This document shows positions 1-64,000 of a stretch of DNA of 64,000 bases, one piece after another. The notes beneath the pieces were generated by a model. That model saw only the letters and a program-made list of their open reading frames with translations. It did not search any database and was not told where the DNA came from. A program made the position numbers and the translations under genes. Each line of letters opens with the position of its first letter. Position 1 is the first letter of the stretch. The stretch spans positions 372,001-436,000 of the forward strand of contig NZ_VTRT01000002.1 in assembly GCF_008274585.1 (NCBI RefSeq), written 5' to 3'. Origin of the DNA: Pedobacter sp. BS3. Lineage in GTDB: Bacteria; Bacteroidota; Bacteroidia; Sphingobacteriales; Sphingobacteriaceae.

Positions 1-299
1 GGATCGGCAATAATAGGGAACTCAACGGTGGTGTTCTGGGTTTCGTTGATGTCTTTTACCCAGCCGTGATGTGATTCAATGTCATCAACACTAACGGCTA
101 AAACTTTGGTATTTCTTTTGGCAAATTCATCTTTCAGCTGTGCTGTACGCCCCAGCTCTGTGGTACAAATAGGAGTATAGTCTGCCGGATGGGAATACAG
201 GATCGCCCAGTTATCGCCCAGCCATTCGTAAAAGTTGATGTTACCCTCGGTGGTTTGTGCACTGAAATCAGGAGCAGTGTCTCCAATCTTTAGACTCAT
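1..299 (-). CDS. 1-Cys peroxiredoxin, 3' part outside window
   Basis: Thiol peroxidase reducing hydrogen peroxide and organic hydroperoxides in the cytoplasm. The visible 99 residues start MSLKIGDTAPDFSAQT and contain the peroxidatic cysteine motif HPADYTPICTTELG, followed by VLAVSVDDIESHHGW, the Prx6/1-Cys subgroup arrangement. The start is the ATG whose complement ends at 299. The C-terminal half lies left of position 1, so whether a resolving Cys is present cannot be seen. It lies 17 bp downstream of a LysR regulator on the same strand and may be co-transcribed with it. Confidence 0.9.
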   Translation of the reverse strand, partial: MSLKIGDTAPDFSAQTTEGNINFYEWLGDNWAILYSHPADYTPICTTELGRTAQLKDEFAKRNTKVLAVSVDDIESHHGWVKDINETQNTTVEFPIIAD

Positions 300-316
300 T
301 TTTTTATATATTTAAG

Positions 317-1225
317 TTAAACAATGCGTTTGGAATGGGAATCTATCTTGATCTCTTCCCTTAAGAATTTAATAAAGTAATCAAAGTAAACAGGATATTT
401 CCTGTCTCTTATCCTGGCAATATATTGCTGCCTGAAAAAGCCTTCCGGTGTTATTTTAACAGCTTTAATATCATCATTCAGGTAAGGTTGCAAGGCCCAG
501 TTTGCCAATACAATAACGCCCATGTTGGCTTTTACAAGCTCAATAGACGCCTCCGTAAGCGGTAGTATGATCAGCTTTTTAGGGTTTATTCCCTTGGGGG
601 TTAGCTGGGTTCTGAAAATAGACACCGTATCCAGCGGCAATGAGTGGATAATAAGCGCTGCATCCTGAAAATCTTCGGCGGTAACAAACTCCCGGCTTGC
701 CCAGGGATGCTGGTTTGACACCACAGCCAACATCTCATCCGAGAAAAGCCGGATAAACTCTATCTGGTCAGCATGCTCGGGGTTACTGGTTATGGCAAGG
801 TCTAATTCGCCCTCCAGTAACTTCTCTATAGGCTTGTGTGTGGCTTCAAAAACAATTTCTATATCAACATTCGGAAACTCGCTTTTAAATTTCTTTAAAA
901 CGGCCGGCAGCCAGTGATAGCTGGTATAACACTCGGTACTTATGCGAATAACACCGGTCTCGCCGTTCATCATTTTTTTGATCTCATCCTCGGCGGCATC
1001 TAATTCGCGAAGCACTTTATTTGCCGTGGCATAGAGCTTTTTTCCTACGGGCGTCAGGATCAGCTTTTTATTTCTGCGGAAAAACAGCGGCGTACCTACC
1101 TGCAATTCCGCCTCTTTCAGCTGATAGCTCAAAGCGCTTTGCGATAAATAAAGCACATCCATGGCCCTGGTAATGCTTCCTTCCTCTACAATTGCCTTTA
1201 TTAACCGGAGATATCTGACTTCCAT
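317..1225 (-). CDS. LysR-family transcriptional regulator, MetR-like
   Basis: DNA-binding regulator with an N-terminal winged HTH (about residues 1-60, SITRAMDVLYLSQSALSYQL) and a periplasmic-binding-like effector domain (about 90-295). The segment RISTECYTSYHWLPAVL resembles the equivalent part of enterobacterial MetR, so a methionine/homocysteine link is possible. The only visible Cys is in that segment, so the two-Cys redox switch of OxyR is absent despite the adjacent peroxiredoxin. An upstream in-frame TTG at 1243 is possible, but the ATG at 1225 gives the family-typical N-terminus MEVRYLRL. Target genes are not shown by the sequence. Confidence 0.88.
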   Translation of the reverse strand: MEVRYLRLIKAIVEEGSITRAMDVLYLSQSALSYQLKEAELQVGTPLFFRRNKKLILTPVGKKLYATANKVLRELDAAEDEIKKMMNGETGVIRISTECYTSYHWLPAVLKKFKSEFPNVDIEIVFEATHKPIEKLLEGELDLAITSNPEHADQIEFIRLFSDEMLAVVSNQHPWASREFVTAEDFQDAALIIHSLPLDTVSIFRTQLTPKGINPKKLIILPLTEASIELVKANMGVIVLANWALQPYLNDDIKAVKITPEGFFRQQYIARIRDRKYPVYFDYFIKFLREEIKIDSHSKRIV

Positions 1226-1304
1226 CGTATTCTTATTGACCAAAATTACGGAAGTACTTCATACTATGCGGGAATTTTAGATGAAAAGGTTTGATACTTA
1301 CTAT

Positions 1305-3206
1305 TTAATCCGTCGATTGAGTGTGCTGCTCCGTTTGTAGCTCATGCTTTCTTTCATCTTCCCACGCCTTTTGAATACGTTCATTTTCTGCATTTCCTTC
1401 AAAATCATGCGGAAGATTAGATTCCATGGTTTGTGAGAAAGGTACGGTTTGCGGTATAAAATCTTCGTAATGGCCGGGTTTGCTATAGTCATAAGGCCAG
1501 CGGTAAACTGTAGGGATCTCGCCGGGCCAGTTACCGTGAATATGTTCAACCGGTGTTGTCCACTCTAAAGTATTTGACTGCCAGGGGTTTCGGCTGCTCT
1601 TTTTGCCATAAAAAACAGACGCAAAGAAGTTCCACAGAAATAAAAGCTGCGAAAGTCCGCCGGCAATAGCAGCCCAGGTAATGAACCGGTTTACAGAAAG
1701 CCAAGGCTTCATAAACTCAAATTCGGTAAAGGCATAATACCTTCGCGGAACACCGTCAAGACCCATGAAGTGCATGGGGAAGAAAACCAGGTAGGCGCAA
1801 ATAAAGGTAAGCCAGAAATGAAGATAACCCAGCTTCTCGTCCATGAGTCTGCCAAAAAATTTCGGGAACCAGTGATAAGTTCCGGCCAGCATACCAAAAA
1901 TCGAGGCGCATCCCATAACCAGGTGAAAGTGGGCAACCACAAAATAAGTGTCATGCAGGTTAATATCCAGGGCGGCGTTGCCCAGGAAAATGCCGGTGAG
2001 ACCGCCGGAGATGAGGAATGACACAAACCCGATGGCAAACAGCAGCGCAGGGGTGAAGCGGATATTCCCCCGCCAGAGGGTTGCCAGGTAATTAAATGTT
2101 TTTACTGCCGATGGCACGGCAATGATCAGGGTGGTTAGCATGAAAACGCTGCCCAGGAACGGGTTCATCCCGGATATGAACATGTGGTGGCCCCAAACCA
2201 GGAATGACAGCAGCACAATGGCTATTAAGGAATACACCATGGCGTGGTAGCCAAATATCGGTTTGCGGGAATTGGTTGATATGACCTCAGATACAATACC
2301 AAATGCCGGTAGTATGGCAATATACACTTCCGGGTGTCCCAGGAACCAGAACAGGTGCTCCCATAAAACCGGGCTTCCGCCCTGGTTGGGCAATACCTGC
2401 CCCTGCAGCACAATGTCGGACAGGTAAAAGCTTGTGCCGAAGCTGCGGTCAAAAATGAGCAATACAAGGCCTGCAACCAGCACAGGGAAAGACAAAACGC
2501 CCACAATGGCAGTCAGGAATAATCCCCAGGTGGTCAAAGGCATTTTCCACATATCCATTCCCTTGGTACGCAGGTTAAGCACGGTGCTTATATAATTGAG
2601 CGAGCCCATTAATGAGGAAGCCACAAATAATATAATGCTGATCAGCCACAGCGTCATTCCCGTACCGGAGCCCGGAATAGCTTTAGGCAGGGCCGATAAT
2701 GGCGGATAAACGGTCCAGCCGGCGCTGGCCGGGCCGCTCTGTACAAAAAAGGAAGCGATCAAAACCAGGCACGATACCAGGAAGAACCAGTAAGATAACA
2801 TGTTCACAAAAGGCGATGCCATATCCCTGGCACCGATCTGCAAGGGAATTAACAGGTTGCTGAATGTGCCGCTTAGCCCGGCCGTAAGCACAAAAAACAC
2901 CATGATAGTACCGTGAATGGTAACCAATGCCAGGTAAAAATCAGGCTTAATGCGGCCCCCCTCTGCCCATTTGCCTAACAAAGTTTCCAGGAGCGGAAAA
3001 GATCTGTCTGGCCATGCCAGCTGAATACGGAAAAGAATGGATAAGGATAAACCTAAAAATGCCATTAAGATGGCGGTAATTAAAAATTGCTTGGCAATCA
3101 TTTTATGATCCTGGCTAAAAACATATTTGGTCAGGAAATTTTGTTTGTGGTGATGGGATAGATGAGCAGTAGAACTGACCGGCTCGGCAGAAATAGAAGT
3201 TGCCAT
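1305..3206 (-). CDS. ctaD: Heme-copper cytochrome c oxidase subunit I (orphan)
   Basis: Catalytic subunit of an A-type oxygen-reducing terminal oxidase in the inner membrane. Visible ligands: low-spin heme His in LVTIHGTIMVFF, Cu-B His and cross-linked Tyr in WEHLFWFLGHPEVYI, the Cu-B His pair in VWGHHMFISGMNP, and the paired heme His in VVAHFHLVMG. The Glu of HPEVY is the usual A1-family proton-channel residue, so the site looks intact. About 633 residues with a polar, charged C-terminal tail. The ATG at 3206 is preferred; the longer frame to 3308 adds 34 residues with no family similarity. No subunit II or III gene, cytochrome or assembly factor lies beside it, which is unusual. It may partner with subunits encoded elsewhere. 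Confidence 0.93.
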   Translation of the reverse strand: MATSISAEPVSSTAHLSHHHKQNFLTKYVFSQDHKMIAKQFLITAILMAFLGLSLSILFRIQLAWPDRSFPLLETLLGKWAEGGRIKPDFYLALVTIHGTIMVFFVLTAGLSGTFSNLLIPLQIGARDMASPFVNMLSYWFFLVSCLVLIASFFVQSGPASAGWTVYPPLSALPKAIPGSGTGMTLWLISIILFVASSLMGSLNYISTVLNLRTKGMDMWKMPLTTWGLFLTAIVGVLSFPVLVAGLVLLIFDRSFGTSFYLSDIVLQGQVLPNQGGSPVLWEHLFWFLGHPEVYIAILPAFGIVSEVISTNSRKPIFGYHAMVYSLIAIVLLSFLVWGHHMFISGMNPFLGSVFMLTTLIIAVPSAVKTFNYLATLWRGNIRFTPALLFAIGFVSFLISGGLTGIFLGNAALDINLHDTYFVVAHFHLVMGCASIFGMLAGTYHWFPKFFGRLMDEKLGYLHFWLTFICAYLVFFPMHFMGLDGVPRRYYAFTEFEFMKPWLSVNRFITWAAIAGGLSQLLFLWNFFASVFYGKKSSRNPWQSNTLEWTTPVEHIHGNWPGEIPTVYRWPYDYSKPGHYEDFIPQTVPFSQTMESNLPHDFEGNAENERIQKAWEDERKHELQTEQHTQSTD

Positions 3207-3545
3207 AATCATTTGTTTATAGAAATTACTGAATATTAACAGTCCGGGCGAAGAGTCCGGGGTGAAGCATTTATTGCCTGCGCAATAAACAATTGTTGAC
3301 CCTGCCAAGTTAAAACCCGATACGGTAAAGCAGGACAGAATTTCTATGAAACTATTTTATGATATCTATCTAATTTATCAATAACGGCTGATCTTATAGC
3401 TGCTAATACCGGACGCTGAACCGGCATTACCGCCCGCGAAGTGAGCTTTTTACCATCCAAGATCATTCACGCAAAGGACGCCAGGACGCTTCGCTTTAGT
3501 GCAGAGAGCCCAAAGGATCTTTGCGAGCTTTGCGCTTATCTTTTT
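3207..3545. other. Gene-free stretch with small hairpin and a repeat copy
   Basis: No coding region is supported here. It holds the leader of the oxidase gene, with a perfect 7-bp inverted repeat TTATTGC-CTGC-GCAATAA at 3271-3288. At 3464-3543, up to the end of the uxuA gene, lies a GC-rich repeat containing GCAAAGGACGCCAGGACGC and TTTGCGAGCTTTGCGC. Diverged relatives of this repeat occur near 15684 and 57421. Confidence 0.6.
3464..3543. repeat. Dispersed GC-rich repeat, copy 1
   Basis: The first 43 bases of this copy match the copy at 57421 at roughly 31 positions. Shared blocks are CATTCA, GCAAAG, ACGC, CTTC and CTTTAG. A shorter relative with GAACGCTAA and GCTTC sits at 15684. All three lie just outside genes. 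Confidence 0.5.
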
Positions 3546-4739
3546 CTACTCCATGCCAAGCGACCGCCTGATACCCAGTTCAAGTCCACGCAGCTCGGCA
3601 AGCCCTTTCATCCGGCCAATGACTGAATAACCCGGGTAGGTGTTCCGTTTAAAATCGTCCAGCAGCTTATGCCCGTGATCCGGGCGCATGGGCATGGCAA
3701 CATCACTTCTCCCCGCCTGCTCACGTTTTTGCTGTTCCCTGATAATAGCCTGCATTATGGCAAACATATCCGAACTGCCGTTCAGATGCTCAGCCTCGTG
3801 AAAGCTGCCGCCGGCTTCACGCTGTACATTACGCAGGTGAATGAAATGAATATGCTCACCCAGGCGCTCAACAATTCCGGGCAGATCATTGGCAGCATTA
3901 GCGCCTAATGAGCCGGTACAGAAAGTAATACCGTTACTGGCCAACGGGGCAAAACCAACAATATCTCTCAGATCTGCCTCGGTAGATACTACACGGGGAA
4001 GCCCGAGGATGGGGAATGGCGGGTCATCCGGGTGAATGCACATCTTTACGCCCATACGCTCCGCTTCGGGGATAATGGCCTGTAAAAAGTAAGCAAGATT
4101 TGTTTTAAGCACTTCCTGGTTTACGTGCATGTAGCTTTGCAGATGCTGCCTGAACTCCTCGATGGTAAACACCTCATCGGTGCCGGGCAATCCGGCCATA
4201 ATGGTATTGGTCAGCGTAGTCACTTCATCTGCGGTCAACTTATCCAGGTAATGTTTGGCTTCAGCCTGCCTTTCCGGGGCATGTTCTTTAAAAGCGCCTT
4301 CACGCTCCAGGATATACAGATCGAATGCTGCTAATGCAATGGCATCGTAACGCAGTGCACTCGCCTGGTTAGGTAAGCGGAAATCCAGGTGCGTACGTGT
4401 CCAGTCGAGCACCGGCATGAAATTGTAACACACTATTTTTAACCCGCATTCCGATAGGTTTTTCAGGGAACGGATGTAAGCGGCAATATATTTATCCCGT
4501 TCAGGACTGCCTGTTTTTATACTTTCGTGGATATTGACACTCTCTACTACCGACCAGGTCAGACCGGCATCTTCAATGGTCTCTTTTCGCTGGTTAATTT
4601 CGGCGACAGACCATTCATCACCACAGGGAATATGATGTAAGGCGGTTACAATGCCGGTTGCCCCGGTTTGGCGGATATCGGCCAGGCTCACCTCATCCTG
4701 CGGGCCAAACCACCTGAAAGTTTGTTCTAAATACTTCAT
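3546..4739 (-). CDS. uxuA: Mannonate dehydratase
   Basis: Converts D-mannonate to 2-keto-3-deoxygluconate in hexuronate (glucuronate) catabolism. The 397 residues match the usual length and the N-terminus MKYLEQTFRWFGPQDEVSL is characteristic. The TIM-barrel fold shows metal/substrate residues in MCIHPDDPPFPILGLPR, the CTGSLGA segment, the HLRN motif and MRPDHGH near the C-terminus. No uxaC or uxuB gene is adjacent, so it stands alone here. A functional tie to the GH115 glucuronidase locus at 51.6-53.8 kb is plausible but inferred. The C-terminus ends inside or beside a short GC-rich repeat. Confidence 0.95.
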   Translation of the reverse strand: MKYLEQTFRWFGPQDEVSLADIRQTGATGIVTALHHIPCGDEWSVAEINQRKETIEDAGLTWSVVESVNIHESIKTGSPERDKYIAAYIRSLKNLSECGLKIVCYNFMPVLDWTRTHLDFRLPNQASALRYDAIALAAFDLYILEREGAFKEHAPERQAEAKHYLDKLTADEVTTLTNTIMAGLPGTDEVFTIEEFRQHLQSYMHVNQEVLKTNLAYFLQAIIPEAERMGVKMCIHPDDPPFPILGLPRVVSTEADLRDIVGFAPLASNGITFCTGSLGANAANDLPGIVERLGEHIHFIHLRNVQREAGGSFHEAEHLNGSSDMFAIMQAIIREQQKREQAGRSDVAMPMRPDHGHKLLDDFKRNTYPGYSVIGRMKGLAELRGLELGIRRSLGME

Positions 4740-4958
4740 GTATATCTCGGTTTGTAGCTATATTTTATCAGGCCGCAAGATAATATGTTTAAAGCGATTC
4801 CGGCAGGATAAATGGTTCAGATGTACAGGACAATGGTAGCGTTTTGAGATAGAGGACGGATGTAAACCCGCACAACGGATCACGTCCACACTTATCTCCC
4901 AACTACCTGACCGGGAAAAAATCCCCCCTACCCTTGCAAAATTTATTTTTTATTATTT

Positions 4959-4975
4959 ACTTTGAATTTCAAAGT
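4959..4975. promoter_or_regulatory. Palindromic operator, copy 1
   Basis: ACTTTGAATTTCAAAGT has perfect 7-bp arms (ACTTTGA/TCAAAGT) around ATT. It ends 8 bp before the start of the membrane protein/regulator pair. The identical 17-mer recurs at 5921-5937 upstream of creD. The TTTG inside it could be part of a Bacteroidota -7 box, so a bound repressor would block transcription. The winged-helix protein encoded at 5601 is the obvious candidate binder. Confidence 0.65.
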
Positions 4976-4983
4976 TCTTTTAA

Positions 4984-5604
4984 ATGAAAGAAAACGAAGT
5001 TTATGCAGAGCTCAGTTCCATCCGCAGCCTGATGGAACGGTCGGCTAAGTTTATCTCACTCAGCGGACTATCCGGCATTATGGCCGGAATATATGCTTTG
5101 GGTGGGGCCTGGGCAGGTTACCGGTTAGTATATGACAATTCTGGCAGTCTGCAATACAGAAGCCAGTATGTTAACAACCCGAACGTACTATGGCAATTAT
5201 TCTTTATTGCGGTAGTAGTGCTGCTACTCTCAATCGTCACCTGCATCTGGCTTACTGTCCGGCAGGCACGTAAAAAAGGTGAAAACGTGTGGAACCCGGT
5301 CAGCAAACGTTTGCTGACAAACCTGTGCATACCGTTGGTTACCGGCGGCTTGTTTATCTTCATAGCCATTCTCCATCAAAACTACGGCATCATTTCTTCG
5401 GCCTGCCTGATCTTCTACGGCCTGGCGCTCATTTCGGGCAGCCATTATACTTTTTCGGATATTAAATGGCTCGGCTTGTGCGAAGTTGCTTTGGGTTTGC
5501 TGGCTGCCCTCCTGCCCGGCTATGGCATTGTATTCTGGGTAGCCGGCTTTGGCATTCTGCACATCGTATATGGTTTGGTGATGCATTTTAAATACAAGCA
5601 GTGA
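4984..5604 (+). CDS. Membrane protein of unknown function, paired with a winged-helix regulator
   Basis: 206 residues with a short cytoplasmic N-terminus and about five or six predicted membrane segments (roughly residues 22-45, 72-92, 113-133, 137-156, 160-176, 178-200). No catalytic motif is recognised. Its stop overlaps the GTG start of the next gene by 4 bp (GTGA), so translation is probably coupled. The same arrangement (integral membrane protein plus small wHTH upstream of creD) makes it a likely partner or modulator of that regulator in envelope-stress control. It starts 8 bp after a perfect palindromic operator. Confidence 0.8.
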   Translation: MKENEVYAELSSIRSLMERSAKFISLSGLSGIMAGIYALGGAWAGYRLVYDNSGSLQYRSQYVNNPNVLWQLFFIAVVVLLLSIVTCIWLTVRQARKKGENVWNPVSKRLLTNLCIPLVTGGLFIFIAILHQNYGIISSACLIFYGLALISGSHYTFSDIKWLGLCEVALGLLAALLPGYGIVFWVAGFGILHIVYGLVMHFKYKQ

Positions 5605-5903
5605 ACATATCGTTAGAACAATTTGATAAAGCCTTTGAAAATCGACTACGCCTGCAGATTATGAGCGTACTGGTTGCTAATGAGCGTTATGATTTTAATT
5701 CGCTCAAAGAGTTATTGCAAGTAACCGACGGCAACCTGGCCTCCCATTTAAAAGCATTGGAGAAAGAAGAATACATTACCATACATAAAAGCTTTGTAGG
5801 CCGTAAACCCAACACGCAATATGCAGCTTCGGCGAAAGGTCGCGATGCCTTCAGGAAACACCTGGAAGCGCTTGAAAATTTAATTAAACAACAAAAACAG
5901 TAA
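5601..5903 (+). CDS. Winged-helix transcriptional regulator
   Basis: 100-residue DNA-binding protein made of a single winged helix: FENRLRLQIMSVLVANERYDF, recognition region LLQVTDGNLASHLKALEKE, wing YITIHKSFVGRKPNTQY and a C-terminal dimerisation helix. It belongs to the small MarR/ArsR-like wHTH group often found beside membrane proteins in Bacteroidota. The GTG start overlaps the upstream stop. The identical palindromes at 4959 and 5921 flank this gene pair, fitting autorepression and control of creD; that assignment is inferred from position. Confidence 0.88.
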   Translation: MNISLEQFDKAFENRLRLQIMSVLVANERYDFNSLKELLQVTDGNLASHLKALEKEEYITIHKSFVGRKPNTQYAASAKGRDAFRKHLEALENLIKQQKQ

Positions 5904-5920
5904 TATTTTTTTAACCTTAT

Positions 5921-5937
5921 ACTTTGAATTTCAAAGT
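5921..5937. promoter_or_regulatory. Palindromic operator, copy 2
   Basis: Exact second copy of ACTTTGAATTTCAAAGT, 21 bp upstream of the creD start and 17 bp downstream of the regulator stop. Being identical over 17 bases in front of two neighbouring transcription units argues for one shared regulator. Confidence 0.65.
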
Positions 5938-5958
5938 ACTTTTTAAAAATAAAAAATC

Positions 5959-7329
5959 ATGAAAACACAAAATCAAACATTCACCGATTGGTTCAATCAA
6001 TCCTTACTTCTTAAAGCAGGCCTTATCGGGATGCTAACCTTGCTCCTGCTCATTCCCTCTAACTGGATACAAAGCCTGATCCTGGAGCGACAGAGCCGGC
6101 AAGATGAGGTTGTTAAAGAAATTTCAGACAAATGGTCTGGCACCCAGTTACTCCAGGGGCCTGTTATGGTGCTTCCCTACAAAACAACCATTAGCTGGAA
6201 AGATGCTACAGGCAAGCTGAATGTCAGGGAAGCAGTTACATCCATTTATCTCCTACCCGAAACCCTGAATATTACAAGCAAAACCAGTCCGGAAATTCTG
6301 CATCGCGGAATATTTGATGCTGTAGTGTATAATACCAAGCTCAGCGCAACAGGAAAATTCAGTGCGCTTGAATTGAAAAAATCGGGTATTAACCCCGGTA
6401 TGATCCAATGGGATAAAGCCCGGATAGCTATTGGCCTGAGTGATTTAAAGGGACTTAAAAATAATCCGAGTATAAAAATCGGGACTATTGTAAGCCAGGT
6501 TGAGCCGGATTTCACACTGCCCTTATTCCGCAATAGTCTTACCATCCAGCCGGATTTAAGTGCTGCAAAAAACACCACATTGGATTTTAACTTCGACCTG
6601 GATTTTCGTGGCAGCAGTGAATTAAATTTTCTGCACACCGGTAAAAACACAACAGTAACGATGGAAGGCTCGTGGAATAATCCAAGCTTTACCGGGCGTT
6701 ACCTGCCGGAAGACCGCAACATTTCGACCACCGGATTCACAGCGACTTGGAAGCTGTCGTACTTCAACCGTCCCTTTCCGCAACAATGGATAGAAAAAGA
6801 GGTAGCAGATACCACAAACATCTTTAATAAAGAAACCCGTAACGCTTCTTTCGGCGTGAAGTTCCTGTTACCGGTTGACCAGTATCAGAAAACCATGCGC
6901 TCTGCAAAATATGCCATACTGATTATCCTGCTAACGTTTGTGTCGTTATTCTTTACTGAATTTATCAACAAGAGGAAGGTACATTTACTACAATATGTGC
7001 TGGTTGGAGCCGCTATGATTATTTATTATACGCTACTGCTTGCCTTCAGTGAACAGGTTGGTTTTAACAAGGCTTACCTGATTGCTTCAACCGCTACCGC
7101 AGCGCTAATCACCGCATTTATCTTCATGTTGCTAAAAAGCTGGAAACCGGCACTGGTATTTGGCAGCATCCTTACCATTTTTTATGGCTTTATATTCGTC
7201 ATTATCCAATTACAGGATTTAGCCCTGCTTGTAGGAAGTATAGGATTATTTATCGTTGTAGCCATACTGATGTATTTATCGGCCAAGATGGACTGGAATA
7301 GAAAAGAAATAACAGAACTCATTAATTAA
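5959..7329 (+). CDS. creD: Cell envelope integrity protein CreD
   Basis: Inner membrane protein of the CreD family (PF06123), linked to envelope integrity and stress resistance; its biochemical role is unknown. The 456 residues show an N-terminal membrane segment (about 18-38), a large periplasmic domain with the family segment WSGTQLLQGPVMVLPY and FNRPFPQQW, and a C-terminal block of about five or six helices (about 315-445). Length is normal. It is preceded by a palindromic operator shared with the upstream regulator pair, so it is probably derepressed by the same signal. Confidence 0.93.
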   Translation: MKTQNQTFTDWFNQSLLLKAGLIGMLTLLLLIPSNWIQSLILERQSRQDEVVKEISDKWSGTQLLQGPVMVLPYKTTISWKDATGKLNVREAVTSIYLLPETLNITSKTSPEILHRGIFDAVVYNTKLSATGKFSALELKKSGINPGMIQWDKARIAIGLSDLKGLKNNPSIKIGTIVSQVEPDFTLPLFRNSLTIQPDLSAAKNTTLDFNFDLDFRGSSELNFLHTGKNTTVTMEGSWNNPSFTGRYLPEDRNISTTGFTATWKLSYFNRPFPQQWIEKEVADTTNIFNKETRNASFGVKFLLPVDQYQKTMRSAKYAILIILLTFVSLFFTEFINKRKVHLLQYVLVGAAMIIYYTLLLAFSEQVGFNKAYLIASTATAALITAFIFMLLKSWKPALVFGSILTIFYGFIFVIIQLQDLALLVGSIGLFIVVAILMYLSAKMDWNRKEITELIN

Positions 7330-7335
7330 TTTTTT

Positions 7336-7409
7336 AAAGGTTGTCCTAAAATTCCTATTTAGAACTTACATTGATATTGAAGTATCTATATGTCTTTGGG
7401 ACAACCTTA
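7336..7409. repeat. Short inverted-repeat element before DUF2809 gene
   Basis: Arms AAAGGTTGTCCTAAA (7336-7350) and TTTGGGACAACCTTA (7395-7409) pair at 13 of 15 positions, enclosing a 44-bp AT-rich centre. The arm sequence resembles the terminal repeats of the larger elements at 10054, 34515, 38924 and 42586 (consensus AGGYTGTCYWAAA), so it may be a deleted relative. Confidence 0.55.
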
Positions 7410-7419
7410 CCCTTATATC

Positions 7420-7785
7420 ATGATGCTCCGTCTCCACAAAACCTATCTCGCTCTAACCATAGTATTATTTATTACCGAAGTATTTATCGCTCTGTTTGTT
7501 CACGATAGCATCATCCGGCCGTATGGCGGCGATTTCCTCGTGGTTATCCTGCTCTATTGCCTGGTTAAAAGCTGTATGAATGTTTCTGTCCGGCATGCAG
7601 CCCTTGGCGTACTGCTTTTTGCATACCTGGTTGAAGCCTTACAATATGTGCACGTTATCCGGATATTAGGTTTGGAACAATATCTATTGGCCCGTATTAT
7701 AATAGGCACCAGTTTTGCATGGACAGATATAGCAGCCTATACGCTGGGAATTTTATTCGTTATTACGGTAGAACGCTTTATATAA
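7420..7785 (+). CDS. DUF2809 family membrane protein
   Basis: About 121 residues, nearly all membrane-embedded, with four hydrophobic segments. Motifs EVFIALFVHDSIIRPYGGD, VVILLYCLVK, YLVEALQYVHVI and TDIAAYTLGIL are typical of DUF2809, whose function is unknown. A longer frame begins at 7390, but its first ten residues come from the inverted-repeat element, so the tandem ATGs at 7420/7423 are preferred. It follows creD and precedes the MpaB-type gene on the same strand. Confidence 0.8.
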   Translation: MMLRLHKTYLALTIVLFITEVFIALFVHDSIIRPYGGDFLVVILLYCLVKSCMNVSVRHAALGVLLFAYLVEALQYVHVIRILGLEQYLLARIIIGTSFAWTDIAAYTLGILFVITVERFI

Positions 7786-7821
7786 AACACTCTGAAATAG
7801 AGGCTGGCCAGTGCGTGCAGG

Positions 7822-7847
7822 CTTTTGAATTTTTAATTTTGAATTAA
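7822..7847 (+). repeat. AT-rich 26-base leader sequence, copy 1
   Basis: These 26 bases (core TTTGAATTTTTAATTTTGAA) are identical to 34699-34724. Both end 5-7 bases before a start codon. Related direct repeats precede serA on the minus strand near 11300-11328. Confidence 0.55.
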
Positions 7848-7852
7848 TAACC

Positions 7853-8617
7853 ATGGAATATTTTGTAAGCAGCCATTCAATTGTTAGAAAAATATGGGGC
7901 CGGGCCGATACCGTGCTGCTCATCTTTGCCGGGGCATCGGCAGAATTTGCTTTAAACAAAGCGGTAGACTGGCTTTATTTTACCGGCAAACTACCCGCCG
8001 ATCCGATCGGTCGATTGTTTTCTACCGTAACGTATGCCCGGAAGATCATCTTCCGCGAAAAACAAGCCGCCTTACAGGCTATTGACCAGATAAGCACCAT
8101 CCATAAAGGTGTAGAACAAAGTCGCGGCGCTAACATACCCGATTGGGCTTACCGCGATGTACTGTTTATGCTTATCGATTACACCATCCGCTCGTTCGAA
8201 TTGCTGCACCGTAAACTTACCGGTAATGAAAAAGCCGAAATATTCGATGTATTTTACCGGTTTGGCGAGCGCATGCACATCCCAGGTCTACCGGAAAACT
8301 TCTCGCAATGGGAAACAATGCGTCAGGAGCATTTGAGCGCTAATTTGTCTGCAAGTAAATTCACTGTCGATCTGTACAGGCAATATAAAAAGAACCTGGG
8401 TACGCTGCGGTTTTATCTGTTAAAGCAAGTGCAAATACTACTTGTACCGCGACGGGTTAACCGGCTTCTGGCGCTCGGCTCATGGTCATTGCTCGCTCCG
8501 GCCATACCGCTATACAAATTAGCCCGCCGGCTACAACTGGATAAATTCGTGCAAGACATCCTTTTTCCCCACCAGTACAAACAACAGATCCGGGAGCTGG
8601 ATAACCCGCAAATTTGA
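7853..8617 (+). CDS. MpaB/latex-clearing type oxygenase (DUF2236)
   Basis: 254 residues of the ER-bound oxygenase MpaB / rubber oxygenase Lcp family. Visible family features are WGRADTVLLIFAGASAEFAL, DPIGRLFSTVTYARKIIF and the helix with HKGVEQSRG. Characterised Lcp relatives are b-type heme dioxygenases cleaving polyisoprene, and MpaB cleaves a farnesyl side chain. Most short bacterial members have no known substrate. No signal peptide is visible, so a cytoplasmic location is likely. The leader carries a 26-base AT-rich sequence repeated exactly before the gene at 34732. Confidence 0.8.
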   Translation: MEYFVSSHSIVRKIWGRADTVLLIFAGASAEFALNKAVDWLYFTGKLPADPIGRLFSTVTYARKIIFREKQAALQAIDQISTIHKGVEQSRGANIPDWAYRDVLFMLIDYTIRSFELLHRKLTGNEKAEIFDVFYRFGERMHIPGLPENFSQWETMRQEHLSANLSASKFTVDLYRQYKKNLGTLRFYLLKQVQILLVPRRVNRLLALGSWSLLAPAIPLYKLARRLQLDKFVQDILFPHQYKQQIRELDNPQI

Positions 8618-8620
8618 TGC

Positions 8621-9796
8621 TTATTCCCCAAATGCTTTTACCTTAGCCGCCATCCCGGTAACCAGCAACCCGAAACAACCGATAATACCATACGAATACC
8701 GCAGGTTAAACAACGCCGAAACATATCCGATCAAAGGAGGCCCCATCAGGAACCCCAGGTAGCTCACACTCGAAACCATAGCCAGCGCCATCCCGGCCGA
8801 AACCTTTTTGTTCCTCCCGGCCGAGCTGTAAACCGTAGGCACAATGCTCGAAACGCCCAGCCCCACCAGCATAAACCCAATAGTTGCCGAAATGATGTAT
8901 GGAAAAAGCACTGCCGTAAACATACCCGTAAAGATCACCAGTCCGCTGAATTGCATGGTACGTTTACGGCCCAGTTTCTGGATAAGCGAATCGCCTGCGA
9001 AACGCCCCGTAGCCATCATGACCATGAACGAGGCATAACCCAGCACAACCAACGACGAAGGCGCCTGTACGATCTCTTTAAAATAAACCCCACTCCAGTC
9101 AAACATTGCCCCTTCCGATGCCATGCTGCAAAAACCGATAATACCCAGCTGCAACAGCGCCCCTTCCGGTTTCACAAACAACTTTGAACGACCAACCGTA
9201 TGCTCACCCTTGCCCGGAACCAGGTACCGGTAATTCAGCAGCACATTTACCCAAACCAACGCCACAATGCATAAAAAGTGAAAGAACGGCAAAACATGCA
9301 GGTTCATCATCAGCAATCCGATCAAAGCGCCCGAAAAGCCCGCAATGCTCCACGCACCATGAAACGACGTCATGATTGGCCGGCTATACAACTTTTCGGC
9401 CTCCACTCCCTGCGTATTCACCGCAATGTTGCACATATTGCCCACAACACCAAACACAAATAAAAGCAAAGCCAGGTTCCACGCAGCCGTTGCCAACCCA
9501 AGGCTGCTCAACGCTACAACGTACAGCGGCGCTACCACCGTTAACACAGCACGGCTCCCGAAACGCGTAACCAACCGGCCCGAAAGCGGCATGGTGCACA
9601 GTTGTCCCAGGGGTAAAGCCAGCAAAATGCTGCCCAGCATTGCATCAGAGAGATGCAAATGCGATTTAATATCGGGTATGCGGCTTGCCCACGAAGCAAA
9701 GCTAATTCCCTGACCAAAATAAAATAAAGAAACCGCTAACCGGATGCGGGCAAGATTAACCCCGGTAACCGGCGCTTGTGTTACAGATACTTCCAA
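8621..9796 (-). CDS. MFS transporter (YbjJ-like)
   Basis: 391-residue inner membrane permease with twelve predicted helices. Features include FGQGISFASWASRIPDIK in helix 1, the inter-helix motif SGRLVTRFGSRAV after helix 2 and the equivalent GDSLIQKLGRKRT after helix 8. Sequence character fits the YbjJ/FucP-like branch of MFS, but no substrate can be assigned. The frame opens at a TTG at 9796 directly after an in-frame stop, and no ATG lies in the first helix, so a TTG start is the best reading. It is convergent with the MpaB-type gene, with a 3-bp gap. Confidence 0.88.
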   Translation of the reverse strand: MEVSVTQAPVTGVNLARIRLAVSLFYFGQGISFASWASRIPDIKSHLHLSDAMLGSILLALPLGQLCTMPLSGRLVTRFGSRAVLTVVAPLYVVALSSLGLATAAWNLALLLFVFGVVGNMCNIAVNTQGVEAEKLYSRPIMTSFHGAWSIAGFSGALIGLLMMNLHVLPFFHFLCIVALVWVNVLLNYRYLVPGKGEHTVGRSKLFVKPEGALLQLGIIGFCSMASEGAMFDWSGVYFKEIVQAPSSLVVLGYASFMVMMATGRFAGDSLIQKLGRKRTMQFSGLVIFTGMFTAVLFPYIISATIGFMLVGLGVSSIVPTVYSSAGRNKKVSAGMALAMVSSVSYLGFLMGPPLIGYVSALFNLRYSYGIIGCFGLLVTGMAAKVKAFGE

Positions 9797-10053
9797 CGCT
9801 TATTTAACTAATACAGCGCAAAATTCCGCAAATAAATTCACCCGGATATGCTCAAAAATGCTTTTTTACCCGCGTATGTTATTTGATATTTTTTTGAAAA
9901 GCAAGTTCCGGCAACTATCGGTCGCGGTAGCCCGGCTTTAATACGCCTGCAAGCCTGCCCCGGTACCTCGCGGGGCCTAACCGCACAGGACCGGTATCCG
10001 CTCAATCCGGTTTAGTTAACCCGGGGCAATGCAAAAATTTAACAAATCTGCGT

Positions 10054-10190
10054 GAAGGTGTCTAAAAAGTCAATTATGGTCATCCTGAGCTTGTCGAAGG
10101 ATTGGTTCATCATGGCTGCAGACGCGTCCCCCGAGTCTTCGGGGTCAGCGTGACTGTAAATTGATGGCTTTGTTGACTTTAGACACCTTC
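10054..10190. repeat. MITE-like inverted-repeat element, class A copy 1
   Basis: About 137 bp bounded by GAAGGTGTCTAAAAAGTCAA and its near-complement TTGACTTTAGACACCTTC. The interior (CATCCTGAGCTTGTCGAAGG, then CCCCCGAGTCTTCGGGG) recurs in reverse orientation at 38924-39059. It encodes no protein, so it would have to be mobilised in trans if mobile. Confidence 0.75.
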
Positions 10191-10288
10191 ATCGTTATCC
10201 GGCGTTTACAACGCCTCAGATCTGGCAAGAAATTTCCCGGAGGTTTGAAGTAACAACGCACAAACAGCTTAGGATGGTCGGGGCTTAC

Positions 10289-10326
10289 AAAAAAAGCCTG
10301 CAAGACATCCGTTTTGCAGGCTTTTA
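10289..10326 (-). terminator. Rho-independent terminator after serA
   Basis: Stem AAGCCTGCAA / TTTTGCAGGCTT around a GACATCCG loop. Read leftward it ends in a run of seven T, 18 bp after the serA stop. The rightward strand also has a short T run, so it may work in both directions. Confidence 0.85.
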
Positions 10327-10343
10327 AAACGAGGAAAAAAAGT

Positions 10344-11291
10344 TTATGAAAAATGGCTGATAATTAAATTCGCCAGCTCCACACCGATACGTTCCTGGGC
10401 TTCGTTAGTGGCCGCACCGATATGCGGAGTTAATGAAATTTTAGGATGCGTTAATATTTCCTTCCGTGGTGTAGGTTCATTATCGAATACATCCAGTCCG
10501 GCAAAAGCCACTTTACCAGAATCCAGCGCCTCAATTAATGCCAGTTCATCAATAACACCGCCACGGGCACAGTTTACAAGGGCTACGCCCTTTTTCATTT
10601 TGGCAAACTCTTCCTTACCAATGGCCGGCTTATCTAAAAACGGTACGTGCAGACTGATGAAATCAGACTGGGCCAGCAATTCATCTAATGATGCTTTGGT
10701 TACCGGAACTTTCACCTTAACGCCATGCGCCAGGTTTAATTCAAGCTCAGTCGGAATGTCAAACAGATCGTATGCTAACACTTCCATACCTAAGCCTAAG
10801 GCAATTTTAGCCGTTTCGCGACCGATACGGCCAAAGCCGATAATACCTATCTTCTTACCGCTCAGCTCAACACCTTTGGCATACGCCTTCTTCAACTCGT
10901 TGAATTTAGTGTCGCCTTCTACCGGCATTTTCCGGTTAGAATCGTACAGGAAACGGATACCGTTAAACAAATGCGCAAACACCAGCTCACCAACAGACAA
11001 GGATGACGCTGCCGGCGTATTCACCACGGCAATGCCCTTGCTCTTGGCATAATCTACATCGATGTTATCCAAACCTACGCCACCACGGCCAATCAGTTTC
11101 AAATTGGGAACAGCGTCAATAAGCTCTTTGCGCACTTTGGTAGCGCTGCGTACGGTTATAGCATCATATTCGTTCAAACGGTCTTTCAGTTGATCCTGGG
11201 GAATATTGGTGGTATCTACCTGGAAACCCGCTTTTTCAAGCATCTCTTTTCCTACCGGATCAATACCATCGTTAGCTAATATTTTAATCAT
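10344..11291 (-). CDS. serA: D-3-phosphoglycerate dehydrogenase
   Basis: NAD-dependent oxidation of 3-phosphoglycerate to 3-phosphohydroxypyruvate, the first step of serine synthesis. 315 residues of the D-isomer 2-hydroxyacid dehydrogenase fold: nucleotide-binding GFGRIGRETAKIALGLGM at about 150-170, NCARGGVIDE with the catalytic Arg, and the catalytic His in LTPHIGAAT. There is no C-terminal ACT domain, so serine feedback through that domain is not expected (short form). It lies 160 bp downstream of serC on the same strand, supporting the PGDH assignment over other hydroxyacid dehydrogenases. Confidence 0.93.
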   Translation of the reverse strand: MIKILANDGIDPVGKEMLEKAGFQVDTTNIPQDQLKDRLNEYDAITVRSATKVRKELIDAVPNLKLIGRGGVGLDNIDVDYAKSKGIAVVNTPAASSLSVGELVFAHLFNGIRFLYDSNRKMPVEGDTKFNELKKAYAKGVELSGKKIGIIGFGRIGRETAKIALGLGMEVLAYDLFDIPTELELNLAHGVKVKVPVTKASLDELLAQSDFISLHVPFLDKPAIGKEEFAKMKKGVALVNCARGGVIDELALIEALDSGKVAFAGLDVFDNEPTPRKEILTHPKISLTPHIGAATNEAQERIGVELANLIISHFS

Positions 11292-11384
11292 GATTATTAA
11301 AAATTCAAAAGTAAAAATTCAAAAGTAAAAACCGGTCGCTGCTATAATTAACAACGACAGTCACAAAAACTTTATAGCTGCTTG

Positions 11385-12452
11385 TTATCCGTGCTTTTCG
11401 GCAAATTCCTGCATCACATCAATCAGTGCGTGCACACTGGTTATTGATAAAGCATTATACAACGAGGCCCGGAAACCACCTACGCTGCGGTGACCTTTAA
11501 TACCTATAATATCACGCTCGGTAGCAAATGCCAGGAATGGTTTTTCCAGCTCAGGATTCTCCATTACGAAGCAAACATTCATACGGGAGCGGTCTTCCAC
11601 CTTACAGGTTCCTTTAAATAACGGATTGCGGTCGATCTCAGCATATAAGGCTTTCGCTTTCGCGATATTTTCCTTCTCAATTTCAGCTACACCGCCTTTG
11701 GCCTTTAACCAGCGCAGGTTAAGCATTGAAACATAAATAGAAAATACCGGAGGCGTGTTATACATTGAACCGCCATCAGTTTGTACCTTATAATCGAGCA
11801 TTGACGGAAGCTTGCGGTCAACTTTACCCAGCAGTTCGTCTTTAATAATAACCAGGGTAGCTCCTGCGGGACCGATATTTTTTTGTGCCCCGGCATAGAT
11901 CAGCCCGAAATCGGCCACATTGATCTGGCGGCTGAAGATATCGGATGACATATCGCTTACCAATGGCACAGAAGTTTTAGGAAAATCAAAAATTTCTGTC
12001 CCGAAGATGGTATTGTTGGAAGTAACATGCAGGTAAGCCGAGTCTTCCGGAACAGTAAAATCTTTCGGGATAAACGTATAATTCGACTCTTTTGATGAGG
12101 CAACTACATTTACATTACCAAAAAGCTTTGCTTCTTTTATTGCCTTGCTGGCCCACGAACCGGTATCAAGATATGCTGCTGTTTTATCTGATGCAAGCAG
12201 GTTCATGGGAACCATAGAAAACTGGAGACTGGCCCCGCCTTGTAAAAAGATCACCGAATAACCTTCGGGAACATTTAATAATTCTTTTACTAAACGTACA
12301 GACTCATCAACTACAGCCTGAAACTCAGGGGTACGGTGCGAAATTTCCAGTATTGATAAACCTGTATCATTAAAATTAAGTACAGCTTGAGAGGCCTGCT
12401 TAAAAACCTCCTGGGGTAAGATACACGGCCCTGCGCCGAAATTGTGCTTCAT
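11385..12452 (-). CDS. serC: Phosphoserine aminotransferase
   Basis: PLP enzyme converting 3-phosphohydroxypyruvate and glutamate to phosphoserine. The start at the ATG ending at 12452 gives the classical N-terminus [16 protein letters not shown]; the longer frame to 12476 adds eight unsupported residues. Family segments are [16 protein letters not shown], the PLP-lysine region [12 protein letters not shown] and the C-terminal [15 protein letters not shown]. 355 residues, normal length. It precedes serA on the same strand, forming a serC-serA unit. The leader contains TTAATTTTGAAT, a motif recurring before other genes in the window. Confidence 0.96.
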
Positions 12453-12501
12453 AATTAAATCTAATTGGTGATTCAAAATTAACAGAATTCTATCAATTCA
12501 A

Positions 12502-14904
12502 TCATTTATTTTTAATTTTTGCAATAATTTTAAAATTTAGCTGACGAGATGTCAAATAATTGGGTATTGCGTACCGATTATTTGCGACATCCTTAATCCA
12601 CAGGTATGAAATGGTATTATCAATGTTGAGCAAGTTAAACACTTCTGCATAAAAAACCAACGAATGGAAGTTGTCAAACAGGAAACCGGAGGTCGGTTTA
12701 TGCTTACGTTCCATAATATCTTTTGAGAAACCGATATCCACCCGTTTGTATGCCGGGATTTTAAATGCGTCGCGATAAGCAGGCGAATTATACGGCCCAA
12801 CCGGTAAGGCAGAACCGTACAACAGGTTAAGATGCACCTTATAGGTTGGACTGTTAAACAACCTGTCCTGGAAGAATATGGAAAAATTAACACGCTGATC
12901 TGTAGGCCGTTTCACATAACCTGCCCCCCCATCAAAAGCAGAATCATCAACCTTCTCGCCCGTTTTCATAAACGATAACCTGAACGATGATTCCAGTCCT
13001 TCAACAAACTCTCCGCTCAGGCTGAAATCGGCTCCGGCGGCATATCCTTTAGCGGTTTGGTCGGCGTAATAACGTATACGCAGATTATCGATCTGATAAG
13101 GCGTTAACCTGCTAAGATACTTATAGTATAGCTCTGAGGTTAGTTTCAGACGGGTTCCAAGGGCTTCAAAAAAATAATCGTTGGCGGCAAGCACATGCCA
13201 TGAGCGCTGCGATTGGGCATTTTTATTCAGCGTACCGTCAAAGTTTCGCAGCTCCCGGTAAAACGGCGGCTGGTCATAAGCGCCGAGCGCAAAACGCCAG
13301 GTTACCCGGCCGTCTTCATACGGACGGTAGCTTAATCCCAAACGGGGACTTACCAAGAATTCCTCTGTAAACGAATTATAATTGGTACGCAGCCCTCCTA
13401 CCAGCATGGTTTTATCGCTGATACGATAGGTATTTTGCAGGTAGGTCATCACCCGCGAGGTAGATACCCGGTTATCGGCATCCACCACATTATTCAATAA
13501 CAGCGGTCCATCGTTATTGGGCAGCGAGTAACCCGCCGAATCCAGGTAGGAAAACTCATGCAGGTGGTCGGAGATACGGTCATACTGAAATTTCAGGCCG
13601 CCCTCCCAAAATGAACGGTCTTTATGATAGTAGCCTTTTATTTCCGAGCTGTAAATACGGGAGGTCAGCTCGTTCCGGTTATGGTCAAGATAGGTTCCTA
13701 TCCCCCGGTTATTGTGTACCGGCGATTGGCTTCCCGGAACATCGGGTTCAACCTCATCAAAAATATATGAGCCTTCTATATCGGCATTTTCCTGCTCTGT
13801 GATATTAAAAGCAGCATTTATCCATTTGAAGCTTAATGCATCGCTTGGCTTATAGCTTAAAGAAGATGAAGCCATCCAGGTTTCGTAACGATCGGCTTCC
13901 TGACCGAGGTAATCCACATGCAGCCGGTACACTTCAGATTGTGTGCCGAACTCAGTTTCACGGCTTTGCGGTATCAGGTTAAAGCGGCTTAAATTATAAT
14001 CGCCCATCAGGCTGAGCTTCCATTTCGGGTTAAAATCGGTGCCCAGCACCAGTTGCGCATCGTAAAAATCGGGACGGTAACTCCCTACAACCGGCTGGTT
14101 GTTCAGTATATTCTGATTGGTCTTCTTGCGCAAACCTATCATCATATAGCTTTTATCGTTCTTTGACAGTCCTTTGTACGTGGCCGACAGACCCAGCAAC
14201 CCGGCGGTAAGTATGGTTATTTCACTATCCGGACGGGCGTACTGCACATCCAGCACCGACGACATTTTATCGCCATAACGTGCTTCAAAACCTCCGGCAG
14301 AAAAATTTACCGCTCCTGCCAGTTCGGGATTAATGAAACTTAATCCTTCCTGCTGACCGCTTCGCACCAAAAAGGGACGGTATATTTCCACATCGTTCAC
14401 ATACACCAGGTTTTCATCAAAATTGCCGCCGCGAACAGAGTATTGCGAGCTTAATTCGTTATTGGTTGAAACTCCCGGAAGGGTTTTTAATATGGATTCA
14501 AAATTACCGGACACGGAAGGAAGATTTTGCAATAACGAGGCGTTAACGGGCGAGGTATTTAAACCCTTTGCACGGCCCGATTTCACGGTTACCGTATTAA
14601 GATTCTGCACAGCAGGCTCCAGCACAACATCCACTACAGCCGGTTTTTGTGCCGGCACCAGAACCGTTTTGGTATGATATCCCGTAAGGGAAAAAACCAT
14701 TTCGGTAGTTTTATGACCTACAATGATCTGGTATTCACCACTTTTACTGCTCACAGATGATTTTTGCGGATTACTGATGCGTACCGTTACGCCCTGTAAA
14801 GGCTCACCCTGCGGGTTGGTGATACGCCCTGTAATTCTCATGCTGATCTGCGCCTGCGATACCGTAGCGACAAACAGCATCAGTATACTTAAAAGCCTTA
14901 CCAT
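12502..14904 (-). CDS. TonB-dependent outer membrane receptor with carboxypeptidase-regulatory-like domain
   Basis: 800-residue outer membrane importer. Signal peptide about 1-19 (LLSILMLFVATVSQAQ), then a CarboxypepD_reg-like/CNA-B domain (about 22-100, GRITNPQGEPLQGVTVRIS), a plug domain (about 115-220, with YSVRGGNFDENLVYVNDVEIY) and a 22-strand-type barrel ending LNFKIIAKIKNK. The N-terminal STN signalling domain is absent, so it is not expected to feed a FecR/sigma pathway. It begins 6 bp after the rpe stop, so it is likely co-transcribed with rpe, though no metabolic link is evident. Substrate unknown. Confidence 0.92.
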   Translation of the reverse strand: MVRLLSILMLFVATVSQAQISMRITGRITNPQGEPLQGVTVRISNPQKSSVSSKSGEYQIIVGHKTTEMVFSLTGYHTKTVLVPAQKPAVVDVVLEPAVQNLNTVTVKSGRAKGLNTSPVNASLLQNLPSVSGNFESILKTLPGVSTNNELSSQYSVRGGNFDENLVYVNDVEIYRPFLVRSGQQEGLSFINPELAGAVNFSAGGFEARYGDKMSSVLDVQYARPDSEITILTAGLLGLSATYKGLSKNDKSYMMIGLRKKTNQNILNNQPVVGSYRPDFYDAQLVLGTDFNPKWKLSLMGDYNLSRFNLIPQSRETEFGTQSEVYRLHVDYLGQEADRYETWMASSSLSYKPSDALSFKWINAAFNITEQENADIEGSYIFDEVEPDVPGSQSPVHNNRGIGTYLDHNRNELTSRIYSSEIKGYYHKDRSFWEGGLKFQYDRISDHLHEFSYLDSAGYSLPNNDGPLLLNNVVDADNRVSTSRVMTYLQNTYRISDKTMLVGGLRTNYNSFTEEFLVSPRLGLSYRPYEDGRVTWRFALGAYDQPPFYRELRNFDGTLNKNAQSQRSWHVLAANDYFFEALGTRLKLTSELYYKYLSRLTPYQIDNLRIRYYADQTAKGYAAGADFSLSGEFVEGLESSFRLSFMKTGEKVDDSAFDGGAGYVKRPTDQRVNFSIFFQDRLFNSPTYKVHLNLLYGSALPVGPYNSPAYRDAFKIPAYKRVDIGFSKDIMERKHKPTSGFLFDNFHSLVFYAEVFNLLNIDNTISYLWIKDVANNRYAIPNYLTSRQLNFKIIAKIKNK

Positions 14905-14910
14905 CCCCGA

Positions 14911-15582
14911 TTAAGCGTGTTGAATTTGAGGTGACACGTTTTTTAAACCGGCTATCACTTCGGTGGGATCTGCTGCCGCGAAAACAGCGTTGCCGGCTAC
15001 CAGTACATCGGCACCGGCCTGAACCAAGGCTGCCGCATTTGCCGGCCCTACACCGCCATCAACTTCAATCAGCAGACTGTCGTTACGTCCGGCAGCCAGG
15101 TTGCGGAGCGCCCGGATCTTATCGTACGTACGCTCTATGAATTTTTGTCCGCCAAAGCCGGGGTTTACCGACATGATGAGCACCAGATCCAGATCCTGGA
15201 TAATATCCTGCAAAAGGGCAACCGGCGTATGCGGGTTTAACGAAACTCCGGCCTTACAGCCCAGATCCTTGATAGCCTGAACCGTACGGTGCAGGTGCGT
15301 ACAGGCTTCATAATGCACGGTTATAACCGAAGCGCCGACTTTCTGGCATTGCGCCAGGTACCTGTCGGGATCAACGATCATTAAATGTACATCCAATGGC
15401 TTGGCAGCATGCTTTCTGATGGCTTCTATTACCGGGAACCCGAACGAAATATTGGGCACAAAAACGCCGTCCATCACATCAATATGGAACCAGTCGGCCT
15501 GGCTTTGGTTAACCATTTCAATATCCCGTTGCAGGTTGGCAAAATCGGCGGCTAAAACCGAGGGAGCGATAAGGTGCTTCAT
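14911..15582 (-). CDS. rpe: Ribulose-phosphate 3-epimerase
   Basis: Interconverts ribulose 5-phosphate and xylulose 5-phosphate in the pentose phosphate pathway. 223-residue TIM barrel with the metal/catalytic residues in APSVLAADFANL, HIDVMDGVFVPNISFG, DVHLMI, VNPGFGGQKF and LIEVDGGV, all intact. Length is normal. It is the first gene of a leftward pair with a TonB-dependent receptor. Confidence 0.97.
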   Translation of the reverse strand: MKHLIAPSVLAADFANLQRDIEMVNQSQADWFHIDVMDGVFVPNISFGFPVIEAIRKHAAKPLDVHLMIVDPDRYLAQCQKVGASVITVHYEACTHLHRTVQAIKDLGCKAGVSLNPHTPVALLQDIIQDLDLVLIMSVNPGFGGQKFIERTYDKIRALRNLAAGRNDSLLIEVDGGVGPANAAALVQAGADVLVAGNAVFAAADPTEVIAGLKNVSPQIQHA

Positions 15583-15683
15583 GGGTTCAAATATATTGTT
15601 TTTGCCGGGGATAGAAAAACGGGCCGAGTGTTCAGCAAAAACCCGTTACTGCTCATCAAACGAACCTTTACGATCTAAAAGAA

Positions 15684-15720
15684 TTTACGCCAGGAACGCT
15701 AAAATGCTTCGGCTATTCTT
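15684..15720. repeat. Dispersed GC-rich repeat, short copy
   Basis: TTACGCCAGGAACGCTAA followed by TGCTTCGG resembles parts of the copies at 3464 and 57421. It lies in the 262-bp gap upstream of rpe. Confidence 0.4.
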
Positions 15721-15763
15721 TTATTGTACAAATCTCAATACCCCAAACCCGCCCAATAAAAAA

Positions 15764-15828
15764 GCGCCCGGAAAGCCTGTGCTACATCGCCGGATGATTC
15801 ATCCTGATGTATTTGGCTTTCCGGGCGC
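15764..15828 (-). terminator. Long-stem terminator after the NHL gene
   Basis: Perfect 14-bp arms GCGCCCGGAAAGCC (15764-15777) and GGCTTTCCGGGCGC (15815-15828). A smaller inner stem (ACATC/GATGT, GGATGA/TCATCC) fills the middle. Read leftward it is followed by a T run at about 15763-15758. It lies 17 bp beyond the stop of the DUF5689/NHL gene. Confidence 0.85.
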
Positions 15829-15844
15829 CCGCTGTTTAGCTATC

Positions 15845-17551
15845 TCAATCTACAGGCGTAATTTTCCTGACTTTATTATTCGACAAATCTGCCACATAAA
15901 TGCTTCCATCCGCAGCAATGGCCAGATCAGTTGGCTGGTTAAGCTGTGCCACATTACCGGCACCGGAAGTGCTTCCGGCTGTGCCGGTTCCGGCAACGGT
16001 TATTACAATGCCTGATGTTAACACGCACCTGATCTTATGATTATTCAAATCGGCAACATACACATTTCCATGAGCATCTACAGCTACACCGTACGGGTTA
16101 TTGAAGCGGGCGGTTGCAGCCGAGCCATCGTTAGAGCCTGCTGTACCGGCCCCTGCTAACGTGCTTACCATACCATCCGGAGTTATTTTACGAATGCGAT
16201 GATTGGCACGATCGGCAACGTATACATTCCCCTGTGCATCTGCCGCCACCCCCGAAGGTTGCTTGAACTGGGCTTCGTACCACACGCCGTCAGCAAATCC
16301 GGAACCATTACCGGCAAACGTACTTACCACACGGTCTGGTGCTACCCGGCGTATCAGGTGATTGGCATTTTCTCCAACCAGAATATTGCCTGTAATTTTA
16401 TCAAAAGCAATAGCCAGCGGATTGTTTAACTGGGCAATATCGCCAGCGCCATTAACCAAACCTGCTATGCCACTGCCTGCGTATGTAGTTACTACTCCGG
16501 CCGGGGTAATTTTACGAACCCGCTGGTTATTCTGGTCTGCAACATACACATTTCCCTGTGTATCAGTTGTTAAATCCCAGGGGCCATTAAAGGATGCGGC
16601 CAAACCGGTACCATCAGCAAAGGCGGCTGTACCGCTTCCTGCCAAGGTGGTTACTTTACCATCGGGAGCAATTTTACGGATGCGGTTATTGCCTCTGTCG
16701 GCAACGTACAGGTTACCTTGTGGATCAAACTCTATTCCTTCGGGACTTTTAAACTTCGCAGTGGTCAGCGTGCCATCGGCATATCCGGATGTAGTTCCGG
16801 CGAAATCACTTACCACATACTGGGGCACAGCAACAGCGTCCTGCTGGTTACGCATCCATAATTGTACCCCGGAGGTATTCATCAGGGCAATGCCCGTGAA
16901 TATAGCGTATTCGGGAATCTTCTCATTTGCAAAAACGGCACTTGGTTCGGTATGTAAGGTAACCAGGTAAGCGCCATCGTTCATTTGCTTATCTCCGCTG
17001 TACGTTTCGTTGGGCGCAGGCACGGGATCAATATTCACGTTAACAGCCTGCACTAACGTACTTTCGTAATCAGAAAAGGCTGAAATAAGTGTAGTAAATG
17101 CTACCTGACGGCTGGATATCACATTATTTGACGACACGACGGTAATATCGCCGGCTGTTACACCTGTAAGCTGCATGGCGCCATTAACGCGAACCAGGCG
17201 TTTGCCTACTACGCTAATTATGACTGAATCGCCCAGGGCAACCGGCACGGTAGCCGTTCCTAATGGAATAGTTATACCGCGGGTAGCTCCCCTGGCAGTG
17301 TTTTGCACAACAATATTGCCCGACGGTATATTGCCTGATGCAGCATCAGAAATTACGATACCGGAAATGCGATACGCACCATTCATGGCATCCTGGCTTA
17401 AGGTAATATCACTGTCTTTATACAGGTTTCTGAGTGTTTCCAGGGAAATGGTGGGTCCCGGCGTACCCTTGGCAAACTCCGGATTATCTTTACAGGACGT
17501 CCAGGTAATAACCACCAGGACGGGTAAGATCATGTTCAATATTTTTTTCAT
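15845..17551 (-). CDS. DUF5689 / NHL-repeat lipoprotein
   Basis: 568 residues, predicted surface or periplasmic lipoprotein: signal MKKILNMILPVLVVITWTSC with a lipobox Cys at about 20. Residues about 35-245 form a DUF5689 (OB-like) domain (YRISGIVISDAASGNIPSGN). Residues about 250-568 form an NHL beta-propeller with six repeats, each with GNVYVADxxNxRIRKITPxG followed by VVTTYAGSG-like linkers. It lies 33 bp downstream of susD and shares its strand, so it is probably the last gene of the fecR-susC-susD unit. A role in ligand capture on the cell surface is inferred. A strong terminator follows. Confidence 0.88.
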   Translation of the reverse strand: MKKILNMILPVLVVITWTSCKDNPEFAKGTPGPTISLETLRNLYKDSDITLSQDAMNGAYRISGIVISDAASGNIPSGNIVVQNTARGATRGITIPLGTATVPVALGDSVIISVVGKRLVRVNGAMQLTGVTAGDITVVSSNNVISSRQVAFTTLISAFSDYESTLVQAVNVNIDPVPAPNETYSGDKQMNDGAYLVTLHTEPSAVFANEKIPEYAIFTGIALMNTSGVQLWMRNQQDAVAVPQYVVSDFAGTTSGYADGTLTTAKFKSPEGIEFDPQGNLYVADRGNNRIRKIAPDGKVTTLAGSGTAAFADGTGLAASFNGPWDLTTDTQGNVYVADQNNQRVRKITPAGVVTTYAGSGIAGLVNGAGDIAQLNNPLAIAFDKITGNILVGENANHLIRRVAPDRVVSTFAGNGSGFADGVWYEAQFKQPSGVAADAQGNVYVADRANHRIRKITPDGMVSTLAGAGTAGSNDGSAATARFNNPYGVAVDAHGNVYVADLNNHKIRCVLTSGIVITVAGTGTAGSTSGAGNVAQLNQPTDLAIAADGSIYVADLSNNKVRKITPVD

Positions 17552-17584
17552 TGCTGTTTACATTAACTTTTAACAGATTGATAA

Positions 17585-19036
17585 CTATTTATTCCACCAG
17601 ACTTTGGTTTTCATATCATCAGAACCGCCCATAGCAGCAACCGCAGCCCGGTAATTGGCCTGATTCAATGATTGTACGTATACCGGATAGGTAAACCGTG
17701 TAGGTAAAATACCGTCGTTCTGTAAAGCGTCGCCTTTGGGAAGTGCCGGATACCCTGTACGACGATATTCATACCACTGCTGAAAATCGGTAAAGAAGAA
17801 CGTAAAATATTTCTGGGTGATAATTTTCTCCAGGTTAGCCTCGGGTGTTGCTAACGGACTGTAAATAATTGTTGCACTGGATAAATATCCTGTCGGAAGG
17901 GCTATGCCCCACATGGTGATGGCATTCTCTACTCCGGCATCATAATACGTTTTGGGATTGCCGGCAATGTAGCCTTTCAGGGCAGCCTCTGCTAAAATAA
18001 ACTGCACTTCGGCGTAGTTTATAATATTGCCTAAAAGCGGTTCGGTTTTTAATGAAGACGGATACCGGGAACGCGGCGCCGGAACCTGCCCGATTGGAAA
18101 ACCACTGGGAACGCCGATGTATTCGCCGCCATATTTGGTAGCCCATACGGCACGCCGCGGGTCATTCCAATTATTCAGTGTATTGATAAAAAATTCAGAC
18201 AGGGAGTTGCCGGTGCTGAAATCCAGATCGCGATAGGTGGCAAAAGGCGACATTAACGGATCGTTAGCCGTATATTTTAAAATGGCAGCGTCGGCATTGC
18301 TGGTAAAAATCGGGTAATTAGCCGGATTAACATCAATCATTTCCCTGATCTTGTCTACTGCACCTGATTCGGCTACGCCGGAAGCACGCATTAGCAAACG
18401 CAGGTACAAGGAATTGCCAAACTTGCGCCATTTTGAAATATCGCCATTGTACAAAGGGTCGGATGATTTCTGGCTATCGTCAATAGCCTGGTTTGCAGCC
18501 AGCAGCGTATTTGCTTCTTCCAGCTTGGCGTACATATCTGCATAGATATCTTTTTGTGCGTCAAACTTTGGCTTATAAATATTCTCACGACCCAGATTTG
18601 CATCAAAATAGGGTACATCGCCAAACATATCGGTTATCAGCGATGATACCCATACCTGGCAAATAAGCGAAATGGCCATGTATGATTTATGGTTAATGCG
18701 CTCGGCCCCGGCATACATATCCTTAAAATTGGTTAACTGCAAATACCAGTTATTCCACATATAATCTGATTCTGTAGGCCGGATAATATACCGGTGTATC
18801 TGGTCACCATCTGATAAGGGAACATGTACCTGCATCAGCTCGTTGGTTATGCGCAAGGCACGTGTATTGTTTCGCGAAACTACATCGTATATAGCCGGAG
18901 CCAGCAGGTTATGCGGTAAAGCTGCGGCGGCACGGTTAGGATCTGTATTAAATTCGCTAAAATCTTTGGTGCACGACGGCATAAGACCCGTTGCCAGAAT
19001 GAGAAATGTGCCTATAACTAATTTTATTCTTTTCAT
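17585..19036 (-). CDS. SusD/RagB-type outer membrane lipoprotein
   Basis: Surface lipoprotein that binds nutrients and lids a SusC transporter. Start at the ATG ending at 19036 gives MKRIKLVIGTFLILATGLMPSC with a lipobox Cys at about 22; the longer frame to 19063 reads into the susC end. After TKDFSEFNTDPNRA come the TPR-like helices, with NYAEVQFILAEAALKGY and the C-terminal YRRTGYPALPKG characteristic of the SusD-like (second) family, whose substrates are often not glycans. It follows susC by 16 bp. Confidence 0.93.
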   Translation of the reverse strand: MKRIKLVIGTFLILATGLMPSCTKDFSEFNTDPNRAAAALPHNLLAPAIYDVVSRNNTRALRITNELMQVHVPLSDGDQIHRYIIRPTESDYMWNNWYLQLTNFKDMYAGAERINHKSYMAISLICQVWVSSLITDMFGDVPYFDANLGRENIYKPKFDAQKDIYADMYAKLEEANTLLAANQAIDDSQKSSDPLYNGDISKWRKFGNSLYLRLLMRASGVAESGAVDKIREMIDVNPANYPIFTSNADAAILKYTANDPLMSPFATYRDLDFSTGNSLSEFFINTLNNWNDPRRAVWATKYGGEYIGVPSGFPIGQVPAPRSRYPSSLKTEPLLGNIINYAEVQFILAEAALKGYIAGNPKTYYDAGVENAITMWGIALPTGYLSSATIIYSPLATPEANLEKIITQKYFTFFFTDFQQWYEYRRTGYPALPKGDALQNDGILPTRFTYPVYVQSLNQANYRAAVAAMGGSDDMKTKVWWNK

Positions 19037-19052
19037 ACTCAATAAATTAATG

Positions 19053-22000
19053 CTAAAACCCAACTTTTAAATTCACGCCAAATGTGCGGGTTGATGGAAA
19101 CTGCCCGGTTTCAAACCCACGGGTAATGTCGCCGTTATTCAGCGTACCAAACTCGGGATCAAAGGCCGGCCATTTGCTAAACACAAATAAATCACGGCCA
19201 AATACACCTATGGCCGCATTTTGCAGCTTTAACCGTTTATTAAATTTTACCGGAAGCGTATAATCCAGGCGGGCTTCACGAAGCTTTACAAAGGAGGTGC
19301 TGAACAGGTTTGATTCCACATTATCAGCTACATAGTGGGCTGCATAATAAGCCTGTATATTGGTAGCTACGATATCATTTTTACGATATGAGCCATCCGG
19401 GTTCTGAACAACGCCCTCGCCAATAATACCATTGTAGCGTCCGGGAAGGGTTTCCTTTAACTTTCCGCTAAGCGCCAAACGTACATGGGTGAGTGAATAT
19501 GCCATTCCGCCAAACTGCCCGTCGAACAATACGCTTAACCGGAATTGCTTATAGGAAAAGTCGTTTTTAATACTCGCCATCCAATCGGGATTACTGTTAC
19601 CCCGCAATTTGGAATTCTGGTCTAATATGGGATATCCCTGGTTATCATACACAATCTGTCCATCCGGAGAACGCAGGTAACCTTGCCCGTAAATATCGCC
19701 TAAGCTTCCGCCCACACGGGCCTCCATTGTGCCCCGTGGCCCGGTATACATTACAATGGTGCTATCCGGTAAAGACAATATTTTATTGTGGTTAACGCTA
19801 TATGTTCCTGTTATTGTCCAGCTAAACCCGTTTTTCTTTTTAAATGGAGAACCATTAGCCTCTATTTCGAGTCCTTTGTTTTGCACCAGGCCACCGTTTA
19901 AAATAACGCCGGAATAACCTGATGCTCTATCAAGCTGAGCTGTGATAATTTGCCTGTTGGTTCTCTTACGATACACTGCAACATCCACACCCAACCTGTT
20001 CTTAAAGAAACGCAGGTCTGTTCCCAACTCTATGGTAGTGGATAAAAATGGTTTCAGGTTCTCGTTAGCAATTGCGGTCGGGTTCTTTAAACCGGCAGGA
20101 AAACCGGTTGCCTGGTTATACGCGTAGCTGGTTAAATAAGGGTTAGTGCCTCCACCGCCTACCTTCGACCATGACGCCCGCAGTTTGGCAAAAGAAAATT
20201 CCCGGGGAAGTTTTACCATATCTGACAGGATAGCGCTCAGGTTTACCGAAGGGTAAAATAAGGATACATTCTCCGTTGAGTTAACTGTTGCCAGCGTACT
20301 GGTCCAGTCGTTACGCCCTGTTGCATCCAGGAACAGGTAATCGTTATAGCTGAACTGAACCAAACCATATAAGCTGTTTACCGTATAACGGCTTTGATAT
20401 GGATAAGCAACCGGAACAACCAGGCTATTTGCAAAATTATAGATGCCCGGATAGTTCAGCTGGTCTGCCCTCAGCTCATCCCGGTTATAACGGTTGCTCA
20501 TGTGACTACCTCCCAGCGAGTAATTGGTTTTCACTTTTGAACCGAATGAATGACTGTAACGCAGCAAGAAGTCGCTATTAAGCTCCTGGGCTACAATATT
20601 TTGCGTACGGTACATTCCCTGCTTGAACCGTTGTGTATCCTTAGGCCGTTGCTGTGAACGAGCTTCGCTGTACAGATCGGTTGAGGTTCTTGCCATCAGG
20701 CTAAGGTTTTTGGAAAAATTATAGGTAGCCATAATGTTACCCACAATACCGTTCCGGTTTGACTTATTCAACATCTCATAAGCCTGTAAATACGGGTTAT
20801 CAAATACACTGCTGAAAGGTTTATTCTGGGTAATACCTTCCTGCCCGTGCACCCAGTAATCTTTAAACCAGTTAATATCCATACTTGGATCCAGGCCAAT
20901 CATGAAGTAGTTAATGGTATTATTGTTATAACCGGTTGACGGCAGGTTATCGCTGTACGTATTGGTATAATTGATTTGTGAGGTTATCTGGAACTTATCG
21001 GTAAGTTTCTGATTAACTGATAAAGCAATGGAATTCCGGGTATAACCGGTATTAGGAACAATCCACTCGTTTTCCAGATTAGTGAACGATAAGCGTGCCG
21101 TAGTTTTTGCATTGCCGCCCGATATGCTCAAGCTGTTGGTGAATGTTTTCGAAGTATTAAAAAAGTCCTTATGGTTGTTTGGATAAGGAACCCAGGGTGT
21201 ACGCTCAGTTCCGCCTTTCTGCGTTACCGGGTCATACTGGAAATAACTTTGTCCATCGAACTTAGCACCCCAGGCATCGCCGGTGCTGCGGGTGCTGGCA
21301 CCGTCTGCAGTTGCGCCCCATGAATAATAACGATCCTGTCCCGAAGCGCCCTGACCATATTCATACTGGTAATCCGGCCAGCGGTTAATGGTACCGAACG
21401 TAGCATTGGAATTAAAGGATATCCCGATACTTTTCGGCGTTGCCTTACCGGATTTGGTAGTAATAATAATAGCTCCGTTTGCTCCCCTTGAACCGTACAG
21501 GGCCGATGCACCTGCACCTTTCAATACGGTTACACTTTCAATGTCTTCGGGGTTAATGTTGCTTAAGCCGGAGCCATAATCTACCGGCGATTCCTGGGAA
21601 TCCAGGTAAGCACTGCCCGACTGCCCGGTTATCTTGCTGTTCACAATAACGCCGTCTACCACAATTAGCGCATCGTTATCGCCATTCAAAGCGCCTTCGC
21701 CCCGTAATATCACCCTGTTGGATCCGGCAGGGCCATCGCCCGATTTGATCAGGTTCAAACCGGCCACTTTACCGGTCAAGGCATCCGTCCAGTTGTTCGA
21801 AACAGCATCCATCAGTTCATCGCCTTTTATCGTGGTAACGGCATATCCTAATGCTTTTTCTTCGCGTTTTATACCTAAAGCCGTTACAACCACCTGGTTC
21901 AGTTCCTGCGAAGAAGGCTGCAATGTAATGTTCAGGGTAGTTGTTGCTTTGGCATTTACCTGTACACCCTTAAAGCTTTTAAGCTGGTACGAAATATAAC

Positions 22001-22529
22001 GGGCCTCTACGGTATAGGTACCGGGATTTAATACAATGGAAAAATTACCCTCCACATTCGATGTAACGGTTTTATTAATCTCAACCACTTTTACACTGGC
22101 GCCCGGTAATGGGATGCCTTTTTCGTCAACAATTTTACCGGCAATCTTTCCAGGGTCGGCATTTGCTGTTTTAGCTTGCTGGCTGATGATGATACTGCCG
22201 TCGCTTTCGGTAAAAACAAGATTATTTTGTGGCAGTATGCTGTTCAATACTTTAGCTACCGGCTGCCTGTTAAATTCATGTGCTGTAATGTGATATTTCT
22301 TTAACACATCAGCATCGTAATAAAAGCTTAGGTTAGTGGCAGAACGAAGCTGTTCGACAGCTTTATCAAGAGTTCCGGCATTGATTTTAACAGAGATCTC
22401 TGTTTTCAGCGCACTTTGTCCCGAGGCTGGACTGGCACTGATTAAACCTGTTACACACACTACAATAGCGCACGACAATAAGGAAATTTTCATGATTTTT
22501 ATCCAATAAATCGGATTATTTTTTATCAT
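19053..22529 (-). CDS. SusC/RagA TonB-linked outer membrane protein with STN domain
   Basis: Large TonB-dependent transporter. After a signal sequence (about MKISLLSCAIVVCVTGLISA) come an STN signalling domain (AGTLDKAVEQLRSATNLSFYY), a carboxypeptidase-regulatory-like domain (GKIVDEKGIPLPGASVKVVE), a plug with VVTALGIKREEKALGYAV and GSRGANGAIIITTKSG, and a barrel ending GVNLKVGF. The STN domain normally contacts a FecR anti-sigma factor, and fecR is the next gene upstream. Start may be the ATG ending at 22529 or the one ending at 22493; the latter puts the signal peptide at residue 1. Substrate unknown. Confidence 0.94.
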   Translation of the reverse strand: MIKNNPIYWIKIMKISLLSCAIVVCVTGLISASPASGQSALKTEISVKINAGTLDKAVEQLRSATNLSFYYDADVLKKYHITAHEFNRQPVAKVLNSILPQNNLVFTESDGSIIISQQAKTANADPGKIAGKIVDEKGIPLPGASVKVVEINKTVTSNVEGNFSIVLNPGTYTVEARYISYQLKSFKGVQVNAKATTTLNITLQPSSQELNQVVVTALGIKREEKALGYAVTTIKGDELMDAVSNNWTDALTGKVAGLNLIKSGDGPAGSNRVILRGEGALNGDNDALIVVDGVIVNSKITGQSGSAYLDSQESPVDYGSGLSNINPEDIESVTVLKGAGASALYGSRGANGAIIITTKSGKATPKSIGISFNSNATFGTINRWPDYQYEYGQGASGQDRYYSWGATADGASTRSTGDAWGAKFDGQSYFQYDPVTQKGGTERTPWVPYPNNHKDFFNTSKTFTNSLSISGGNAKTTARLSFTNLENEWIVPNTGYTRNSIALSVNQKLTDKFQITSQINYTNTYSDNLPSTGYNNNTINYFMIGLDPSMDINWFKDYWVHGQEGITQNKPFSSVFDNPYLQAYEMLNKSNRNGIVGNIMATYNFSKNLSLMARTSTDLYSEARSQQRPKDTQRFKQGMYRTQNIVAQELNSDFLLRYSHSFGSKVKTNYSLGGSHMSNRYNRDELRADQLNYPGIYNFANSLVVPVAYPYQSRYTVNSLYGLVQFSYNDYLFLDATGRNDWTSTLATVNSTENVSLFYPSVNLSAILSDMVKLPREFSFAKLRASWSKVGGGGTNPYLTSYAYNQATGFPAGLKNPTAIANENLKPFLSTTIELGTDLRFFKNRLGVDVAVYRKRTNRQIITAQLDRASGYSGVILNGGLVQNKGLEIEANGSPFKKKNGFSWTITGTYSVNHNKILSLPDSTIVMYTGPRGTMEARVGGSLGDIYGQGYLRSPDGQIVYDNQGYPILDQNSKLRGNSNPDWMASIKNDFSYKQFRLSVLFDGQFGGMAYSLTHVRLALSGKLKETLPGRYNGIIGEGVVQNPDGSYRKNDIVATNIQAYYAAHYVADNVESNLFSTSFVKLREARLDYTLPVKFNKRLKLQNAAIGVFGRDLFVFSKWPAFDPEFGTLNNGDITRGFETGQFPSTRTFGVNLKVGF

Positions 22530-22672
22530 ATTTGAATAGTTTTTAGTGATTAAATCTGAAAACACCGGTGCCAACTTGACAGGGAGGACGCCGGTTTACC
22601 AATCTTTCTGTCTGCCTGGCCGGGCAGACAGAATTCTTTTCTCCAGGAAATGAACGGGGTTTCTGAGTAGCG

Positions 22673-23632
22673 TTAATACATATAAACCTCCTTTCCGGCT
22701 ATGGAAAATTGATTTCCGTGGATAGCGCATAATTTTTTCAGGATACCGGGCAGAGGTTCGCCAAAGCGTATATCACCGGTAAACTTATACGTTTCTATAA
22801 GCTTGTTTTTTGCGATGAGTGTATAACCGAATGCATTTTCTATGCGCAAGGCAAGCTCGTTAAACGAGCAATTATTCAGCATGCTGCTCTGCGCCTCGGG
22901 ATTAAATGCCGATATTTTGCCTTCTCCCCTTTCAGCCACATGGGTAAGCAGGTTATAATTTACCTCCTGCCCCTGGGTTAATACACTTATCTGCTGCTGA
23001 TCTTTTAATACGGATACTTTGCCCCGGTTAACACTTACGTGGATCTTTTTAAGCGAAGGATAGGCTGTTACTGTAAACTGTGTTCCCAAAACGTAGGTCT
23101 TCAGGCCTCCGCTATGTACAATAAAAGGATGTTTTTTATCATGAACCACATCAAACCGGGCTTCGCCGAATAGCAGCTCAACCTCACGCTTTTCTGTACC
23201 GTAAGCAGACGAATAGCGGATACTTGAACCGGCATTCAGGTACACTTCCGAACCATCGGTGAGCATAACCCGTTTAATAGCCTGCTGCGGAACAGAGATG
23301 GTATCCCAGGTAACAGCCCTGGCAAATAAGCTGCTGCCGGCATACTTCGTTTTAGCAACCATGAATATACCGATGCCTATAACCAGCATTGCTGCTGTTT
23401 TACCAATAAGCGGCCACAGGCGGCTGATACGATGATTTGATTTTTCAATATGTAACGATTGCCATATCGTATGCTCCAGTTTTTTCGCTTCGTCTTCTGA
23501 TGTAAATACCTGCTCATTCCGGGTCATCCGATCCATGTTGGAAAGCCAGTTTTCCAGTAACTGAACTTCTTCAGGATCACATTGTCCCTTACTGTATTTA
23601 TCTAATAATTCTTCAAGTTTTCTCCTATCCAT
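22673..23632 (-). CDS. FecR-family anti-sigma factor
   Basis: 319-residue inner membrane regulator. Cytoplasmic N-terminus (about 1-70, LEELLDKYSKGQCDPEEVQLLENWL) binds an ECF sigma factor. One membrane helix lies at about 75-92. The periplasmic FecR domain (about 110-205, VMLTDGSEVYLNAGSSIRY) and C-terminal DUF4974 (about 250-319, FNELALRIENAFGYTLI) receive the signal from the STN domain of SusC. The partner sigma gene normally sits immediately upstream, but here the 162 bp before fecR contain no such gene, so the sigma factor must be elsewhere or lost. Confidence 0.93.
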   Translation of the reverse strand: MDRRKLEELLDKYSKGQCDPEEVQLLENWLSNMDRMTRNEQVFTSEDEAKKLEHTIWQSLHIEKSNHRISRLWPLIGKTAAMLVIGIGIFMVAKTKYAGSSLFARAVTWDTISVPQQAIKRVMLTDGSEVYLNAGSSIRYSSAYGTEKREVELLFGEARFDVVHDKKHPFIVHSGGLKTYVLGTQFTVTAYPSLKKIHVSVNRGKVSVLKDQQQISVLTQGQEVNYNLLTHVAERGEGKISAFNPEAQSSMLNNCSFNELALRIENAFGYTLIAKNKLIETYKFTGDIRFGEPLPGILKKLCAIHGNQFSIAGKEVYMY

Positions 23633-23650
23633 GAACTACACTTTTAACTA

Positions 23651-23688
23651 AGACAATTCTCATGATGCAAATAACCATAGGATAGAAA
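23651..23688 (-). promoter_or_regulatory. Shared upstream element before fecR
   Basis: These 38 bases match 24735-24772 at 32 positions. Read leftward the shared core is CCTATGGTT-TTTGC followed by GAGAATTGTC. Both copies lie upstream of leftward genes, about 20 bp before the fecR start and about 40 bp before the glycosidase start, which suggests a common promoter or operator, perhaps for an ECF sigma factor (inferred). Confidence 0.5.
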
Positions 23689-23794
23689 TTTTTTTTTGTA
23701 AACTTTGAATCGAGAGGAATTTCGCTTCTGAGTTGTAACAGAGCGCTTGCAAAAAAACCTTGAAAGCAAGGTTCGTACCTCCGAATGATTCTTT

Positions 23795-24697
23795 TTAATT
23801 TCTCATTATGAATGCGATGACCGTTGCCACGCCCCGTTCTCCTTCATGATCAAATTTTTTATTATCGCTGGGATAGTTTACCACTCCATGGTTTTTAACC
23901 CAGGCGGTTGAAGACCCTCCGCCATCGAAATTCATGGCACTTTGGCAACCCAGTGCTTTCATTACCTCAGCCAGTTCAGGAGTTGTCATACCGGATGCCT
24001 CATCGGCTCTTCCATCAACCACTACTGCGATCAGATGGTTGCTTTTTGTCACGCCAACTCCTGCCCGCGGATTCCGCTCTGTATTAAATGATTGACTAAC
24101 CTGGGCAATTATTTTGTCATTAAGCACCAATAATGGCCCCGAGACCAGCAAGGTACTTGAAGAAACAGTAGTCCACCCGGCAGCCGGCTTGGCAATAACA
24201 GATACCGTCCTGCTATTATCAATGGTCATGCCCGCATTTTCACGGTAAGAAGTAAAACCACTTTTTGTGGGCGTTATAACCTGGCCATCTTTTTTGAAAA
24301 AAACCGTAGAACCGCCGGTGCTGGTATTAAAATAACCACCATTAATGGCAGCTGCAGCACTTACGATGGTTGCCCCCTCGCTTGTTTTTAAAAAGCCGGA
24401 GCTTACATAAGGGATATCCAGGGTTAAATTTTTATTATTCAGATCGATATCAAGAACCGTAACACTCTGTTTTGCAGAAAAGAGATCGGTAAAATGATAG
24501 TATTTCCATACGATGGCATCAGACACCTGCGTAGTCTGCCATTGGGCTGCTGTAATTTTTTTCTCTGCTTCGGTCTGTTCTCCTGCCGGTTGTTCAACAA
24601 CAGGCGGTTTGTCGATCTTCGGATTGTCGCTTTTACCACAGCCTGCATAGATTACAGAAGCTAACAGAAAGGGAATTAAAAGTAGTTTTCTTTTCAT
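23795..24697 (-). CDS. Phosphodiester glycosidase (NAGPA-domain) lipoprotein
   Basis: 300 residues. The ATG ending at 24697 gives MKRKLLLIPFLLASVIYAGC, a lipoprotein signal with Cys at about 20; the longer frame to 24787 adds 30 residues from the regulatory repeat. The rest is the NAGPA/DUF2233 domain, related to the human uncovering enzyme that removes a GlcNAc cap from a phosphodiester. Visible motifs are AAINGGYFNTSTGG, RNPRAGVGVTKSNHLIAVVVDGR, and CQSAMNFDGGGSSTAWV. Likely periplasmic or outer membrane anchored; the natural substrate (perhaps a cell-surface phosphoglycan) is unknown. Confidence 0.88.
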   Translation of the reverse strand: MKRKLLLIPFLLASVIYAGCGKSDNPKIDKPPVVEQPAGEQTEAEKKITAAQWQTTQVSDAIVWKYYHFTDLFSAKQSVTVLDIDLNNKNLTLDIPYVSSGFLKTSEGATIVSAAAAINGGYFNTSTGGSTVFFKKDGQVITPTKSGFTSYRENAGMTIDNSRTVSVIAKPAAGWTTVSSSTLLVSGPLLVLNDKIIAQVSQSFNTERNPRAGVGVTKSNHLIAVVVDGRADEASGMTTPELAEVMKALGCQSAMNFDGGGSSTAWVKNHGVVNYPSDNKKFDHEGERGVATVIAFIMRN

Positions 24698-24734
24698 TTG
24701 CTTTAGGTCTTTTCTTGAATTGCATTTATATCCA

Positions 24735-24772
24735 GGACAATTCTCAGGACGCAAACAACCATAGGAAGGAAA
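24735..24772 (-). promoter_or_regulatory. Shared upstream element before the glycosidase gene
   Basis: Second copy of the 38-base element found at 23651-23688 (32 of 38 identical). Same strand sense relative to the gene it precedes. Confidence 0.5.
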
Positions 24773-24935
24773 AAAATTATTTCGCAATTCTTAAAAACAA
24801 CCCATAACAAGCTATTTATCAATGAAATAACAAAGCCAAAACGAAGGTTTGGGAGATAAACCTTAACAGAATCTTAAATACCTGTACATATTCTGTTTAC
24901 ATGCTACTATTATCTTCACCACAAAATGTACTGCT

Positions 24936-25151
24936 ATGACTACATCAAGCGTTGAAATTACAGACAAAGAATACCTTATCCGGCTTTGCCGTAATGATTT
25001 TGATTTAGGATTTATTAACTGCCTGATTAAGCGCATACAGGCCGAACGACAATTTTTCAGGTTTGAAAGTATCTCCTCTTACGAGGAAGATATCATCAGC
25101 CGGCGTGTAAATAACGAGGTAAACGAGTTCGACAAGCTGGAAGATAAATGA
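24936..25151 (+). CDS. Small hypothetical protein
   Basis: 71 residues, acidic and helix-rich, no signal peptide or membrane segment. It starts MTTSSVEITDKEYLIRLC and has two clear helices, around IRLCRNDFDLGFINCLIKRIQ and YEEDIISRRVNNEVNEF. No known family is recognised. Support comes from a clean ATG, an AT-rich promoter-like leader and a codon composition like that of its neighbours. It stands alone between two leftward genes. It could be a small DNA-binding or adaptor protein, but there is no direct evidence. Confidence 0.55.
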   Translation: MTTSSVEITDKEYLIRLCRNDFDLGFINCLIKRIQAERQFFRFESISSYEEDIISRRVNNEVNEFDKLEDK

Positions 25152-25186
25152 GAGTATTGGGTAATGAGTATTGGGTATTGCGATAA

Positions 25187-25290
25187 GCCAACCCCGACTC
25201 TTCTCCTTTGGAGAGAGATTTTGGAAGTGTTATTCTGTTATACTTGTGCAGCGCTTTTCGCTTTACGCCTTCTGCCTTTTCAGCTATGAA
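25187..25290. repeat. Composite hairpin/tail repeat, copy 1
   Basis: Contains the palindrome TTCTCCTTTGGAGAGAG (25201-25217) and then the tail CTGTTATACTTGTGCAGCGC with TTTTCGCTTTACGCCTTCTG. The same module order appears at 29474-29735 and 54590-54785. It fills the gap between the small ORF and the TPR gene. Confidence 0.6.
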
Positions 25291-25336
25291 CCATGAACTA
25301 TAAGCCATAAGCTATAAAAGCTATAACCTACAACTT

Positions 25337-25879
25337 CTACCGGTATCCGCCCTTAATAATGGTTTTATCCATCTGAACCATTTGTCCCTGCATCATTTTA
25401 ATCTGCTCGGCTAACAATTTATTTTTATCGGCCTTTTTAGCTTCCTGCAGGTACATGGTCGCTTCTCGTTTATTGCGTTTTGCCATGGCTATTCCGGCCA
25501 GACTCAGTTTAGCCAATGCCACGTTGTGGTCCATGGTCATACCTAATGAAAGGGCACGTTTAAAATATTTTTCGGACTGCATTGGCGCTTTCCGCGATTC
25601 AATTAAACCGATAAGCAGGTTGTAATAACCGTGCTGAGCCCTCAGCAATTGTTTTTCGTAGTTGGTAATACGGTTCAACCATTCCTGGGCTTTATCCATA
25701 TTTTCTTTACGGAGATAATATTGTGCAATGAGCATATTCTCATTGAAAAAGAACGTTACAAACACAATAAGGGCAAGCAGAATGGCCGGTATGCCCCATC
25801 CCCAGTGACCAAATACAAACAAGGAAACCGCAGCACCTAACAAAGCGAAAGAAATAATTAATCTGATATAATTTGGCAT
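25337..25879 (-). CDS. Membrane-anchored TPR-like protein
   Basis: 180 residues. Two adjacent hydrophobic segments (about 5-22 and 26-45) form a hairpin anchor, followed by helical repeats of TPR type (about 50-150): MLIAQYYLRKENMDKAQEWLNRI, HGYYNLLIGLIESRKAPMQSEKYFKRAL, KLSLAGIAMAKRNKREATMYLQEAKK. The family is uncharacterised but common in Bacteroidota. It is divergent from ung with an 81-bp gap. Probably an inner membrane scaffold; no partner is indicated by context. Confidence 0.78.
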   Translation of the reverse strand: MPNYIRLIISFALLGAAVSLFVFGHWGWGIPAILLALIVFVTFFFNENMLIAQYYLRKENMDKAQEWLNRITNYEKQLLRAQHGYYNLLIGLIESRKAPMQSEKYFKRALSLGMTMDHNVALAKLSLAGIAMAKRNKREATMYLQEAKKADKNKLLAEQIKMMQGQMVQMDKTIIKGGYR

Positions 25880-25960
25880 CGTATTTACAATCTAATTCTG
25901 TTATTTTTAGAACCGCAAATATCTGCTTATTTAATGGTTTAACAAAATCCTGTTCGAATT

Positions 25961-26638
25961 ATGGCAATACAATTAGAAGACAGTTGGAAAGAGCTTTTAG
26001 CGGAAGAATTTGATAAACAATACATGAAAGACCTGAAAGCTTTTTTACAACAGGAAAAAGCCGAAGGCCGGGTGATTTACCCGCCAAGCTCACTGATATT
26101 CAACGCATTTAATCACACGCCGGTTGATAAAACGAAAGCTGTCATCATCGGGCAGGATCCTTATCACGGTAAAGGGCAGGCGCACGGACTGTGCTTTTCG
26201 GTGCAAAAAGGTGTTGCCATCCCTCCTTCTTTACGGAGCATTTACAAGGAATTACAGGATGATATTCCCGGATTCCGTTATCCATCGCATGGCGACCTGA
26301 CCCAATGGACAGAACAGGGTGTGCTGATGCTGAACGCTACTCTTACCGTACGGGCCGGCGAACCGGGCTCACATCAGCATAAGGGCTGGGAAGAATTTAC
26401 CGATACGGCCATCCATAAGCTTTCTGAAAAACGCTCTGGCATTGTCTTCTTACTTTGGGGAAAATTCGCCCAATCCAAAGAGGTTCTTATTGACACTAAA
26501 AAGCATTATATCCTGAAAGCGGCACACCCGTCGCCGTATTCTGCAGACCACGGCTTTTTCGGCTGCCGGCATTTCTCAAAAACCAACGCTATTCTACAGG
26601 AAAACGGCCAGGAGCCTATTGACTGGCAGATTACGTGA
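25961..26638 (+). CDS. ung: Uracil-DNA glycosylase
   Basis: Removes uracil from DNA in base excision repair. 225 residues of family 1 UDG: catalytic Asp in [20 protein letters not shown], the LLLNA-like strand [27 protein letters not shown] and the DNA-intercalating [19 protein letters not shown] loop with the catalytic His. Normal length and intact active site. It is transcribed alone. Confidence 0.97.
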
Positions 26639-26663
26639 TGAGGCGGGAGGTAGAAGGTTTAAG

Positions 26664-26755
26664 GATAATGTGTTATGAGTTATGTGTTGCGGGTTGCGAG
26701 CCTTATAACACATAACTGGTAACACATAACCCGTAACTCATAACACGCAACAGCT
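26664..26755. repeat. Dispersed TGTTATGAGTTA repeat, copy 1
   Basis: Perfect 13-bp arms GTGTTATGAGTTA (26670-26682) and TAACTCATAACAC (26734-26746), with further TAACACATAAC blocks between. Its reverse complement shares GTTGCGTGTTATGAGTTAC and CGCAACCCG-AACACATA with 40388-40453. It fills the gap between ung and the end of nosY. Confidence 0.6.
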
Positions 26756-27521
26756 ACAAATCCTTTCGCTTAAATATCCGTAATGCCAGCCACAGGGGTA
26801 CAATAATCCAGATTAGCTGCATCAGCAATGAAAAGACCATGCCGTAACCGCTGCCAAAAAAGCTCTGGTACAATGCGCCGGTATATCCCATTAAGGCAGA
26901 AATATCCAGCTGTAAAAGAATGAGTATCCGAGCCAGGTCAATGGGATTCAGGGCGGTAAGAACAATAAGCGCTTTTTCGAGCGGATAATCGCTAAACGAA
27001 AACAGAAACAGCAGCACAATGCCATCAAAAATAATGGAGCAGTAAAACCAGATCATCAGCGACAGGCCGATGCCTTTAGCTTTATCACGTGTAACAGTAG
27101 ATGCCAGAAAGGCCAGCGAAATAAAGCTCAGCGTTAGCAGGCTGCCCGTAACCATCAGCATTAATCCCGTAACCGAAAAGGCAAACAGCACTACCGGAAA
27201 ACCAACGCCTATCACAAAAGCCGCTAAAATGGCTGTACCGATGCCTATAAACTTTCCGGCTAATATATCCGTCCGGCTAACGGGCTGCGAAACCAGCAAT
27301 TCCGTAAACTCATACGTATTGAAATAATAGGTAGTAGCGTACACAATACTTACCAGCGGAACAATGATCATTACCACTGTTGTAATACTGACAAGTCCTT
27401 TGGTTACATCGGCATCGGCCATAAGAATACTCAGGCAAATAATGGACAGCAACACGGTATACGCTATCAGCACTTTGCTCCTGATGATATCCAGGATAAT
27501 ATATTTGGCAATTTTCAGCAT
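26754..27521 (-). CDS. nosY: Nos ABC transporter permease
   Basis: Inner membrane permease of the NosDFY system, needed to mature the Cu-Z centre of nitrous oxide reductase. 255 residues with six predicted helices (about 17-38, 50-72, 95-125, 130-155, 165-200, 228-248). The ATG lies 1 bp after the nosF stop, so translation is coupled. Distal gene of the leftward nos unit. Identification depends strongly on this context because ABC-2 permeases diverge. Confidence 0.9.
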   Translation of the reverse strand: MLKIAKYIILDIIRSKVLIAYTVLLSIICLSILMADADVTKGLVSITTVVMIIVPLVSIVYATTYYFNTYEFTELLVSQPVSRTDILAGKFIGIGTAILAAFVIGVGFPVVLFAFSVTGLMLMVTGSLLTLSFISLAFLASTVTRDKAKGIGLSLMIWFYCSIIFDGIVLLFLFSFSDYPLEKALIVLTALNPIDLARILILLQLDISALMGYTGALYQSFFGSGYGMVFSLLMQLIWIIVPLWLALRIFKRKDL

Positions 27522-27522
27522 G

Positions 27523-28227
27523 TTATTTCAGGATCTTAGTTAAGGCTTTACCCAATTTTTCTTCGCCGGTTTCGGCTTTCAGGACGCTAAGAGGCTTATA
27601 AAATTTGATCTGTCCTTCGAACAGGTACAGCACTGTATCGGCTATTTCATCCACCTCGCTCATAATGTGCGAAGTGACCAGGATAAGCTTACCACGCGAT
27701 TTTTCTTCCCGGATCTTTTCCTTGAGCTGCTCGGCCGCTACGGGGTCAAGCCCGGCTGTCGGCTCATCCAGGATGAGCACATCCGGGTTAAACATAAATG
27801 CCAGCGCAGCGCTCACTTTCTGCCGCGTACCACCGGACAGCACGCCCATACGTTTCTGATACATGGCTTCCAGGCCAAACAGCTTGATTAAACCGGTGTC
27901 TAAATCCGGATATGGCCTCCGGATGTCCTGCATCATGTTAAACAGCTGTCCGATTTTGATATTATCCGGATAACAGCCGGTTTGCGGCATATAGCCGATA
28001 TGCTTTTTATAAGCGAAGGTGTTGATAACCGGTTGCCCGCGAAACAGAATTTCGCCGCTATCAGGAATAACCATCCCCAGAATGGATTTGATCAGCGTGG
28101 TTTTCCCCGATGCGTTAGGCCCCAGAATGGAAACAATACAGCCTTGTTCAAAGCTGCAGCTTATACGCTTTAACACGGCCAGCTTGCCAAAAGATTTTTC
28201 GAGGTTCGAGATTTCAATGAGTGCCAT
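27523..28227 (-). CDS. nosF: Nos ABC transporter ATPase
   Basis: Cytoplasmic ATPase of NosDFY. 234 residues with Walker A GPNASGKTTLIKS (about 35-47), Q-loop YMPQTG, signature LSGGTRQKVSAAL, Walker B VLILDEPTAGLDP and the switch His in VTSHIMSE. An Ala sits in the Walker A where Gly is common (GPNASGKT), still compatible with ATP binding. It is 16 bp after nosD and 1 bp before nosY. Confidence 0.94.
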   Translation of the reverse strand: MALIEISNLEKSFGKLAVLKRISCSFEQGCIVSILGPNASGKTTLIKSILGMVIPDSGEILFRGQPVINTFAYKKHIGYMPQTGCYPDNIKIGQLFNMMQDIRRPYPDLDTGLIKLFGLEAMYQKRMGVLSGGTRQKVSAALAFMFNPDVLILDEPTAGLDPVAAEQLKEKIREEKSRGKLILVTSHIMSEVDEIADTVLYLFEGQIKFYKPLSVLKAETGEEKLGKALTKILK

Positions 28228-28243
28228 AACAAGGATATGATGT

Positions 28244-29473
28244 TTAATAATTGGGCTTCATGCGGGGCTTTTCATCTTTTACCGATTCTGGCGTAACCGA
28301 CGGGATGGAACGCTCCACTTTATCCAGCAGGTTAACAATAAAGCTGCGCATCAGCATAACACTTTGCGGAATTTGCTCAATTACCTGTGCATACAGGCTT
28401 ACAGGATGATACGGAATATCGCCAATACCGTCTTTATTCAAATCATAACCTTCGTATTTATCCCAGTAATTATCCGCAAAATGGTTCAGGTTTATCGAGC
28501 CGTTAGTGGTTACATCAAAGGAATTGGCCATAAAGTTATTCTTCATGAACCGATTACCGTTACAGTTAGCCAGCACCCGGATTGCCCAGCCGTTTCGTAT
28601 GAAATTATTCCCGGTTACAACAATACGGTCAGAGCCTTCCATATACACTGCCGTGGTATTACCCACAAAACGGTTGTTCATTATCCGGCTATCGGAAATG
28701 TCTTTCAGCAGCAGACCATATACCGAGCTTCCCCAATTTTCTATAAACAGGTTATTGAACATGGTGATGTGTTTGGTGTACATCACTGCCACACCCGAAC
28801 CGTTATTCTTAAAAGTGTTATGCCGGTAAATGTCGTTATCCGAAAACATGAAATGCAGGCCATAGCGCAGGTTTTTCTCGCTATAATTGTGTTCTATGAG
28901 ACTGTGCCGGGCAAACTCAAAGTAAATTCCGTCGCGATGTTCAGACACCCGGTTATCGCGAATCAAGATACTATCGCATTGCCATAAATGAATGCCGTTG
29001 CCCGAATTTTGCCGGTTATTTGTACCGATAATGTCATTATTGGTAACCGTACAATTTTTAGAGTTGGCCAGGTAAATGCCAAAAAAGTTATTGACCAGCC
29101 TGTTATGACTAATGGTTACATGCCGCACATTGAATAACCGGATAGCGGCATAATCACGCATCGAGCCCGTTTTTGAGTTTTTAACTATAAACCCTCTAAA
29201 GGTTACCTGATTTGCGAGTATGGTGACAGCTTCATCGGCAAAACGGGCATCAAGCACGGGGAAATTTTCGCCGGTAATCACCAGCGATTTATCGATAATG
29301 GTATTTACAGAACTGTAGGTTCCTTTTTTAACCAGGATAGAATCGCCATTATGGGCCAGCTTTACAGCCTGCCGCAAATTGGACAATGCCGTATTGGGCG
29401 CAACAACCCATGTTTTCGCAAAAGGCTCTTTTGTAAAAAGCATGCATAATAATAGAATGGGTAGTTTTTTCAT
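28244..29473 (-). CDS. nosD: Periplasmic copper-maturation protein NosD
   Basis: Right-handed beta-helix periplasmic protein that works with NosFY in assembling the Cu-Z site. The ATG ending at 29473 gives MKKLPILLLCMLFTKEPFAK, a Sec signal peptide. The longer open frame to 29653 only translates repeat DNA (its first 60 residues read PSPLERVGER and similar) and is rejected. About 409 residues with CASH/NosD repeats such as NRLVNNFFGIYLANSKNCTV and NTFKNNGSGVAVMYTKHI. The repeat module at 29474-29735 lies directly before the start codon. Confidence 0.94.
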   Translation of the reverse strand: MKKLPILLLCMLFTKEPFAKTWVVAPNTALSNLRQAVKLAHNGDSILVKKGTYSSVNTIIDKSLVITGENFPVLDARFADEAVTILANQVTFRGFIVKNSKTGSMRDYAAIRLFNVRHVTISHNRLVNNFFGIYLANSKNCTVTNNDIIGTNNRQNSGNGIHLWQCDSILIRDNRVSEHRDGIYFEFARHSLIEHNYSEKNLRYGLHFMFSDNDIYRHNTFKNNGSGVAVMYTKHITMFNNLFIENWGSSVYGLLLKDISDSRIMNNRFVGNTTAVYMEGSDRIVVTGNNFIRNGWAIRVLANCNGNRFMKNNFMANSFDVTTNGSINLNHFADNYWDKYEGYDLNKDGIGDIPYHPVSLYAQVIEQIPQSVMLMRSFIVNLLDKVERSIPSVTPESVKDEKPRMKPNY

Positions 29474-29735
29474 AAGCCTCTCCCCAGCCCTCTCCTTTGG
29501 AGAGGGAGTTGTTTCTGCACTTTGTCTTAGCCTCTCCCCAACCCTCTCCAAAGGAGAGGGAGTTGGTTTGTGCTCATTGTCTTGGTTCTTGTGTCTATGT
29601 TCTTGTTTGGCCCACCCCAACCCTCCCAAAGGGAGAGAGCCTGGTAGTGGCATTTTGTTATACCCGTGCTTTTCGCTTTAGGCTTTCTGCTTTTAGCTAT
29701 CCTCCGCCTTCCAGCCTTCTGCCTACATTGCCTTC
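29474..29735. repeat. Composite hairpin/tail repeat, copy 2, inside the nos operon
   Basis: Three hairpin-type units in a row: CCCTCTCCTTTGGAGAGGGAG, CCTCTCCAAAGGAGAGGG and CCCTCCCAAAGGGAG. They are followed by TCTATGTTCTTGTTT and the tail TTGTTATACCCGTGCTTTTC. The block separates nosL from nosD and its first hairpin abuts the nosD start codon, so it could weaken ribosome access or transcription into nosDFY. Confidence 0.7.
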
Positions 29736-30169
29736 AGCAACTCATCCCAGCTATAAAATTTTACCCCGGAGCCGGTTCTGCTGCGTTGTGCCAGCAGCCG
29801 GGTTCTGAAAGCGGCCAGGTTACCTCCCATTGGCGATTGCAGGGTTTCATCGTGTACATAAATTGCCTGCCGGGCATCGATGAAGCTACCGGGTTGCAGC
29901 ATATCGGTTACAAACACCTGGTTACCGGCATCGAGATATACACTTGGGGCATCCTTTATAAAATCAAGCATACATTCTATGGAATCGAATTTAAACACCT
30001 TGCCTTTTGACGTGACCAGCTCAGTGCCGAACTTGTCATCCATAATGGTCATTTTACAATGGGCACAGGCATCACTACCATAATGTATGGGTTCGGGGCC
30101 ATTCGTGGTACAGGCCTGCAAAAAAATCAGCGCAGGCAGGCATACATATTTCACCAGGGTATTCATCAT
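29723..30169 (-). CDS. nosL: Copper chaperone lipoprotein NosL
   Basis: Outer- or inner-membrane lipoprotein delivering Cu(I) to NosZ. 148 residues: signal LPALIFLQAC with lipobox Cys at about 20, then the copper site motif ACAHCKMTIMDDKFG and the later Met of ITDM-type segment VFVTDMLQPGSFIDA. The start codon overlaps the stop of the upstream membrane-protein gene (ATGA). The stop and last residues fall at the edge of a repeat module, whose insertion may have altered the C-terminus. Confidence 0.93.
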   Translation of the reverse strand: MMNTLVKYVCLPALIFLQACTTNGPEPIHYGSDACAHCKMTIMDDKFGTELVTSKGKVFKFDSIECMLDFIKDAPSVYLDAGNQVFVTDMLQPGSFIDARQAIYVHDETLQSPMGGNLAAFRTRLLAQRSRTGSGVKFYSWDELLKAM

Positions 30170-30756
30170 TGTTTGGTTTGTTTGGTTCTTCCGCGATGTT
30201 TATAGAACAGCACAGCTACAGCTATTACCCCACCCGTACCGGCCAGGATACCACCAATATCGGGAAATGAGCCGGCCAGGAAATTAAGCAATTGCTTATA
30301 CCCGAATAAGGGCGGCTGGTAGGTCATTCCGGGCACTTTAATAGCGGCTCTCGGGTCGAGATTGTGGCCATAAGCATATTCCCACAAATAGAAATCGGTT
30401 AACCCGACAATGGCAAAAAGCACCAGGCATATTACCCATATCCACAACAGCTTTGTACTATTAAAGTAAGCCGTTATAAAACCCAACAACACAATCACTC
30501 CATAGATATAAGGCATCAGCTTAAATTCCCAAAAATCGGCCTCAACTATAAATTTCATACCAATATAGTGATTTAGGCCATTGATCTGCGCTATATTCCC
30601 CGATAAACCCGTCAGCCAGATCTTTAGCTCTAAACCTTCGGGATATTGGGGCGCTTCAAGCAGTATCCGCCAAAGGGGCAGAAAATAAGCGCCTGATAAC
30701 AAGATTGCACTTATAGCAATAAATATACGGGATGATTGTGTTGTTGTAGTTTTCAT
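30166..30756 (-). CDS. Uncharacterised membrane protein of Bacteroidota nos clusters
   Basis: 196 residues with about four membrane segments (about 11-29, 82-101, 104-125, 163-184). Polar loops carry striking residues: APQYPEGL, INGLNHYIGM, FYLWEYAYGHNLDPRAAIKVPGM. His and Met pairs (NHYIGM, YGHNLDP) could bind copper. It sits between nosZ and nosL, 4 bp after the nosZ stop and overlapping the nosL start, so it is an integral member of the unit. From general knowledge, similar proteins occur beside nosL in other Bacteroidota nos clusters. Function unknown; a role in copper or electron delivery to NosZ is inferred. Confidence 0.85.
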   Translation of the reverse strand: MKTTTTQSSRIFIAISAILLSGAYFLPLWRILLEAPQYPEGLELKIWLTGLSGNIAQINGLNHYIGMKFIVEADFWEFKLMPYIYGVIVLLGFITAYFNSTKLLWIWVICLVLFAIVGLTDFYLWEYAYGHNLDPRAAIKVPGMTYQPPLFGYKQLLNFLAGSFPDIGGILAGTGGVIAVAVLFYKHRGRTKQTKQ

Positions 30757-30760
30757 TGTT

Positions 30761-32734
30761 TTATTGTTCTTTAACAGGATTTTCGCCCAACCGGAATACT
30801 AACGGAACGGAAGATCCGGCAGCAGACACCCTGAAATATCCTGACATTTCCTGGTGCAGCGCAGAGCAAAAGTCGGTACAATAGAATGGGGTTATACCGA
30901 TCCTGTCGGGCGTCCATTTCAGGGTAACTGTTTCACCAGGCATCACTAAAAGTTCCGCGTTATTTGAACCTTTAATGGCGAAACCGTGCGGTACATCCCA
31001 ATCCTGTTCCAGGTTGGTCACATGCACGTATACCTCATCCCCTATTTTTATGCCTTCAATGTTATCCGGGGCCAGGTGAGAACGGATAGCCGTCATGTAC
31101 ACATCCACACGATTACCTTTACGTACTACCCGTGCATCCTTTTCCGCTTTGGTAGCATACGGGTGATGATTTTCTTCCAGCTTGTAAAACTTCACCTGCT
31201 GTTTCACAATCTTGTCTGCCGGGATGATTTGTGCATAATGCGGTTCGCCAATAGTCGGAAAATCAAGCAGGAGCTTCATTTTATTACCGGTAATGTCAAT
31301 AAGTTGGGCGGATTGTGCCAGCTCAGGCCCGGTTGGCAGGTAACGGTCTTTGGTAATTTTGTTTAAAGCCACTACGTATTTCCCGTAAGGTTTTTTAGAA
31401 TCACCACCCGGAATAGACAAGTGACCGATAGAGTAATACGTAGGTATGCGGTCGATAATTTCGCGGGTAGACACTTTCCATTTTACAATTTCTGACGATA
31501 CAAACATGGAGGTGTAGGCGTAACCCTGGTCGTCAAACTCGGTATGCAGCGGACCTAAACCCGGCTTCTGTACTTCACCAGCAAGTACGGCTTCGTATTT
31601 CAGAACCGGTGTTCCATCTATGTTGCCATCATATTGCTTTTTATCAATGGCATCCAGCATCTTTTTAAACGAGAACACCGGGATAACGGCTGCCAGTTTA
31701 CCGCTGGCTGCGATGTACTCGCCGGTTGGATCAACATCTGCCCCGTGCGGCGATTTAGGACAAGGCATGTAATATACCAATCCCGGGAAATCTTTGATAT
31801 CCAGCGTTACCGTTCCGGTTTCTATGGTTGATGTTGCCGAATGTGTTTTATCATTCCATTTATTATGCGCATATTTTGCCGGTATCTTTTTGCCTTTGCC
31901 CTGTGCAATAAGCTCTTCGGCCTTTTTCCAGTTAACGGCCATAATAAAATCCTTGTCACGCTGGCTGGCATTAACCTCTAATAAAGAATAAGCCTGCTCG
32001 GTGTTATACGATGAGAAAAACACCCAATCGTGCGAGGGGCCTTTGCCGGCATGGGCCAGGTCGTAGTTAAAGCCAGGCACGATCAGTTGGAACGCCAGGT
32101 TCATGTTGCCGCTGTTTTTGTCGACCTTAATAAAAGATACAGCGCCTTTAAATGTTTTCTTATAGCTGTCAATAGGAACATCGGGCTCATCGTCTAACGG
32201 AACACTGAAACGGGTATTTCCAACCACGTATTCGGTATTTTCGGTGCAAAACGGCGAAGCGTGGTTACCGCCAACATTAGGCAGCTCAATAATTTCTTCG
32301 GTTTTAAACGTCGACAGGCTGATACGGGCAATACGCGGGGTATTGTTACCGTTAATAAACAGCCAGCGCCCATCGTCTTCGCCATTGGTTTTAGATAATT
32401 CGGGGTGGTGCGAATCGTCCCACGGAACAAAACCATGCGAAGTGTTCAGCATCGGTTTGGTTTCCTCAGAATACCCGTAGCCGTTTTCAGGATTTTGCGA
32501 AAACACAGGTATAACCTTCAGCAAACGCCCTGACGGGATGCCGTAAGCCGCCACCTGTCCGCTAAATCCTCCCGATGCGAACATATAAAGCTCATCGTAC
32601 TTACCCGGGGCAACATATACCCGCTGTGCAGCATCGCCCGAAAGGGCATTGTTTACCTTGCCCGGCTTACATGCTACTGTGAACATACTCATGGCTCCTG
32701 CCATAAGTAGTAATTGGTGTGAAAGGTGTTTCAT
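30761..32734 (-). CDS. nosZ: Nitrous oxide reductase, clade II (Sec-dependent)
   Basis: Periplasmic multicopper enzyme reducing N2O to N2. 657 residues: N-terminal signal without a twin-arginine motif, with a lipobox-like TVAC at about 22, indicating Sec export as in clade II. The seven-bladed propeller carries Cu-Z His residues, for example in NTSHGFVPWDDSHH, NHASPF, DLAHAGKG, SPHGADVDPTG, GPLHTEF and GEPHYAQ. The C-terminal cupredoxin has the Cu-A motif YCTDFCSALHQEM. Start at the ATG ending at 32734. It follows a c-type cytochrome by 50 bp. No nosR/nosX is present, as usual for clade II. Confidence 0.97.
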   Translation of the reverse strand: MKHLSHQLLLMAGAMSMFTVACKPGKVNNALSGDAAQRVYVAPGKYDELYMFASGGFSGQVAAYGIPSGRLLKVIPVFSQNPENGYGYSEETKPMLNTSHGFVPWDDSHHPELSKTNGEDDGRWLFINGNNTPRIARISLSTFKTEEIIELPNVGGNHASPFCTENTEYVVGNTRFSVPLDDEPDVPIDSYKKTFKGAVSFIKVDKNSGNMNLAFQLIVPGFNYDLAHAGKGPSHDWVFFSSYNTEQAYSLLEVNASQRDKDFIMAVNWKKAEELIAQGKGKKIPAKYAHNKWNDKTHSATSTIETGTVTLDIKDFPGLVYYMPCPKSPHGADVDPTGEYIAASGKLAAVIPVFSFKKMLDAIDKKQYDGNIDGTPVLKYEAVLAGEVQKPGLGPLHTEFDDQGYAYTSMFVSSEIVKWKVSTREIIDRIPTYYSIGHLSIPGGDSKKPYGKYVVALNKITKDRYLPTGPELAQSAQLIDITGNKMKLLLDFPTIGEPHYAQIIPADKIVKQQVKFYKLEENHHPYATKAEKDARVVRKGNRVDVYMTAIRSHLAPDNIEGIKIGDEVYVHVTNLEQDWDVPHGFAIKGSNNAELLVMPGETVTLKWTPDRIGITPFYCTDFCSALHQEMSGYFRVSAAGSSVPLVFRLGENPVKEQ

Positions 32735-32784
32735 AACACATATAATAAAGGATGTTTTTGTCTTTTTTATAAGTAAAAAAAGGG

Positions 32785-33288
32785 TTAATCCGCATCGTTC
32801 TTCCGTAAAAACTCCAGTATCTGCCGGGCTTCATCGTCAGACACATTCTGAAAGGTCATCTGCACCAGGTGTTTTTCAAACAGAGCCTTGGCCCAGGGAT
32901 CTTTTTTGGTCATTTCTTCCGGGTTGGTGATCATGTTCATGATCCATTCCGGCGTACGCAGCTTGGTTACACCTTTTAAGCCGGGGCCCACTATTTTTTC
33001 GTCGGTTGCCCGGTGGCAGGCCATACATTTAGAAGTAAACACTTCTTTACCCTTGGCAGCCATAGCATTATCAATAGGCCCTACCGGTACAGAAGTAAAC
33101 CGGCCAACACCCTTACTATCGCTTTTAGAATCAGGGTCTACCGATTCTACTGCAGCAGGAGGCGTTGTTGTGTTCACTTCAGATTGCTCATCTGTTGACG
33201 AGGTTTGCTGCTCACCTCCTCCACAAGCATACATTAATGCCATACTGCCGGTTAATACCAGTCCAATAAATTTTGCTTTAACTTTCAT
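32785..33288 (-). CDS. Monoheme c-type cytochrome lipoprotein
   Basis: 168 residues from the ATG ending at 33288. The signal KFIGLVLTGSMALMYAC has a lipobox Cys at about 20, followed by a Ser/Thr/Pro-rich linker (about 22-55). The heme domain has CMACH (CxxCH) and a likely Met ligand in the C-terminal half (for example LVQMTF). It is the first gene of the nos unit and probably the membrane-tethered electron donor to NosZ, a role inferred from position. The longer frame to 33315 adds nine residues and puts a Lys/Asn-rich tail before the signal. Confidence 0.92.
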   Translation of the reverse strand: MKVKAKFIGLVLTGSMALMYACGGGEQQTSSTDEQSEVNTTTPPAAVESVDPDSKSDSKGVGRFTSVPVGPIDNAMAAKGKEVFTSKCMACHRATDEKIVGPGLKGVTKLRTPEWIMNMITNPEEMTKKDPWAKALFEKHLVQMTFQNVSDDEARQILEFLRKNDAD

Positions 33289-33320
33289 ATTGTTGTGTTT
33301 AAATTTTTTATTCAAAATTA

Positions 33321-33337
33321 GGCGCAGATATTGCGCC
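33321..33337. promoter_or_regulatory. Dyad upstream of the nos unit
   Basis: GGCGCA-GATAT-TGCGCC has perfect 6-bp arms and lies 33 bp before the cytochrome c start in the divergent nos/ric promoter region. A second, weaker dyad ATGAT-ACGACTC-ATCAT is at 33342-33358. Either could be an operator for the Rrf2 regulator or a Crp/Fnr-type protein; the sequence alone does not decide. Confidence 0.4.
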
Positions 33338-33545
33338 AGACATGATACGACTCATCATAAAAAATGATCTCCGTCATATTATACTTCGGCGTGATCTTAA
33401 ATCGCTCTATATTAATATAATAGCCATTTAGCCCCGATTGGGCTGTTTGTCATCACAAGGTTAAAATAAAAGCATTTAAGTACTTTTATACTTTATAAAT
33501 AAAATATCCCCTACCTTTACCTGAAAAATAAACACCTAATAAGTT

Positions 33546-34493
33546 ATGGAAACATTAGAAGACATTGTAATTAATGTACCCGAAATTGAACCTCGTGAGA
33601 AACATCCTACTATTTTTCGCGGCTTTGACGGACTTGCAGAAGGCAGCAGCCTGATCATTCTGAACGACCATGATCCCAGACCGGTTTATTACCAGCTGCT
33701 GGGAGAACGGGGCAATGTATTTACCTGGGAGTACCTGGAACAGGGCCCTATTTGGTGGAAAGTACGTATTACCAAACGCATAACCGGTAAAGGCGATGAA
33801 ACATTGGGAGAAATTGCAGCTAAAGATCTGCGCAAAGCCGAAATATTTAAAAAATATGGACTTGATTTCTGCTGTGGCGGAAAGAAAACCATTAAAGAGG
33901 CTTGTGCAGAAAAAGGATTAGACGTAACCGAAGTGGAAAACGCCTTGCAGGAAGCTGATAAAGCGCAGGCAACTGTTTTGCGGCCGTTACCGTATAACGA
34001 CTGGGGCCTCGATTTCCTGGCAGATTATATTGTTAACATGCACCACTCTTATGTTAAAAAATATTTGCCCGAGATACAGGGTTATGCCACCAAGGTAGCC
34101 AGCGTACACGGATCCCAGCACGAAGAGCTGTTTGAAATTAAACAACTGGTTGATGTGCTTAGCGAAGAGTTAGCCGACCATTTGCTTAAAGAGGAAACTA
34201 TTGTATTTCCGTTTATTAAAAAGCTGGTCAATGCCGATAGCGTACACGGTGCTCCAACCCTGAGAAGCATCACAGAAAAAACAGAATCAGAGCATATAAA
34301 CGTGGGGCATATTTTAAGCGAGATACGCAGGCTAAGCAATAACTTTGCCGTACCTGCCGATGGCTGTGCCAGCTATAACCAGCTTTACAAGCTGCTGGAA
34401 GAGTTTGAAGCCGACCTGCTGACACACATTCACCTGGAAAATAATATCCTGTTTAAAAAGGCTTTGATCCTGGAGAAAAAGCTGAGCCAGTAA
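33546..34493 (+). CDS. DUF2249 - iron-sulfur cluster repair di-iron protein (Ric) fusion
   Basis: 315 residues, cytoplasmic. Residues about 1-80 form a DUF2249 domain (ILNDHDPRPVYYQLLGERG, FTWEYLEQGPIWWKV). Residues about 88-135 form the ScdA_N/DUF542 domain with the Cys pair FCCGGKKTI. Residues about 155-310 form a hemerythrin-like di-iron domain with His/Glu ligands in NMHHSYVKKYLPE, SQHEELFE, LADHLLKEETIVFP, ESEHINVG and LTHIHLENNILF. The Ric/YtfE/ScdA family repairs nitrosylated or oxidised Fe-S clusters. It is divergent from the nos unit. TACCTTTA at 33512 could be a -7 element (low confidence). Confidence 0.93.
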   Translation: METLEDIVINVPEIEPREKHPTIFRGFDGLAEGSSLIILNDHDPRPVYYQLLGERGNVFTWEYLEQGPIWWKVRITKRITGKGDETLGEIAAKDLRKAEIFKKYGLDFCCGGKKTIKEACAEKGLDVTEVENALQEADKAQATVLRPLPYNDWGLDFLADYIVNMHHSYVKKYLPEIQGYATKVASVHGSQHEELFEIKQLVDVLSEELADHLLKEETIVFPFIKKLVNADSVHGAPTLRSITEKTESEHINVGHILSEIRRLSNNFAVPADGCASYNQLYKLLEEFEADLLTHIHLENNILFKKALILEKKLSQ

Positions 34494-34514
34494 AATATGA
34501 AATACAGACAAGTA

Positions 34515-34692
34515 TGAGGCTGTCTAAAAAGCGCTCGTCATCCCTCTCCCTCCCGTACATACGGGATCGGGAGAGGGGTCTCCGCCAGAAGTACTTAGGA
34601 AGGAGATTTTGCTTCGCAGCTACTTCGTGGTCTCCTCTCCCGGGACTTCGGGATCGTCGAAACGATGGCTTTTGACTTTTTAGACAGCCTCA
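34515..34692. repeat. MITE-like inverted-repeat element, class B copy 1
   Basis: 178 bp with perfect 17-bp terminal repeats TGAGGCTGTCTAAAAAG / CTTTTTAGACAGCCTCA. The interior has CCCTCCCGTAC-TACGGGATCGGG, and positions 34600-34642 match the reverse complement of 42644-42686 at 41 of 43 bases. It splits the ric gene from the DUF1858 gene. No ORF inside. Confidence 0.8.
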
Positions 34693-34698
34693 CTAAAT

Positions 34699-34724
34699 CT
34701 TTTGAATTTTTAATTTTGAATTAA
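34699..34724 (+). repeat. AT-rich 26-base leader sequence, copy 2
   Basis: Identical to 7822-7847 over 26 bases and ends 7 bases before the ATG at 34732. The copy begins 6 bp after the class B element. Confidence 0.55.
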
Positions 34725-34731
34725 CAACAGC

Positions 34732-35532
34732 ATGCTCATTAACAGTAACACCAAAATAGCTGCTATCTTAAAACACAATCCGCAAGCTATAGATGCTATT
34801 ATCGGCATCAGTCCGAAATTTGAAAAATTGCGTAACCCTTTGCTGCGCAAGCTTATTGCGGGAAGAACCAGCATAGCCATGGCTGCAAAAATAGGCGGCT
34901 GCACGGTAAACGATTTTTTTACCGGACTACAGGCTTTGGGCTTTGATATCGATGCTACGGCTCCTGTACTCGCCGAAGATGCCGGCGACAAGCCTGCATT
35001 TATGGCATCGCTTACACCAGAGCAGCTTGTGGTGCTGGATGTACGCCCCATGCTTGCCCAGGGTAATGACCCGTTACAAGCTATCTTAAGCCAGGTTAAA
35101 GCATTGCCGGCCGGCCGGATCTTAAAAATTATCAACACCTTTGAGCCAACGCCCTTAATTGCCATGCTGGAGAAAAAAGGCTTTACCACTTACGTGGATA
35201 CTATGGATAGTAACCTGGTTGAAACGTATTTTTATAAGCAGCAGGAAACAGCCGGTAATGAGCAACCGGTAATTAAAAAGGCAGACTGGGATGATATGGT
35301 ACAGAAATTTACCGGCAAACTGCAAACTGTTGATGTACGGACGCTTGAGATGCCCCTGCCCATGCATACCATTCTGGAGGCACTGGACAGCTTGCCGGAA
35401 GATAAAGCGCTCTACGTTTATCACAAACGAATACCGGTTTTCCTGCTGCCTGAGCTTACCGACCGCGGGTTTGATTACCGCATTAAAGAGGTAAGCGATG
35501 GCGAAGTGCATCTTTTAATTTTTAAAAACTGA
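34732..35532 (+). CDS. DUF1858 - DUF2249 - DUF2249 protein
   Basis: 266 residues, cytoplasmic. An N-terminal DUF1858/ScdA_N-like helical domain (about 1-70, LRKLIAGRTSIAMAAKIGG) is followed by two DUF2249 domains: about 98-165 (VVLDVRPMLAQGNDPL with ILKIINTFEPTPLIAML) and about 190-266 (QTVDVRTLEMPLPMHTIL with LYVYHKRIPVFLLPEL). DUF2249 has a TusA-like fold. The family is uncharacterised but recurs beside Ric and heme-copper-type genes in Bacteroidota. It is 1 bp upstream of the next gene, so they form an operon. A role in Fe-S or NO homeostasis is inferred. Confidence 0.9.
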   Translation: MLINSNTKIAAILKHNPQAIDAIIGISPKFEKLRNPLLRKLIAGRTSIAMAAKIGGCTVNDFFTGLQALGFDIDATAPVLAEDAGDKPAFMASLTPEQLVVLDVRPMLAQGNDPLQAILSQVKALPAGRILKIINTFEPTPLIAMLEKKGFTTYVDTMDSNLVETYFYKQQETAGNEQPVIKKADWDDMVQKFTGKLQTVDVRTLEMPLPMHTILEALDSLPEDKALYVYHKRIPVFLLPELTDRGFDYRIKEVSDGEVHLLIFKN

Positions 35533-35533
35533 T

Positions 35534-36820
35534 ATGATCGTTCCATCAGGCTCCGGCAATCTTATCCGTAACACCACCTACAAGGTAGTATTGCCGTTTT
35601 ATTTGTATGCCGGCATAGCTTATCTTGCAGCTACCGTTGTACTGCTTTTTTCTACACCGGTTTTTACGGGGCATTATTTTCATCCGCAGATAGCCGCCAT
35701 TACACACATTATGGCATTAGGCTGGGGTACGATGATCATACTGGGTGCCGGCCATCAGTTGGTACCTGTTTTAATAGAAGGCAAGCTGTTTAGCAATACG
35801 CTGGCTTATCTTTCTTTTGTTACGGCTGGTGCAGGCATCCCATTGCTGGTTTACTCCTTTTACATTTTCAATATGGGCTGGCTGGCGCAAACCGGCGCTA
35901 TACTCATTAACGCAGCAGTGCTTTCATTCCTGGTAAACATCTGGGTAAGCACGGCCAGAAGTAAAGCCGACAGCGTACATGCCGTTTTTGTTTTTACTGC
36001 TACGCTGTGGCTGTTTATTACCACCCTGATCGGTGTATTTCTGGTATACAATTTCACCCGGAATATTCTGCCCGAAAACTCGTTGTATTATCTTTCATTG
36101 CATGCGCATATCGGTATAGTAGGTTGGTTTCTGCTGCTGGTTATCGGTGTAGCATCGCGTTTGATCCCCATGTTCCTGATCTCAAAATACAGCCATCCTA
36201 AAACGTTGTGGATCATTTACTACCTGATCAATGCCGGCTTACTGGCATTCATTATCATCTTTTTTTACGGCTTCTCTCCTGCCCTTTACCTGATGCCGGT
36301 TGCTGCTATCGCCGCAGCGCTGGTATTATTTGCACGATATTGCTACCGGGCCTACAAGCAGCGCATCCGCAAGCAAACCGATGAGCAGGTTAAGATCTCC
36401 TTATTAGCTGTTTTAATGATGCTGCTCCCCATATTGTTCCTGGTTGTTGTAATTACGCTTTTATTAGTTGCCACCAACACCAGGCTGGTGCTGGCTTACG
36501 GGTTCTCGGTATTTTTCGGCTGGCTAACCGCTATTGTTCTGGGTATGACGTTTAAAACATTACCATTTATTGTATGGAACAAAGTTTATCATGACAAGGC
36601 TGGCCTGGGTAAAACTCCTAACCCGAAAGACTTGTTCAGCAGCAGGCTGTTTACCGTAATGGGCATAACTTACCTGGCCGGATTCGGCTTGTTTATTGCC
36701 GGTATCCTGCTGGCCAATGCGCTGTTATTAAGAACGGCCGCATTGCTTTTATTATTAACTGCCATATTTTACAATAAAAACGTAATTAAAGTATTAACGC
36801 ATAAACCGCAGCCATTATGA
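35534..36820 (+). CDS. Heme-copper oxidase subunit I / NnrS-like membrane protein
   Basis: 428 residues with about twelve predicted membrane helices. Two internally similar segments carry putative heme His residues: THIMALGWGTMIILGAGHQL and LHAHIGIVGWFLLLVIGV followed by SRLIPMF. The HPEVY and HH copper-ligand motifs of oxidases and the Glu-rich Fe-B site of NorB are not seen, so an ordinary oxidase or NO reductase activity is unlikely. NnrS, a heme-copper membrane protein of NO stress, is the closest conceptual match. The context (Ric, DUF2249, Rrf2) supports an NO-related role. The next gene overlaps by 4 bp. Confidence 0.75.
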   Translation: MIVPSGSGNLIRNTTYKVVLPFYLYAGIAYLAATVVLLFSTPVFTGHYFHPQIAAITHIMALGWGTMIILGAGHQLVPVLIEGKLFSNTLAYLSFVTAGAGIPLLVYSFYIFNMGWLAQTGAILINAAVLSFLVNIWVSTARSKADSVHAVFVFTATLWLFITTLIGVFLVYNFTRNILPENSLYYLSLHAHIGIVGWFLLLVIGVASRLIPMFLISKYSHPKTLWIIYYLINAGLLAFIIIFFYGFSPALYLMPVAAIAAALVLFARYCYRAYKQRIRKQTDEQVKISLLAVLMMLLPILFLVVVITLLLVATNTRLVLAYGFSVFFGWLTAIVLGMTFKTLPFIVWNKVYHDKAGLGKTPNPKDLFSSRLFTVMGITYLAGFGLFIAGILLANALLLRTAALLLLLTAIFYNKNVIKVLTHKPQPL

Positions 36821-37140
36821 ATCTGATCACTAACGATCCGGAAAAGGTAGCTACCGCACTGGCAGCCCTGAAAAATGTATATGATCCGGAAATAGGATTA
36901 AATGTAGTAGATCTGGGTCTGATCTATGAGATCGATTTTTTTGACAATAGGAACGAATTATTTGTGAGCATGACCTTAACTACGCAATTTTGCCCTATGG
37001 GCGAAAGTATCCGGGATAATGTTATACAAACCCTGAAGCAGACCTTCCCGGGATATAGCGTTGAGGTAGATGTTACATTTTACCCGCCATGGAGCCAGGA
37101 GAATATCTCTGAAGAAGGTTTAAAGTTTTTAAACGGATAA
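36817..37140 (+). CDS. DUF59 / MIP18-family metal-sulfur cluster assembly protein
   Basis: 107 residues; members (SufT, PaaD, MIP18) help mature Fe-S proteins. Visible: LKNVYDPEIGLNVVDLGLIY, the conserved VSMTLTTQFCPMGESI with the reactive Cys, and VTFYPPWSQENISEEG. It overlaps the upstream stop by ATGA and is followed by the Rrf2 gene 3 bp later, forming a tight four-gene unit whose theme is Fe-S repair. Confidence 0.93.
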   Translation: MNLITNDPEKVATALAALKNVYDPEIGLNVVDLGLIYEIDFFDNRNELFVSMTLTTQFCPMGESIRDNVIQTLKQTFPGYSVEVDVTFYPPWSQENISEEGLKFLNG

Positions 37141-37143
37141 TAT

Positions 37144-37575
37144 ATGTTAAGCTATACCTGCAAAACTGCTATTAAAGCAGTAATTTACCTGGCTACCAAA
37201 TCTTCTTCCGAAGGAAAATCGGCTATTAAAGAGATAGCGGAATATATCCAGGCAAGCGAGCATACTGTTGGCAAAATTCTGCAAACACTGGTAAAGCAAG
37301 GTGTGATCAATAGCCTGAAAGGGCCCACCGGCGGCTTTTTCATGTCTGAAAAACAAAGGCAACAACCCATTATGACCATTATAGAGGCCATTGATGGACG
37401 GCAGGTATTCCAGGAATGTGGACTTGGCCTGCATGAGTGCTCTTCTGTACGTCCATGTCCTATCCATTATGAATACAAAGAGGCCCGCGACCGGATCGAG
37501 ACCCTGTTTAAAACCAAACATATTGCCGATCTGTGCGAACCGGTAAATAACGGACTGGCTTATTTGTACACCTGA
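37144..37575 (+). CDS. Rrf2-family transcriptional regulator with Cys triad (NsrR/IscR-like)
   Basis: 143 residues. The N-terminal winged HTH (about 10-65, SAIKEIAEYIQASEHTVGKILQTLVKQG) has the family GPTGGFF wing. A Cys triad lies at FQECGLGLHECSSVRPCP (spacing C-x6-C-x5-C), which would hold an Fe-S cluster sensing NO, as in NsrR. It ends the DUF1858-NnrS-DUF59 operon, implying autoregulation. The nos genes and ric are the likely other targets (inferred). Confidence 0.92.
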   Translation: MLSYTCKTAIKAVIYLATKSSSEGKSAIKEIAEYIQASEHTVGKILQTLVKQGVINSLKGPTGGFFMSEKQRQQPIMTIIEAIDGRQVFQECGLGLHECSSVRPCPIHYEYKEARDRIETLFKTKHIADLCEPVNNGLAYLYT

Positions 37576-37636
37576 CGGTTGATGCTTGCTTCGTAAAAAA
37601 ATCGATCTGCTATTTTTTGTAAATAGCTTTCCCTCC

Positions 37637-38296
37637 CTACTCTTTCCACAAAAACGGGAATAACAGCAGCGATACCGTTACAACCATCGCATTGATGAGC
37701 AGCAGCACCGTTATCTCATCCAGGCTAACTGAACGGTCAAGGCCATCCATAGCATTCTTAGATAGCTTTATCAGCAGCATCAGCAACGGAATAATCACAG
37801 GAAAGCTCAATATAGCCATCAGGGTTCCGTTATTTCCGGCCCGTGAAGCAATGGCCGAGATCATGGTAAACACGGTAGAAAAGCTGAGGCTTCCTAATAG
37901 TACAGCCAGCATGTAATAAAGCGGATCGCCCAAGGGATTTCTGAACACAATGCGGTAAACGCCGATAGCGATAGCCGATAACACCAGCATCAGCACAACG
38001 TTATACACTATCTTGGCTACAATAATGGCCTGCGGACTGGCAATGGTGTAATAATAAAGCTGCCGGCCACGGCTTTCCTGCACAAAGCTTTTTGAAATAG
38101 CGTTAATAGAGGCAAAAAGCATAATGATCCAGAACAGGGCATTCCAGGTAAGCGGGTCAATTTGCCGGAAAGACAGGTAGCATACAAAAATAGTGGAAAC
38201 CACGTATAACAAAATGCCGTTCAGCGCATATTTTGATCGCCATTCTATCATCACCTCCTTGCGGATAAGCATTTTTACCTGGTTAAACATATCCAT
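37637..38296 (-). CDS. ccmB: Heme exporter protein B (CcmB)
   Basis: 219-residue inner membrane permease with six predicted helices, part of system I cytochrome c maturation (CcmABC). Motifs include IRKEVMIEWRSKYALNG, the FVQESRGRQLYYY segment and LSFPVIIPLLMLLIKLS. No ccmA, ccmC or ccmE is adjacent, so it stands alone, convergent with the Rrf2 gene. It may support the c-type cytochromes of this island or of the whole cell. Confidence 0.92.
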   Translation of the reverse strand: MDMFNQVKMLIRKEVMIEWRSKYALNGILLYVVSTIFVCYLSFRQIDPLTWNALFWIIMLFASINAISKSFVQESRGRQLYYYTIASPQAIIVAKIVYNVVLMLVLSAIAIGVYRIVFRNPLGDPLYYMLAVLLGSLSFSTVFTMISAIASRAGNNGTLMAILSFPVIIPLLMLLIKLSKNAMDGLDRSVSLDEITVLLLINAMVVTVSLLLFPFLWKE

Positions 38297-38368
38297 GCCC
38301 CCAAAGATACGTATTCAAACCTGTAAGCTGCGCTTCCCATTTAAACAAGTTTATTGTACCTTGCAGGT

Positions 38369-38851
38369 ATGTACTACAGTTACCTGCCTTCGCCCGTAGG
38401 ATTAATTACCTTGATTGCTGATGAAGATGCTGTACATACCATCACATTTGAAGAACAGCAACCCACGGAAGAGCCGGCCAATGCATTAAGCGAGGAAGCT
38501 AAAAAACAATTAAGCGAATATTTTGAGGGCAAACGGCTGGAATTTGATTTCCCCTACCGGCAAAACGGAACACCATTTCAGCAGATGGTTTGGGATGAGC
38601 TGGTCAAAATAAAGATCGGTTACCCGATAAGTTATACGCAGCTATCCCGGCAACTGAACAACCCGCTGGCTATACGTGCCATTGCGTCAGCCAATGGTAA
38701 AAACAACCTGGCTATTGTTGTGCCTTGCCATCGTGTAATTGGCCACAACGGCGATCTGGTTGGCTATGCCGGTGGCCTATGGCGCAAACAATGGCTGCTT
38801 GAGCACGAAGCCCGCATAACAGGTATCGGGCAGACAACCTTAATTTTCTGA
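38369..38851 (+). CDS. ogt: Methylated-DNA-[protein]-cysteine S-methyltransferase
   Basis: Suicidal repair of O6-methylguanine. About 160 residues; the ATG at 38369 gives MYYSYLPSPVG, typical for Ogt. A TTG at 38354 would add five residues. The acceptor motif IVVPCHRVIG and the helix-turn-helix ISYTQLSRQLNNPLAIRAIASANGKN are intact. A composite repeat begins exactly at the stop codon. Confidence 0.95.
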   Translation: MYYSYLPSPVGLITLIADEDAVHTITFEEQQPTEEPANALSEEAKKQLSEYFEGKRLEFDFPYRQNGTPFQQMVWDELVKIKIGYPISYTQLSRQLNNPLAIRAIASANGKNNLAIVVPCHRVIGHNGDLVGYAGGLWRKQWLLEHEARITGIGQTTLIF

Positions 38852-38923
38852 GAAGCTGTTTAAAATGAAAAAGATAAGTTATACCGCGGGGCTGGTGGTG
38901 GCACCAGCCCCGGCTGAGACCAG
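38852..38923. repeat. Outer hairpin module of composite repeat 1
   Basis: Begins with GAAGCTGTTTAAAATG next to the ogt stop and holds the strong hairpin GGGGCTGGTG-GTGG-CACCAGCCCC at 38888-38911. It resembles the right side of the composite at 42554-42823 read in reverse (GCCGGTGGAGACACCGGC then GGCCGAGGCC). The hairpin may end ogt transcription, though no T run follows. Confidence 0.6.
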
Positions 38924-39059
38924 AGGCTGTCTCAAAGGTCAGTAAAACCATCTATTTGCAGTCACGCTGACCCCGAATTCTCGGGGGGAAGCGTCTGTAG
39001 CCATAATGAGCTAATCCTTCGACAAGCTCAGGATAACTATAGGGACTTTTTAGACAGTT
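38924..39059. repeat. MITE-like inverted-repeat element, class A copy 2
   Basis: Bounded by AGGCTGTCTCAAAGGTC and GGGACTTTTTAGACAG. The interior (CAGTCACGCTGACCCCGAA, CCTTCGACAAGCTCAGGA) is the reverse complement of copy 10054-10190 with a small number of changes. It lies between ogt and the end of the DUF1501 gene. Confidence 0.75.
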
Positions 39060-39080
39060 TTAAAAAAAATCCGTTATGCT

Positions 39081-40349
39081 TTAAGAACGCATAACACCAA
39101 TTTTGCTTCCATCCCAGTCAGGGAACAGCACTTTATCGTTACTGAGCTTCAGGTGCTTATCGGCTACTTCACTAAATACGCTGCGAAAATCTGTTGTTAC
39201 AGCCAAATCGCGGCCATCTTCAAGGTTTTCTACCGATAAGGGTTGAATATTACCATGAACCAGACCGCCATTGACATCATTACCTAAGATAAAGTTACAC
39301 GATGCCCGTCCGTGGTCGGTACCGCCGGTACCGTTCTGCCGCACGGTACGGCCAAACTCGGTCATGGTCATTACGGTAATATCATCCTGGTAGGCTTCCA
39401 TATCATTCCAGAAAGCCATTATACTGCTGCTCAGGTCGTTTACATTGCGGGCAAAAATACCGGTTTCGGCACCCTGGTTAAAGTGCGTATCCCATCCGCC
39501 GGATTCAGCGAAAGCTACTTCCACACCCACATCCATCTTAATTAACTGGGCAATTTGTTTCAATGAGTTGCCCAAAGCCGAAGATGGATAAACCACATCA
39601 TTTGCAGGCTTATAACGCTTAACATCAGCCTTTTGAAGCATTTTAATAGCATCAAAGCTTTCTTTACCGGTTTGCTTTAACAGATCAGACGAGGTTTGGT
39701 CGTACAAATCTTCAAAGCTTCTGGCAGCCATGTTTGCTCCCTTCGGATTACCCCGCATCTGGATAGCAAAATCCTGCAAATTACTGATTGCTACAGCCGG
39801 GTTATCGCCATAAAATGAACGCGGCATAGAGGAGGTCAGGCTTACGGCCTGGAACGGCGTTGCACCATCGTGCCCCATCAAACCTACGGCCCGGTTGAGC
39901 CATCCGCTGGACGTACCTTTGTTAAAGGGTGTGCCCGACTCCATGTAGTCCTGCGCATCAAAGTGCGAGCGTGTTTTATTCGGCGAACCGATACCATGTA
40001 CAATGGCCAGGCGTTTTTCGCGGAACATGGGCTCAAAGGCCGACATTGCCGGGTGCAGCCCAAAACGGCCATCCAGATCAATTAGCGGCGTTCCTTTACC
40101 CGCTTTTGCTGCCGAAATGAACAGGTTCGGCCTTGCCGCCCGTAAATAATTATCGGTAAATGGTGTAACAGCCATCAGCCCATCCATTGCACCACGCTGA
40201 AAGATGCAAACCAGAATTTTCTTCTTTTTATATGGACTGATTATTTTATCGCTTTCGGCTGCACGGGCCAAAAATGTAGGAAACCCACCAACGCCTATTC
40301 CAAAAAGCGCCAGCCCGCCGGCTTTTAAAAATCCTCTTCGTGATGTCAT
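39081..40349 (-). CDS. DUF1501 family protein, Tat-exported
   Basis: 422 residues. The twin-arginine signal MTSRRGFLKAGGLALFGIGV predicts Tat export to the periplasm. The remainder is DUF1501, related to the sulfatase/alkaline-phosphatase-like fold, with CIFQRGAMDGLMAV, GLHPAMSAF, the RSHFDAQDYME segment, GGWDTHFNQG and TEFGRTVRQNGTGGTDHG. It follows the DUF1800 gene, with which it nearly always pairs. Function unknown. Confidence 0.92.
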   Translation of the reverse strand: MTSRRGFLKAGGLALFGIGVGGFPTFLARAAESDKIISPYKKKKILVCIFQRGAMDGLMAVTPFTDNYLRAARPNLFISAAKAGKGTPLIDLDGRFGLHPAMSAFEPMFREKRLAIVHGIGSPNKTRSHFDAQDYMESGTPFNKGTSSGWLNRAVGLMGHDGATPFQAVSLTSSMPRSFYGDNPAVAISNLQDFAIQMRGNPKGANMAARSFEDLYDQTSSDLLKQTGKESFDAIKMLQKADVKRYKPANDVVYPSSALGNSLKQIAQLIKMDVGVEVAFAESGGWDTHFNQGAETGIFARNVNDLSSSIMAFWNDMEAYQDDITVMTMTEFGRTVRQNGTGGTDHGRASCNFILGNDVNGGLVHGNIQPLSVENLEDGRDLAVTTDFRSVFSEVADKHLKLSNDKVLFPDWDGSKIGVMRS

Positions 40350-40387
40350 GATCTATCGTTGTTAGTTGTTAGTTGTTCGTTTTTTGT

Positions 40388-40453
40388 TGTTGCGTGTTAT
40401 GAGTTACCCGTTATGGGATCTTATAACACATAACTCGCAACCCGTAACACATA
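40388..40453. repeat. Dispersed TGTTATGAGTTA repeat, copy 2
   Basis: Shares GTTGCGTGTTATGAGTTAC and ACTCGCAACCCG-AACACATA with the reverse complement of 26664-26755. It lies inside the 120-bp gap of the DUF1800-DUF1501 gene pair. Confidence 0.6.
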
Positions 40454-40469
40454 TACCTTCTGCCTTCCC

Positions 40470-42443
40470 CTATCTCCGTTGAAATTCCGGCGACCCTACA
40501 ATAATGCCTACAACCTGTGCCAGCATCTGGTTATTATTTTTATTCGTATTGACTGATGCTTTTTTAGCAGGTTTCTCATCGTTCATACTGGCCAATACGT
40601 CATCCTTATTACCGGTCATGGTCATTGTGTTATTTGCATTGGCCTTGCTTGCAGCTTTGGCCACTTTCTGCCCAAGATCGGGAGTATTCAGCAAAGGTGT
40701 CAGGTGTTTAACGGTTTCGTCAAGGTTACGCTCGGGCATGATCAGCTTGCTGTAAACCAGCAATGCCTGCTCAGTGCTTTCCGGTTCGCGATGGTTATTC
40801 AAAGCGGCTAAATCTACTTTTACTCCCGGCACACGTTGCGAAGCAAGCGCCAGCCCGAAATTCATGCGGCTTAACAATGAACCGGTATTGATCCAGTATT
40901 GTCCCCTATCCGGGAAACCGGTTGGAGCCTGGTAATAATACATGCGCTGACCCATTTTATTGATCCAGGAATACAGCTGGTAAGGCTCCTGTATATCGGC
41001 ATGCAGCGTACGTACGGCGCTCATGGCCAGCTCAAACGGCGATTTTGTTTTTTCGCGTAAGGCATCCTTGCTCCAGAATTCGGGCGAAGTCACCATCGTG
41101 ATCAGCACTTTGGCAATGTCGCCATCCTGTGTGCTGAATGTTTGAGCCATTTTATCGATCAGGCTTTGAGGCGGATTATCGTTTACAAAACGTACGGCAA
41201 TTTTGCGGGAAATGAATTTTGCGGTCGAAGGATGATGTGCCAGCATTGATAACAGCGTTACTCCTTCTTCATAGCCACCGTTTGCCGGAAATTTTTTGCC
41301 CAGCACTACCTTTTCGCCATTATCATGACGGTTGGCTGCAAACAGGAAGTCGCCATCATGCACATAGCCCTGCTTTTCCATCCGTTCTTCTCCCAACTTT
41401 TCCAGGGCCTTTTTGCGGGCATTGGTATAACCAACATCAGACAAGGGATAAACCGTCCAGCCGGTAAGCACACGTGCGGCCTGGGTTACATCGTTCTGGG
41501 TATATCCTCCGTCAACTCCCATTGTATGCAGTTCCATAACTTCACGGGCATAATTCTCATTTAAGCCCTGCCGGGGTTTTTGAGGCTGATTTTTAGCATC
41601 GGCCTGCTGCATAGCCTCCATATCACTCATCATGATATCGGCACCCGGCTGTGCAGTATTTTTCGCGGCAGCATAAGTTTTACGTGATTTGCCCGGTTTG
41701 GGGTCGTTTGACTTGGTACTGCTGAAATTATCCAGATACATCAGCATGGCCGGAGATTTAGCCGTAGCCAGTAATAAAGTTTCAAATTTTCCGGTTACGT
41801 TTGGCCGTATCACATCGCGTTCATAAGCGGGAATGAACTGGGCACAATCGTTTTTAACAAATGCCACATTAAAATGGTTGAACCAGAAGTCGGTAAGCAC
41901 CTCGTGCAACTGGTTATTTGAATAGGCTGCCCGTAATATTTTCTGGCTGATAAACTGCCGGTACAGGTCACGCTCCGGCTTAAAGCCCATTTTATTCATA
42001 TAGGCTTCCAGCTTATCGCGATACATTTTTTTATCGGTCTGCTTATTTACCGAATCCTTATCAATATAACCATCTTTTATAGCCATGCGTAATATGATCG
42101 GTGGACGCGGATAAGTATCCAGAACCTGCTTATTGGTCAGGTTCAGGGCATCGTATCCGGCTAACCGGCCATTTAACGAATCGTCGGGCAGCTTACCATC
42201 CAATTGTTGCTGGAACCATTTTTCAAGGCCCATTTTAACCACTTCGTCAATTTGTCCGGGCGTAGCGCCATACGTAAAACGGTTCAGCAGATGGGCCGCA
42301 GCCTGACGCTCGGTCAGTCCCGCCTGTTTGTATGGAAATTTGAACCGTGGCTTAGCATTCTTCCCGCTAAAAAACGAGGGCAGCGTAATGAAGCATATAA
42401 CAGCTAATGCAAGTGTGGCATAAAATTTAAAACCGGTTTTCAT
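40470..42443 (-). CDS. DUF1800 family protein
   Basis: 657 residues with an N-terminal hydrophobic export signal (about 8-25). The DUF1800 core runs from AAHLLNRFTYGATPGQIDEV through LTDFWFNHFNVAF, NENYAREVMELHTMGVDGGY, TQAARVLTGWTV and PTGFPDRGQYW. The C-terminal part (about 590-640) is a Lys/Asn/Met-rich low-complexity stretch before the final VGSPEFQRR. It is the upstream member of the DUF1800/DUF1501 pair. The molecular function of the family is unknown. Confidence 0.92.
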   Translation of the reverse strand: MKTGFKFYATLALAVICFITLPSFFSGKNAKPRFKFPYKQAGLTERQAAAHLLNRFTYGATPGQIDEVVKMGLEKWFQQQLDGKLPDDSLNGRLAGYDALNLTNKQVLDTYPRPPIILRMAIKDGYIDKDSVNKQTDKKMYRDKLEAYMNKMGFKPERDLYRQFISQKILRAAYSNNQLHEVLTDFWFNHFNVAFVKNDCAQFIPAYERDVIRPNVTGKFETLLLATAKSPAMLMYLDNFSSTKSNDPKPGKSRKTYAAAKNTAQPGADIMMSDMEAMQQADAKNQPQKPRQGLNENYAREVMELHTMGVDGGYTQNDVTQAARVLTGWTVYPLSDVGYTNARKKALEKLGEERMEKQGYVHDGDFLFAANRHDNGEKVVLGKKFPANGGYEEGVTLLSMLAHHPSTAKFISRKIAVRFVNDNPPQSLIDKMAQTFSTQDGDIAKVLITMVTSPEFWSKDALREKTKSPFELAMSAVRTLHADIQEPYQLYSWINKMGQRMYYYQAPTGFPDRGQYWINTGSLLSRMNFGLALASQRVPGVKVDLAALNNHREPESTEQALLVYSKLIMPERNLDETVKHLTPLLNTPDLGQKVAKAASKANANNTMTMTGNKDDVLASMNDEKPAKKASVNTNKNNNQMLAQVVGIIVGSPEFQRR

Positions 42444-42553
42444 ATCAGGTTTGCTTTATATGTTAGTTTATTTGGTCTGACAGCGCAGCCTGTAAAAAGT
42501 TTAATGCCCGGCCTGTAAAATTTCAATACTTATTCACAACCGCTCAGACTTAA

Positions 42554-42823
42554 AGCATGTTTAAATTTTATATGGTAATTCAGAATGGCTGACCAAAAAG
42601 TCAAAAAGCAGTGTCATTTCGATCCCTCCCGTACGTACGGGATCGGGAGAGGAGACCACAAAGTAGCTGCGAAGCAAAATCTTCTTCCCAAGCACTTCTG
42701 GCGAAGATCCCTCAGCTACGTTTCGGGATGATGAGAACTTTTTGGTTAGCCATGGCCTCGGCCGCTGCCGGTGTCTCCACCGGCAGCAATAAAAAGCATT
42801 TACCAATGAAATTTAAACAGGCT
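42554..42823. repeat. Nested inverted-repeat element, class B copy 2 inside an outer element
   Basis: Outer arms begin AAGCATGTTTAAATTTTATA and end with the near-complement ATGAAATTTAAACAGGCT. Inside lies a second inverted pair, ATGGCTGACCAAAAAGTC and AACTTTTTGGTTAGCCAT (about 42585-42752), whose interior matches 34515-34692. A hairpin GCCGGTG-TCTC-CACCGGC follows at about 42768-42785. Confidence 0.75.
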
Positions 42824-42876
42824 CTTAAAGGTAAAATATAAAACTATATCGGTTTTATGCTGGTTATTAACAAATT

Positions 42877-42912
42877 GAGGTTAAGGTTAAGGCTAAGGTT
42901 GAGGTTAAGATT
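42877..42912. repeat. Six-copy hexamer array upstream of ku
   Basis: Six head-to-tail units of RAGGTT: GAGGTT, AAGGTT, AAGGCT, AAGGTT, GAGGTT, AAGATT, ending 31 bp before the ku start codon. Confidence 0.7.
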
Positions 42913-42943
42913 GAATAAAGCTTAAATTTTAAAACAGCATGCT

Positions 42944-43711
42944 ATGAGGTCAATCTGGAAAGGTTCCATTGGTTTTGGATTGGTTAACATCCCTATAAAA
43001 TTGTATTCGGCTGTGCAAAACAGTACGCTTGAATTGGACATGCTCGACAGCCGCGACCATGAGCGCATACGGTACCAGCGGGTAAATGAGCGAACTCATA
43101 AGGAAGTTCCGTATGATAAAATTGTGAAAGGTTATATGCTGAATGACGAGTATGTTATTCTTGAAGAGGAGGATTTTGAGGATGCCGCTCCCGAAAAAAC
43201 CAAAATGATAGAACTGGAGAATTTTGTGGAACTGGACGAAATTAACCCGATCTATTTCGAGACATCGTATTATTCTGAGCCGGAAACACAGGGCAGAAAA
43301 GCGTACGCCCTGCTGCTCAAAGCATTGCAGAAATCAAAAAAAGCCGGACTGGCCCGCTTTGTTCTGCGCAACACCGAAAACCTGTGCATCATTCATCCGC
43401 TGAATAACGTGATAACCGTTACCAAAATACGTTTTGCCGAAGAGATACGCTCTACCGAAGATATACTAACGCCCGATAATATTAATGTAACCAGAAAAGA
43501 GCTGGATGTTGGCATGGCGCTGATTGACCAGTACAGCGCTAAGTTTGACATTCATAGGTTTAAGGACGAATACCATGACGAACTGCTGAAAATTATCAAA
43601 GCGAAGGCTAAAGGCAAACGTCCGACCATCAAAAAGCTGAAACCGAAAAAAACAACGGGAGACAACCTGTACGAACAACTGATGCAAAGTCTGAACAAAA
43701 AAGGCGCTTAA
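42944..43711 (+). CDS. ku: Non-homologous end-joining protein Ku
   Basis: DNA end-binding homodimeric ring that recruits LigD. 255 residues with the bacterial Ku core: MRSIWKGSIGFGLVNIPIKLY, ERIRYQRVNERTHKEVPYDKIVKGY, and ETSYYSEPE. A basic C-terminal tail (KIIKAKAKGKRPTIKKLKP) is usual. It precedes ligD by 15 bp, forming a two-gene NHEJ unit. Confidence 0.97.
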   Translation: MRSIWKGSIGFGLVNIPIKLYSAVQNSTLELDMLDSRDHERIRYQRVNERTHKEVPYDKIVKGYMLNDEYVILEEEDFEDAAPEKTKMIELENFVELDEINPIYFETSYYSEPETQGRKAYALLLKALQKSKKAGLARFVLRNTENLCIIHPLNNVITVTKIRFAEEIRSTEDILTPDNINVTRKELDVGMALIDQYSAKFDIHRFKDEYHDELLKIIKAKAKGKRPTIKKLKPKKTTGDNLYEQLMQSLNKKGA

Positions 43712-43726
43712 CGCGATGTACTTATC

Positions 43727-46231
43727 ATGAGCCTGAAAAAATACATCGAAAAACGGAACTTTGAGCGAACCTCCGAACCAAAATCAGGCAGGAAAACCAC
43801 GAAAGGCCAACTGCGATTTGTGGTACAGCGTCATCACGCCTCACATTTACACTACGATTTCAGGCTGGAGATGGATGGCGTGCTGAAAAGCTGGGCTGTG
43901 CCCAAAGGGCCTTCACTTAACCCTAAAGATAAACGGCTGGCCATGATGGTTGAAGATCACCCCTACAGCTACCGTACCTTTGAGGGCATTATCCCCGAAG
44001 GGAACTACGGCGCCGGCGTGGTAAGCATCTTTGACGAAGGCACGTATGAGCCCCTGGACAAAAAGGCGGGCGAGAAAGAATTACGCAGGGAGTTATACAG
44101 CGGTAACCTGAAGTTCAGGCTGCACGGTCATATTTTAAAAGGCGAATTTGCATTGGTCAAGCTCAAATCGGCCGAAGATAACGCCTGGCTGCTGATCAAG
44201 CACAATGATGAGTATGCCGTAAACGGGAACTTTAACAGCGAAGACCTGGTTCCGGAATCGGTAAAGAAAAAAGGCATTGAACGTAAAAAAGCATCTGCAA
44301 CCAAAAGTCGCAGGCTTTCTGAGGCAGTAGCCGAATTGCCTGAAAAAGAGCCACCAAACGAAGATTTCAGTCCGATGCTGGCTAAATTATCAGACCACGT
44401 TTTTGACGATGCCAACTGGATATACGAACGCAAATTAGACGGTTACCGGGTATTGCTTTACAGCGGAACAAATCCGCGAATTATTTCCCGCAAGGGAATT
44501 GATTATTCAAAAAAATATAAGCCCGTTATGCAGGCGCTTGAGCAGATACAGGAAGAAGCGGTGATTGACGGCGAAGTGGTGGCCGAAGACCGGCAGCAAA
44601 AAAGCTATTTCCAGAACCTGCAGAATTATGAGCAGAATAAAAAAGCCTTCACACTGAAATGCTACGCGTTTGACCTGCTGGCGCTTAATGGCCACGATCT
44701 ACGCGATATGCCGCTTATACAACGCAAAGAGCTGCTAAAAACCCTGCTTTCAGGATATGCTGATCCGGCCATCGTGTATCTCGATCATGTAAAGGAAAAG
44801 GGTAAAAAACTTTTTGCCGATGCATCCAGCAAGGGTTGGGAAGGCATTATCGCCAAAAATGCCCAAAGTATCTACCTCAGCGGCAAGCGGTCTGACAACT
44901 GGCAGAAATTCAAGCTTCAAAATTCGCAGGAAGCCATCATTATCGGCTATACCAAGCCCGAAGGCAGCCGTCATTATTTCGGATCGCTGGTGCTGGGTAT
45001 GTATGACAAAAACGAGCTGGTTTACATTGGCAATTGCGGCACAGGCTTTGATTCAACGTCGTTAAAGGATGTGTATGCCCGCATGCAGAAGCTGCGAAGT
45101 AACCACAAACCGGTTAGCCAAAAGGTACATCGCGAAAAAGATGCAACCTGGCTTAAGCCTGAGCTGGTTTGCGAGGTAATGTATTCGGAATGGACCGCAG
45201 ATAAGCACCTCCGGCACCCGGTATTTAAAGGTTTACGTAACGATAAATCCCGCGAGGAAGTGGTGCAGGAGCTACCGGCAGATAATTCAAAAAATCATAT
45301 CATGGAAGACACCAGGGAAGAAAAAATTGGCAATAAAAAGCTAAAGCTAACGCATCTGAATAAACTGTATTGGGAAAAAGAACACATCAGCAAAGGGCAG
45401 CTTATTGACTATTACCGCAACATATCGGCTTATATTCTGCCTTGGCTCAAAGACCGCCCTTTATCATTAAACAGGCATCCTAACGGGATAAACGGCCCGT
45501 CGTTCTTTCAAAAAGACCTGGATACCGACCAGGTTCCCGGTTGGATAAAATCGGTTCCTATTTATTCGGAAAGCAATGATAAGGATATCGATTACCTGAT
45601 ATGCAATGACCTGGCAACCCTGCTGTGGATGGTAAACCTGGGCTGTATTGAGATCAATCCCTGGCTAAGCACCTATAAAAAGCCGGAGAACCCGGTATTT
45701 GCCGTTATGGATCTCGACCCTAATAATGTGCCCGATTTTACCCAGGTGATTGACGTGGCGCTGGCTATTAAGGACATTCTCACCGGTATGGGCATAAAAC
45801 CCTATATTAAAACGTCCGGGTCGCGGGGACTGCATATTTTTATTCATGTAGGCGCCCGCTATGATTACGATACGACCAAATCCTTTATCCAATATATCGG
45901 ACAGCTGGTACACGATCAATTTCCCGATATTACCAGCCTTGAACGCAGTCCGTCAAAACGAAAAAACAAGATCTATCTCGATTTCCTGCAAAATCGTCGC
46001 GGACAAACCATTGCTGCCCCCTATTCGGTGCGGCCCAAGCCCGGCGCAACGGTTTCAGCACCGTTAAGCTGGGATGAAGTAAACCACGATCTCAAGATCA
46101 GCGATTACACGTTGTTCAATATCGCCGACAGGCTGAAAGAAAAAGGGGAACTCTGGACATCGATATTCGATGAAAAAGCGGATCTGAAACAAGCCCTTAA
46201 GCGAAGCCGGGAGCTGAAAGCTGAAAAGTGA
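43727..46231 (+). CDS. ligD: Multifunctional DNA ligase D
   Basis: 834 residues in the order phosphoesterase - ligase - polymerase. The N-terminal PE domain (about 1-165) has FVVQRHHASHLHYDFRLE and NYGAGVV. The ATP-dependent ligase domain (about 205-520) has the adenylated Lys in ERKLDGYRVLLY plus DGEVVA, WEGIIAKN and the OB fold ending WLKPELVCEV. The primase-like polymerase domain (about 540-834) has FAVMDLDPN with the metal Asp residues and KTSGSRGLHIFI. This domain order is one of several known. All active sites look intact. Confidence 0.96.
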   Translation: MSLKKYIEKRNFERTSEPKSGRKTTKGQLRFVVQRHHASHLHYDFRLEMDGVLKSWAVPKGPSLNPKDKRLAMMVEDHPYSYRTFEGIIPEGNYGAGVVSIFDEGTYEPLDKKAGEKELRRELYSGNLKFRLHGHILKGEFALVKLKSAEDNAWLLIKHNDEYAVNGNFNSEDLVPESVKKKGIERKKASATKSRRLSEAVAELPEKEPPNEDFSPMLAKLSDHVFDDANWIYERKLDGYRVLLYSGTNPRIISRKGIDYSKKYKPVMQALEQIQEEAVIDGEVVAEDRQQKSYFQNLQNYEQNKKAFTLKCYAFDLLALNGHDLRDMPLIQRKELLKTLLSGYADPAIVYLDHVKEKGKKLFADASSKGWEGIIAKNAQSIYLSGKRSDNWQKFKLQNSQEAIIIGYTKPEGSRHYFGSLVLGMYDKNELVYIGNCGTGFDSTSLKDVYARMQKLRSNHKPVSQKVHREKDATWLKPELVCEVMYSEWTADKHLRHPVFKGLRNDKSREEVVQELPADNSKNHIMEDTREEKIGNKKLKLTHLNKLYWEKEHISKGQLIDYYRNISAYILPWLKDRPLSLNRHPNGINGPSFFQKDLDTDQVPGWIKSVPIYSESNDKDIDYLICNDLATLLWMVNLGCIEINPWLSTYKKPENPVFAVMDLDPNNVPDFTQVIDVALAIKDILTGMGIKPYIKTSGSRGLHIFIHVGARYDYDTTKSFIQYIGQLVHDQFPDITSLERSPSKRKNKIYLDFLQNRRGQTIAAPYSVRPKPGATVSAPLSWDEVNHDLKISDYTLFNIADRLKEKGELWTSIFDEKADLKQALKRSRELKAEK

Positions 46232-46333
46232 ACGAAACAAAACCCTGACCATCTGAATTACATTTTCAAGGCACTTACACTTTCCCTATCTATGCTTTAA
46301 ACCTTAAACTTTCTACTTTAAGCCTCAAGCTGC

Positions 46334-47761
46334 CTAACATTCGCTCAGGCTAACCGGAATGTTTACGGCCAGACCGCCCTCGGCGGTTTCCTTGTATCGT
46401 GAATCCATGTCCCTGGCGGTCTCCCACATTGTTTTTACCACATCATCCAGCGAAACTTTTGCAGCGCCCGGATCTCCTGTCAGGGCCAGTTGAGCAGCCG
46501 CAATAGCCTTTATGGCTCCCATGGTGTTACGCTCGATGCAGGGCACCTGCACCAGGCCGGCAACCGGGTCACAGGTCATTCCCAGGTGATGCTCCATCGC
46601 TATTTCGGCAGCCATTAAACATTGTTGGGGTGTTCCTCCAAGCACAGCAGTAAGCCCGGCTGCCGCCATAGCCGAAGAAACGCCGATCTCAGCCTGGCAG
46701 CCTCCCTGTGCTGCCGATATGGTTGCACCTTTTTTAAAGATACTGCCAATTTCGCCCGCAGTAAGCAAAAAGCGGATAATTTTTTCGGGATAATTGTCAT
46801 CACAAAATACCACAAAATAATGCAATACGGCAGGTATCACACCTGCCGAGCCATTGGTGGGAGCTGTAACAACCCTTCCCAGCGAGGCATTTTCTTCGTT
46901 AACGGCCAATGCAAAGCAGCTTACCCACTCCAGGATATAGGCAAACTCCTTCCCTCCGTTTCGGATAGCCTGAAACCAACTGTCGTAATCTGTATATTCT
47001 TTGCCGGCAATAAGCCTTTGATTCATATCATACGCCCGGCGTTTTACATGCAGTCCGCCCGGTAATATCCCCGGCGTATGGCAGCCCCGGTATATGCAAT
47101 CCTGCATTACCCGGTAAATGGCCAGCAGCTTACGTTCCACATCTTCCAGGCTATTCCGGCTGTTTTCATTTTCTAAAACCACCTGCCAGATATGCTCCTG
47201 CCTGGCAGTGCACCAACGCAACAAATCTGCAGCATTATTTATAGGGCAGGGTGCTTTTTCACCGTGCTCCTCTGCTAATTGCCCGCCTTCACGGACGATA
47301 AAACCACCGCCCACCGAATACCAGGTTTCGCTATACTGGCCTTGTTCGGCCATATCAGCAATAAACGTCAGGGCATTGGGATGATAAGGCAATGCTTCCC
47401 GGCAATTAAACCGGATATCATGCGCCATATCAAAACCGATATAGCCCTTATCATTCAGCTTCAGCTGCTGGTTTGTTTGTACCTTATCAATGATCGCGGG
47501 TATCAACGCAGTATCAATGTGTACAGGATCGTATCCCGACAGGCCCAGCACAACGGCCCAGTCTGTAGCATGCCCCCGGCCGGTTTTTGCCAATGATCCG
47601 TAAAGCTGCACCAATACAGACTTAACATCCTGAAGCAAGCCTTTTTGCTCCAGATTGCCGGCAAACTGCCTCGCTGCATTCCATGGCCCGAGCGTATGCG
47701 AACTGGATGGCCCTACGCCTATCTTAAACATATCAAATACCGACAAATATTCGCTTTGCAT
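46334..47761 (-). CDS. sdaA: L-serine ammonia-lyase, iron-sulfur type
   Basis: Deaminates L-serine to pyruvate and ammonia using a [4Fe-4S] cluster. About 475 residues; the ATG ending at 47761 gives [27 protein letters not shown], the family N-terminus, whereas the frame to 47845 is an unsupported extension (an ATG at 47803 is also possible). Cluster Cys candidates are in [39 protein letters not shown]. Single-chain fusion of the beta and alpha parts. It is divergent from an Lrp-family gene, which probably controls it. Confidence 0.93.
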
Positions 47762-47948
47762 AACTCCTGTTATTAATTTATCATAGTTAGAAGTTTCAGT
47801 CATATCCGCAGCAATAACAGCCTGCGTTCCATAGCGCTCCCTCAATGCAGCAGTTTACTTTAACAATCGGATAAAATATCATATAAAGGTCGTTATTATT
47901 AGATTATTAATCCATATAGTTAAACATATTTGGAAAATTATATCAATA

Positions 47949-47966
47949 TACTATTAAATTATAGTA
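47949..47966. promoter_or_regulatory. Palindrome between sdaA and the Lrp-family gene
   Basis: TACTAT-TAAATT-ATAGTA, perfect 6-bp arms in an AT-rich divergent promoter region. Lrp/AsnC proteins bind AT-rich dyads of this kind, so it is a candidate operator; binding is inferred. Confidence 0.5.
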
Positions 47967-48020
47967 CGTTTATTCTTCAATAACTGTAGAATTGTTTTAA
48001 TACAAGAAAATTTTTCCCTT

Positions 48021-48512
48021 ATGGCGCTTAAATTAGATGCAACCGATATCCGTATTCTTAACCTGCTGCAAAATGATGCCCGGTTAACCAATAAAGAAAT
48101 AGCCGGCATATTGAACAAATCTATTACACCGGTATTTGAACGGATCAAACGCCTGCAAAAGCACGGCTACATTAAACGCTATGTAGCCATACTTGACCCG
48201 CGGAAGATAAACAGGAAACTGATTGCCTATACACATGTACAGCTAAAGGTACAATCGCAGGCTATCCTCAAGGCATTTGAAACCGAGGTCATCAAATTTG
48301 ATGAGGTAATGGAATGTTATCACATGACCGGGGCTTTCGACTTTATCCTCCGTATTGCCATCAGGGATATGGAGGCCTATCATGAATTCCTGATGAATAA
48401 GCTGTCTTGCCTTCCCGATATCGGGACTCTCCAGAGTTTTTTTGTGATGTCGGAAGCAAAGCACGAAACGGCTTATGCATTAGACCCGGAGGCTGATTAC
48501 AGCCAGGATTGA
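48021..48512 (+). CDS. Lrp/AsnC family transcriptional regulator
   Basis: 163 residues. N-terminal HTH (about 5-55, ILNLLQNDARLTNKEIAGILNKSITPVFERIKRL) and a C-terminal RAM/effector-binding domain (about 70-150, with MECYHMTGAFDFILRIAIRDMEAYHEF). A sensor of amino acids, and the divergent sdaA gene points to serine or a related signal (inferred). Forms octamers in characterised relatives. Confidence 0.93.
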   Translation: MALKLDATDIRILNLLQNDARLTNKEIAGILNKSITPVFERIKRLQKHGYIKRYVAILDPRKINRKLIAYTHVQLKVQSQAILKAFETEVIKFDEVMECYHMTGAFDFILRIAIRDMEAYHEFLMNKLSCLPDIGTLQSFFVMSEAKHETAYALDPEADYSQD

Positions 48513-48661
48513 AAAGTAATTTTCATAGCAAGGGCACAGCAGCAGGAAGCCATAATATCGCCCCGATACAATCCGCCTGCATTTTTGCACGATATTACCG
48601 CCCTTTTCTGTAAGCGGTCTGCTAATTTAGCAGTTTATAAAAGCCAATTATCCGCCACAAA

Positions 48662-50035
48662 ATGACGAATAGTATTTCTTCTGTGTACCGTTTAACCTGT
48701 TGTATTTCCCTACTGTTCGCTTTACCAGGCTACGCCGCTAATTATTATATTAACAGCCGTACCGGTAATGATAATAATCCCGGAAACACCGGGGAGCTTG
48801 CCTGGAAAAGTTTGGTCAATCTTGAAAAAAATACGTTTATGCCCGGCGACAGTATTTTGTTTGCCCGGGGAACCAGTTATACAGGCGGATTTGTTTTCAA
48901 CAGTTCAGGCAGCCCGGAGAAACCTATTGTTTTTTCCAGCTACAGTCTGGGCGCAGATGTGGTATTAAAAACACCCCGCACTGAACTCACACCATTGTTC
49001 CTGAAATATGGCGCCGGCCCTGCCCCATCGTTCACCAATCCCGACTGGAATGTTTTAAACGGCAATATTTTCCGTATACAGGGCAATTATATTGTTATCG
49101 ACGGATTGTATTTTCACGATAACACCAATCCTCCCGGATCGGATAAGACAACCAAAAACGTGCAGAAAATGGGAGCTATCTACCTGGCAACAGGCACACA
49201 TCACCACGTGGTAAAGAACTGCGAGTTTTTTCATACACCGGTGGGCATCAAGGTAAAGAGCACGCACAGCCTGATCACCCGGAATTACCTGCACGATGCC
49301 AGTGTTATGATGGCCTATTCCTGGGGCCCGATAGCCATTATGGTGGTAAGAGGGAACAACGAGATATGCTTTAACCGGGTAGAAAATTACGGCGCTTACG
49401 GCGGCCCTTATGGTTCAGACGGCGGCGTTATCGAATTAGATGGTGTTGACGATGATTTTAAAGCCAGCAATGTGAATATACACCATAATACCTCTGTTAA
49501 TAATCACGGTTTTCTGGAAATTGCCGCCCGCAATGTCGATAGCATTACAGTAGCCTATAATTTAAGCGACGACCGCAACCAGTTTATTGGCGGCGGCTCT
49601 ATGAAAGTGAACATTTATAACAATACCGTTATCCGTACACGGGAACCGAATGTTGATCGCTATATTTTCTGGACATTTAACCACGATGCCACCCGATTTA
49701 CCGTACGGAACAACATTTTTGTTTTCACGAAGGATATCCATGTATTCGGCCCATACGTTAAACCCGAAGGGCATAAGCGTACTTATGTGGGCGAACAGGT
49801 TCATGACCACAATCTTTATTTTTCGCCTGGCAATCCCGATCCTATTGGTATCCCGCCCGGTAAAAACGACCGGATAGCCGACCCGCAGTTTGTGGATGCA
49901 GCCAACCGGAATTTCCATATCAAAAAAAGCAGTCCGGCGGCCGGTAACGGCGTAGCTTTAGATTATGCCTTCGATTTAGACCAACGGGCAATAAATAAAC
50001 CGTCGAAACCCTCAATTGGCGCTTTTGAGTATTAA
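48662..50035 (+). CDS. Secreted right-handed beta-helix protein
   Basis: 457 residues. Signal peptide about 1-25 (LTCCISLLFALPGYAA). The rest is a parallel beta-helix of pectate-lyase/DUF1565 type, with NYYINSRTGNDNNPGNTG, GNYIVIDGLYFHDN, HHHVVKNCEFFHT and repeated IHHNTSVNNHGF-like turns. It resembles polysaccharide-binding or lyase folds, but catalytic residues cannot be assigned. It is the first gene of a three-gene operon with a GH-A hydrolase (18-bp gap) and a GH115, suggesting action on a uronic-acid-bearing glycan. Confidence 0.85.
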   Translation: MTNSISSVYRLTCCISLLFALPGYAANYYINSRTGNDNNPGNTGELAWKSLVNLEKNTFMPGDSILFARGTSYTGGFVFNSSGSPEKPIVFSSYSLGADVVLKTPRTELTPLFLKYGAGPAPSFTNPDWNVLNGNIFRIQGNYIVIDGLYFHDNTNPPGSDKTTKNVQKMGAIYLATGTHHHVVKNCEFFHTPVGIKVKSTHSLITRNYLHDASVMMAYSWGPIAIMVVRGNNEICFNRVENYGAYGGPYGSDGGVIELDGVDDDFKASNVNIHHNTSVNNHGFLEIAARNVDSITVAYNLSDDRNQFIGGGSMKVNIYNNTVIRTREPNVDRYIFWTFNHDATRFTVRNNIFVFTKDIHVFGPYVKPEGHKRTYVGEQVHDHNLYFSPGNPDPIGIPPGKNDRIADPQFVDAANRNFHIKKSSPAAGNGVALDYAFDLDQRAINKPSKPSIGAFEY

Positions 50036-50053
50036 TCATCAAACGATACGATC

Positions 50054-51571
50054 ATGAGACAAGTCAGATTTTTAACGCAGTGTATTTTCCTTTCCTTAAT
50101 AATAGCTGTTGCGGCATGCGGCAAAAAAAGCTCGCCCGGAGAAACGCAACCACCGCCAACCAAGCCCGAAGATCCACCGGTAGCAGACGGCGGAGCCAAT
50201 TCCAACCTGGGCAATATAGCCGTTACGGTAGATTGCAACCAATCGCAGGGAACGCTTTACCGCTTTGAGCAAGCCAACACCACCTCTACAACAAGTCCTT
50301 TACCAGGTACCAAAGCGCAAACGTTATTGCAAGGGCTTCACCACAAGGTAGTACGCGTGTGGATACAGCTACGGTATGTATATAATAAAGGTTATAATTA
50401 TAAATACGATGGCAGCGGTGTTGCGGTTGAAGACGCACTTTCATTTTATTCATCGGTATCAGATTCACTGCTGGTCTGCATGAGCGCATACAACGGAACC
50501 GCATCCAGCCCGATGCCGGCAGCCGGAACCGCCTACCAGAATTTTGTTAAAAACACCGTTGTTTATTATAAAACGAAGTTCCCGAAAATCAAATACATCC
50601 AGGTTGGCAATGAGCCCGATTATAACGGAGATGCTATTGACACCTATTACACCGTATACAAGGATTATTACAAAGGCATCGCAGCAGCCAATGCAGCACT
50701 TAACCTGACAGGAAATAACCGCATACTGGTAAGTAACGGGCCGTTTACCAGTACCACCACATTCAGTGCCATGCTGCCGTATACCAGCCAGTTCCTGGCC
50801 AGGTATGCCGCAGATACTGATCCGGATAAACACCTGGACTTCTTCTGTTTTCACTGTTATACTGAGAACGATAATCCGAAATCCATTGCGAATGATAAGA
50901 CCCAGATCGAGAACCTGATGACCAGCTACGGCGTGCCCAAAGTTCCCATTTTCGTTACCGAGCTGGGCATTTACGGCGGTTCTTACATTCCATCTGCATG
51001 GACAGAGGCCGATGCCGTTACCGCACAGCCTGCAGGTCAGTTTGCCAAGCTGTACAATTTGTACGATAGCGGCATAAGCCGTGTATTTAACTGGGCCGTT
51101 TATCATGGCGATATTAAACGCAAAAGCGAATTTGCCGACCTCACCAACGCCTATACTTATCCTTATGGCAATGCCCTGATATGCAGCAGTGAGCTTTCGG
51201 TACGCGGCAACCGCATACAGGCCACACTTACCAGGGCGTTAGATAGTAAAGGATTAGGTATTAATGCGATGGCTGCTATAGGAAATAACAAGGGGATCGC
51301 CGTTTTAGTATGGAATTACAACTTCACCAATGCAGTGGCAGATCAAAGCGGCAATATCATGATCAAAAATATCCCGCAGTCCATGTTCACCGGCAAAATA
51401 CGGCGTACGGTTTACCTTATCGATTCTAAAAACAACAATTACTTTAACAATTCCACCCAAAAGAACCTGACCGCTTTAAGCGATGAAGCATTTGATTATA
51501 GTGCCTCGGTTGGTGTACCTTTAACGCTGGAACGGAATTCGGTAGCATTGGTTACACTGACTCCGCAATAA
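50054..51571 (+). CDS. Clan GH-A glycoside hydrolase-like lipoprotein
   Basis: 505 residues. Lipoprotein signal LSLIIAVAAC with Cys at about 22, then a Pro-rich linker (about 28-45). The catalytic domain (about 50-400) is TIM-barrel like, with the acid/base candidate in VGNEPDYNGD and nucleophile candidate in FVTELGIYGG, the spacing of GH39-type or GH79-type enzymes. A C-terminal beta-domain (about 400-505) follows. The exact family is not certain. It sits between the beta-helix protein and GH115. Confidence 0.78.
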   Translation: MRQVRFLTQCIFLSLIIAVAACGKKSSPGETQPPPTKPEDPPVADGGANSNLGNIAVTVDCNQSQGTLYRFEQANTTSTTSPLPGTKAQTLLQGLHHKVVRVWIQLRYVYNKGYNYKYDGSGVAVEDALSFYSSVSDSLLVCMSAYNGTASSPMPAAGTAYQNFVKNTVVYYKTKFPKIKYIQVGNEPDYNGDAIDTYYTVYKDYYKGIAAANAALNLTGNNRILVSNGPFTSTTTFSAMLPYTSQFLARYAADTDPDKHLDFFCFHCYTENDNPKSIANDKTQIENLMTSYGVPKVPIFVTELGIYGGSYIPSAWTEADAVTAQPAGQFAKLYNLYDSGISRVFNWAVYHGDIKRKSEFADLTNAYTYPYGNALICSSELSVRGNRIQATLTRALDSKGLGINAMAAIGNNKGIAVLVWNYNFTNAVADQSGNIMIKNIPQSMFTGKIRRTVYLIDSKNNNYFNNSTQKNLTALSDEAFDYSASVGVPLTLERNSVALVTLTPQ

Positions 51572-51581
51572 GTTATAAGAT

Positions 51582-53795
51582 ATGAATAACAAGGTATCGC
51601 GTAAAAGTTTCATTAAAAGATGTTCGGCAGCCATGGGGCTGATAGCTGTGGATTTGCCGCAGTTTTTTGCCGGTACACAAGCTGAACCCTCGTCATTTTA
51701 CACGGCAAATTCCGAAAACTACCAGGAAAACGCATCCACCTTACGCGGTTCCTGGGTGCGGTATGGCCAAGCGGAAGCAGGCGATATCCCGTTACAGGGA
51801 TGCGAAATCATTGTTGCCGATGAAGAAAATACCGCGGTAAAACAAGCGGCAAAATTCCTGGCTGCCGATATAGAAAACATCAGCGGTTACCGTCCTCCAA
51901 TTAACCGGCAGGCTGCTCAGGGGAAGACCTGTATCAGGCTGATAACCATAGGAAACGGGGAACTTCCCGCCACTGTGCCAACCGGTGACCTGACCGGCAA
52001 ATGGGAAGCCTTCCGTGTGATAACGAATGACAATACCGTTTACCTGATCGGTTCTGATTTCCGGGGAACAGCCTACGCTGCCTACACGTTAAGCGAACGC
52101 CTGGGTATTGATCCGCTGTACCTCTGGACAGGATTCCGGCCGCGGCACAATGAAAACCTGGTATTAAAGAAAACGGATTTCTATGCCCCGCCGCCAACCA
52201 TTAAATACCGCGGCTTCTTTCACGATGATGAAGATGTGCTGCCCCGCCCGTTCGACCGCTATGGTTATCCGTTACGCATTGGCGATGTGCCGTTGGAATG
52301 GTATCAGCGTTTTTTTGAAACGGCATTGCGTTTGCGCATGAATATGGTTGCACCTTACGTGCGGGTACACCGGCGTTACGAAGTGCAAAAATGCGCCAGC
52401 GACTGGGGATTATTCTACACCTCGCACCATTACGACATCCTGCTATCCAACCCGTTCGGCATTGAGCGCTTTTTCCTGGCCAAGCGCCGGGGCGTAAGCA
52501 CCGACTGGGACTGGTTTAAGAGTAAGGGAAACATGATCAAATACTGGCGTGGCGGCGTAGAGGAAAATAAAGATATTCAGGCCATCTGGCCGGTAGGCTT
52601 ACGCGGAACAGATGACCACGCGTACGAATTTCCAAAAGGTACATCCGAAAAAGAACAGGCCAAAGTGTTCAGGGAGGCTATTGACGCCCAGGTAAAAACG
52701 GTAAAAGATGTGGCATCGTCAATCCAGGCACCGGTATTTCATTTTACGTTGTATACCGAAATGCTGGATAAGTTCAGGAACCACCCCGAAGATTTCGATA
52801 TTCCCGAAGATGTTATCCTGGTTTGGCCCGATGATAACGACGGAATTATGCGGGGTTTGCCCGACAATCCCGGCAAGTGGAAGCACGGTGTATATTATCA
52901 CCTGGCCTACTTCGGCGGAAAGCCAACCAAACAAGGCCCGCATGTTATCTCGCCCTATCGCGTTGCCGGACAGTTTAAAGACATCATCCATGCCGGTGCT
53001 ACAGAATTTTTGCTGGTCAATGTCTCCGAGCTTCGCGAGCATGTGATGGAGGCCCGTATGATAGCAAATATTGCATCAAATGCTAACGAGGCGCTCCAAC
53101 CGGACAACCCGGCAGAAGCTTATATACGCTGGTGGGCCAATGAATATTTTGGCCCGGCGGTACAGGAAGTTGTCCTGGCCTACCGCAATTACTATGACCT
53201 GATCAGCCGGTCTGAGCAGGTGTATTATGGTTCGGTGATGGTTGAATCGGTATTGGAAAAGCTCTATAAAAAGTTGAACGGCCAGTCCTATACCCGGCCG
53301 GAACCGGAAAATATCGCTATGCTGAAAACACGGGAAGCCAAATACCGGAAGACCTTTGAGCTGATCGACAGCATTTACAGGAAACTGAACCTGCAACAAA
53401 AACAGTTCTTCTTTGAGCATGTAGCCTTTGGTTTATTAGTGGATTACCGGCCAACCCAGGCGGCACAGGTGCTTATACAGGCGCTTTTGGCTCCTGATAA
53501 AAAAAGCACCTGGGATTTTATTATGGCTGCCATGCCACCGCTTGAGCAACTGGAAACAGAGATATTGAGGGCAGAACGGCCGCCCTTCGAACAATGGTAC
53601 CGGGAAACATGGATAAAATCATCCGGTTCTCCATTCAACCTTCACCGGCCGTACAACCAGTTAAGAAGGTTCATTACATCCGGTGGTACGGAATCGCCCA
53701 TCATAGCACGGCCGCGTATCGGTCATAATATTGAAGGCGCTAAATTGTGGACTACCTACCTGGAAGAATCGGAACGGATAAAAGCAACCTATTGA
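51582..53795 (+). CDS. GH115-family alpha-glucuronidase
   Basis: 737 residues; GH115 enzymes remove 1,2-linked glucuronic or 4-O-methylglucuronic acid from xylan or arabinogalactan. N-terminal export signal SRKSFIKRCSAAMGLIAVDL, partly Tat-like (SRKSF). Family blocks: IGSDFRGTAYAAYTLSERLGIDPL, YRGFFHDDEDVLPRPF, RLRMNMVAPYVR and ILVWPDDNDGIMRGLP. Start 10 bp after the previous gene. Released glucuronate could feed uxuA at 3546-4739, though the genes are not linked. Confidence 0.87.
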   Translation: MNNKVSRKSFIKRCSAAMGLIAVDLPQFFAGTQAEPSSFYTANSENYQENASTLRGSWVRYGQAEAGDIPLQGCEIIVADEENTAVKQAAKFLAADIENISGYRPPINRQAAQGKTCIRLITIGNGELPATVPTGDLTGKWEAFRVITNDNTVYLIGSDFRGTAYAAYTLSERLGIDPLYLWTGFRPRHNENLVLKKTDFYAPPPTIKYRGFFHDDEDVLPRPFDRYGYPLRIGDVPLEWYQRFFETALRLRMNMVAPYVRVHRRYEVQKCASDWGLFYTSHHYDILLSNPFGIERFFLAKRRGVSTDWDWFKSKGNMIKYWRGGVEENKDIQAIWPVGLRGTDDHAYEFPKGTSEKEQAKVFREAIDAQVKTVKDVASSIQAPVFHFTLYTEMLDKFRNHPEDFDIPEDVILVWPDDNDGIMRGLPDNPGKWKHGVYYHLAYFGGKPTKQGPHVISPYRVAGQFKDIIHAGATEFLLVNVSELREHVMEARMIANIASNANEALQPDNPAEAYIRWWANEYFGPAVQEVVLAYRNYYDLISRSEQVYYGSVMVESVLEKLYKKLNGQSYTRPEPENIAMLKTREAKYRKTFELIDSIYRKLNLQQKQFFFEHVAFGLLVDYRPTQAAQVLIQALLAPDKKSTWDFIMAAMPPLEQLETEILRAERPPFEQWYRETWIKSSGSPFNLHRPYNQLRRFITSGGTESPIIARPRIGHNIEGAKLWTTYLEESERIKATY

Positions 53796-53892
53796 CAGGA
53801 GTTGAAAGTTAAAAGCTAAAGGCATAATATGACACGAATAGGAGCTTTGTTCATTGCCTGGCTATTACTTTTGGCGAATAAATATTACACAC

Positions 53893-54495
53893 ATGGATTA
53901 CCGTCAATATGCTGAGCAGTATGCTTTAAATTATCCCGAATATCGTGCATCAATTGATAATTTCTTATCGCAGAACAGCGACAACTTTACCGAACAGGAA
54001 AAGCAGTATTTACCTTATTATAAAATGAATGTTATCCGGATGAACCGGCTCGATAAAACGGTAGTATTACAGGATGACCTGCTTTCGGCTTTAGCGGGTT
54101 TAAGCTCGAATTATACAGCATTGGTTATTACCGAGGGCTGGTGCGGCGATGCAGCGCAAAATGTTCCGGTGATGAACGCTATGGCTAAGGCTTCGGCTGG
54201 TAAAATCAATTTACGCTGTATACCGCGTGATAAATACCCGGAGCTGATAGCGCAATATCTTACCAATGGCAGCAAAGCAATTCCTAAATTGCTGTTTATA
54301 AACAACGACTGGCAGGTAGCGGCAACCTGGGGCCCACGCCCGGCAGTATTGCAGGATCTATACCTGAACCACTGGAAACAGGACAAAAATCTCACGATTG
54401 AAAAAGCCGTGGAGTTGCTGCAAGGCTGGTATGCTAAAGATAAAACCTTACACATCCAGCAGGAGCTGGCCGGTATTATCAGAAGTTTGAAATAG
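53893..54495 (+). CDS. Thioredoxin-like protein
   Basis: 200 residues from the ATG at 53893 (MDYRQYAEQYALNYPEY); the longer frame to 53854 adds 13 residues with no support. The fold shows VITEGWCGDAAQNVPVM, a WCGD motif with one Cys where thioredoxins have CxxC, and the cis-Pro in AIPKLLFINN. No signal peptide, so cytoplasmic. Single-Cys members are usually not general disulfide reductases; the function is unknown. It stands alone, 97 bp after the GH115 gene. Confidence 0.85.
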   Translation: MDYRQYAEQYALNYPEYRASIDNFLSQNSDNFTEQEKQYLPYYKMNVIRMNRLDKTVVLQDDLLSALAGLSSNYTALVITEGWCGDAAQNVPVMNAMAKASAGKINLRCIPRDKYPELIAQYLTNGSKAIPKLLFINNDWQVAATWGPRPAVLQDLYLNHWKQDKNLTIEKAVELLQGWYAKDKTLHIQQELAGIIRSLK

Positions 54496-54789
54496 TTAAT
54501 CTTTATCTGAACGTATTGGGATACAGACAGGATTACAAATCCTTATTTATTAGCGACGGGATTGCAAATCCCGTCGAGCTTAAGGGGAGCAGGGTCGTGC
54601 TATTTGTCTTGTCTCTTGCTTCTATGTTCTTGCTTAGCCTCTCCCCAACTCCGCCAGCTGGCGGAAGAGGGAGTTTAATAGTGCTATTTTGTTATACCCG
54701 TGCTTTTCGCTTTAAGCTTTCTGCCTTTAAGCTTTCTGCCTTTAGCCTTAAACCTTCTACCTTCCTGCCCTCTACCCTTTCTGCCTCTC
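54496..54789. repeat. Repeat-filled gap, including composite repeat copy 3
   Basis: 54554-54576 holds a hairpin CGACGGGATT-TGC-style (arms CGACGGGATT and AATCCCGTCG around GCA). From about 54590 follow TTGTCTTG, TCTATGTTCTTGCTT, CCTCTCCCCAACTC with GGAAGAGGGAGT, then the tail TTGTTATACCCGTGCTTTTC and a run of CTTTCTGCCTTTA-like units. The tail and text match 29474-29735. No gene is supported. Confidence 0.65.
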
Positions 54790-57306
54790 TTAGTACGTGA
54801 ATACAATTCCTCCGCCAAGCCCCATATCGCTGTCGTAATGCGCTCCCAGCGACCAATACTTGGCTAACACATATTTAGAGCCCAGCATATATTCCTTATC
54901 TGTATTGACCATAAAATCCAGTCGCAAGCGTGGTGTTAACGGGATATCTTCCCGGCCTAACTGGAAACGGACTTTCCCGTTACCATCCACCCGTGCATCG
55001 GCGACTACCAGCCAGGGCAACGTGTAGGCAAAACCGGCGATGACCGTTTTCCGGCTGCTGCGGTTACTGGTTTGCCCGAACATATTCCTTTCTTCGCTGC
55101 CAAAAATATTGTCCCCCGTGTTTCCCGCTTTTTTGTAATGGTAATCAAAGCCTATATATGGCATCAGCCATTGCATTTTACCGAGGTAACGGCCAACGGT
55201 AGTTTCGCTTTCGTAGCCATGCCTGGCATTAAGTCCCAGGTGCCATAGCTGTGCAAATTGCCAGCGGGTGTTTGAGTACATCAATTGCCCGTCGCTGCCG
55301 TTGGATTGCAAACCGGCTTCGCCCATTAAATGAAACATCCGGTCATCCATCTTCAGCATCTTATAGGCCATAGCCGGATGATGAATTTCAGGGTTGGCCG
55401 GACTATTCTCGTAACTGAATACGCGACCCATACCACTCATCATGTGATACAGAATATGGCAGTGAAAAAACCAGTCGCCGCTTTCAGAAGCCGCAAATTC
55501 CAGCGTATCGGTTTCCATTGGCATAATATCCACTACATTTTTCAAGGGTGAATAATCGCCATATTTGTTTAACAGCCTGAAATCATGTCCATGTAAATGC
55601 ATGGGATGCCGCATCATGGAATTGTTGTACAGGATAATGCGGATATTCTCGCCTTGTTTAATCAGTATTTTATCTGATTCTGAAACCGTTTTATTATCCA
55701 GTGTCCATACATATCGGTTCATGTTTCCGGTCAGCTCAAATTTCAGTTCTTTCCAGTTGCCCTGAGGCAGTGTGGTTTTATCCACAGATTTCAGCATGGT
55801 GTAGTTCAGGGTCATCATATCCTTCGCGGATTTCCCATCCATTTCAGGATACATCACTGTATTCATATCCATTTTCTGCAACGACATCTTATGGCCCATC
55901 GGCTTCATATCGCCGTTTAGCTTCATCATGTCGTTCATCATCTGCATCCCCTCAAAATAATTAAGGCGGGGCAGCTTCATGGCGGGAACTTCTTCCCCAT
56001 CTCCTAACCATAAGGACGCATAACCGGTGCGGTCTTCGGCGGTAGCCAGGAACTCATATTTTTTATCCTGCGGAAGCCGAACCACTACATCGTACGTTTC
56101 TGAGGGAGCAATCAGCAAGCGGTCGACATCAACGGGCGCTACATCATTGCCATCGTTGGCAATGACCGTTATCTTCCCGTCGGAATACGTTAACCAGAAA
56201 TAGGTGGATGCACCGCCATTCACCAGCCGCAGGCGCACTTTTTCTCCCGCCTTAAAGCCGGCAACATCTGTTCGAGGAAGCCCGTTGAGCAGGAAGCGCT
56301 CATAGTACACATCGCTTACGTCCATAGCCGTCATACGCTTCCATTCGTTGGTTAACTTTACACCTAACCGGCCGGCTTTTATCGCTTCTGAATAGCTTTG
56401 CGTAGCCTTTTTCCGGATAGCGAACCAATCGGTCGCCGCATGCAAGCTGCGGTCGATTTCTTTGGGCTTCATATCGCTCCAGTCGCTTAGCACCACCGGG
56501 ATTGTGGGAATATCCGGCTCTGTCCGTTTATTAAAAATCAGGGCGCCATACAAACCGATCTGTTCCTGCAGGGAGAAATGACTGTGATACCAATACGTAC
56601 CATCCTGTACCACAGGGAATTTATACACGTACGTGGTATGCGGCGCTATGGGCATTTGGGTAAGATAAGGCACGCCATCCATCCGGTTAGACAGAAACAC
56701 GCCATGCCAGTGTACCGCAGTGGGTTCATCGGCGTTGTTATGCACGTATATCAAAGCGGTATCACCTACCGTAAACACCAGCGTTGGCGCCGGAATGCTG
56801 CCGTTTACCGCGATACCCTTGCGTTTTTTGCCGGTATAGTTCACCGTTGAATCGGTAACATATAAATCATAGCGTACAGTTTTAGCGCCAATGGTTCCCT
56901 TAGGGAAATGTATTCCGGCACGGGCAGCTTCTACGGGCTTATTTTGAATATCCGCTTCGGAATTAGAAACAGTTACCGGTACCGGGGCATCCGCCGGCGT
57001 TGGTTTAGCAACCGGTACGGCAAAGTTGCTGAACGGTTTATACGTTTGGTTATTTCCCCTGTCAAATACCGCTGCCGGAAGATGCTGATGCTCTTCCTCG
57101 TGATGTCCGGCATGTACTGTCTTTTCCAGCTTCATACCGCACTTGGGGCATTTTCCGGGTTTATCCGAGGTTACTTCCGGGTGCATCGGGCAGGTATATA
57201 GCGACTGGCCGTTCGTGTGATGCTGGGCCTTGACCTGGTTATACCCTATCAGGAAAGCCAGGAATACGATGATATGACCTATCCGGCCTGATAAAATCTT
57301 GTACAT
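54790..57306 (-). CDS. Multicopper oxidase with C-terminal CopB-like domain
   Basis: 838 residues, exported. Signal peptide about 1-28. A heavy-metal-binding segment YTCPMHPEVTSDKPGKCPKC lies at about 37-58. Three cupredoxin domains follow (about 150-640): HWHGVFLSNRMDG, YWYHSHFS, HPMHLHGHDFRLL and the type-1 copper motif WFFHCHILYHMMSGM. A Met-rich insert (about 455-510, with MQMMNDMMKLNGDMKPMGHK) suggests Cu(I) oxidation as in CopA/CueO. The last 160 residues (from about 675) are a beta-rich CopB-like domain with HLGLNARHGYESETTVGRYLGK. Copper resistance is the likely role. Confidence 0.92.
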   Translation of the reverse strand: MYKILSGRIGHIIVFLAFLIGYNQVKAQHHTNGQSLYTCPMHPEVTSDKPGKCPKCGMKLEKTVHAGHHEEEHQHLPAAVFDRGNNQTYKPFSNFAVPVAKPTPADAPVPVTVSNSEADIQNKPVEAARAGIHFPKGTIGAKTVRYDLYVTDSTVNYTGKKRKGIAVNGSIPAPTLVFTVGDTALIYVHNNADEPTAVHWHGVFLSNRMDGVPYLTQMPIAPHTTYVYKFPVVQDGTYWYHSHFSLQEQIGLYGALIFNKRTEPDIPTIPVVLSDWSDMKPKEIDRSLHAATDWFAIRKKATQSYSEAIKAGRLGVKLTNEWKRMTAMDVSDVYYERFLLNGLPRTDVAGFKAGEKVRLRLVNGGASTYFWLTYSDGKITVIANDGNDVAPVDVDRLLIAPSETYDVVVRLPQDKKYEFLATAEDRTGYASLWLGDGEEVPAMKLPRLNYFEGMQMMNDMMKLNGDMKPMGHKMSLQKMDMNTVMYPEMDGKSAKDMMTLNYTMLKSVDKTTLPQGNWKELKFELTGNMNRYVWTLDNKTVSESDKILIKQGENIRIILYNNSMMRHPMHLHGHDFRLLNKYGDYSPLKNVVDIMPMETDTLEFAASESGDWFFHCHILYHMMSGMGRVFSYENSPANPEIHHPAMAYKMLKMDDRMFHLMGEAGLQSNGSDGQLMYSNTRWQFAQLWHLGLNARHGYESETTVGRYLGKMQWLMPYIGFDYHYKKAGNTGDNIFGSEERNMFGQTSNRSSRKTVIAGFAYTLPWLVVADARVDGNGKVRFQLGREDIPLTPRLRLDFMVNTDKEYMLGSKYVLAKYWSLGAHYDSDMGLGGGIVFTY

Positions 57307-57420
57307 TATTTTTCCGGTTAATTACTTAACGGGTACAAAATTACCGGGAATGCCCACGGAAGTATTACATTTTTATGGGCAAGGTTTGTAAGATTCTGGC
57401 ATCACCAGATACACTAAAAG

Positions 57421-57490
57421 CATTCATGCAAAGAACGCTAAGGTACTTCACTTTAGCACAAAGAATCATACATTGCGGGCTCCGCGTGAT
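57421..57490. repeat. Dispersed GC-rich repeat, copy 3
   Basis: CATTCATGCAAAGAACGCTA and CTTCACTTTAGCACAAAG resemble 3464-3543 at most positions. It lies in the 272-bp gap between the multicopper oxidase and the RibD-C gene; nothing else in that gap is recognised. Confidence 0.5.
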
Positions 57491-57578
57491 AAAATGGAAA
57501 TTTATCCTGCGGCCATCACTACCAGGCAAATGAAAGCGCACCTTGTCTGACCATTGACGGATAGATAGACTTAGCGGT

Positions 57579-58145
57579 TCATTCTTCTTTAGTTGCCGGT
57601 TTATAGTAAAGTATTATCGCACCTCCACTAAATGTTTTAGTCTTTATAAGCTTAAGAACAATTCTGTCGCTGATGTTTTTAAATAACGGCAAACCGCTTC
57701 CTGCTATAACAGGATGAACGCAAAGCTGGTATTCGTCAATTAAATTAAGCTTCGTTAACGCTACAATCAAGCCCGGGCTGCCAACAAAAATGTCTTTACT
57801 CCCACCATCTGGGGACTGTTTGAGCGCTAAAACCTCTTCTTCAAGGCTCCTGTTTGATAATCTTGCACTCTTCCAATCTACATTTTTCAGCGTATGGGAG
57901 AAAACAATTTTTGGAATTTTGTCAATTGCCATAGCAAAGTCGTTCATTGATTTTTCTTCCGAAGGATTTTCTAAAAACGTTCGCCAAAACTCCATCAGTT
58001 GATACGTTGTTCTACCATATAAAATAGCGTCTCCCTGACCCAATAATTCTGTATAATGCTGATGTATTTCTTCATCAGGCACCCCTGCTGTATGGTCGCA
58101 AATCCCGTCAACCGTCATGTTGATTGCTGCAATTAGCTTTTTCAT
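57579..58145 (-). CDS. Dihydrofolate-reductase-like (RibD C-terminal domain) protein
   Basis: 188 residues of the DHFR/RibD-C fold, NADPH-binding. Features: MKKLIAAINMTVDGICDH, AILYGRTTYQLMEFW, KIVFSHTLKNVDW, DIFVGSPGLIVALTKLNLIDEYQLCVHPV and the C-terminal GSGLPLF. Many bacterial members have no known substrate; authentic DHFR activity is unlikely because key folate residues are not seen. Confidence 0.92.
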   Translation of the reverse strand: MKKLIAAINMTVDGICDHTAGVPDEEIHQHYTELLGQGDAILYGRTTYQLMEFWRTFLENPSEEKSMNDFAMAIDKIPKIVFSHTLKNVDWKSARLSNRSLEEEVLALKQSPDGGSKDIFVGSPGLIVALTKLNLIDEYQLCVHPVIAGSGLPLFKNISDRIVLKLIKTKTFSGGAIILYYKPATKEE

Positions 58146-58297
58146 GTTTTTATCTCTCTTTGGTTTACCTGTGGAACATCCTCACTATGACCGCGAACAT
58201 ACGCATATAATTGTTAACTGGCTATATAAAATTAACCTGACGTGTATACATACGGACGATACCAAGCATAAATTTTTGTTGTTTATTTTTACAGCGC

Positions 58298-59185
58298 ATG
58301 CAACATTTTACGATATACAGCCCGGTAGAGGAAATCTACGATGAGCTATTTGCCCGGAAGAGCATCCGCCTGTTTATTAAACGTGACGACTGTATTCATC
58401 CGTTCATCTCGGGAAACAAGTGGCGTAAACTGAAACACCTGTTGCAAAAGGCTGAAAATCAGCAAAAAAATCACCTCGTGACTTTTGGTGGTGCATGGTC
58501 TAACCACTTACTGGCCACGGCTTGTGCGGGAGCTACATTCAAGTTCAAAACAACTGCCTTTGTCCGCGGTGAAACGGTGACCAATCCCGTATTGGATTTG
58601 TGCCGTTTATTCGGCATGGAGCTGCGTTTCACCAGTCGCGAGAGCTACCGCGATAAGCCGAGCCTGTTTCAAACGTATTTCGCTGATAATACTTCCGCTT
58701 TTTTTATTGATGAAGGCGGCGCTTCCGCGGAAGCGGTACAGGGATGCGCTGAAATTATTGATGAACTGCAGCAACCGTTCAGCCACCTGTTCTGTGCAGC
58801 CGGAACAGGAACAACCGCCGCGGGATTGAGCAATGGCTTAACAGCCCGTCAGGCAAATACGCAATTACATATTGTGCCTGTGCTTAAAGGCGCCGGCTTC
58901 CTGAAAAGCGCTATGAACAGCTATATTAACCGGCCCGACAATTTCCTGTTCCACGAAAATTATCACTTTGGCGGCTATGCTAAAACCACCCCGGAGCTAA
59001 TGGATTTTATCAGGCGCTTTACATCCCAAACCGGCATTTTGATCGACCCCATTTATACCGGTAAAATGCTTTACGCGATATATGACCTCGCACAAAAAGA
59101 TTACTTCAAACCCGGTGAAACGATATTGGCTCTGCATACCGGCGGCATCTTCGGTTTGCTGGGAAAGCTGGATAAGGCCGTATAG
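58298..59185 (+). CDS. PLP-dependent deaminase, ACC deaminase / D-cysteine desulfhydrase family
   Basis: 295 residues, fold type II PLP enzyme. The PLP Lys is at about 41 in FISGNKWRKLKHLL; FGGAWSNHLLATA forms the substrate loop and CAAGTGTTAAGLSNGL the phosphate-binding loop. Compared with the usual 330 residues it is short. Whether it deaminates ACC or desulfhydrates D-cysteine cannot be settled from sequence. It is transcribed alone. Confidence 0.87.
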   Translation: MQHFTIYSPVEEIYDELFARKSIRLFIKRDDCIHPFISGNKWRKLKHLLQKAENQQKNHLVTFGGAWSNHLLATACAGATFKFKTTAFVRGETVTNPVLDLCRLFGMELRFTSRESYRDKPSLFQTYFADNTSAFFIDEGGASAEAVQGCAEIIDELQQPFSHLFCAAGTGTTAAGLSNGLTARQANTQLHIVPVLKGAGFLKSAMNSYINRPDNFLFHENYHFGGYAKTTPELMDFIRRFTSQTGILIDPIYTGKMLYAIYDLAQKDYFKPGETILALHTGGIFGLLGKLDKAV

Positions 59186-59326
59186 TCTGTGGTTTCATAA
59201 TTCATGGCTTATGGTTCATAGTCGGGAAGACCGGAAGTTAAATAAGCAAGGATTGTTGAATTGTTAAATTGCTATTCTGTAGGCTTTGTGTAAAAATCTT
59301 TATGACCCCGCCTGAAAAATCCTACA

Positions 59327-60028
59327 TTACAATAGCACTATCAAACGTTTAGTGATGATGGTTATTTCAATAGCTACTCCAAAGCTCAGCAATGTACCAA
59401 CTAACACATACTCGGTAAGTTTCAAGTCGTTAGCTTCCTTTAGTTCGCCGAACCTGAAAATGGACTTTGCCGCCAGTAAAAAGCCGATACCTTCCCAATT
59501 GTTGGTATAAATAAAAGCAAAAATCAGTAAGCGCTCAGCTATACCAATGTATTTGCCCGCATTTTTCAGCGAGCTGATCTGCGGTGTCCACCTGGCAACG
59601 GCAATTTTTATGGCCGTGCCGGCAGGTATGGTTAGCAAGATGAGCGCCAACAGCAGCAGCCAAAACTTAGGTGCAACCCAGAAAGAAAAATCCAGGGATG
59701 GCCTTAACGACAAATACCATACTAAAACAATTACCAATAAGTGCACCGCCTGGTCAATAAAAAACCATGCCCGCTTGGTGTGCGGCTTCTGGAAAACAAG
59801 TTTCATACTGTCGGTTACCAGGTGCAGGCCGCTTATAATGAGTATTTGCCAGCCCCAGTGCTGGTTCCATAAAAGCAGCAGCATAGTAAGGGCATGCACA
59901 GCGATATGCTTATACAGCTTTACTGAGCGCAGTTTTTTGGTTTCCTTTTCTATCACCCAGCTATCGGGCTGTAACAGGAAATCGCCGATAAAATGTGCGG
60001 TTAATAACTTCAGTAAAATAACATCCAT
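59327..60028 (-). CDS. DUF3307 integral membrane protein, partner of SatD
   Basis: 233 residues from the ATG ending at 60028 (MDVILLKLLTAHFIGDFLLQ), with about six or seven membrane segments. Conserved polar residues sit in or beside helices: AHFIGDF (H12, D16), HIAVHAL (H41, H45), HLVTDSM (H69, D73) and IDQAVHLL (D92, H96). Such His/Asp pairs recall membrane-bound metal-dependent hydrolases (DUF457 type), an inference. A GTG at 60094 would overlap the satD stop, giving a coupled, 22-residue-longer form. Co-transcribed with satD. Confidence 0.87.
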   Translation of the reverse strand: MDVILLKLLTAHFIGDFLLQPDSWVIEKETKKLRSVKLYKHIAVHALTMLLLLWNQHWGWQILIISGLHLVTDSMKLVFQKPHTKRAWFFIDQAVHLLVIVLVWYLSLRPSLDFSFWVAPKFWLLLLALILLTIPAGTAIKIAVARWTPQISSLKNAGKYIGIAERLLIFAFIYTNNWEGIGFLLAAKSIFRFGELKEANDLKLTEYVLVGTLLSFGVAIEITIITKRLIVLL

Positions 60029-60090
60029 ACTGTTAAGTTGAAAGTTTAAAGCCAAAATGCCGAAAACAGGGATACTCGCTCCCTTAATTT

Positions 60091-60702
60091 TCACTTACTA
60101 TCCAGTTGCATCACCTTTTTGCGGTAAAGCGCATCCAGTTCCTTAACTTCTGCAAAGTGGGCACGTTTCAGGGCTTCACTAACAGACGATTGCGTTTTAC
60201 CAATCTTTGCGGCCAGTTCCTGCTGCGATAAGCTGGAGTTTTCTAAGGCAGCCTTTACAATACCGGCTGTAACCACGCTCCAGCCGTCCATAAACGTTAA
60301 TGCCAGCCGGATAGCCACATTTATTTCTTCGTTAAAGTCAGCTGACGGCGACTGAATGGCCAGGTTTACTTTTTCTTTTTTTAACATTTCGAGGGTATCG
60401 CCCGAAAATATAAATGCCTCGCCATTGGAATAGCTTACCTTTTCGGCCTCGTACTCTTGCTTGCCTATCCCGATAGCAATGCGTATATCCAGATCTTTAA
60501 TGGTTTTAATGCAGGTTTTAATGTAAATAGCCTGCATTAAGGCATCCTCCACACGGGTTTTTAACTGAAAGCTGTCGCCACGATATATTTCCCAGTTGTT
60601 TTTATCAATAATGTTCAGGGCAGATTTTAAAACGGACAACCATTTCTTAGTGTCAGCAACCTGTCTTGAATTAACGATATCGCCTGTTATAATTGCTATC
60701 AT
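60091..60702 (-). CDS. SatD-family protein with C-terminal HTH
   Basis: 203 residues. N-terminal domain (about 1-120): MIAIITGDIVNSRQ (D8), YRGDSFQL (GD at 42-43) and RIAIGIG (74-80). This order and spacing recall the metal-binding Asp, GD hairpin and R-x-GI-G strand of class III nucleotidyl cyclases, a similarity I infer and cannot prove. C-terminal HTH about 158-180: LSQQELAAKIGKTQSSVSEALKR. The ATG follows three spaced palindromes (60741-60820), the probable target of its own HTH. Next gene downstream is the DUF3307 membrane protein. SatD function is not established. Confidence 0.9.
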   Translation of the reverse strand: MIAIITGDIVNSRQVADTKKWLSVLKSALNIIDKNNWEIYRGDSFQLKTRVEDALMQAIYIKTCIKTIKDLDIRIAIGIGKQEYEAEKVSYSNGEAFIFSGDTLEMLKKEKVNLAIQSPSADFNEEINVAIRLALTFMDGWSVVTAGIVKAALENSSLSQQELAAKIGKTQSSVSEALKRAHFAEVKELDALYRKKVMQLDSK

Positions 60703-60740
60703 TGAGTAAATTAAAAGATAATGGCCACGTTATTGGTTAA

Positions 60741-60762
60741 ATATCGGCAAAAAAACCAATAA
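60741..60762. promoter_or_regulatory. SatD operator repeat 3 (degenerate)
   Basis: 22 bases, ATATCGGCA...ACCAATAA, matching 18 of 22 positions of the perfect copies and starting exactly 29 bp before the next one. The nearest copy to the satD start (39 bp away). TTATTGGTT at 60730 and AACCAATAA at 60754 add a further 9-bp inverted pair. Confidence 0.65.
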
Positions 60763-60769
60763 AACAATA

Positions 60770-60791
60770 TTATCGGCTAAAAAGCCGATAA
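60770..60791. promoter_or_regulatory. SatD operator repeat 2 (perfect)
   Basis: TTATCGGCT-AAAA-AGCCGATAA, perfect 9-bp arms. It starts 29 bp after repeat 3 and 29 bp before repeat 1. Confidence 0.8.
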
Positions 60792-60798
60792 CTGACTA

Positions 60799-60820
60799 TT
60801 ATCGGCTTTTTAGCCGATAA
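60799..60820. promoter_or_regulatory. SatD operator repeat 1 (perfect)
   Basis: TTATCGGCT-TTTT-AGCCGATAA, perfect 9-bp arms with the same half-sites as repeat 2. It ends one base before the recQ stop codon, so it may also act as a hairpin at the recQ 3' end. Confidence 0.8.
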
Positions 60821-62713
60821 TTATATATAATAATACTTGCCATCTGTTTTGATCTTACCGGCGTCCAGCAGGTTGCGGATAACATCCAATTTCTCTTTTT
60901 CGGTTCCCATTTCTGTCTGGGCGATCAGGTCATCAAGCAATAAATGGTTGCCCGATAACAATTGCAATACCTGGTTCAGAATGGTATCGATCCGGTCTGC
61001 TGCATCGTTTTTATATTTCTCGGCCAGGCAAACATCACAAATCCCACACTTCGGGGCATCAGGCTCATCAAAATACGCCAGCAATAACCGGCTGCGACAG
61101 CTATTACTTTCGGCATATTTTATGGCAGCATCTATTTGCTGTTTCATCACCTGCCTGCGCTCCTCAATATACTGCCGGTCAATATACAAACTGGTAATAT
61201 CGGTACGGGGCCTGATAAATTGCAGCTGCGGCTTATCTGTTTGCGCCTTGTAGCTTAGCAATTCCAGTTGCTCCAGGCGTTTCAGCGCTTCTGCCACCTG
61301 TATCATATTCTGCCCTGTACGCCGGGCAATATCGCTTTCGCGGATGGGTACAAACTGATCAAACATACCACCATAAGAACGCAGCAGGACTTTTATAAAT
61401 TGATCAAAGCCCTGGTTCTCAATCTGGAACCGGTATAAATCCTCGGCAGAAACCGTAATCATGACCCGCGACGGCAGGTAAACGCTTTCGCTGATGCTAA
61501 TATATTCATCGTGCTCCAGGAATTTCAGGGCATTAAGCGTTTTTATGGCATCCAGCTTAAAGCGGTTACAAAATTCCGCAATGTCAAAATCAAGCGTAAG
61601 CCCCTCACCCGCCCCATAAGCCAGCTGAAAATAGTTACCCAGCTGCTGGTAAACATTCTTAATCTCATCTATTGACGGAAAGCTCAGCTCAAATTTTTTC
61701 TGCAGCTGCAATTTATCAGACCGGTTATACAGCAGCACGGCAAAGGCCTTCTTTTCATCACGCCCAGCCCTACCGGCTTCCTGGTAATAGGCTTCCAGGC
61801 TCTCGGGTAAATCCAGGTGTACCACGAAACGCACATCGGGCTTATCAATGCCCATACCAAACGCATTAGTGGCAACCATCACCTGGATAGCATTCAACTT
61901 CCAGCTCTCCTGCCGGGCGCTGCGAAGGGTGTTCTCCAACCCGGCATGGTAAAAGTCGGCACGAATGCCTTCGCGGTTCAGCAAACGGGCTACTTCCTGC
62001 GTTTCGCGACGGTTACGTACATACACAATTCCGCTGCCTTTATTCTTTTTTGCTATCGCGATAAGCTTCTTAAACTTATCTTCCTCGTTAACAACCATAT
62101 ATGCCAGGTTATCCCGTGCAAAACTTTTACGAAAAACCCTGGATTCCCGAAAAGCCAGCTTCTGCTGAATATCTTCCACCACACGCTGCGTTGCCGTGGC
62201 TGTTAACGCCAGCACGGGCACTTCGGGGTGCAGCTGCCGCAAATCGGCCAGGTGCAGGTAAGGCGGACGAAAATCATATCCCCATTGCGATATGCAATGC
62301 GCCTCGTCAACCGCAATGAGATTTACATTCATGTGCCTGATCCGTGTCTGCACCAATTCAGAGAGCAGCCTCTCGGGCGATAAATACAGGAATTTTACCG
62401 GGCCGTAAATGCAATTGTCCAGGGCAATATCCACTTCCCGTTTTCCCATGCCCGAAACAATCGCCAGGGCATTAATTCCCCGCGAACGCAGGTTCTCTAC
62501 CTGGTCTTTCATCAGGGCAATAAGCGGCGACACCACCAAACAGATACCCGGCTTTGCCATTGCAGGAACCTGGAAGCACAGCGACTTTCCCCCGCCGGTC
62601 GGCATCAGCGCAAGCGTATCGTGACCAGCCAGAACAGACTCTATCACATCTTCCTGCAATGGCCTGAACGCGGCATGCTTCCAGTAATGTTGTAATATCT
62701 GATGGATAGTCAC
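60821..62713 (-). CDS. recQ: ATP-dependent DNA helicase RecQ
   Basis: 3'-5' helicase of recombination repair. 630 residues: RecQ motif 0 AFRPLQEDVI, Walker A LMPTGGGKSLCFQ, DEAH box IAVDEAHCISQWG, FGMGIDKPDVR, QEAGRAGRD, zinc-binding Cys in CGICDVC, and a winged-helix domain. The HRDC domain is absent, a short form. Start is GTG at 62713. The stop borders the SatD operator array. Confidence 0.95.
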   Translation of the reverse strand: MTIHQILQHYWKHAAFRPLQEDVIESVLAGHDTLALMPTGGGKSLCFQVPAMAKPGICLVVSPLIALMKDQVENLRSRGINALAIVSGMGKREVDIALDNCIYGPVKFLYLSPERLLSELVQTRIRHMNVNLIAVDEAHCISQWGYDFRPPYLHLADLRQLHPEVPVLALTATATQRVVEDIQQKLAFRESRVFRKSFARDNLAYMVVNEEDKFKKLIAIAKKNKGSGIVYVRNRRETQEVARLLNREGIRADFYHAGLENTLRSARQESWKLNAIQVMVATNAFGMGIDKPDVRFVVHLDLPESLEAYYQEAGRAGRDEKKAFAVLLYNRSDKLQLQKKFELSFPSIDEIKNVYQQLGNYFQLAYGAGEGLTLDFDIAEFCNRFKLDAIKTLNALKFLEHDEYISISESVYLPSRVMITVSAEDLYRFQIENQGFDQFIKVLLRSYGGMFDQFVPIRESDIARRTGQNMIQVAEALKRLEQLELLSYKAQTDKPQLQFIRPRTDITSLYIDRQYIEERRQVMKQQIDAAIKYAESNSCRSRLLLAYFDEPDAPKCGICDVCLAEKYKNDAADRIDTILNQVLQLLSGNHLLLDDLIAQTEMGTEKEKLDVIRNLLDAGKIKTDGKYYYI

Positions 62714-62764
62714 AGGGCAAAAAATTAAAAGTTAAAAAATGGAAATCGAATGCTAATCTAAAGA

Positions 62765-62818
62765 ATTCGTGTAATCCCCCCAATCTGTGTAATCCTATCA
62801 ATCTGTGTAATCCTCTAT
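62765..62818. repeat. 18-bp tandem repeat
   Basis: Three units: ATTCGTGTAATCCCCCCA, ATCTGTGTAATCCTATCA, ATCTGTGTAATCCTCTAT. It lies in the divergent region between recQ and the TolB-like gene. Confidence 0.7.
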
Positions 62819-62854
62819 TAATCCTCAAAAATAGTATTCTTGACAATATGCCGT

Positions 62855-62862
62855 TATATTTG
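62855..62862 (+). promoter_or_regulatory. Candidate -7 promoter element
   Basis: TATATTTG matches the Bacteroidota -7 consensus TAnnTTTG, 31 bp before the start codon at 62894. No well-spaced -33 box is visible, so confidence is low. Confidence 0.35.
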
Positions 62863-62893
62863 CAAGTTTTAAGCTATGTTTACCCTGCATATC

Positions 62894-64000
62894 ATGAAAA
62901 AAACACTTGCTTCAGTCCTTTTTGCCACACTCTTCACCAGCCTATACGCACAAAATAAATGGAATGTTGAGAAACCGTCGGGTTCGTTAAAAACGGTTTC
63001 CATTACCACCAACGAAGGAACCTGGATGAACCTGGATGTAAGTCCTGACGGCAAGGAGTTGGTTTTTGACCTGTTGGGCGATATCTACAAAATGCCCGTT
63101 AGCGGCGGTAAAGCTACTATCCTGGCAGGAGGTATGGCCTGTGAAGTTCAACCGCGATTCAGCCCCGACGGCAAGCACATCTCCTATACCAGCGATAAAG
63201 ACGGCGCCAATAACATCTGGGTGATGAATGCTGATGGCAGCGATAAACATGCCGTAACATCAGAAAACTATAGCTTGCAGCAGAACGCGGTATGGGCAAC
63301 CGACAACCAGTACCTGGTGGCCTGTAAAAATTTTACCAATATGCAGCCTTTGGGTGCAGGAGAAATATGGATGTACCATATTTCGGGCGACGGAGCCGGC
63401 ATACAACTCATTAAACGAAAAAACGACCAACAGGGCGCCGGTGAGCCGGCCGTATCGCCCAAGGGAAAGTATATCTATTTCAGCGAAAATACAAGCACCA
63501 ATTCAACGTATAATAAAGACCCCAATGGGGAGCTTTATGTTATCAAACGTCTGAACCGCGAAACCGGGGAGATCATAACCGTTGCCGGAGGACAAGGCGG
63601 CGCCTCCCGTCCGCAGCCCTCGCCGGATGGCAAATACCTGGCTTTCGTAAAACGTGTCAGGCTCAAGTCAGTGCTTTATTTACAGAATTTAAAAACCGGC
63701 GAAGAATGGTCTGTGTACGACGATCTGTCGCATGACCTGCAGGAATCTGCGGCTACATTTGGTGTGTATCCTAATTTTGGATGGACGCCTGATGCCCAAT
63801 ATATTATTTTCTATGCCAAAGGTAAGATCCGCAAGCTGGATATTACAACCCTCGAAAGTACTGTCATTCCGTTCGAGGTAAACTCACAACAAACTTTGGC
63901 CGAGTCGCTGCATTTCGATCAAAAAGCCTTCCAGGATGAATTCGAGGTGAAAATGATACGGCAGCTAACCACCTCGCCCGATGGTAAAAAAGTGGCTTTT
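62894..64000 (+). CDS. TolB-like beta-propeller, probable amidohydrolase N-terminus (cut by window end)
   Basis: 369 residues visible, open to the right edge. Signal peptide MKKTLASVLFATLFTSLYAQ. The remainder is a PD40/TolB-type propeller with repeats such as SPDGKELVFDLLGDIYKM, FSPDGKHISYTSDKDG, VSPKGKYIYFSENT, and PSPDGKYLAFVKRV. In Bacteroidota this architecture is usually followed by a C-terminal amidohydrolase domain, which would lie outside the window (inferred). Start at 62894 is preferred over the ATG at 62876 because it places the signal at the N-terminus. Confidence 0.85.
   Translation, partial: MKKTLASVLFATLFTSLYAQNKWNVEKPSGSLKTVSITTNEGTWMNLDVSPDGKELVFDLLGDIYKMPVSGGKATILAGGMACEVQPRFSPDGKHISYTSDKDGANNIWVMNADGSDKHAVTSENYSLQQNAVWATDNQYLVACKNFTNMQPLGAGEIWMYHISGDGAGIQLIKRKNDQQGAGEPAVSPKGKYIYFSENTSTNSTYNKDPNGELYVIKRLNRETGEIITVAGGQGGASRPQPSPDGKYLAFVKRVRLKSVLYLQNLKTGEEWSVYDDLSHDLQESAATFGVYPNFGWTPDAQYIIFYAKGKIRKLDITTLESTVIPFEVNSQQTLAESLHFDQKAFQDEFEVKMIRQLTTSPDGKKVAF

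What the first reader, a model, noticed from the sequence alone, without database searches (positions are those of the whole stretch)
59327..60820. SatD-DUF3307 pair with three evenly spaced palindromic operators
Upstream of satD lie two perfect copies of TTATCGGCT-N4-AGCCGATAA and one degenerate copy, starting at 60741, 60770 and 60799, a constant 29-bp step. SatD has a C-terminal HTH and an N-terminal segment whose motif order (GD at 7-8, RGD at 41-43, RIAIGIG at 74-80) recalls nucleotidyl cyclases. The partner is a multi-helix membrane protein with His/Asp pairs. Together they could be a self-regulated signalling or defence module: a possible cyclase-like sensor/repressor coupled to a membrane effector. 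The repeats are seen; the cyclase analogy and system role are inference.
Basis: partly seen in the sequence, partly recalled or inferred. Interest (0 to 1): 0.87.

Follow-up and report, generated by a model that had tools for sequence, protein, structure and literature searches.

The report
Self-regulated SatD and membrane-protein gene pair
A gene pair found in bacteria and archaea makes a DNA-binding protein, whose front half is folded like a cyclic-nucleotide-making enzyme, together with a partner membrane protein; evolutionary evidence indicates that the first protein docks on an evenly spaced row of mirror-image DNA sites to control the pair, which looks like an undescribed toxin-like or alarm-like module.

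Summary
Two perfect palindromes and one degenerate one, at 29-bp steps, precede satD and occur nowhere else in the genome as perfect sites. They are not merely the recQ terminator. In 100 of 128 satD promoters from Bacteroidota and plasmids, a row of palindromes at 28-29-bp steps stands far above shuffles (z>5), against 0 of 361 control windows. The pattern reaches Proteobacteria and haloarchaea. Half-sites differ between lineages. On a tree of the N-terminal part, the four protein columns whose changes best track half-site changes are 172, 173, 176 and 178, all in the predicted recognition helix: strong comparative evidence that SatD reads these sites. The cyclase guess is right for the fold: the model (pLDDT 97) matches class III cyclase/Palm proteins, and both metal-binding Asps are invariant (104 of 104). 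The class III transition-state Asn/Arg pair is not conserved, so cyclase activity is unproven. The partner is nearly obligate; its constant part is an unnamed C-terminal membrane module, DUF3307 an accessory N-module. Published Tn-seq scores satD essential yet accessory in S. pyogenes, as for an antitoxin or repressor. Best reading: a nucleotide-responsive autorepressor restraining a harmful membrane effector; trigger and toxicity are inferred.

The parts
60091..60702 (-). satD: N-terminal nucleotidyl cyclase/Palm-fold domain plus C-terminal HTH, 203 aa
   Evidence: Pfam PF16264 E 2.8e-8; AF2 pLDDT 97.3; fold matches
60349..60702 (-). SatD residues 1-118, cyclase/Palm-fold domain; invariant D8, G42, D43; near-invariant S12, F45, Q46, R74, G80, G94
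60157..60276 (-). SatD residues 143-182, HTH; predicted recognition helix residues 171-180 at 60163-60192
   Evidence: Pfam HTH hits, model helices, co-change with half-site
59327..60028 (-). partner membrane protein, 233 aa from ATG 60028 (an in-frame GTG at 60094 would overlap the satD stop)
   Evidence: Pfam DUF3307; downstream of satD in nearly all loci
59663..60019 (-). DUF3307 N-module: His/Asp/Gln/Lys set H12 D16 Q20 H41 H69 D73 K76 D92 Q93 H96; accessory, absent from some clades
59339..59581 (-). C-module of the partner (no Pfam family): constant part, with G162 E165 R166 K188 R192 Y207 G211 S215
60742..60761 (.). operator 1, degenerate, nearest satD: TATCGGCAAAAAAACCAATA
60771..60790 (.). 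operator 2, perfect: TATCGGCTAAAAAGCCGATA (core of the 22-bp palindrome 60770-60791)
60800..60819 (.). operator 3, perfect: TATCGGCTTTTTAGCCGATA (core of the 22-bp palindrome 60799-60820)

Best explanation
satD and the gene after it form a self-regulated two-gene module. SatD binds as dimers to a row of two or more (here three) evenly spaced palindromes over its own promoter and represses the operon. Its N-terminal domain has the class III cyclase/Palm fold with an intact two-Asp metal site, and most likely binds (perhaps converts) a nucleoside triphosphate, so that the nucleotide or metal state of the cell sets occupancy of the row. The partner is a multi-helix membrane protein whose constant C-module carries invariant Glu/Arg/Lys/Tyr residues and which often has a His/Asp-rich DUF3307 module in front. 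It is the effector, and it is probably harmful when unrestrained, so SatD acts like an antitoxin or guard: loss or inactivation of SatD releases the effector. Shown here by comparison: the conserved row, the pairing, the fold, and recognition-helix/half-site co-evolution. Inferred: repression rather than activation, nucleotide binding, toxicity of the partner, and the trigger.
For: Operator row: 100/128 satD upstreams z>5 and 115/128 beat all 40 shuffles, against 0/361 control windows z>5 in the same loci. The row follows satD through different upstream genes, including divergent ones, and into Alpha- and Gammaproteobacteria and haloarchaea. SatD reads the row: the tree-aware co-change test ranks columns 176, 178, 172, 173 first; partial Mantel r 0.31, p 0.001 with N-domain distance controlled; S173/E176 pairs with CCGATA in 33/33, R or N173 plus E176 with CAGATA in 5/5. 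Perfect sites lie only at satD in this genome. Fold: every listed PDB match is a cyclase/Palm-superfamily protein or a larger protein containing such a domain; hhalign to class III cyclases E 1.3e-6 with D8 and D43 on the two metal Asps. Near-obligate pairing: both genes in 160 of 301 family genomes, only 3 genomes with one alone; C-module in 134/136 loci. Antitoxin-like genetics: satD is the one accessory gene (178/249 genomes) that scores essential in S. pyogenes (PMC11323703). The pair travels on tiny plasmids and beside toxin-antitoxin genes.
Against: No experiment shows binding, repression, nucleotide binding or toxicity. In the family of the window the pair is in about half of sampled genomes and often has the same neighbours within a genus, unlike a typical defence island. 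The transition-state Asn/Arg pair of class III cyclases is not conserved. The partner has no solved-structure match. The S. pyogenes gene itself could not be fetched, so its operators and partner were not checked. PADLOC has only HTH-level hits for SatD.
Confidence: 0.6

Rival explanations
1. Housekeeping sensor-regulator: SatD is a nucleotide-responsive autoregulator of a membrane enzyme or transporter (for example in lipid or envelope maintenance or acid tolerance), with no toxic or defensive role.
For: Frequent presence and stable neighbours within genera. Invariant His/Asp set of DUF3307 looks like an intramembrane metal site. The name SatD comes from a streptococcal secretion/acid-tolerance operon (PMC11323703).
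Against: A housekeeping gene does not easily explain 'accessory but essential', nor carriage on 3.8-kb plasmids and beside toxin-antitoxin genes. The presumed enzymatic DUF3307 module is dispensable across clades.
Confidence: 0.25
2. Panoptes-like guard: SatD makes a nucleotide messenger that keeps the membrane partner off, and also controls transcription through the row (a special case of the best explanation; the two overlap).
For: Palm/cyclase fold with matches to Panoptes OptS and a Pycsar-type cyclic UMP synthase, two invariant metal Asps, two-gene operon with a membrane partner, essentiality where present. Panoptes OptE alone inhibits growth and OptS restrains it (PMC12657218).
Against: No cyclic-nucleotide-binding domain is recognised in the partner. 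The class III transition-state Asn/Arg pair is not conserved. No product known.
Confidence: 0.2
3. The palindromes are a transcription terminator of recQ (a 23-bp hairpin right after its stop codon) and unrelated to SatD.
For: Strong predicted hairpin, z -8, abutting the recQ stop at 60821.
Against: The row follows satD, not recQ: it is present with other upstream genes, including divergent ones, and half-sites co-vary with the SatD recognition helix.
Confidence: 0.04

Closest known systems
SatD family, Pfam PF16264 (secretion and acid tolerance D of streptococci)
   Same: SatD here scores above the family cut-off
   Different: The family has no described mechanism in the papers searched; operator rows, cyclase fold and the constant partner module were not found in the literature library
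Class III nucleotidyl cyclases (Ma1120, Rv1900c) and cyclase-HTH fusions of mycobacteria (the latter from memory)
   Same: Fold and both metal-binding Asps
   Different: Transition-state Asn/Arg not conserved; stand-alone 200-aa protein with an HTH that reads its own promoter
Panoptes OptSE (mCpol plus S-2TM-beta effector) and Pycsar
   Same: Palm/cyclase-fold protein in a two-gene operon with a membrane partner
   Different: SatD carries an HTH and an operator row; the partner has no recognised nucleotide-binding domain; no defence shown
Type II toxin-antitoxin operons with autorepressing antitoxin
   Same: First gene is a DNA-binding autoregulator, second overlaps or nearly overlaps it; satD is essential though accessory in S. 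pyogenes
   Different: The regulator has a nucleotide-enzyme fold and the partner is a multi-helix membrane protein; toxicity untested
Lambda CI and its three operators (from memory)
   Same: Three adjacent palindromes suited to cooperative dimers
   Different: Steps of 28-29 bp instead of about 24; the non-DNA-binding domain is a cyclase fold, not a peptidase-like oligomerisation domain

Membership tests
SatD (PF16264) | Profile score above the curated cut-off | tested here: met
   34.1 bits vs 29; 92 of 104 aligned members match at E<=0.1
Class III nucleotidyl cyclase | Cyclase/Palm fold | tested here: met
   All listed Foldseek hits belong to this superfamily or contain such a domain, E from 1.7e-3, prob about 1; hhalign E 1.3e-6
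Class III nucleotidyl cyclase | Two metal-binding Asp residues | tested here: met
   D8 and D43 in 104/104, aligned to the class III Asps
Class III nucleotidyl cyclase | Transition-state Asn and Arg (invariant N131/R135 in alignment A3) | tested here: not met
   The profile alignment stops before this region; by sequence order the region around 98-102 has no conserved Asn (98 is V/I/H/T) and Arg at 101 in only 27/104
Class III nucleotidyl cyclase | Makes a cyclic nucleotide | not testable with these tools
   needs an enzyme assay
Panoptes OptSE | mCpol synthase with an S-2TM-beta effector | tested here: not met
   The partner matches only DUF3307 among Pfam families in most members and no other family recurrently
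Type II toxin-antitoxin | Two-gene operon with autoregulating DNA-binding first gene | tested here: met
   Comparative only:
Type II toxin-antitoxin | Second protein toxic, first neutralises it by direct binding | not testable with these tools
   only indirect support: essential yet accessory satD (PMC11323703)
YdjM membrane hydrolases (PF04307) | Homology of DUF3307 to YdjM | tested here: not met
   hhalign probability 0.4%
Known anti-phage systems (PADLOC) | Match beyond the HTH | tested here: not met
   SatD HTH-level hits only; none for the partner

The most novel reading that the evidence does not exclude
A signalling or immune module shared by bacteria and archaea in which a Palm/cyclase-fold protein is itself the transcriptional repressor. 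DNA-bound SatD dimers on the 28-29-bp row touch through their cyclase domains, so nucleotide sites form only on the assembled row. Depletion or hijack of the nucleotide (for example by a phage) dismantles the row, floods the cell with the membrane effector and stops growth.
Probability: 0.25. Interest if true: 0.95.

Novelty: new variant of a known kind. Interest (0 to 1): 0.82.

Why it matters
SatD and DUF3307 are annotated across bacteria and archaea without a mechanism. This work gives them an operator, a recognition-helix code, a fold and a constant partner module, and so makes several things directly testable: which nucleotide SatD binds, whether the partner is toxic, and why satD is essential in S. 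pyogenes although many strains lack it. If the trigger is nucleotide depletion, it would add a repressor-based branch to nucleotide-guarding immunity such as Panoptes. The 100-odd regulator/operator pairs are also a natural set for studying how HTH specificity diversifies.

Tried and rejected
recQ terminator as the whole story: rejected. DUF3307 as a YdjM relative: rejected. SatD or this partner in sequenced phages: none, and none in two viral-contig scans, although phages carry stand-alone DUF3307 proteins. Regulon beyond the operon: perfect sites only at satD, near matches no more frequent than the control pattern. E. coli genome copies close to the plasmid pairs: none. PDB fold of the partner: no match. 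An alignment scan of viral contigs failed because no stretch was conserved enough. Centring a whole-genome search on the Fusobacterium record was not possible. The first array caller was too strict and was replaced. PMC4886424, which looked like prior art for SatD, concerns DUF2652.

Full report
Observation. They occur as perfect sites nowhere else in the 4.8-Mb genome. recQ ends at 60821, and the two perfect copies form one strong hairpin, so a terminator was the first rival.

Conservation. Related satD loci were collected from 301 genomes of the same family, 395 genomes of the phylum and plasmid records. In the family the palindromes follow satD with different upstream genes, often divergent ones, which a terminator would not do. 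A phased-palindrome caller (three sites, steps of 26-31 bp) gave z>5 in 100 of 128 satD upstreams; 115 beat all 40 shuffles. The same caller gave z>5 in 0 of 361 control windows of the same loci. Among the well-supported rows almost all steps are 28 or 29 bp. The half-site differs by lineage: TATCGG, TATCTG, TATAGA, TTTCAC, TTGAAC, TTAGCC and others. Haloarchaeal and alphaproteobacterial plasmid copies have two or three such sites at 28-29 bp.

SatD reads the row. In 80 loci, operator distance follows HTH distance after N-domain distance is removed (partial r 0.31, p 0.001). On a tree built from the N-terminal 140 residues, changes at columns 176, 178, 172 and 173 coincide most with changes of the half-site core; all four are in the predicted recognition helix 171-180. 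S173/E176 goes with CCGATA in 33 of 33, R or N173 with E176 goes with CAGATA in 5 of 5, A173/N176 with TAGATA in 4 of 4. This is comparative evidence; binding was not measured. The 28- or 29-bp step correlates with the length of the stretch before the HTH (Fisher p 1.7e-8, not corrected for relatedness), as expected if neighbouring dimers touch.

Fold. SatD models at pLDDT 97.3. PDB matches are class III cyclases, light-activated cyclases, Cas10-type subunits, GTP cyclohydrolase III, GGDEF-containing proteins, a cyclic UMP synthase and Panoptes OptS. Foldseek E-values are modest, about 2e-3 and above, with probability near 1. A profile search of PDB sequences also returns class III cyclases for the N-domain, alongside weak 14-3-3 hits judged spurious. 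hhalign to class III cyclases gives E 1.3e-6 and places D8 and D43 on the two metal Asps. D8, G42 and D43 are invariant in 104 sequences. The class III transition-state Asn/Arg pair is not conserved. A metal-nucleotide sensor is therefore at least as likely as a cyclase.

Partner. Nearly every satD is followed at once, often with a 1- or 4-base overlap, by the same membrane protein. In 301 family genomes SatD and DUF3307 occur together in 160; only three genomes have one alone, one of them at a contig end. The partner has two modules. The C-module, unnamed in Pfam, is in 134 of 136 loci and carries G162, E165, R166, K188, R192, Y207, G211 and S215. The DUF3307 module is missing or unrecognised in 25 loci; where present its His/Asp/Gln/Lys set is invariant or nearly so, like an intramembrane metal site (inference). 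The modelled partner has no PDB fold match.

Role. Tn-seq meta-analysis names satD as the single accessory gene (178/249 genomes) essential in S. pyogenes (PMC11323703). Loss of an antitoxin or repressor is lethal while loss of the whole module is not; this fits, but the S. pyogenes locus itself was not examined. The pair rides 3.8-kb plasmids of E. coli and Klebsiella, a 10-kb Pseudomonas plasmid beside a RelE/ParE toxin and an Agrobacterium plasmid beside an antitoxin gene, a nucleotidyltransferase-HEPN protein and HipA. Against a pure defence reading, the pair is common and locally stable within genera.

Verdict. A conserved, self-regulated SatD/membrane-protein module with a cyclase-fold regulator. 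DNA recognition is well supported (about 0.9), autorepression likely (about 0.85), nucleotide sensing probable (about 0.7), toxicity of the partner open (about 0.5). No paper in the searched library describes it; most subscription journals and bioRxiv preprints were not covered.

Noticed in passing
L001:1453-2070 (own genome, contig C26): A second SatD paralogue with its own different operator pair (TTTCAC half-site, 29-bp step) and a partner with only the C-module.
   Followed up: partly
phage proteins A0A1L7N193 (Ralstonia phage RP12), A0A7G7WXF7 (Rhizobium phage P9VFCI); PHROG 2470: Phages carry stand-alone DUF3307 proteins of about 120-130 aa without SatD or the C-module.
   Followed up: no
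L039 and L044 upstream of satD: Longer rows of four to five palindromes (TGAAC half-site) in some Bacteroidota.
   Followed up: no
window 60028-60094: The partner here has a 62-bp gap after satD where relatives overlap by 1-4 bases; an in-frame GTG at 60094 could restore the overlap.
   Followed up: no
L131 and L137: A DUF4365 gene lies near the pair in both Enterobacter and Agrobacterium plasmids.
   Followed up: no
L011-L014, L018 upstream of satD: The upstream gene looks like guaB (IMP dehydrogenase) by eye, possibly meaningful for a GTP link.
   Followed up: no
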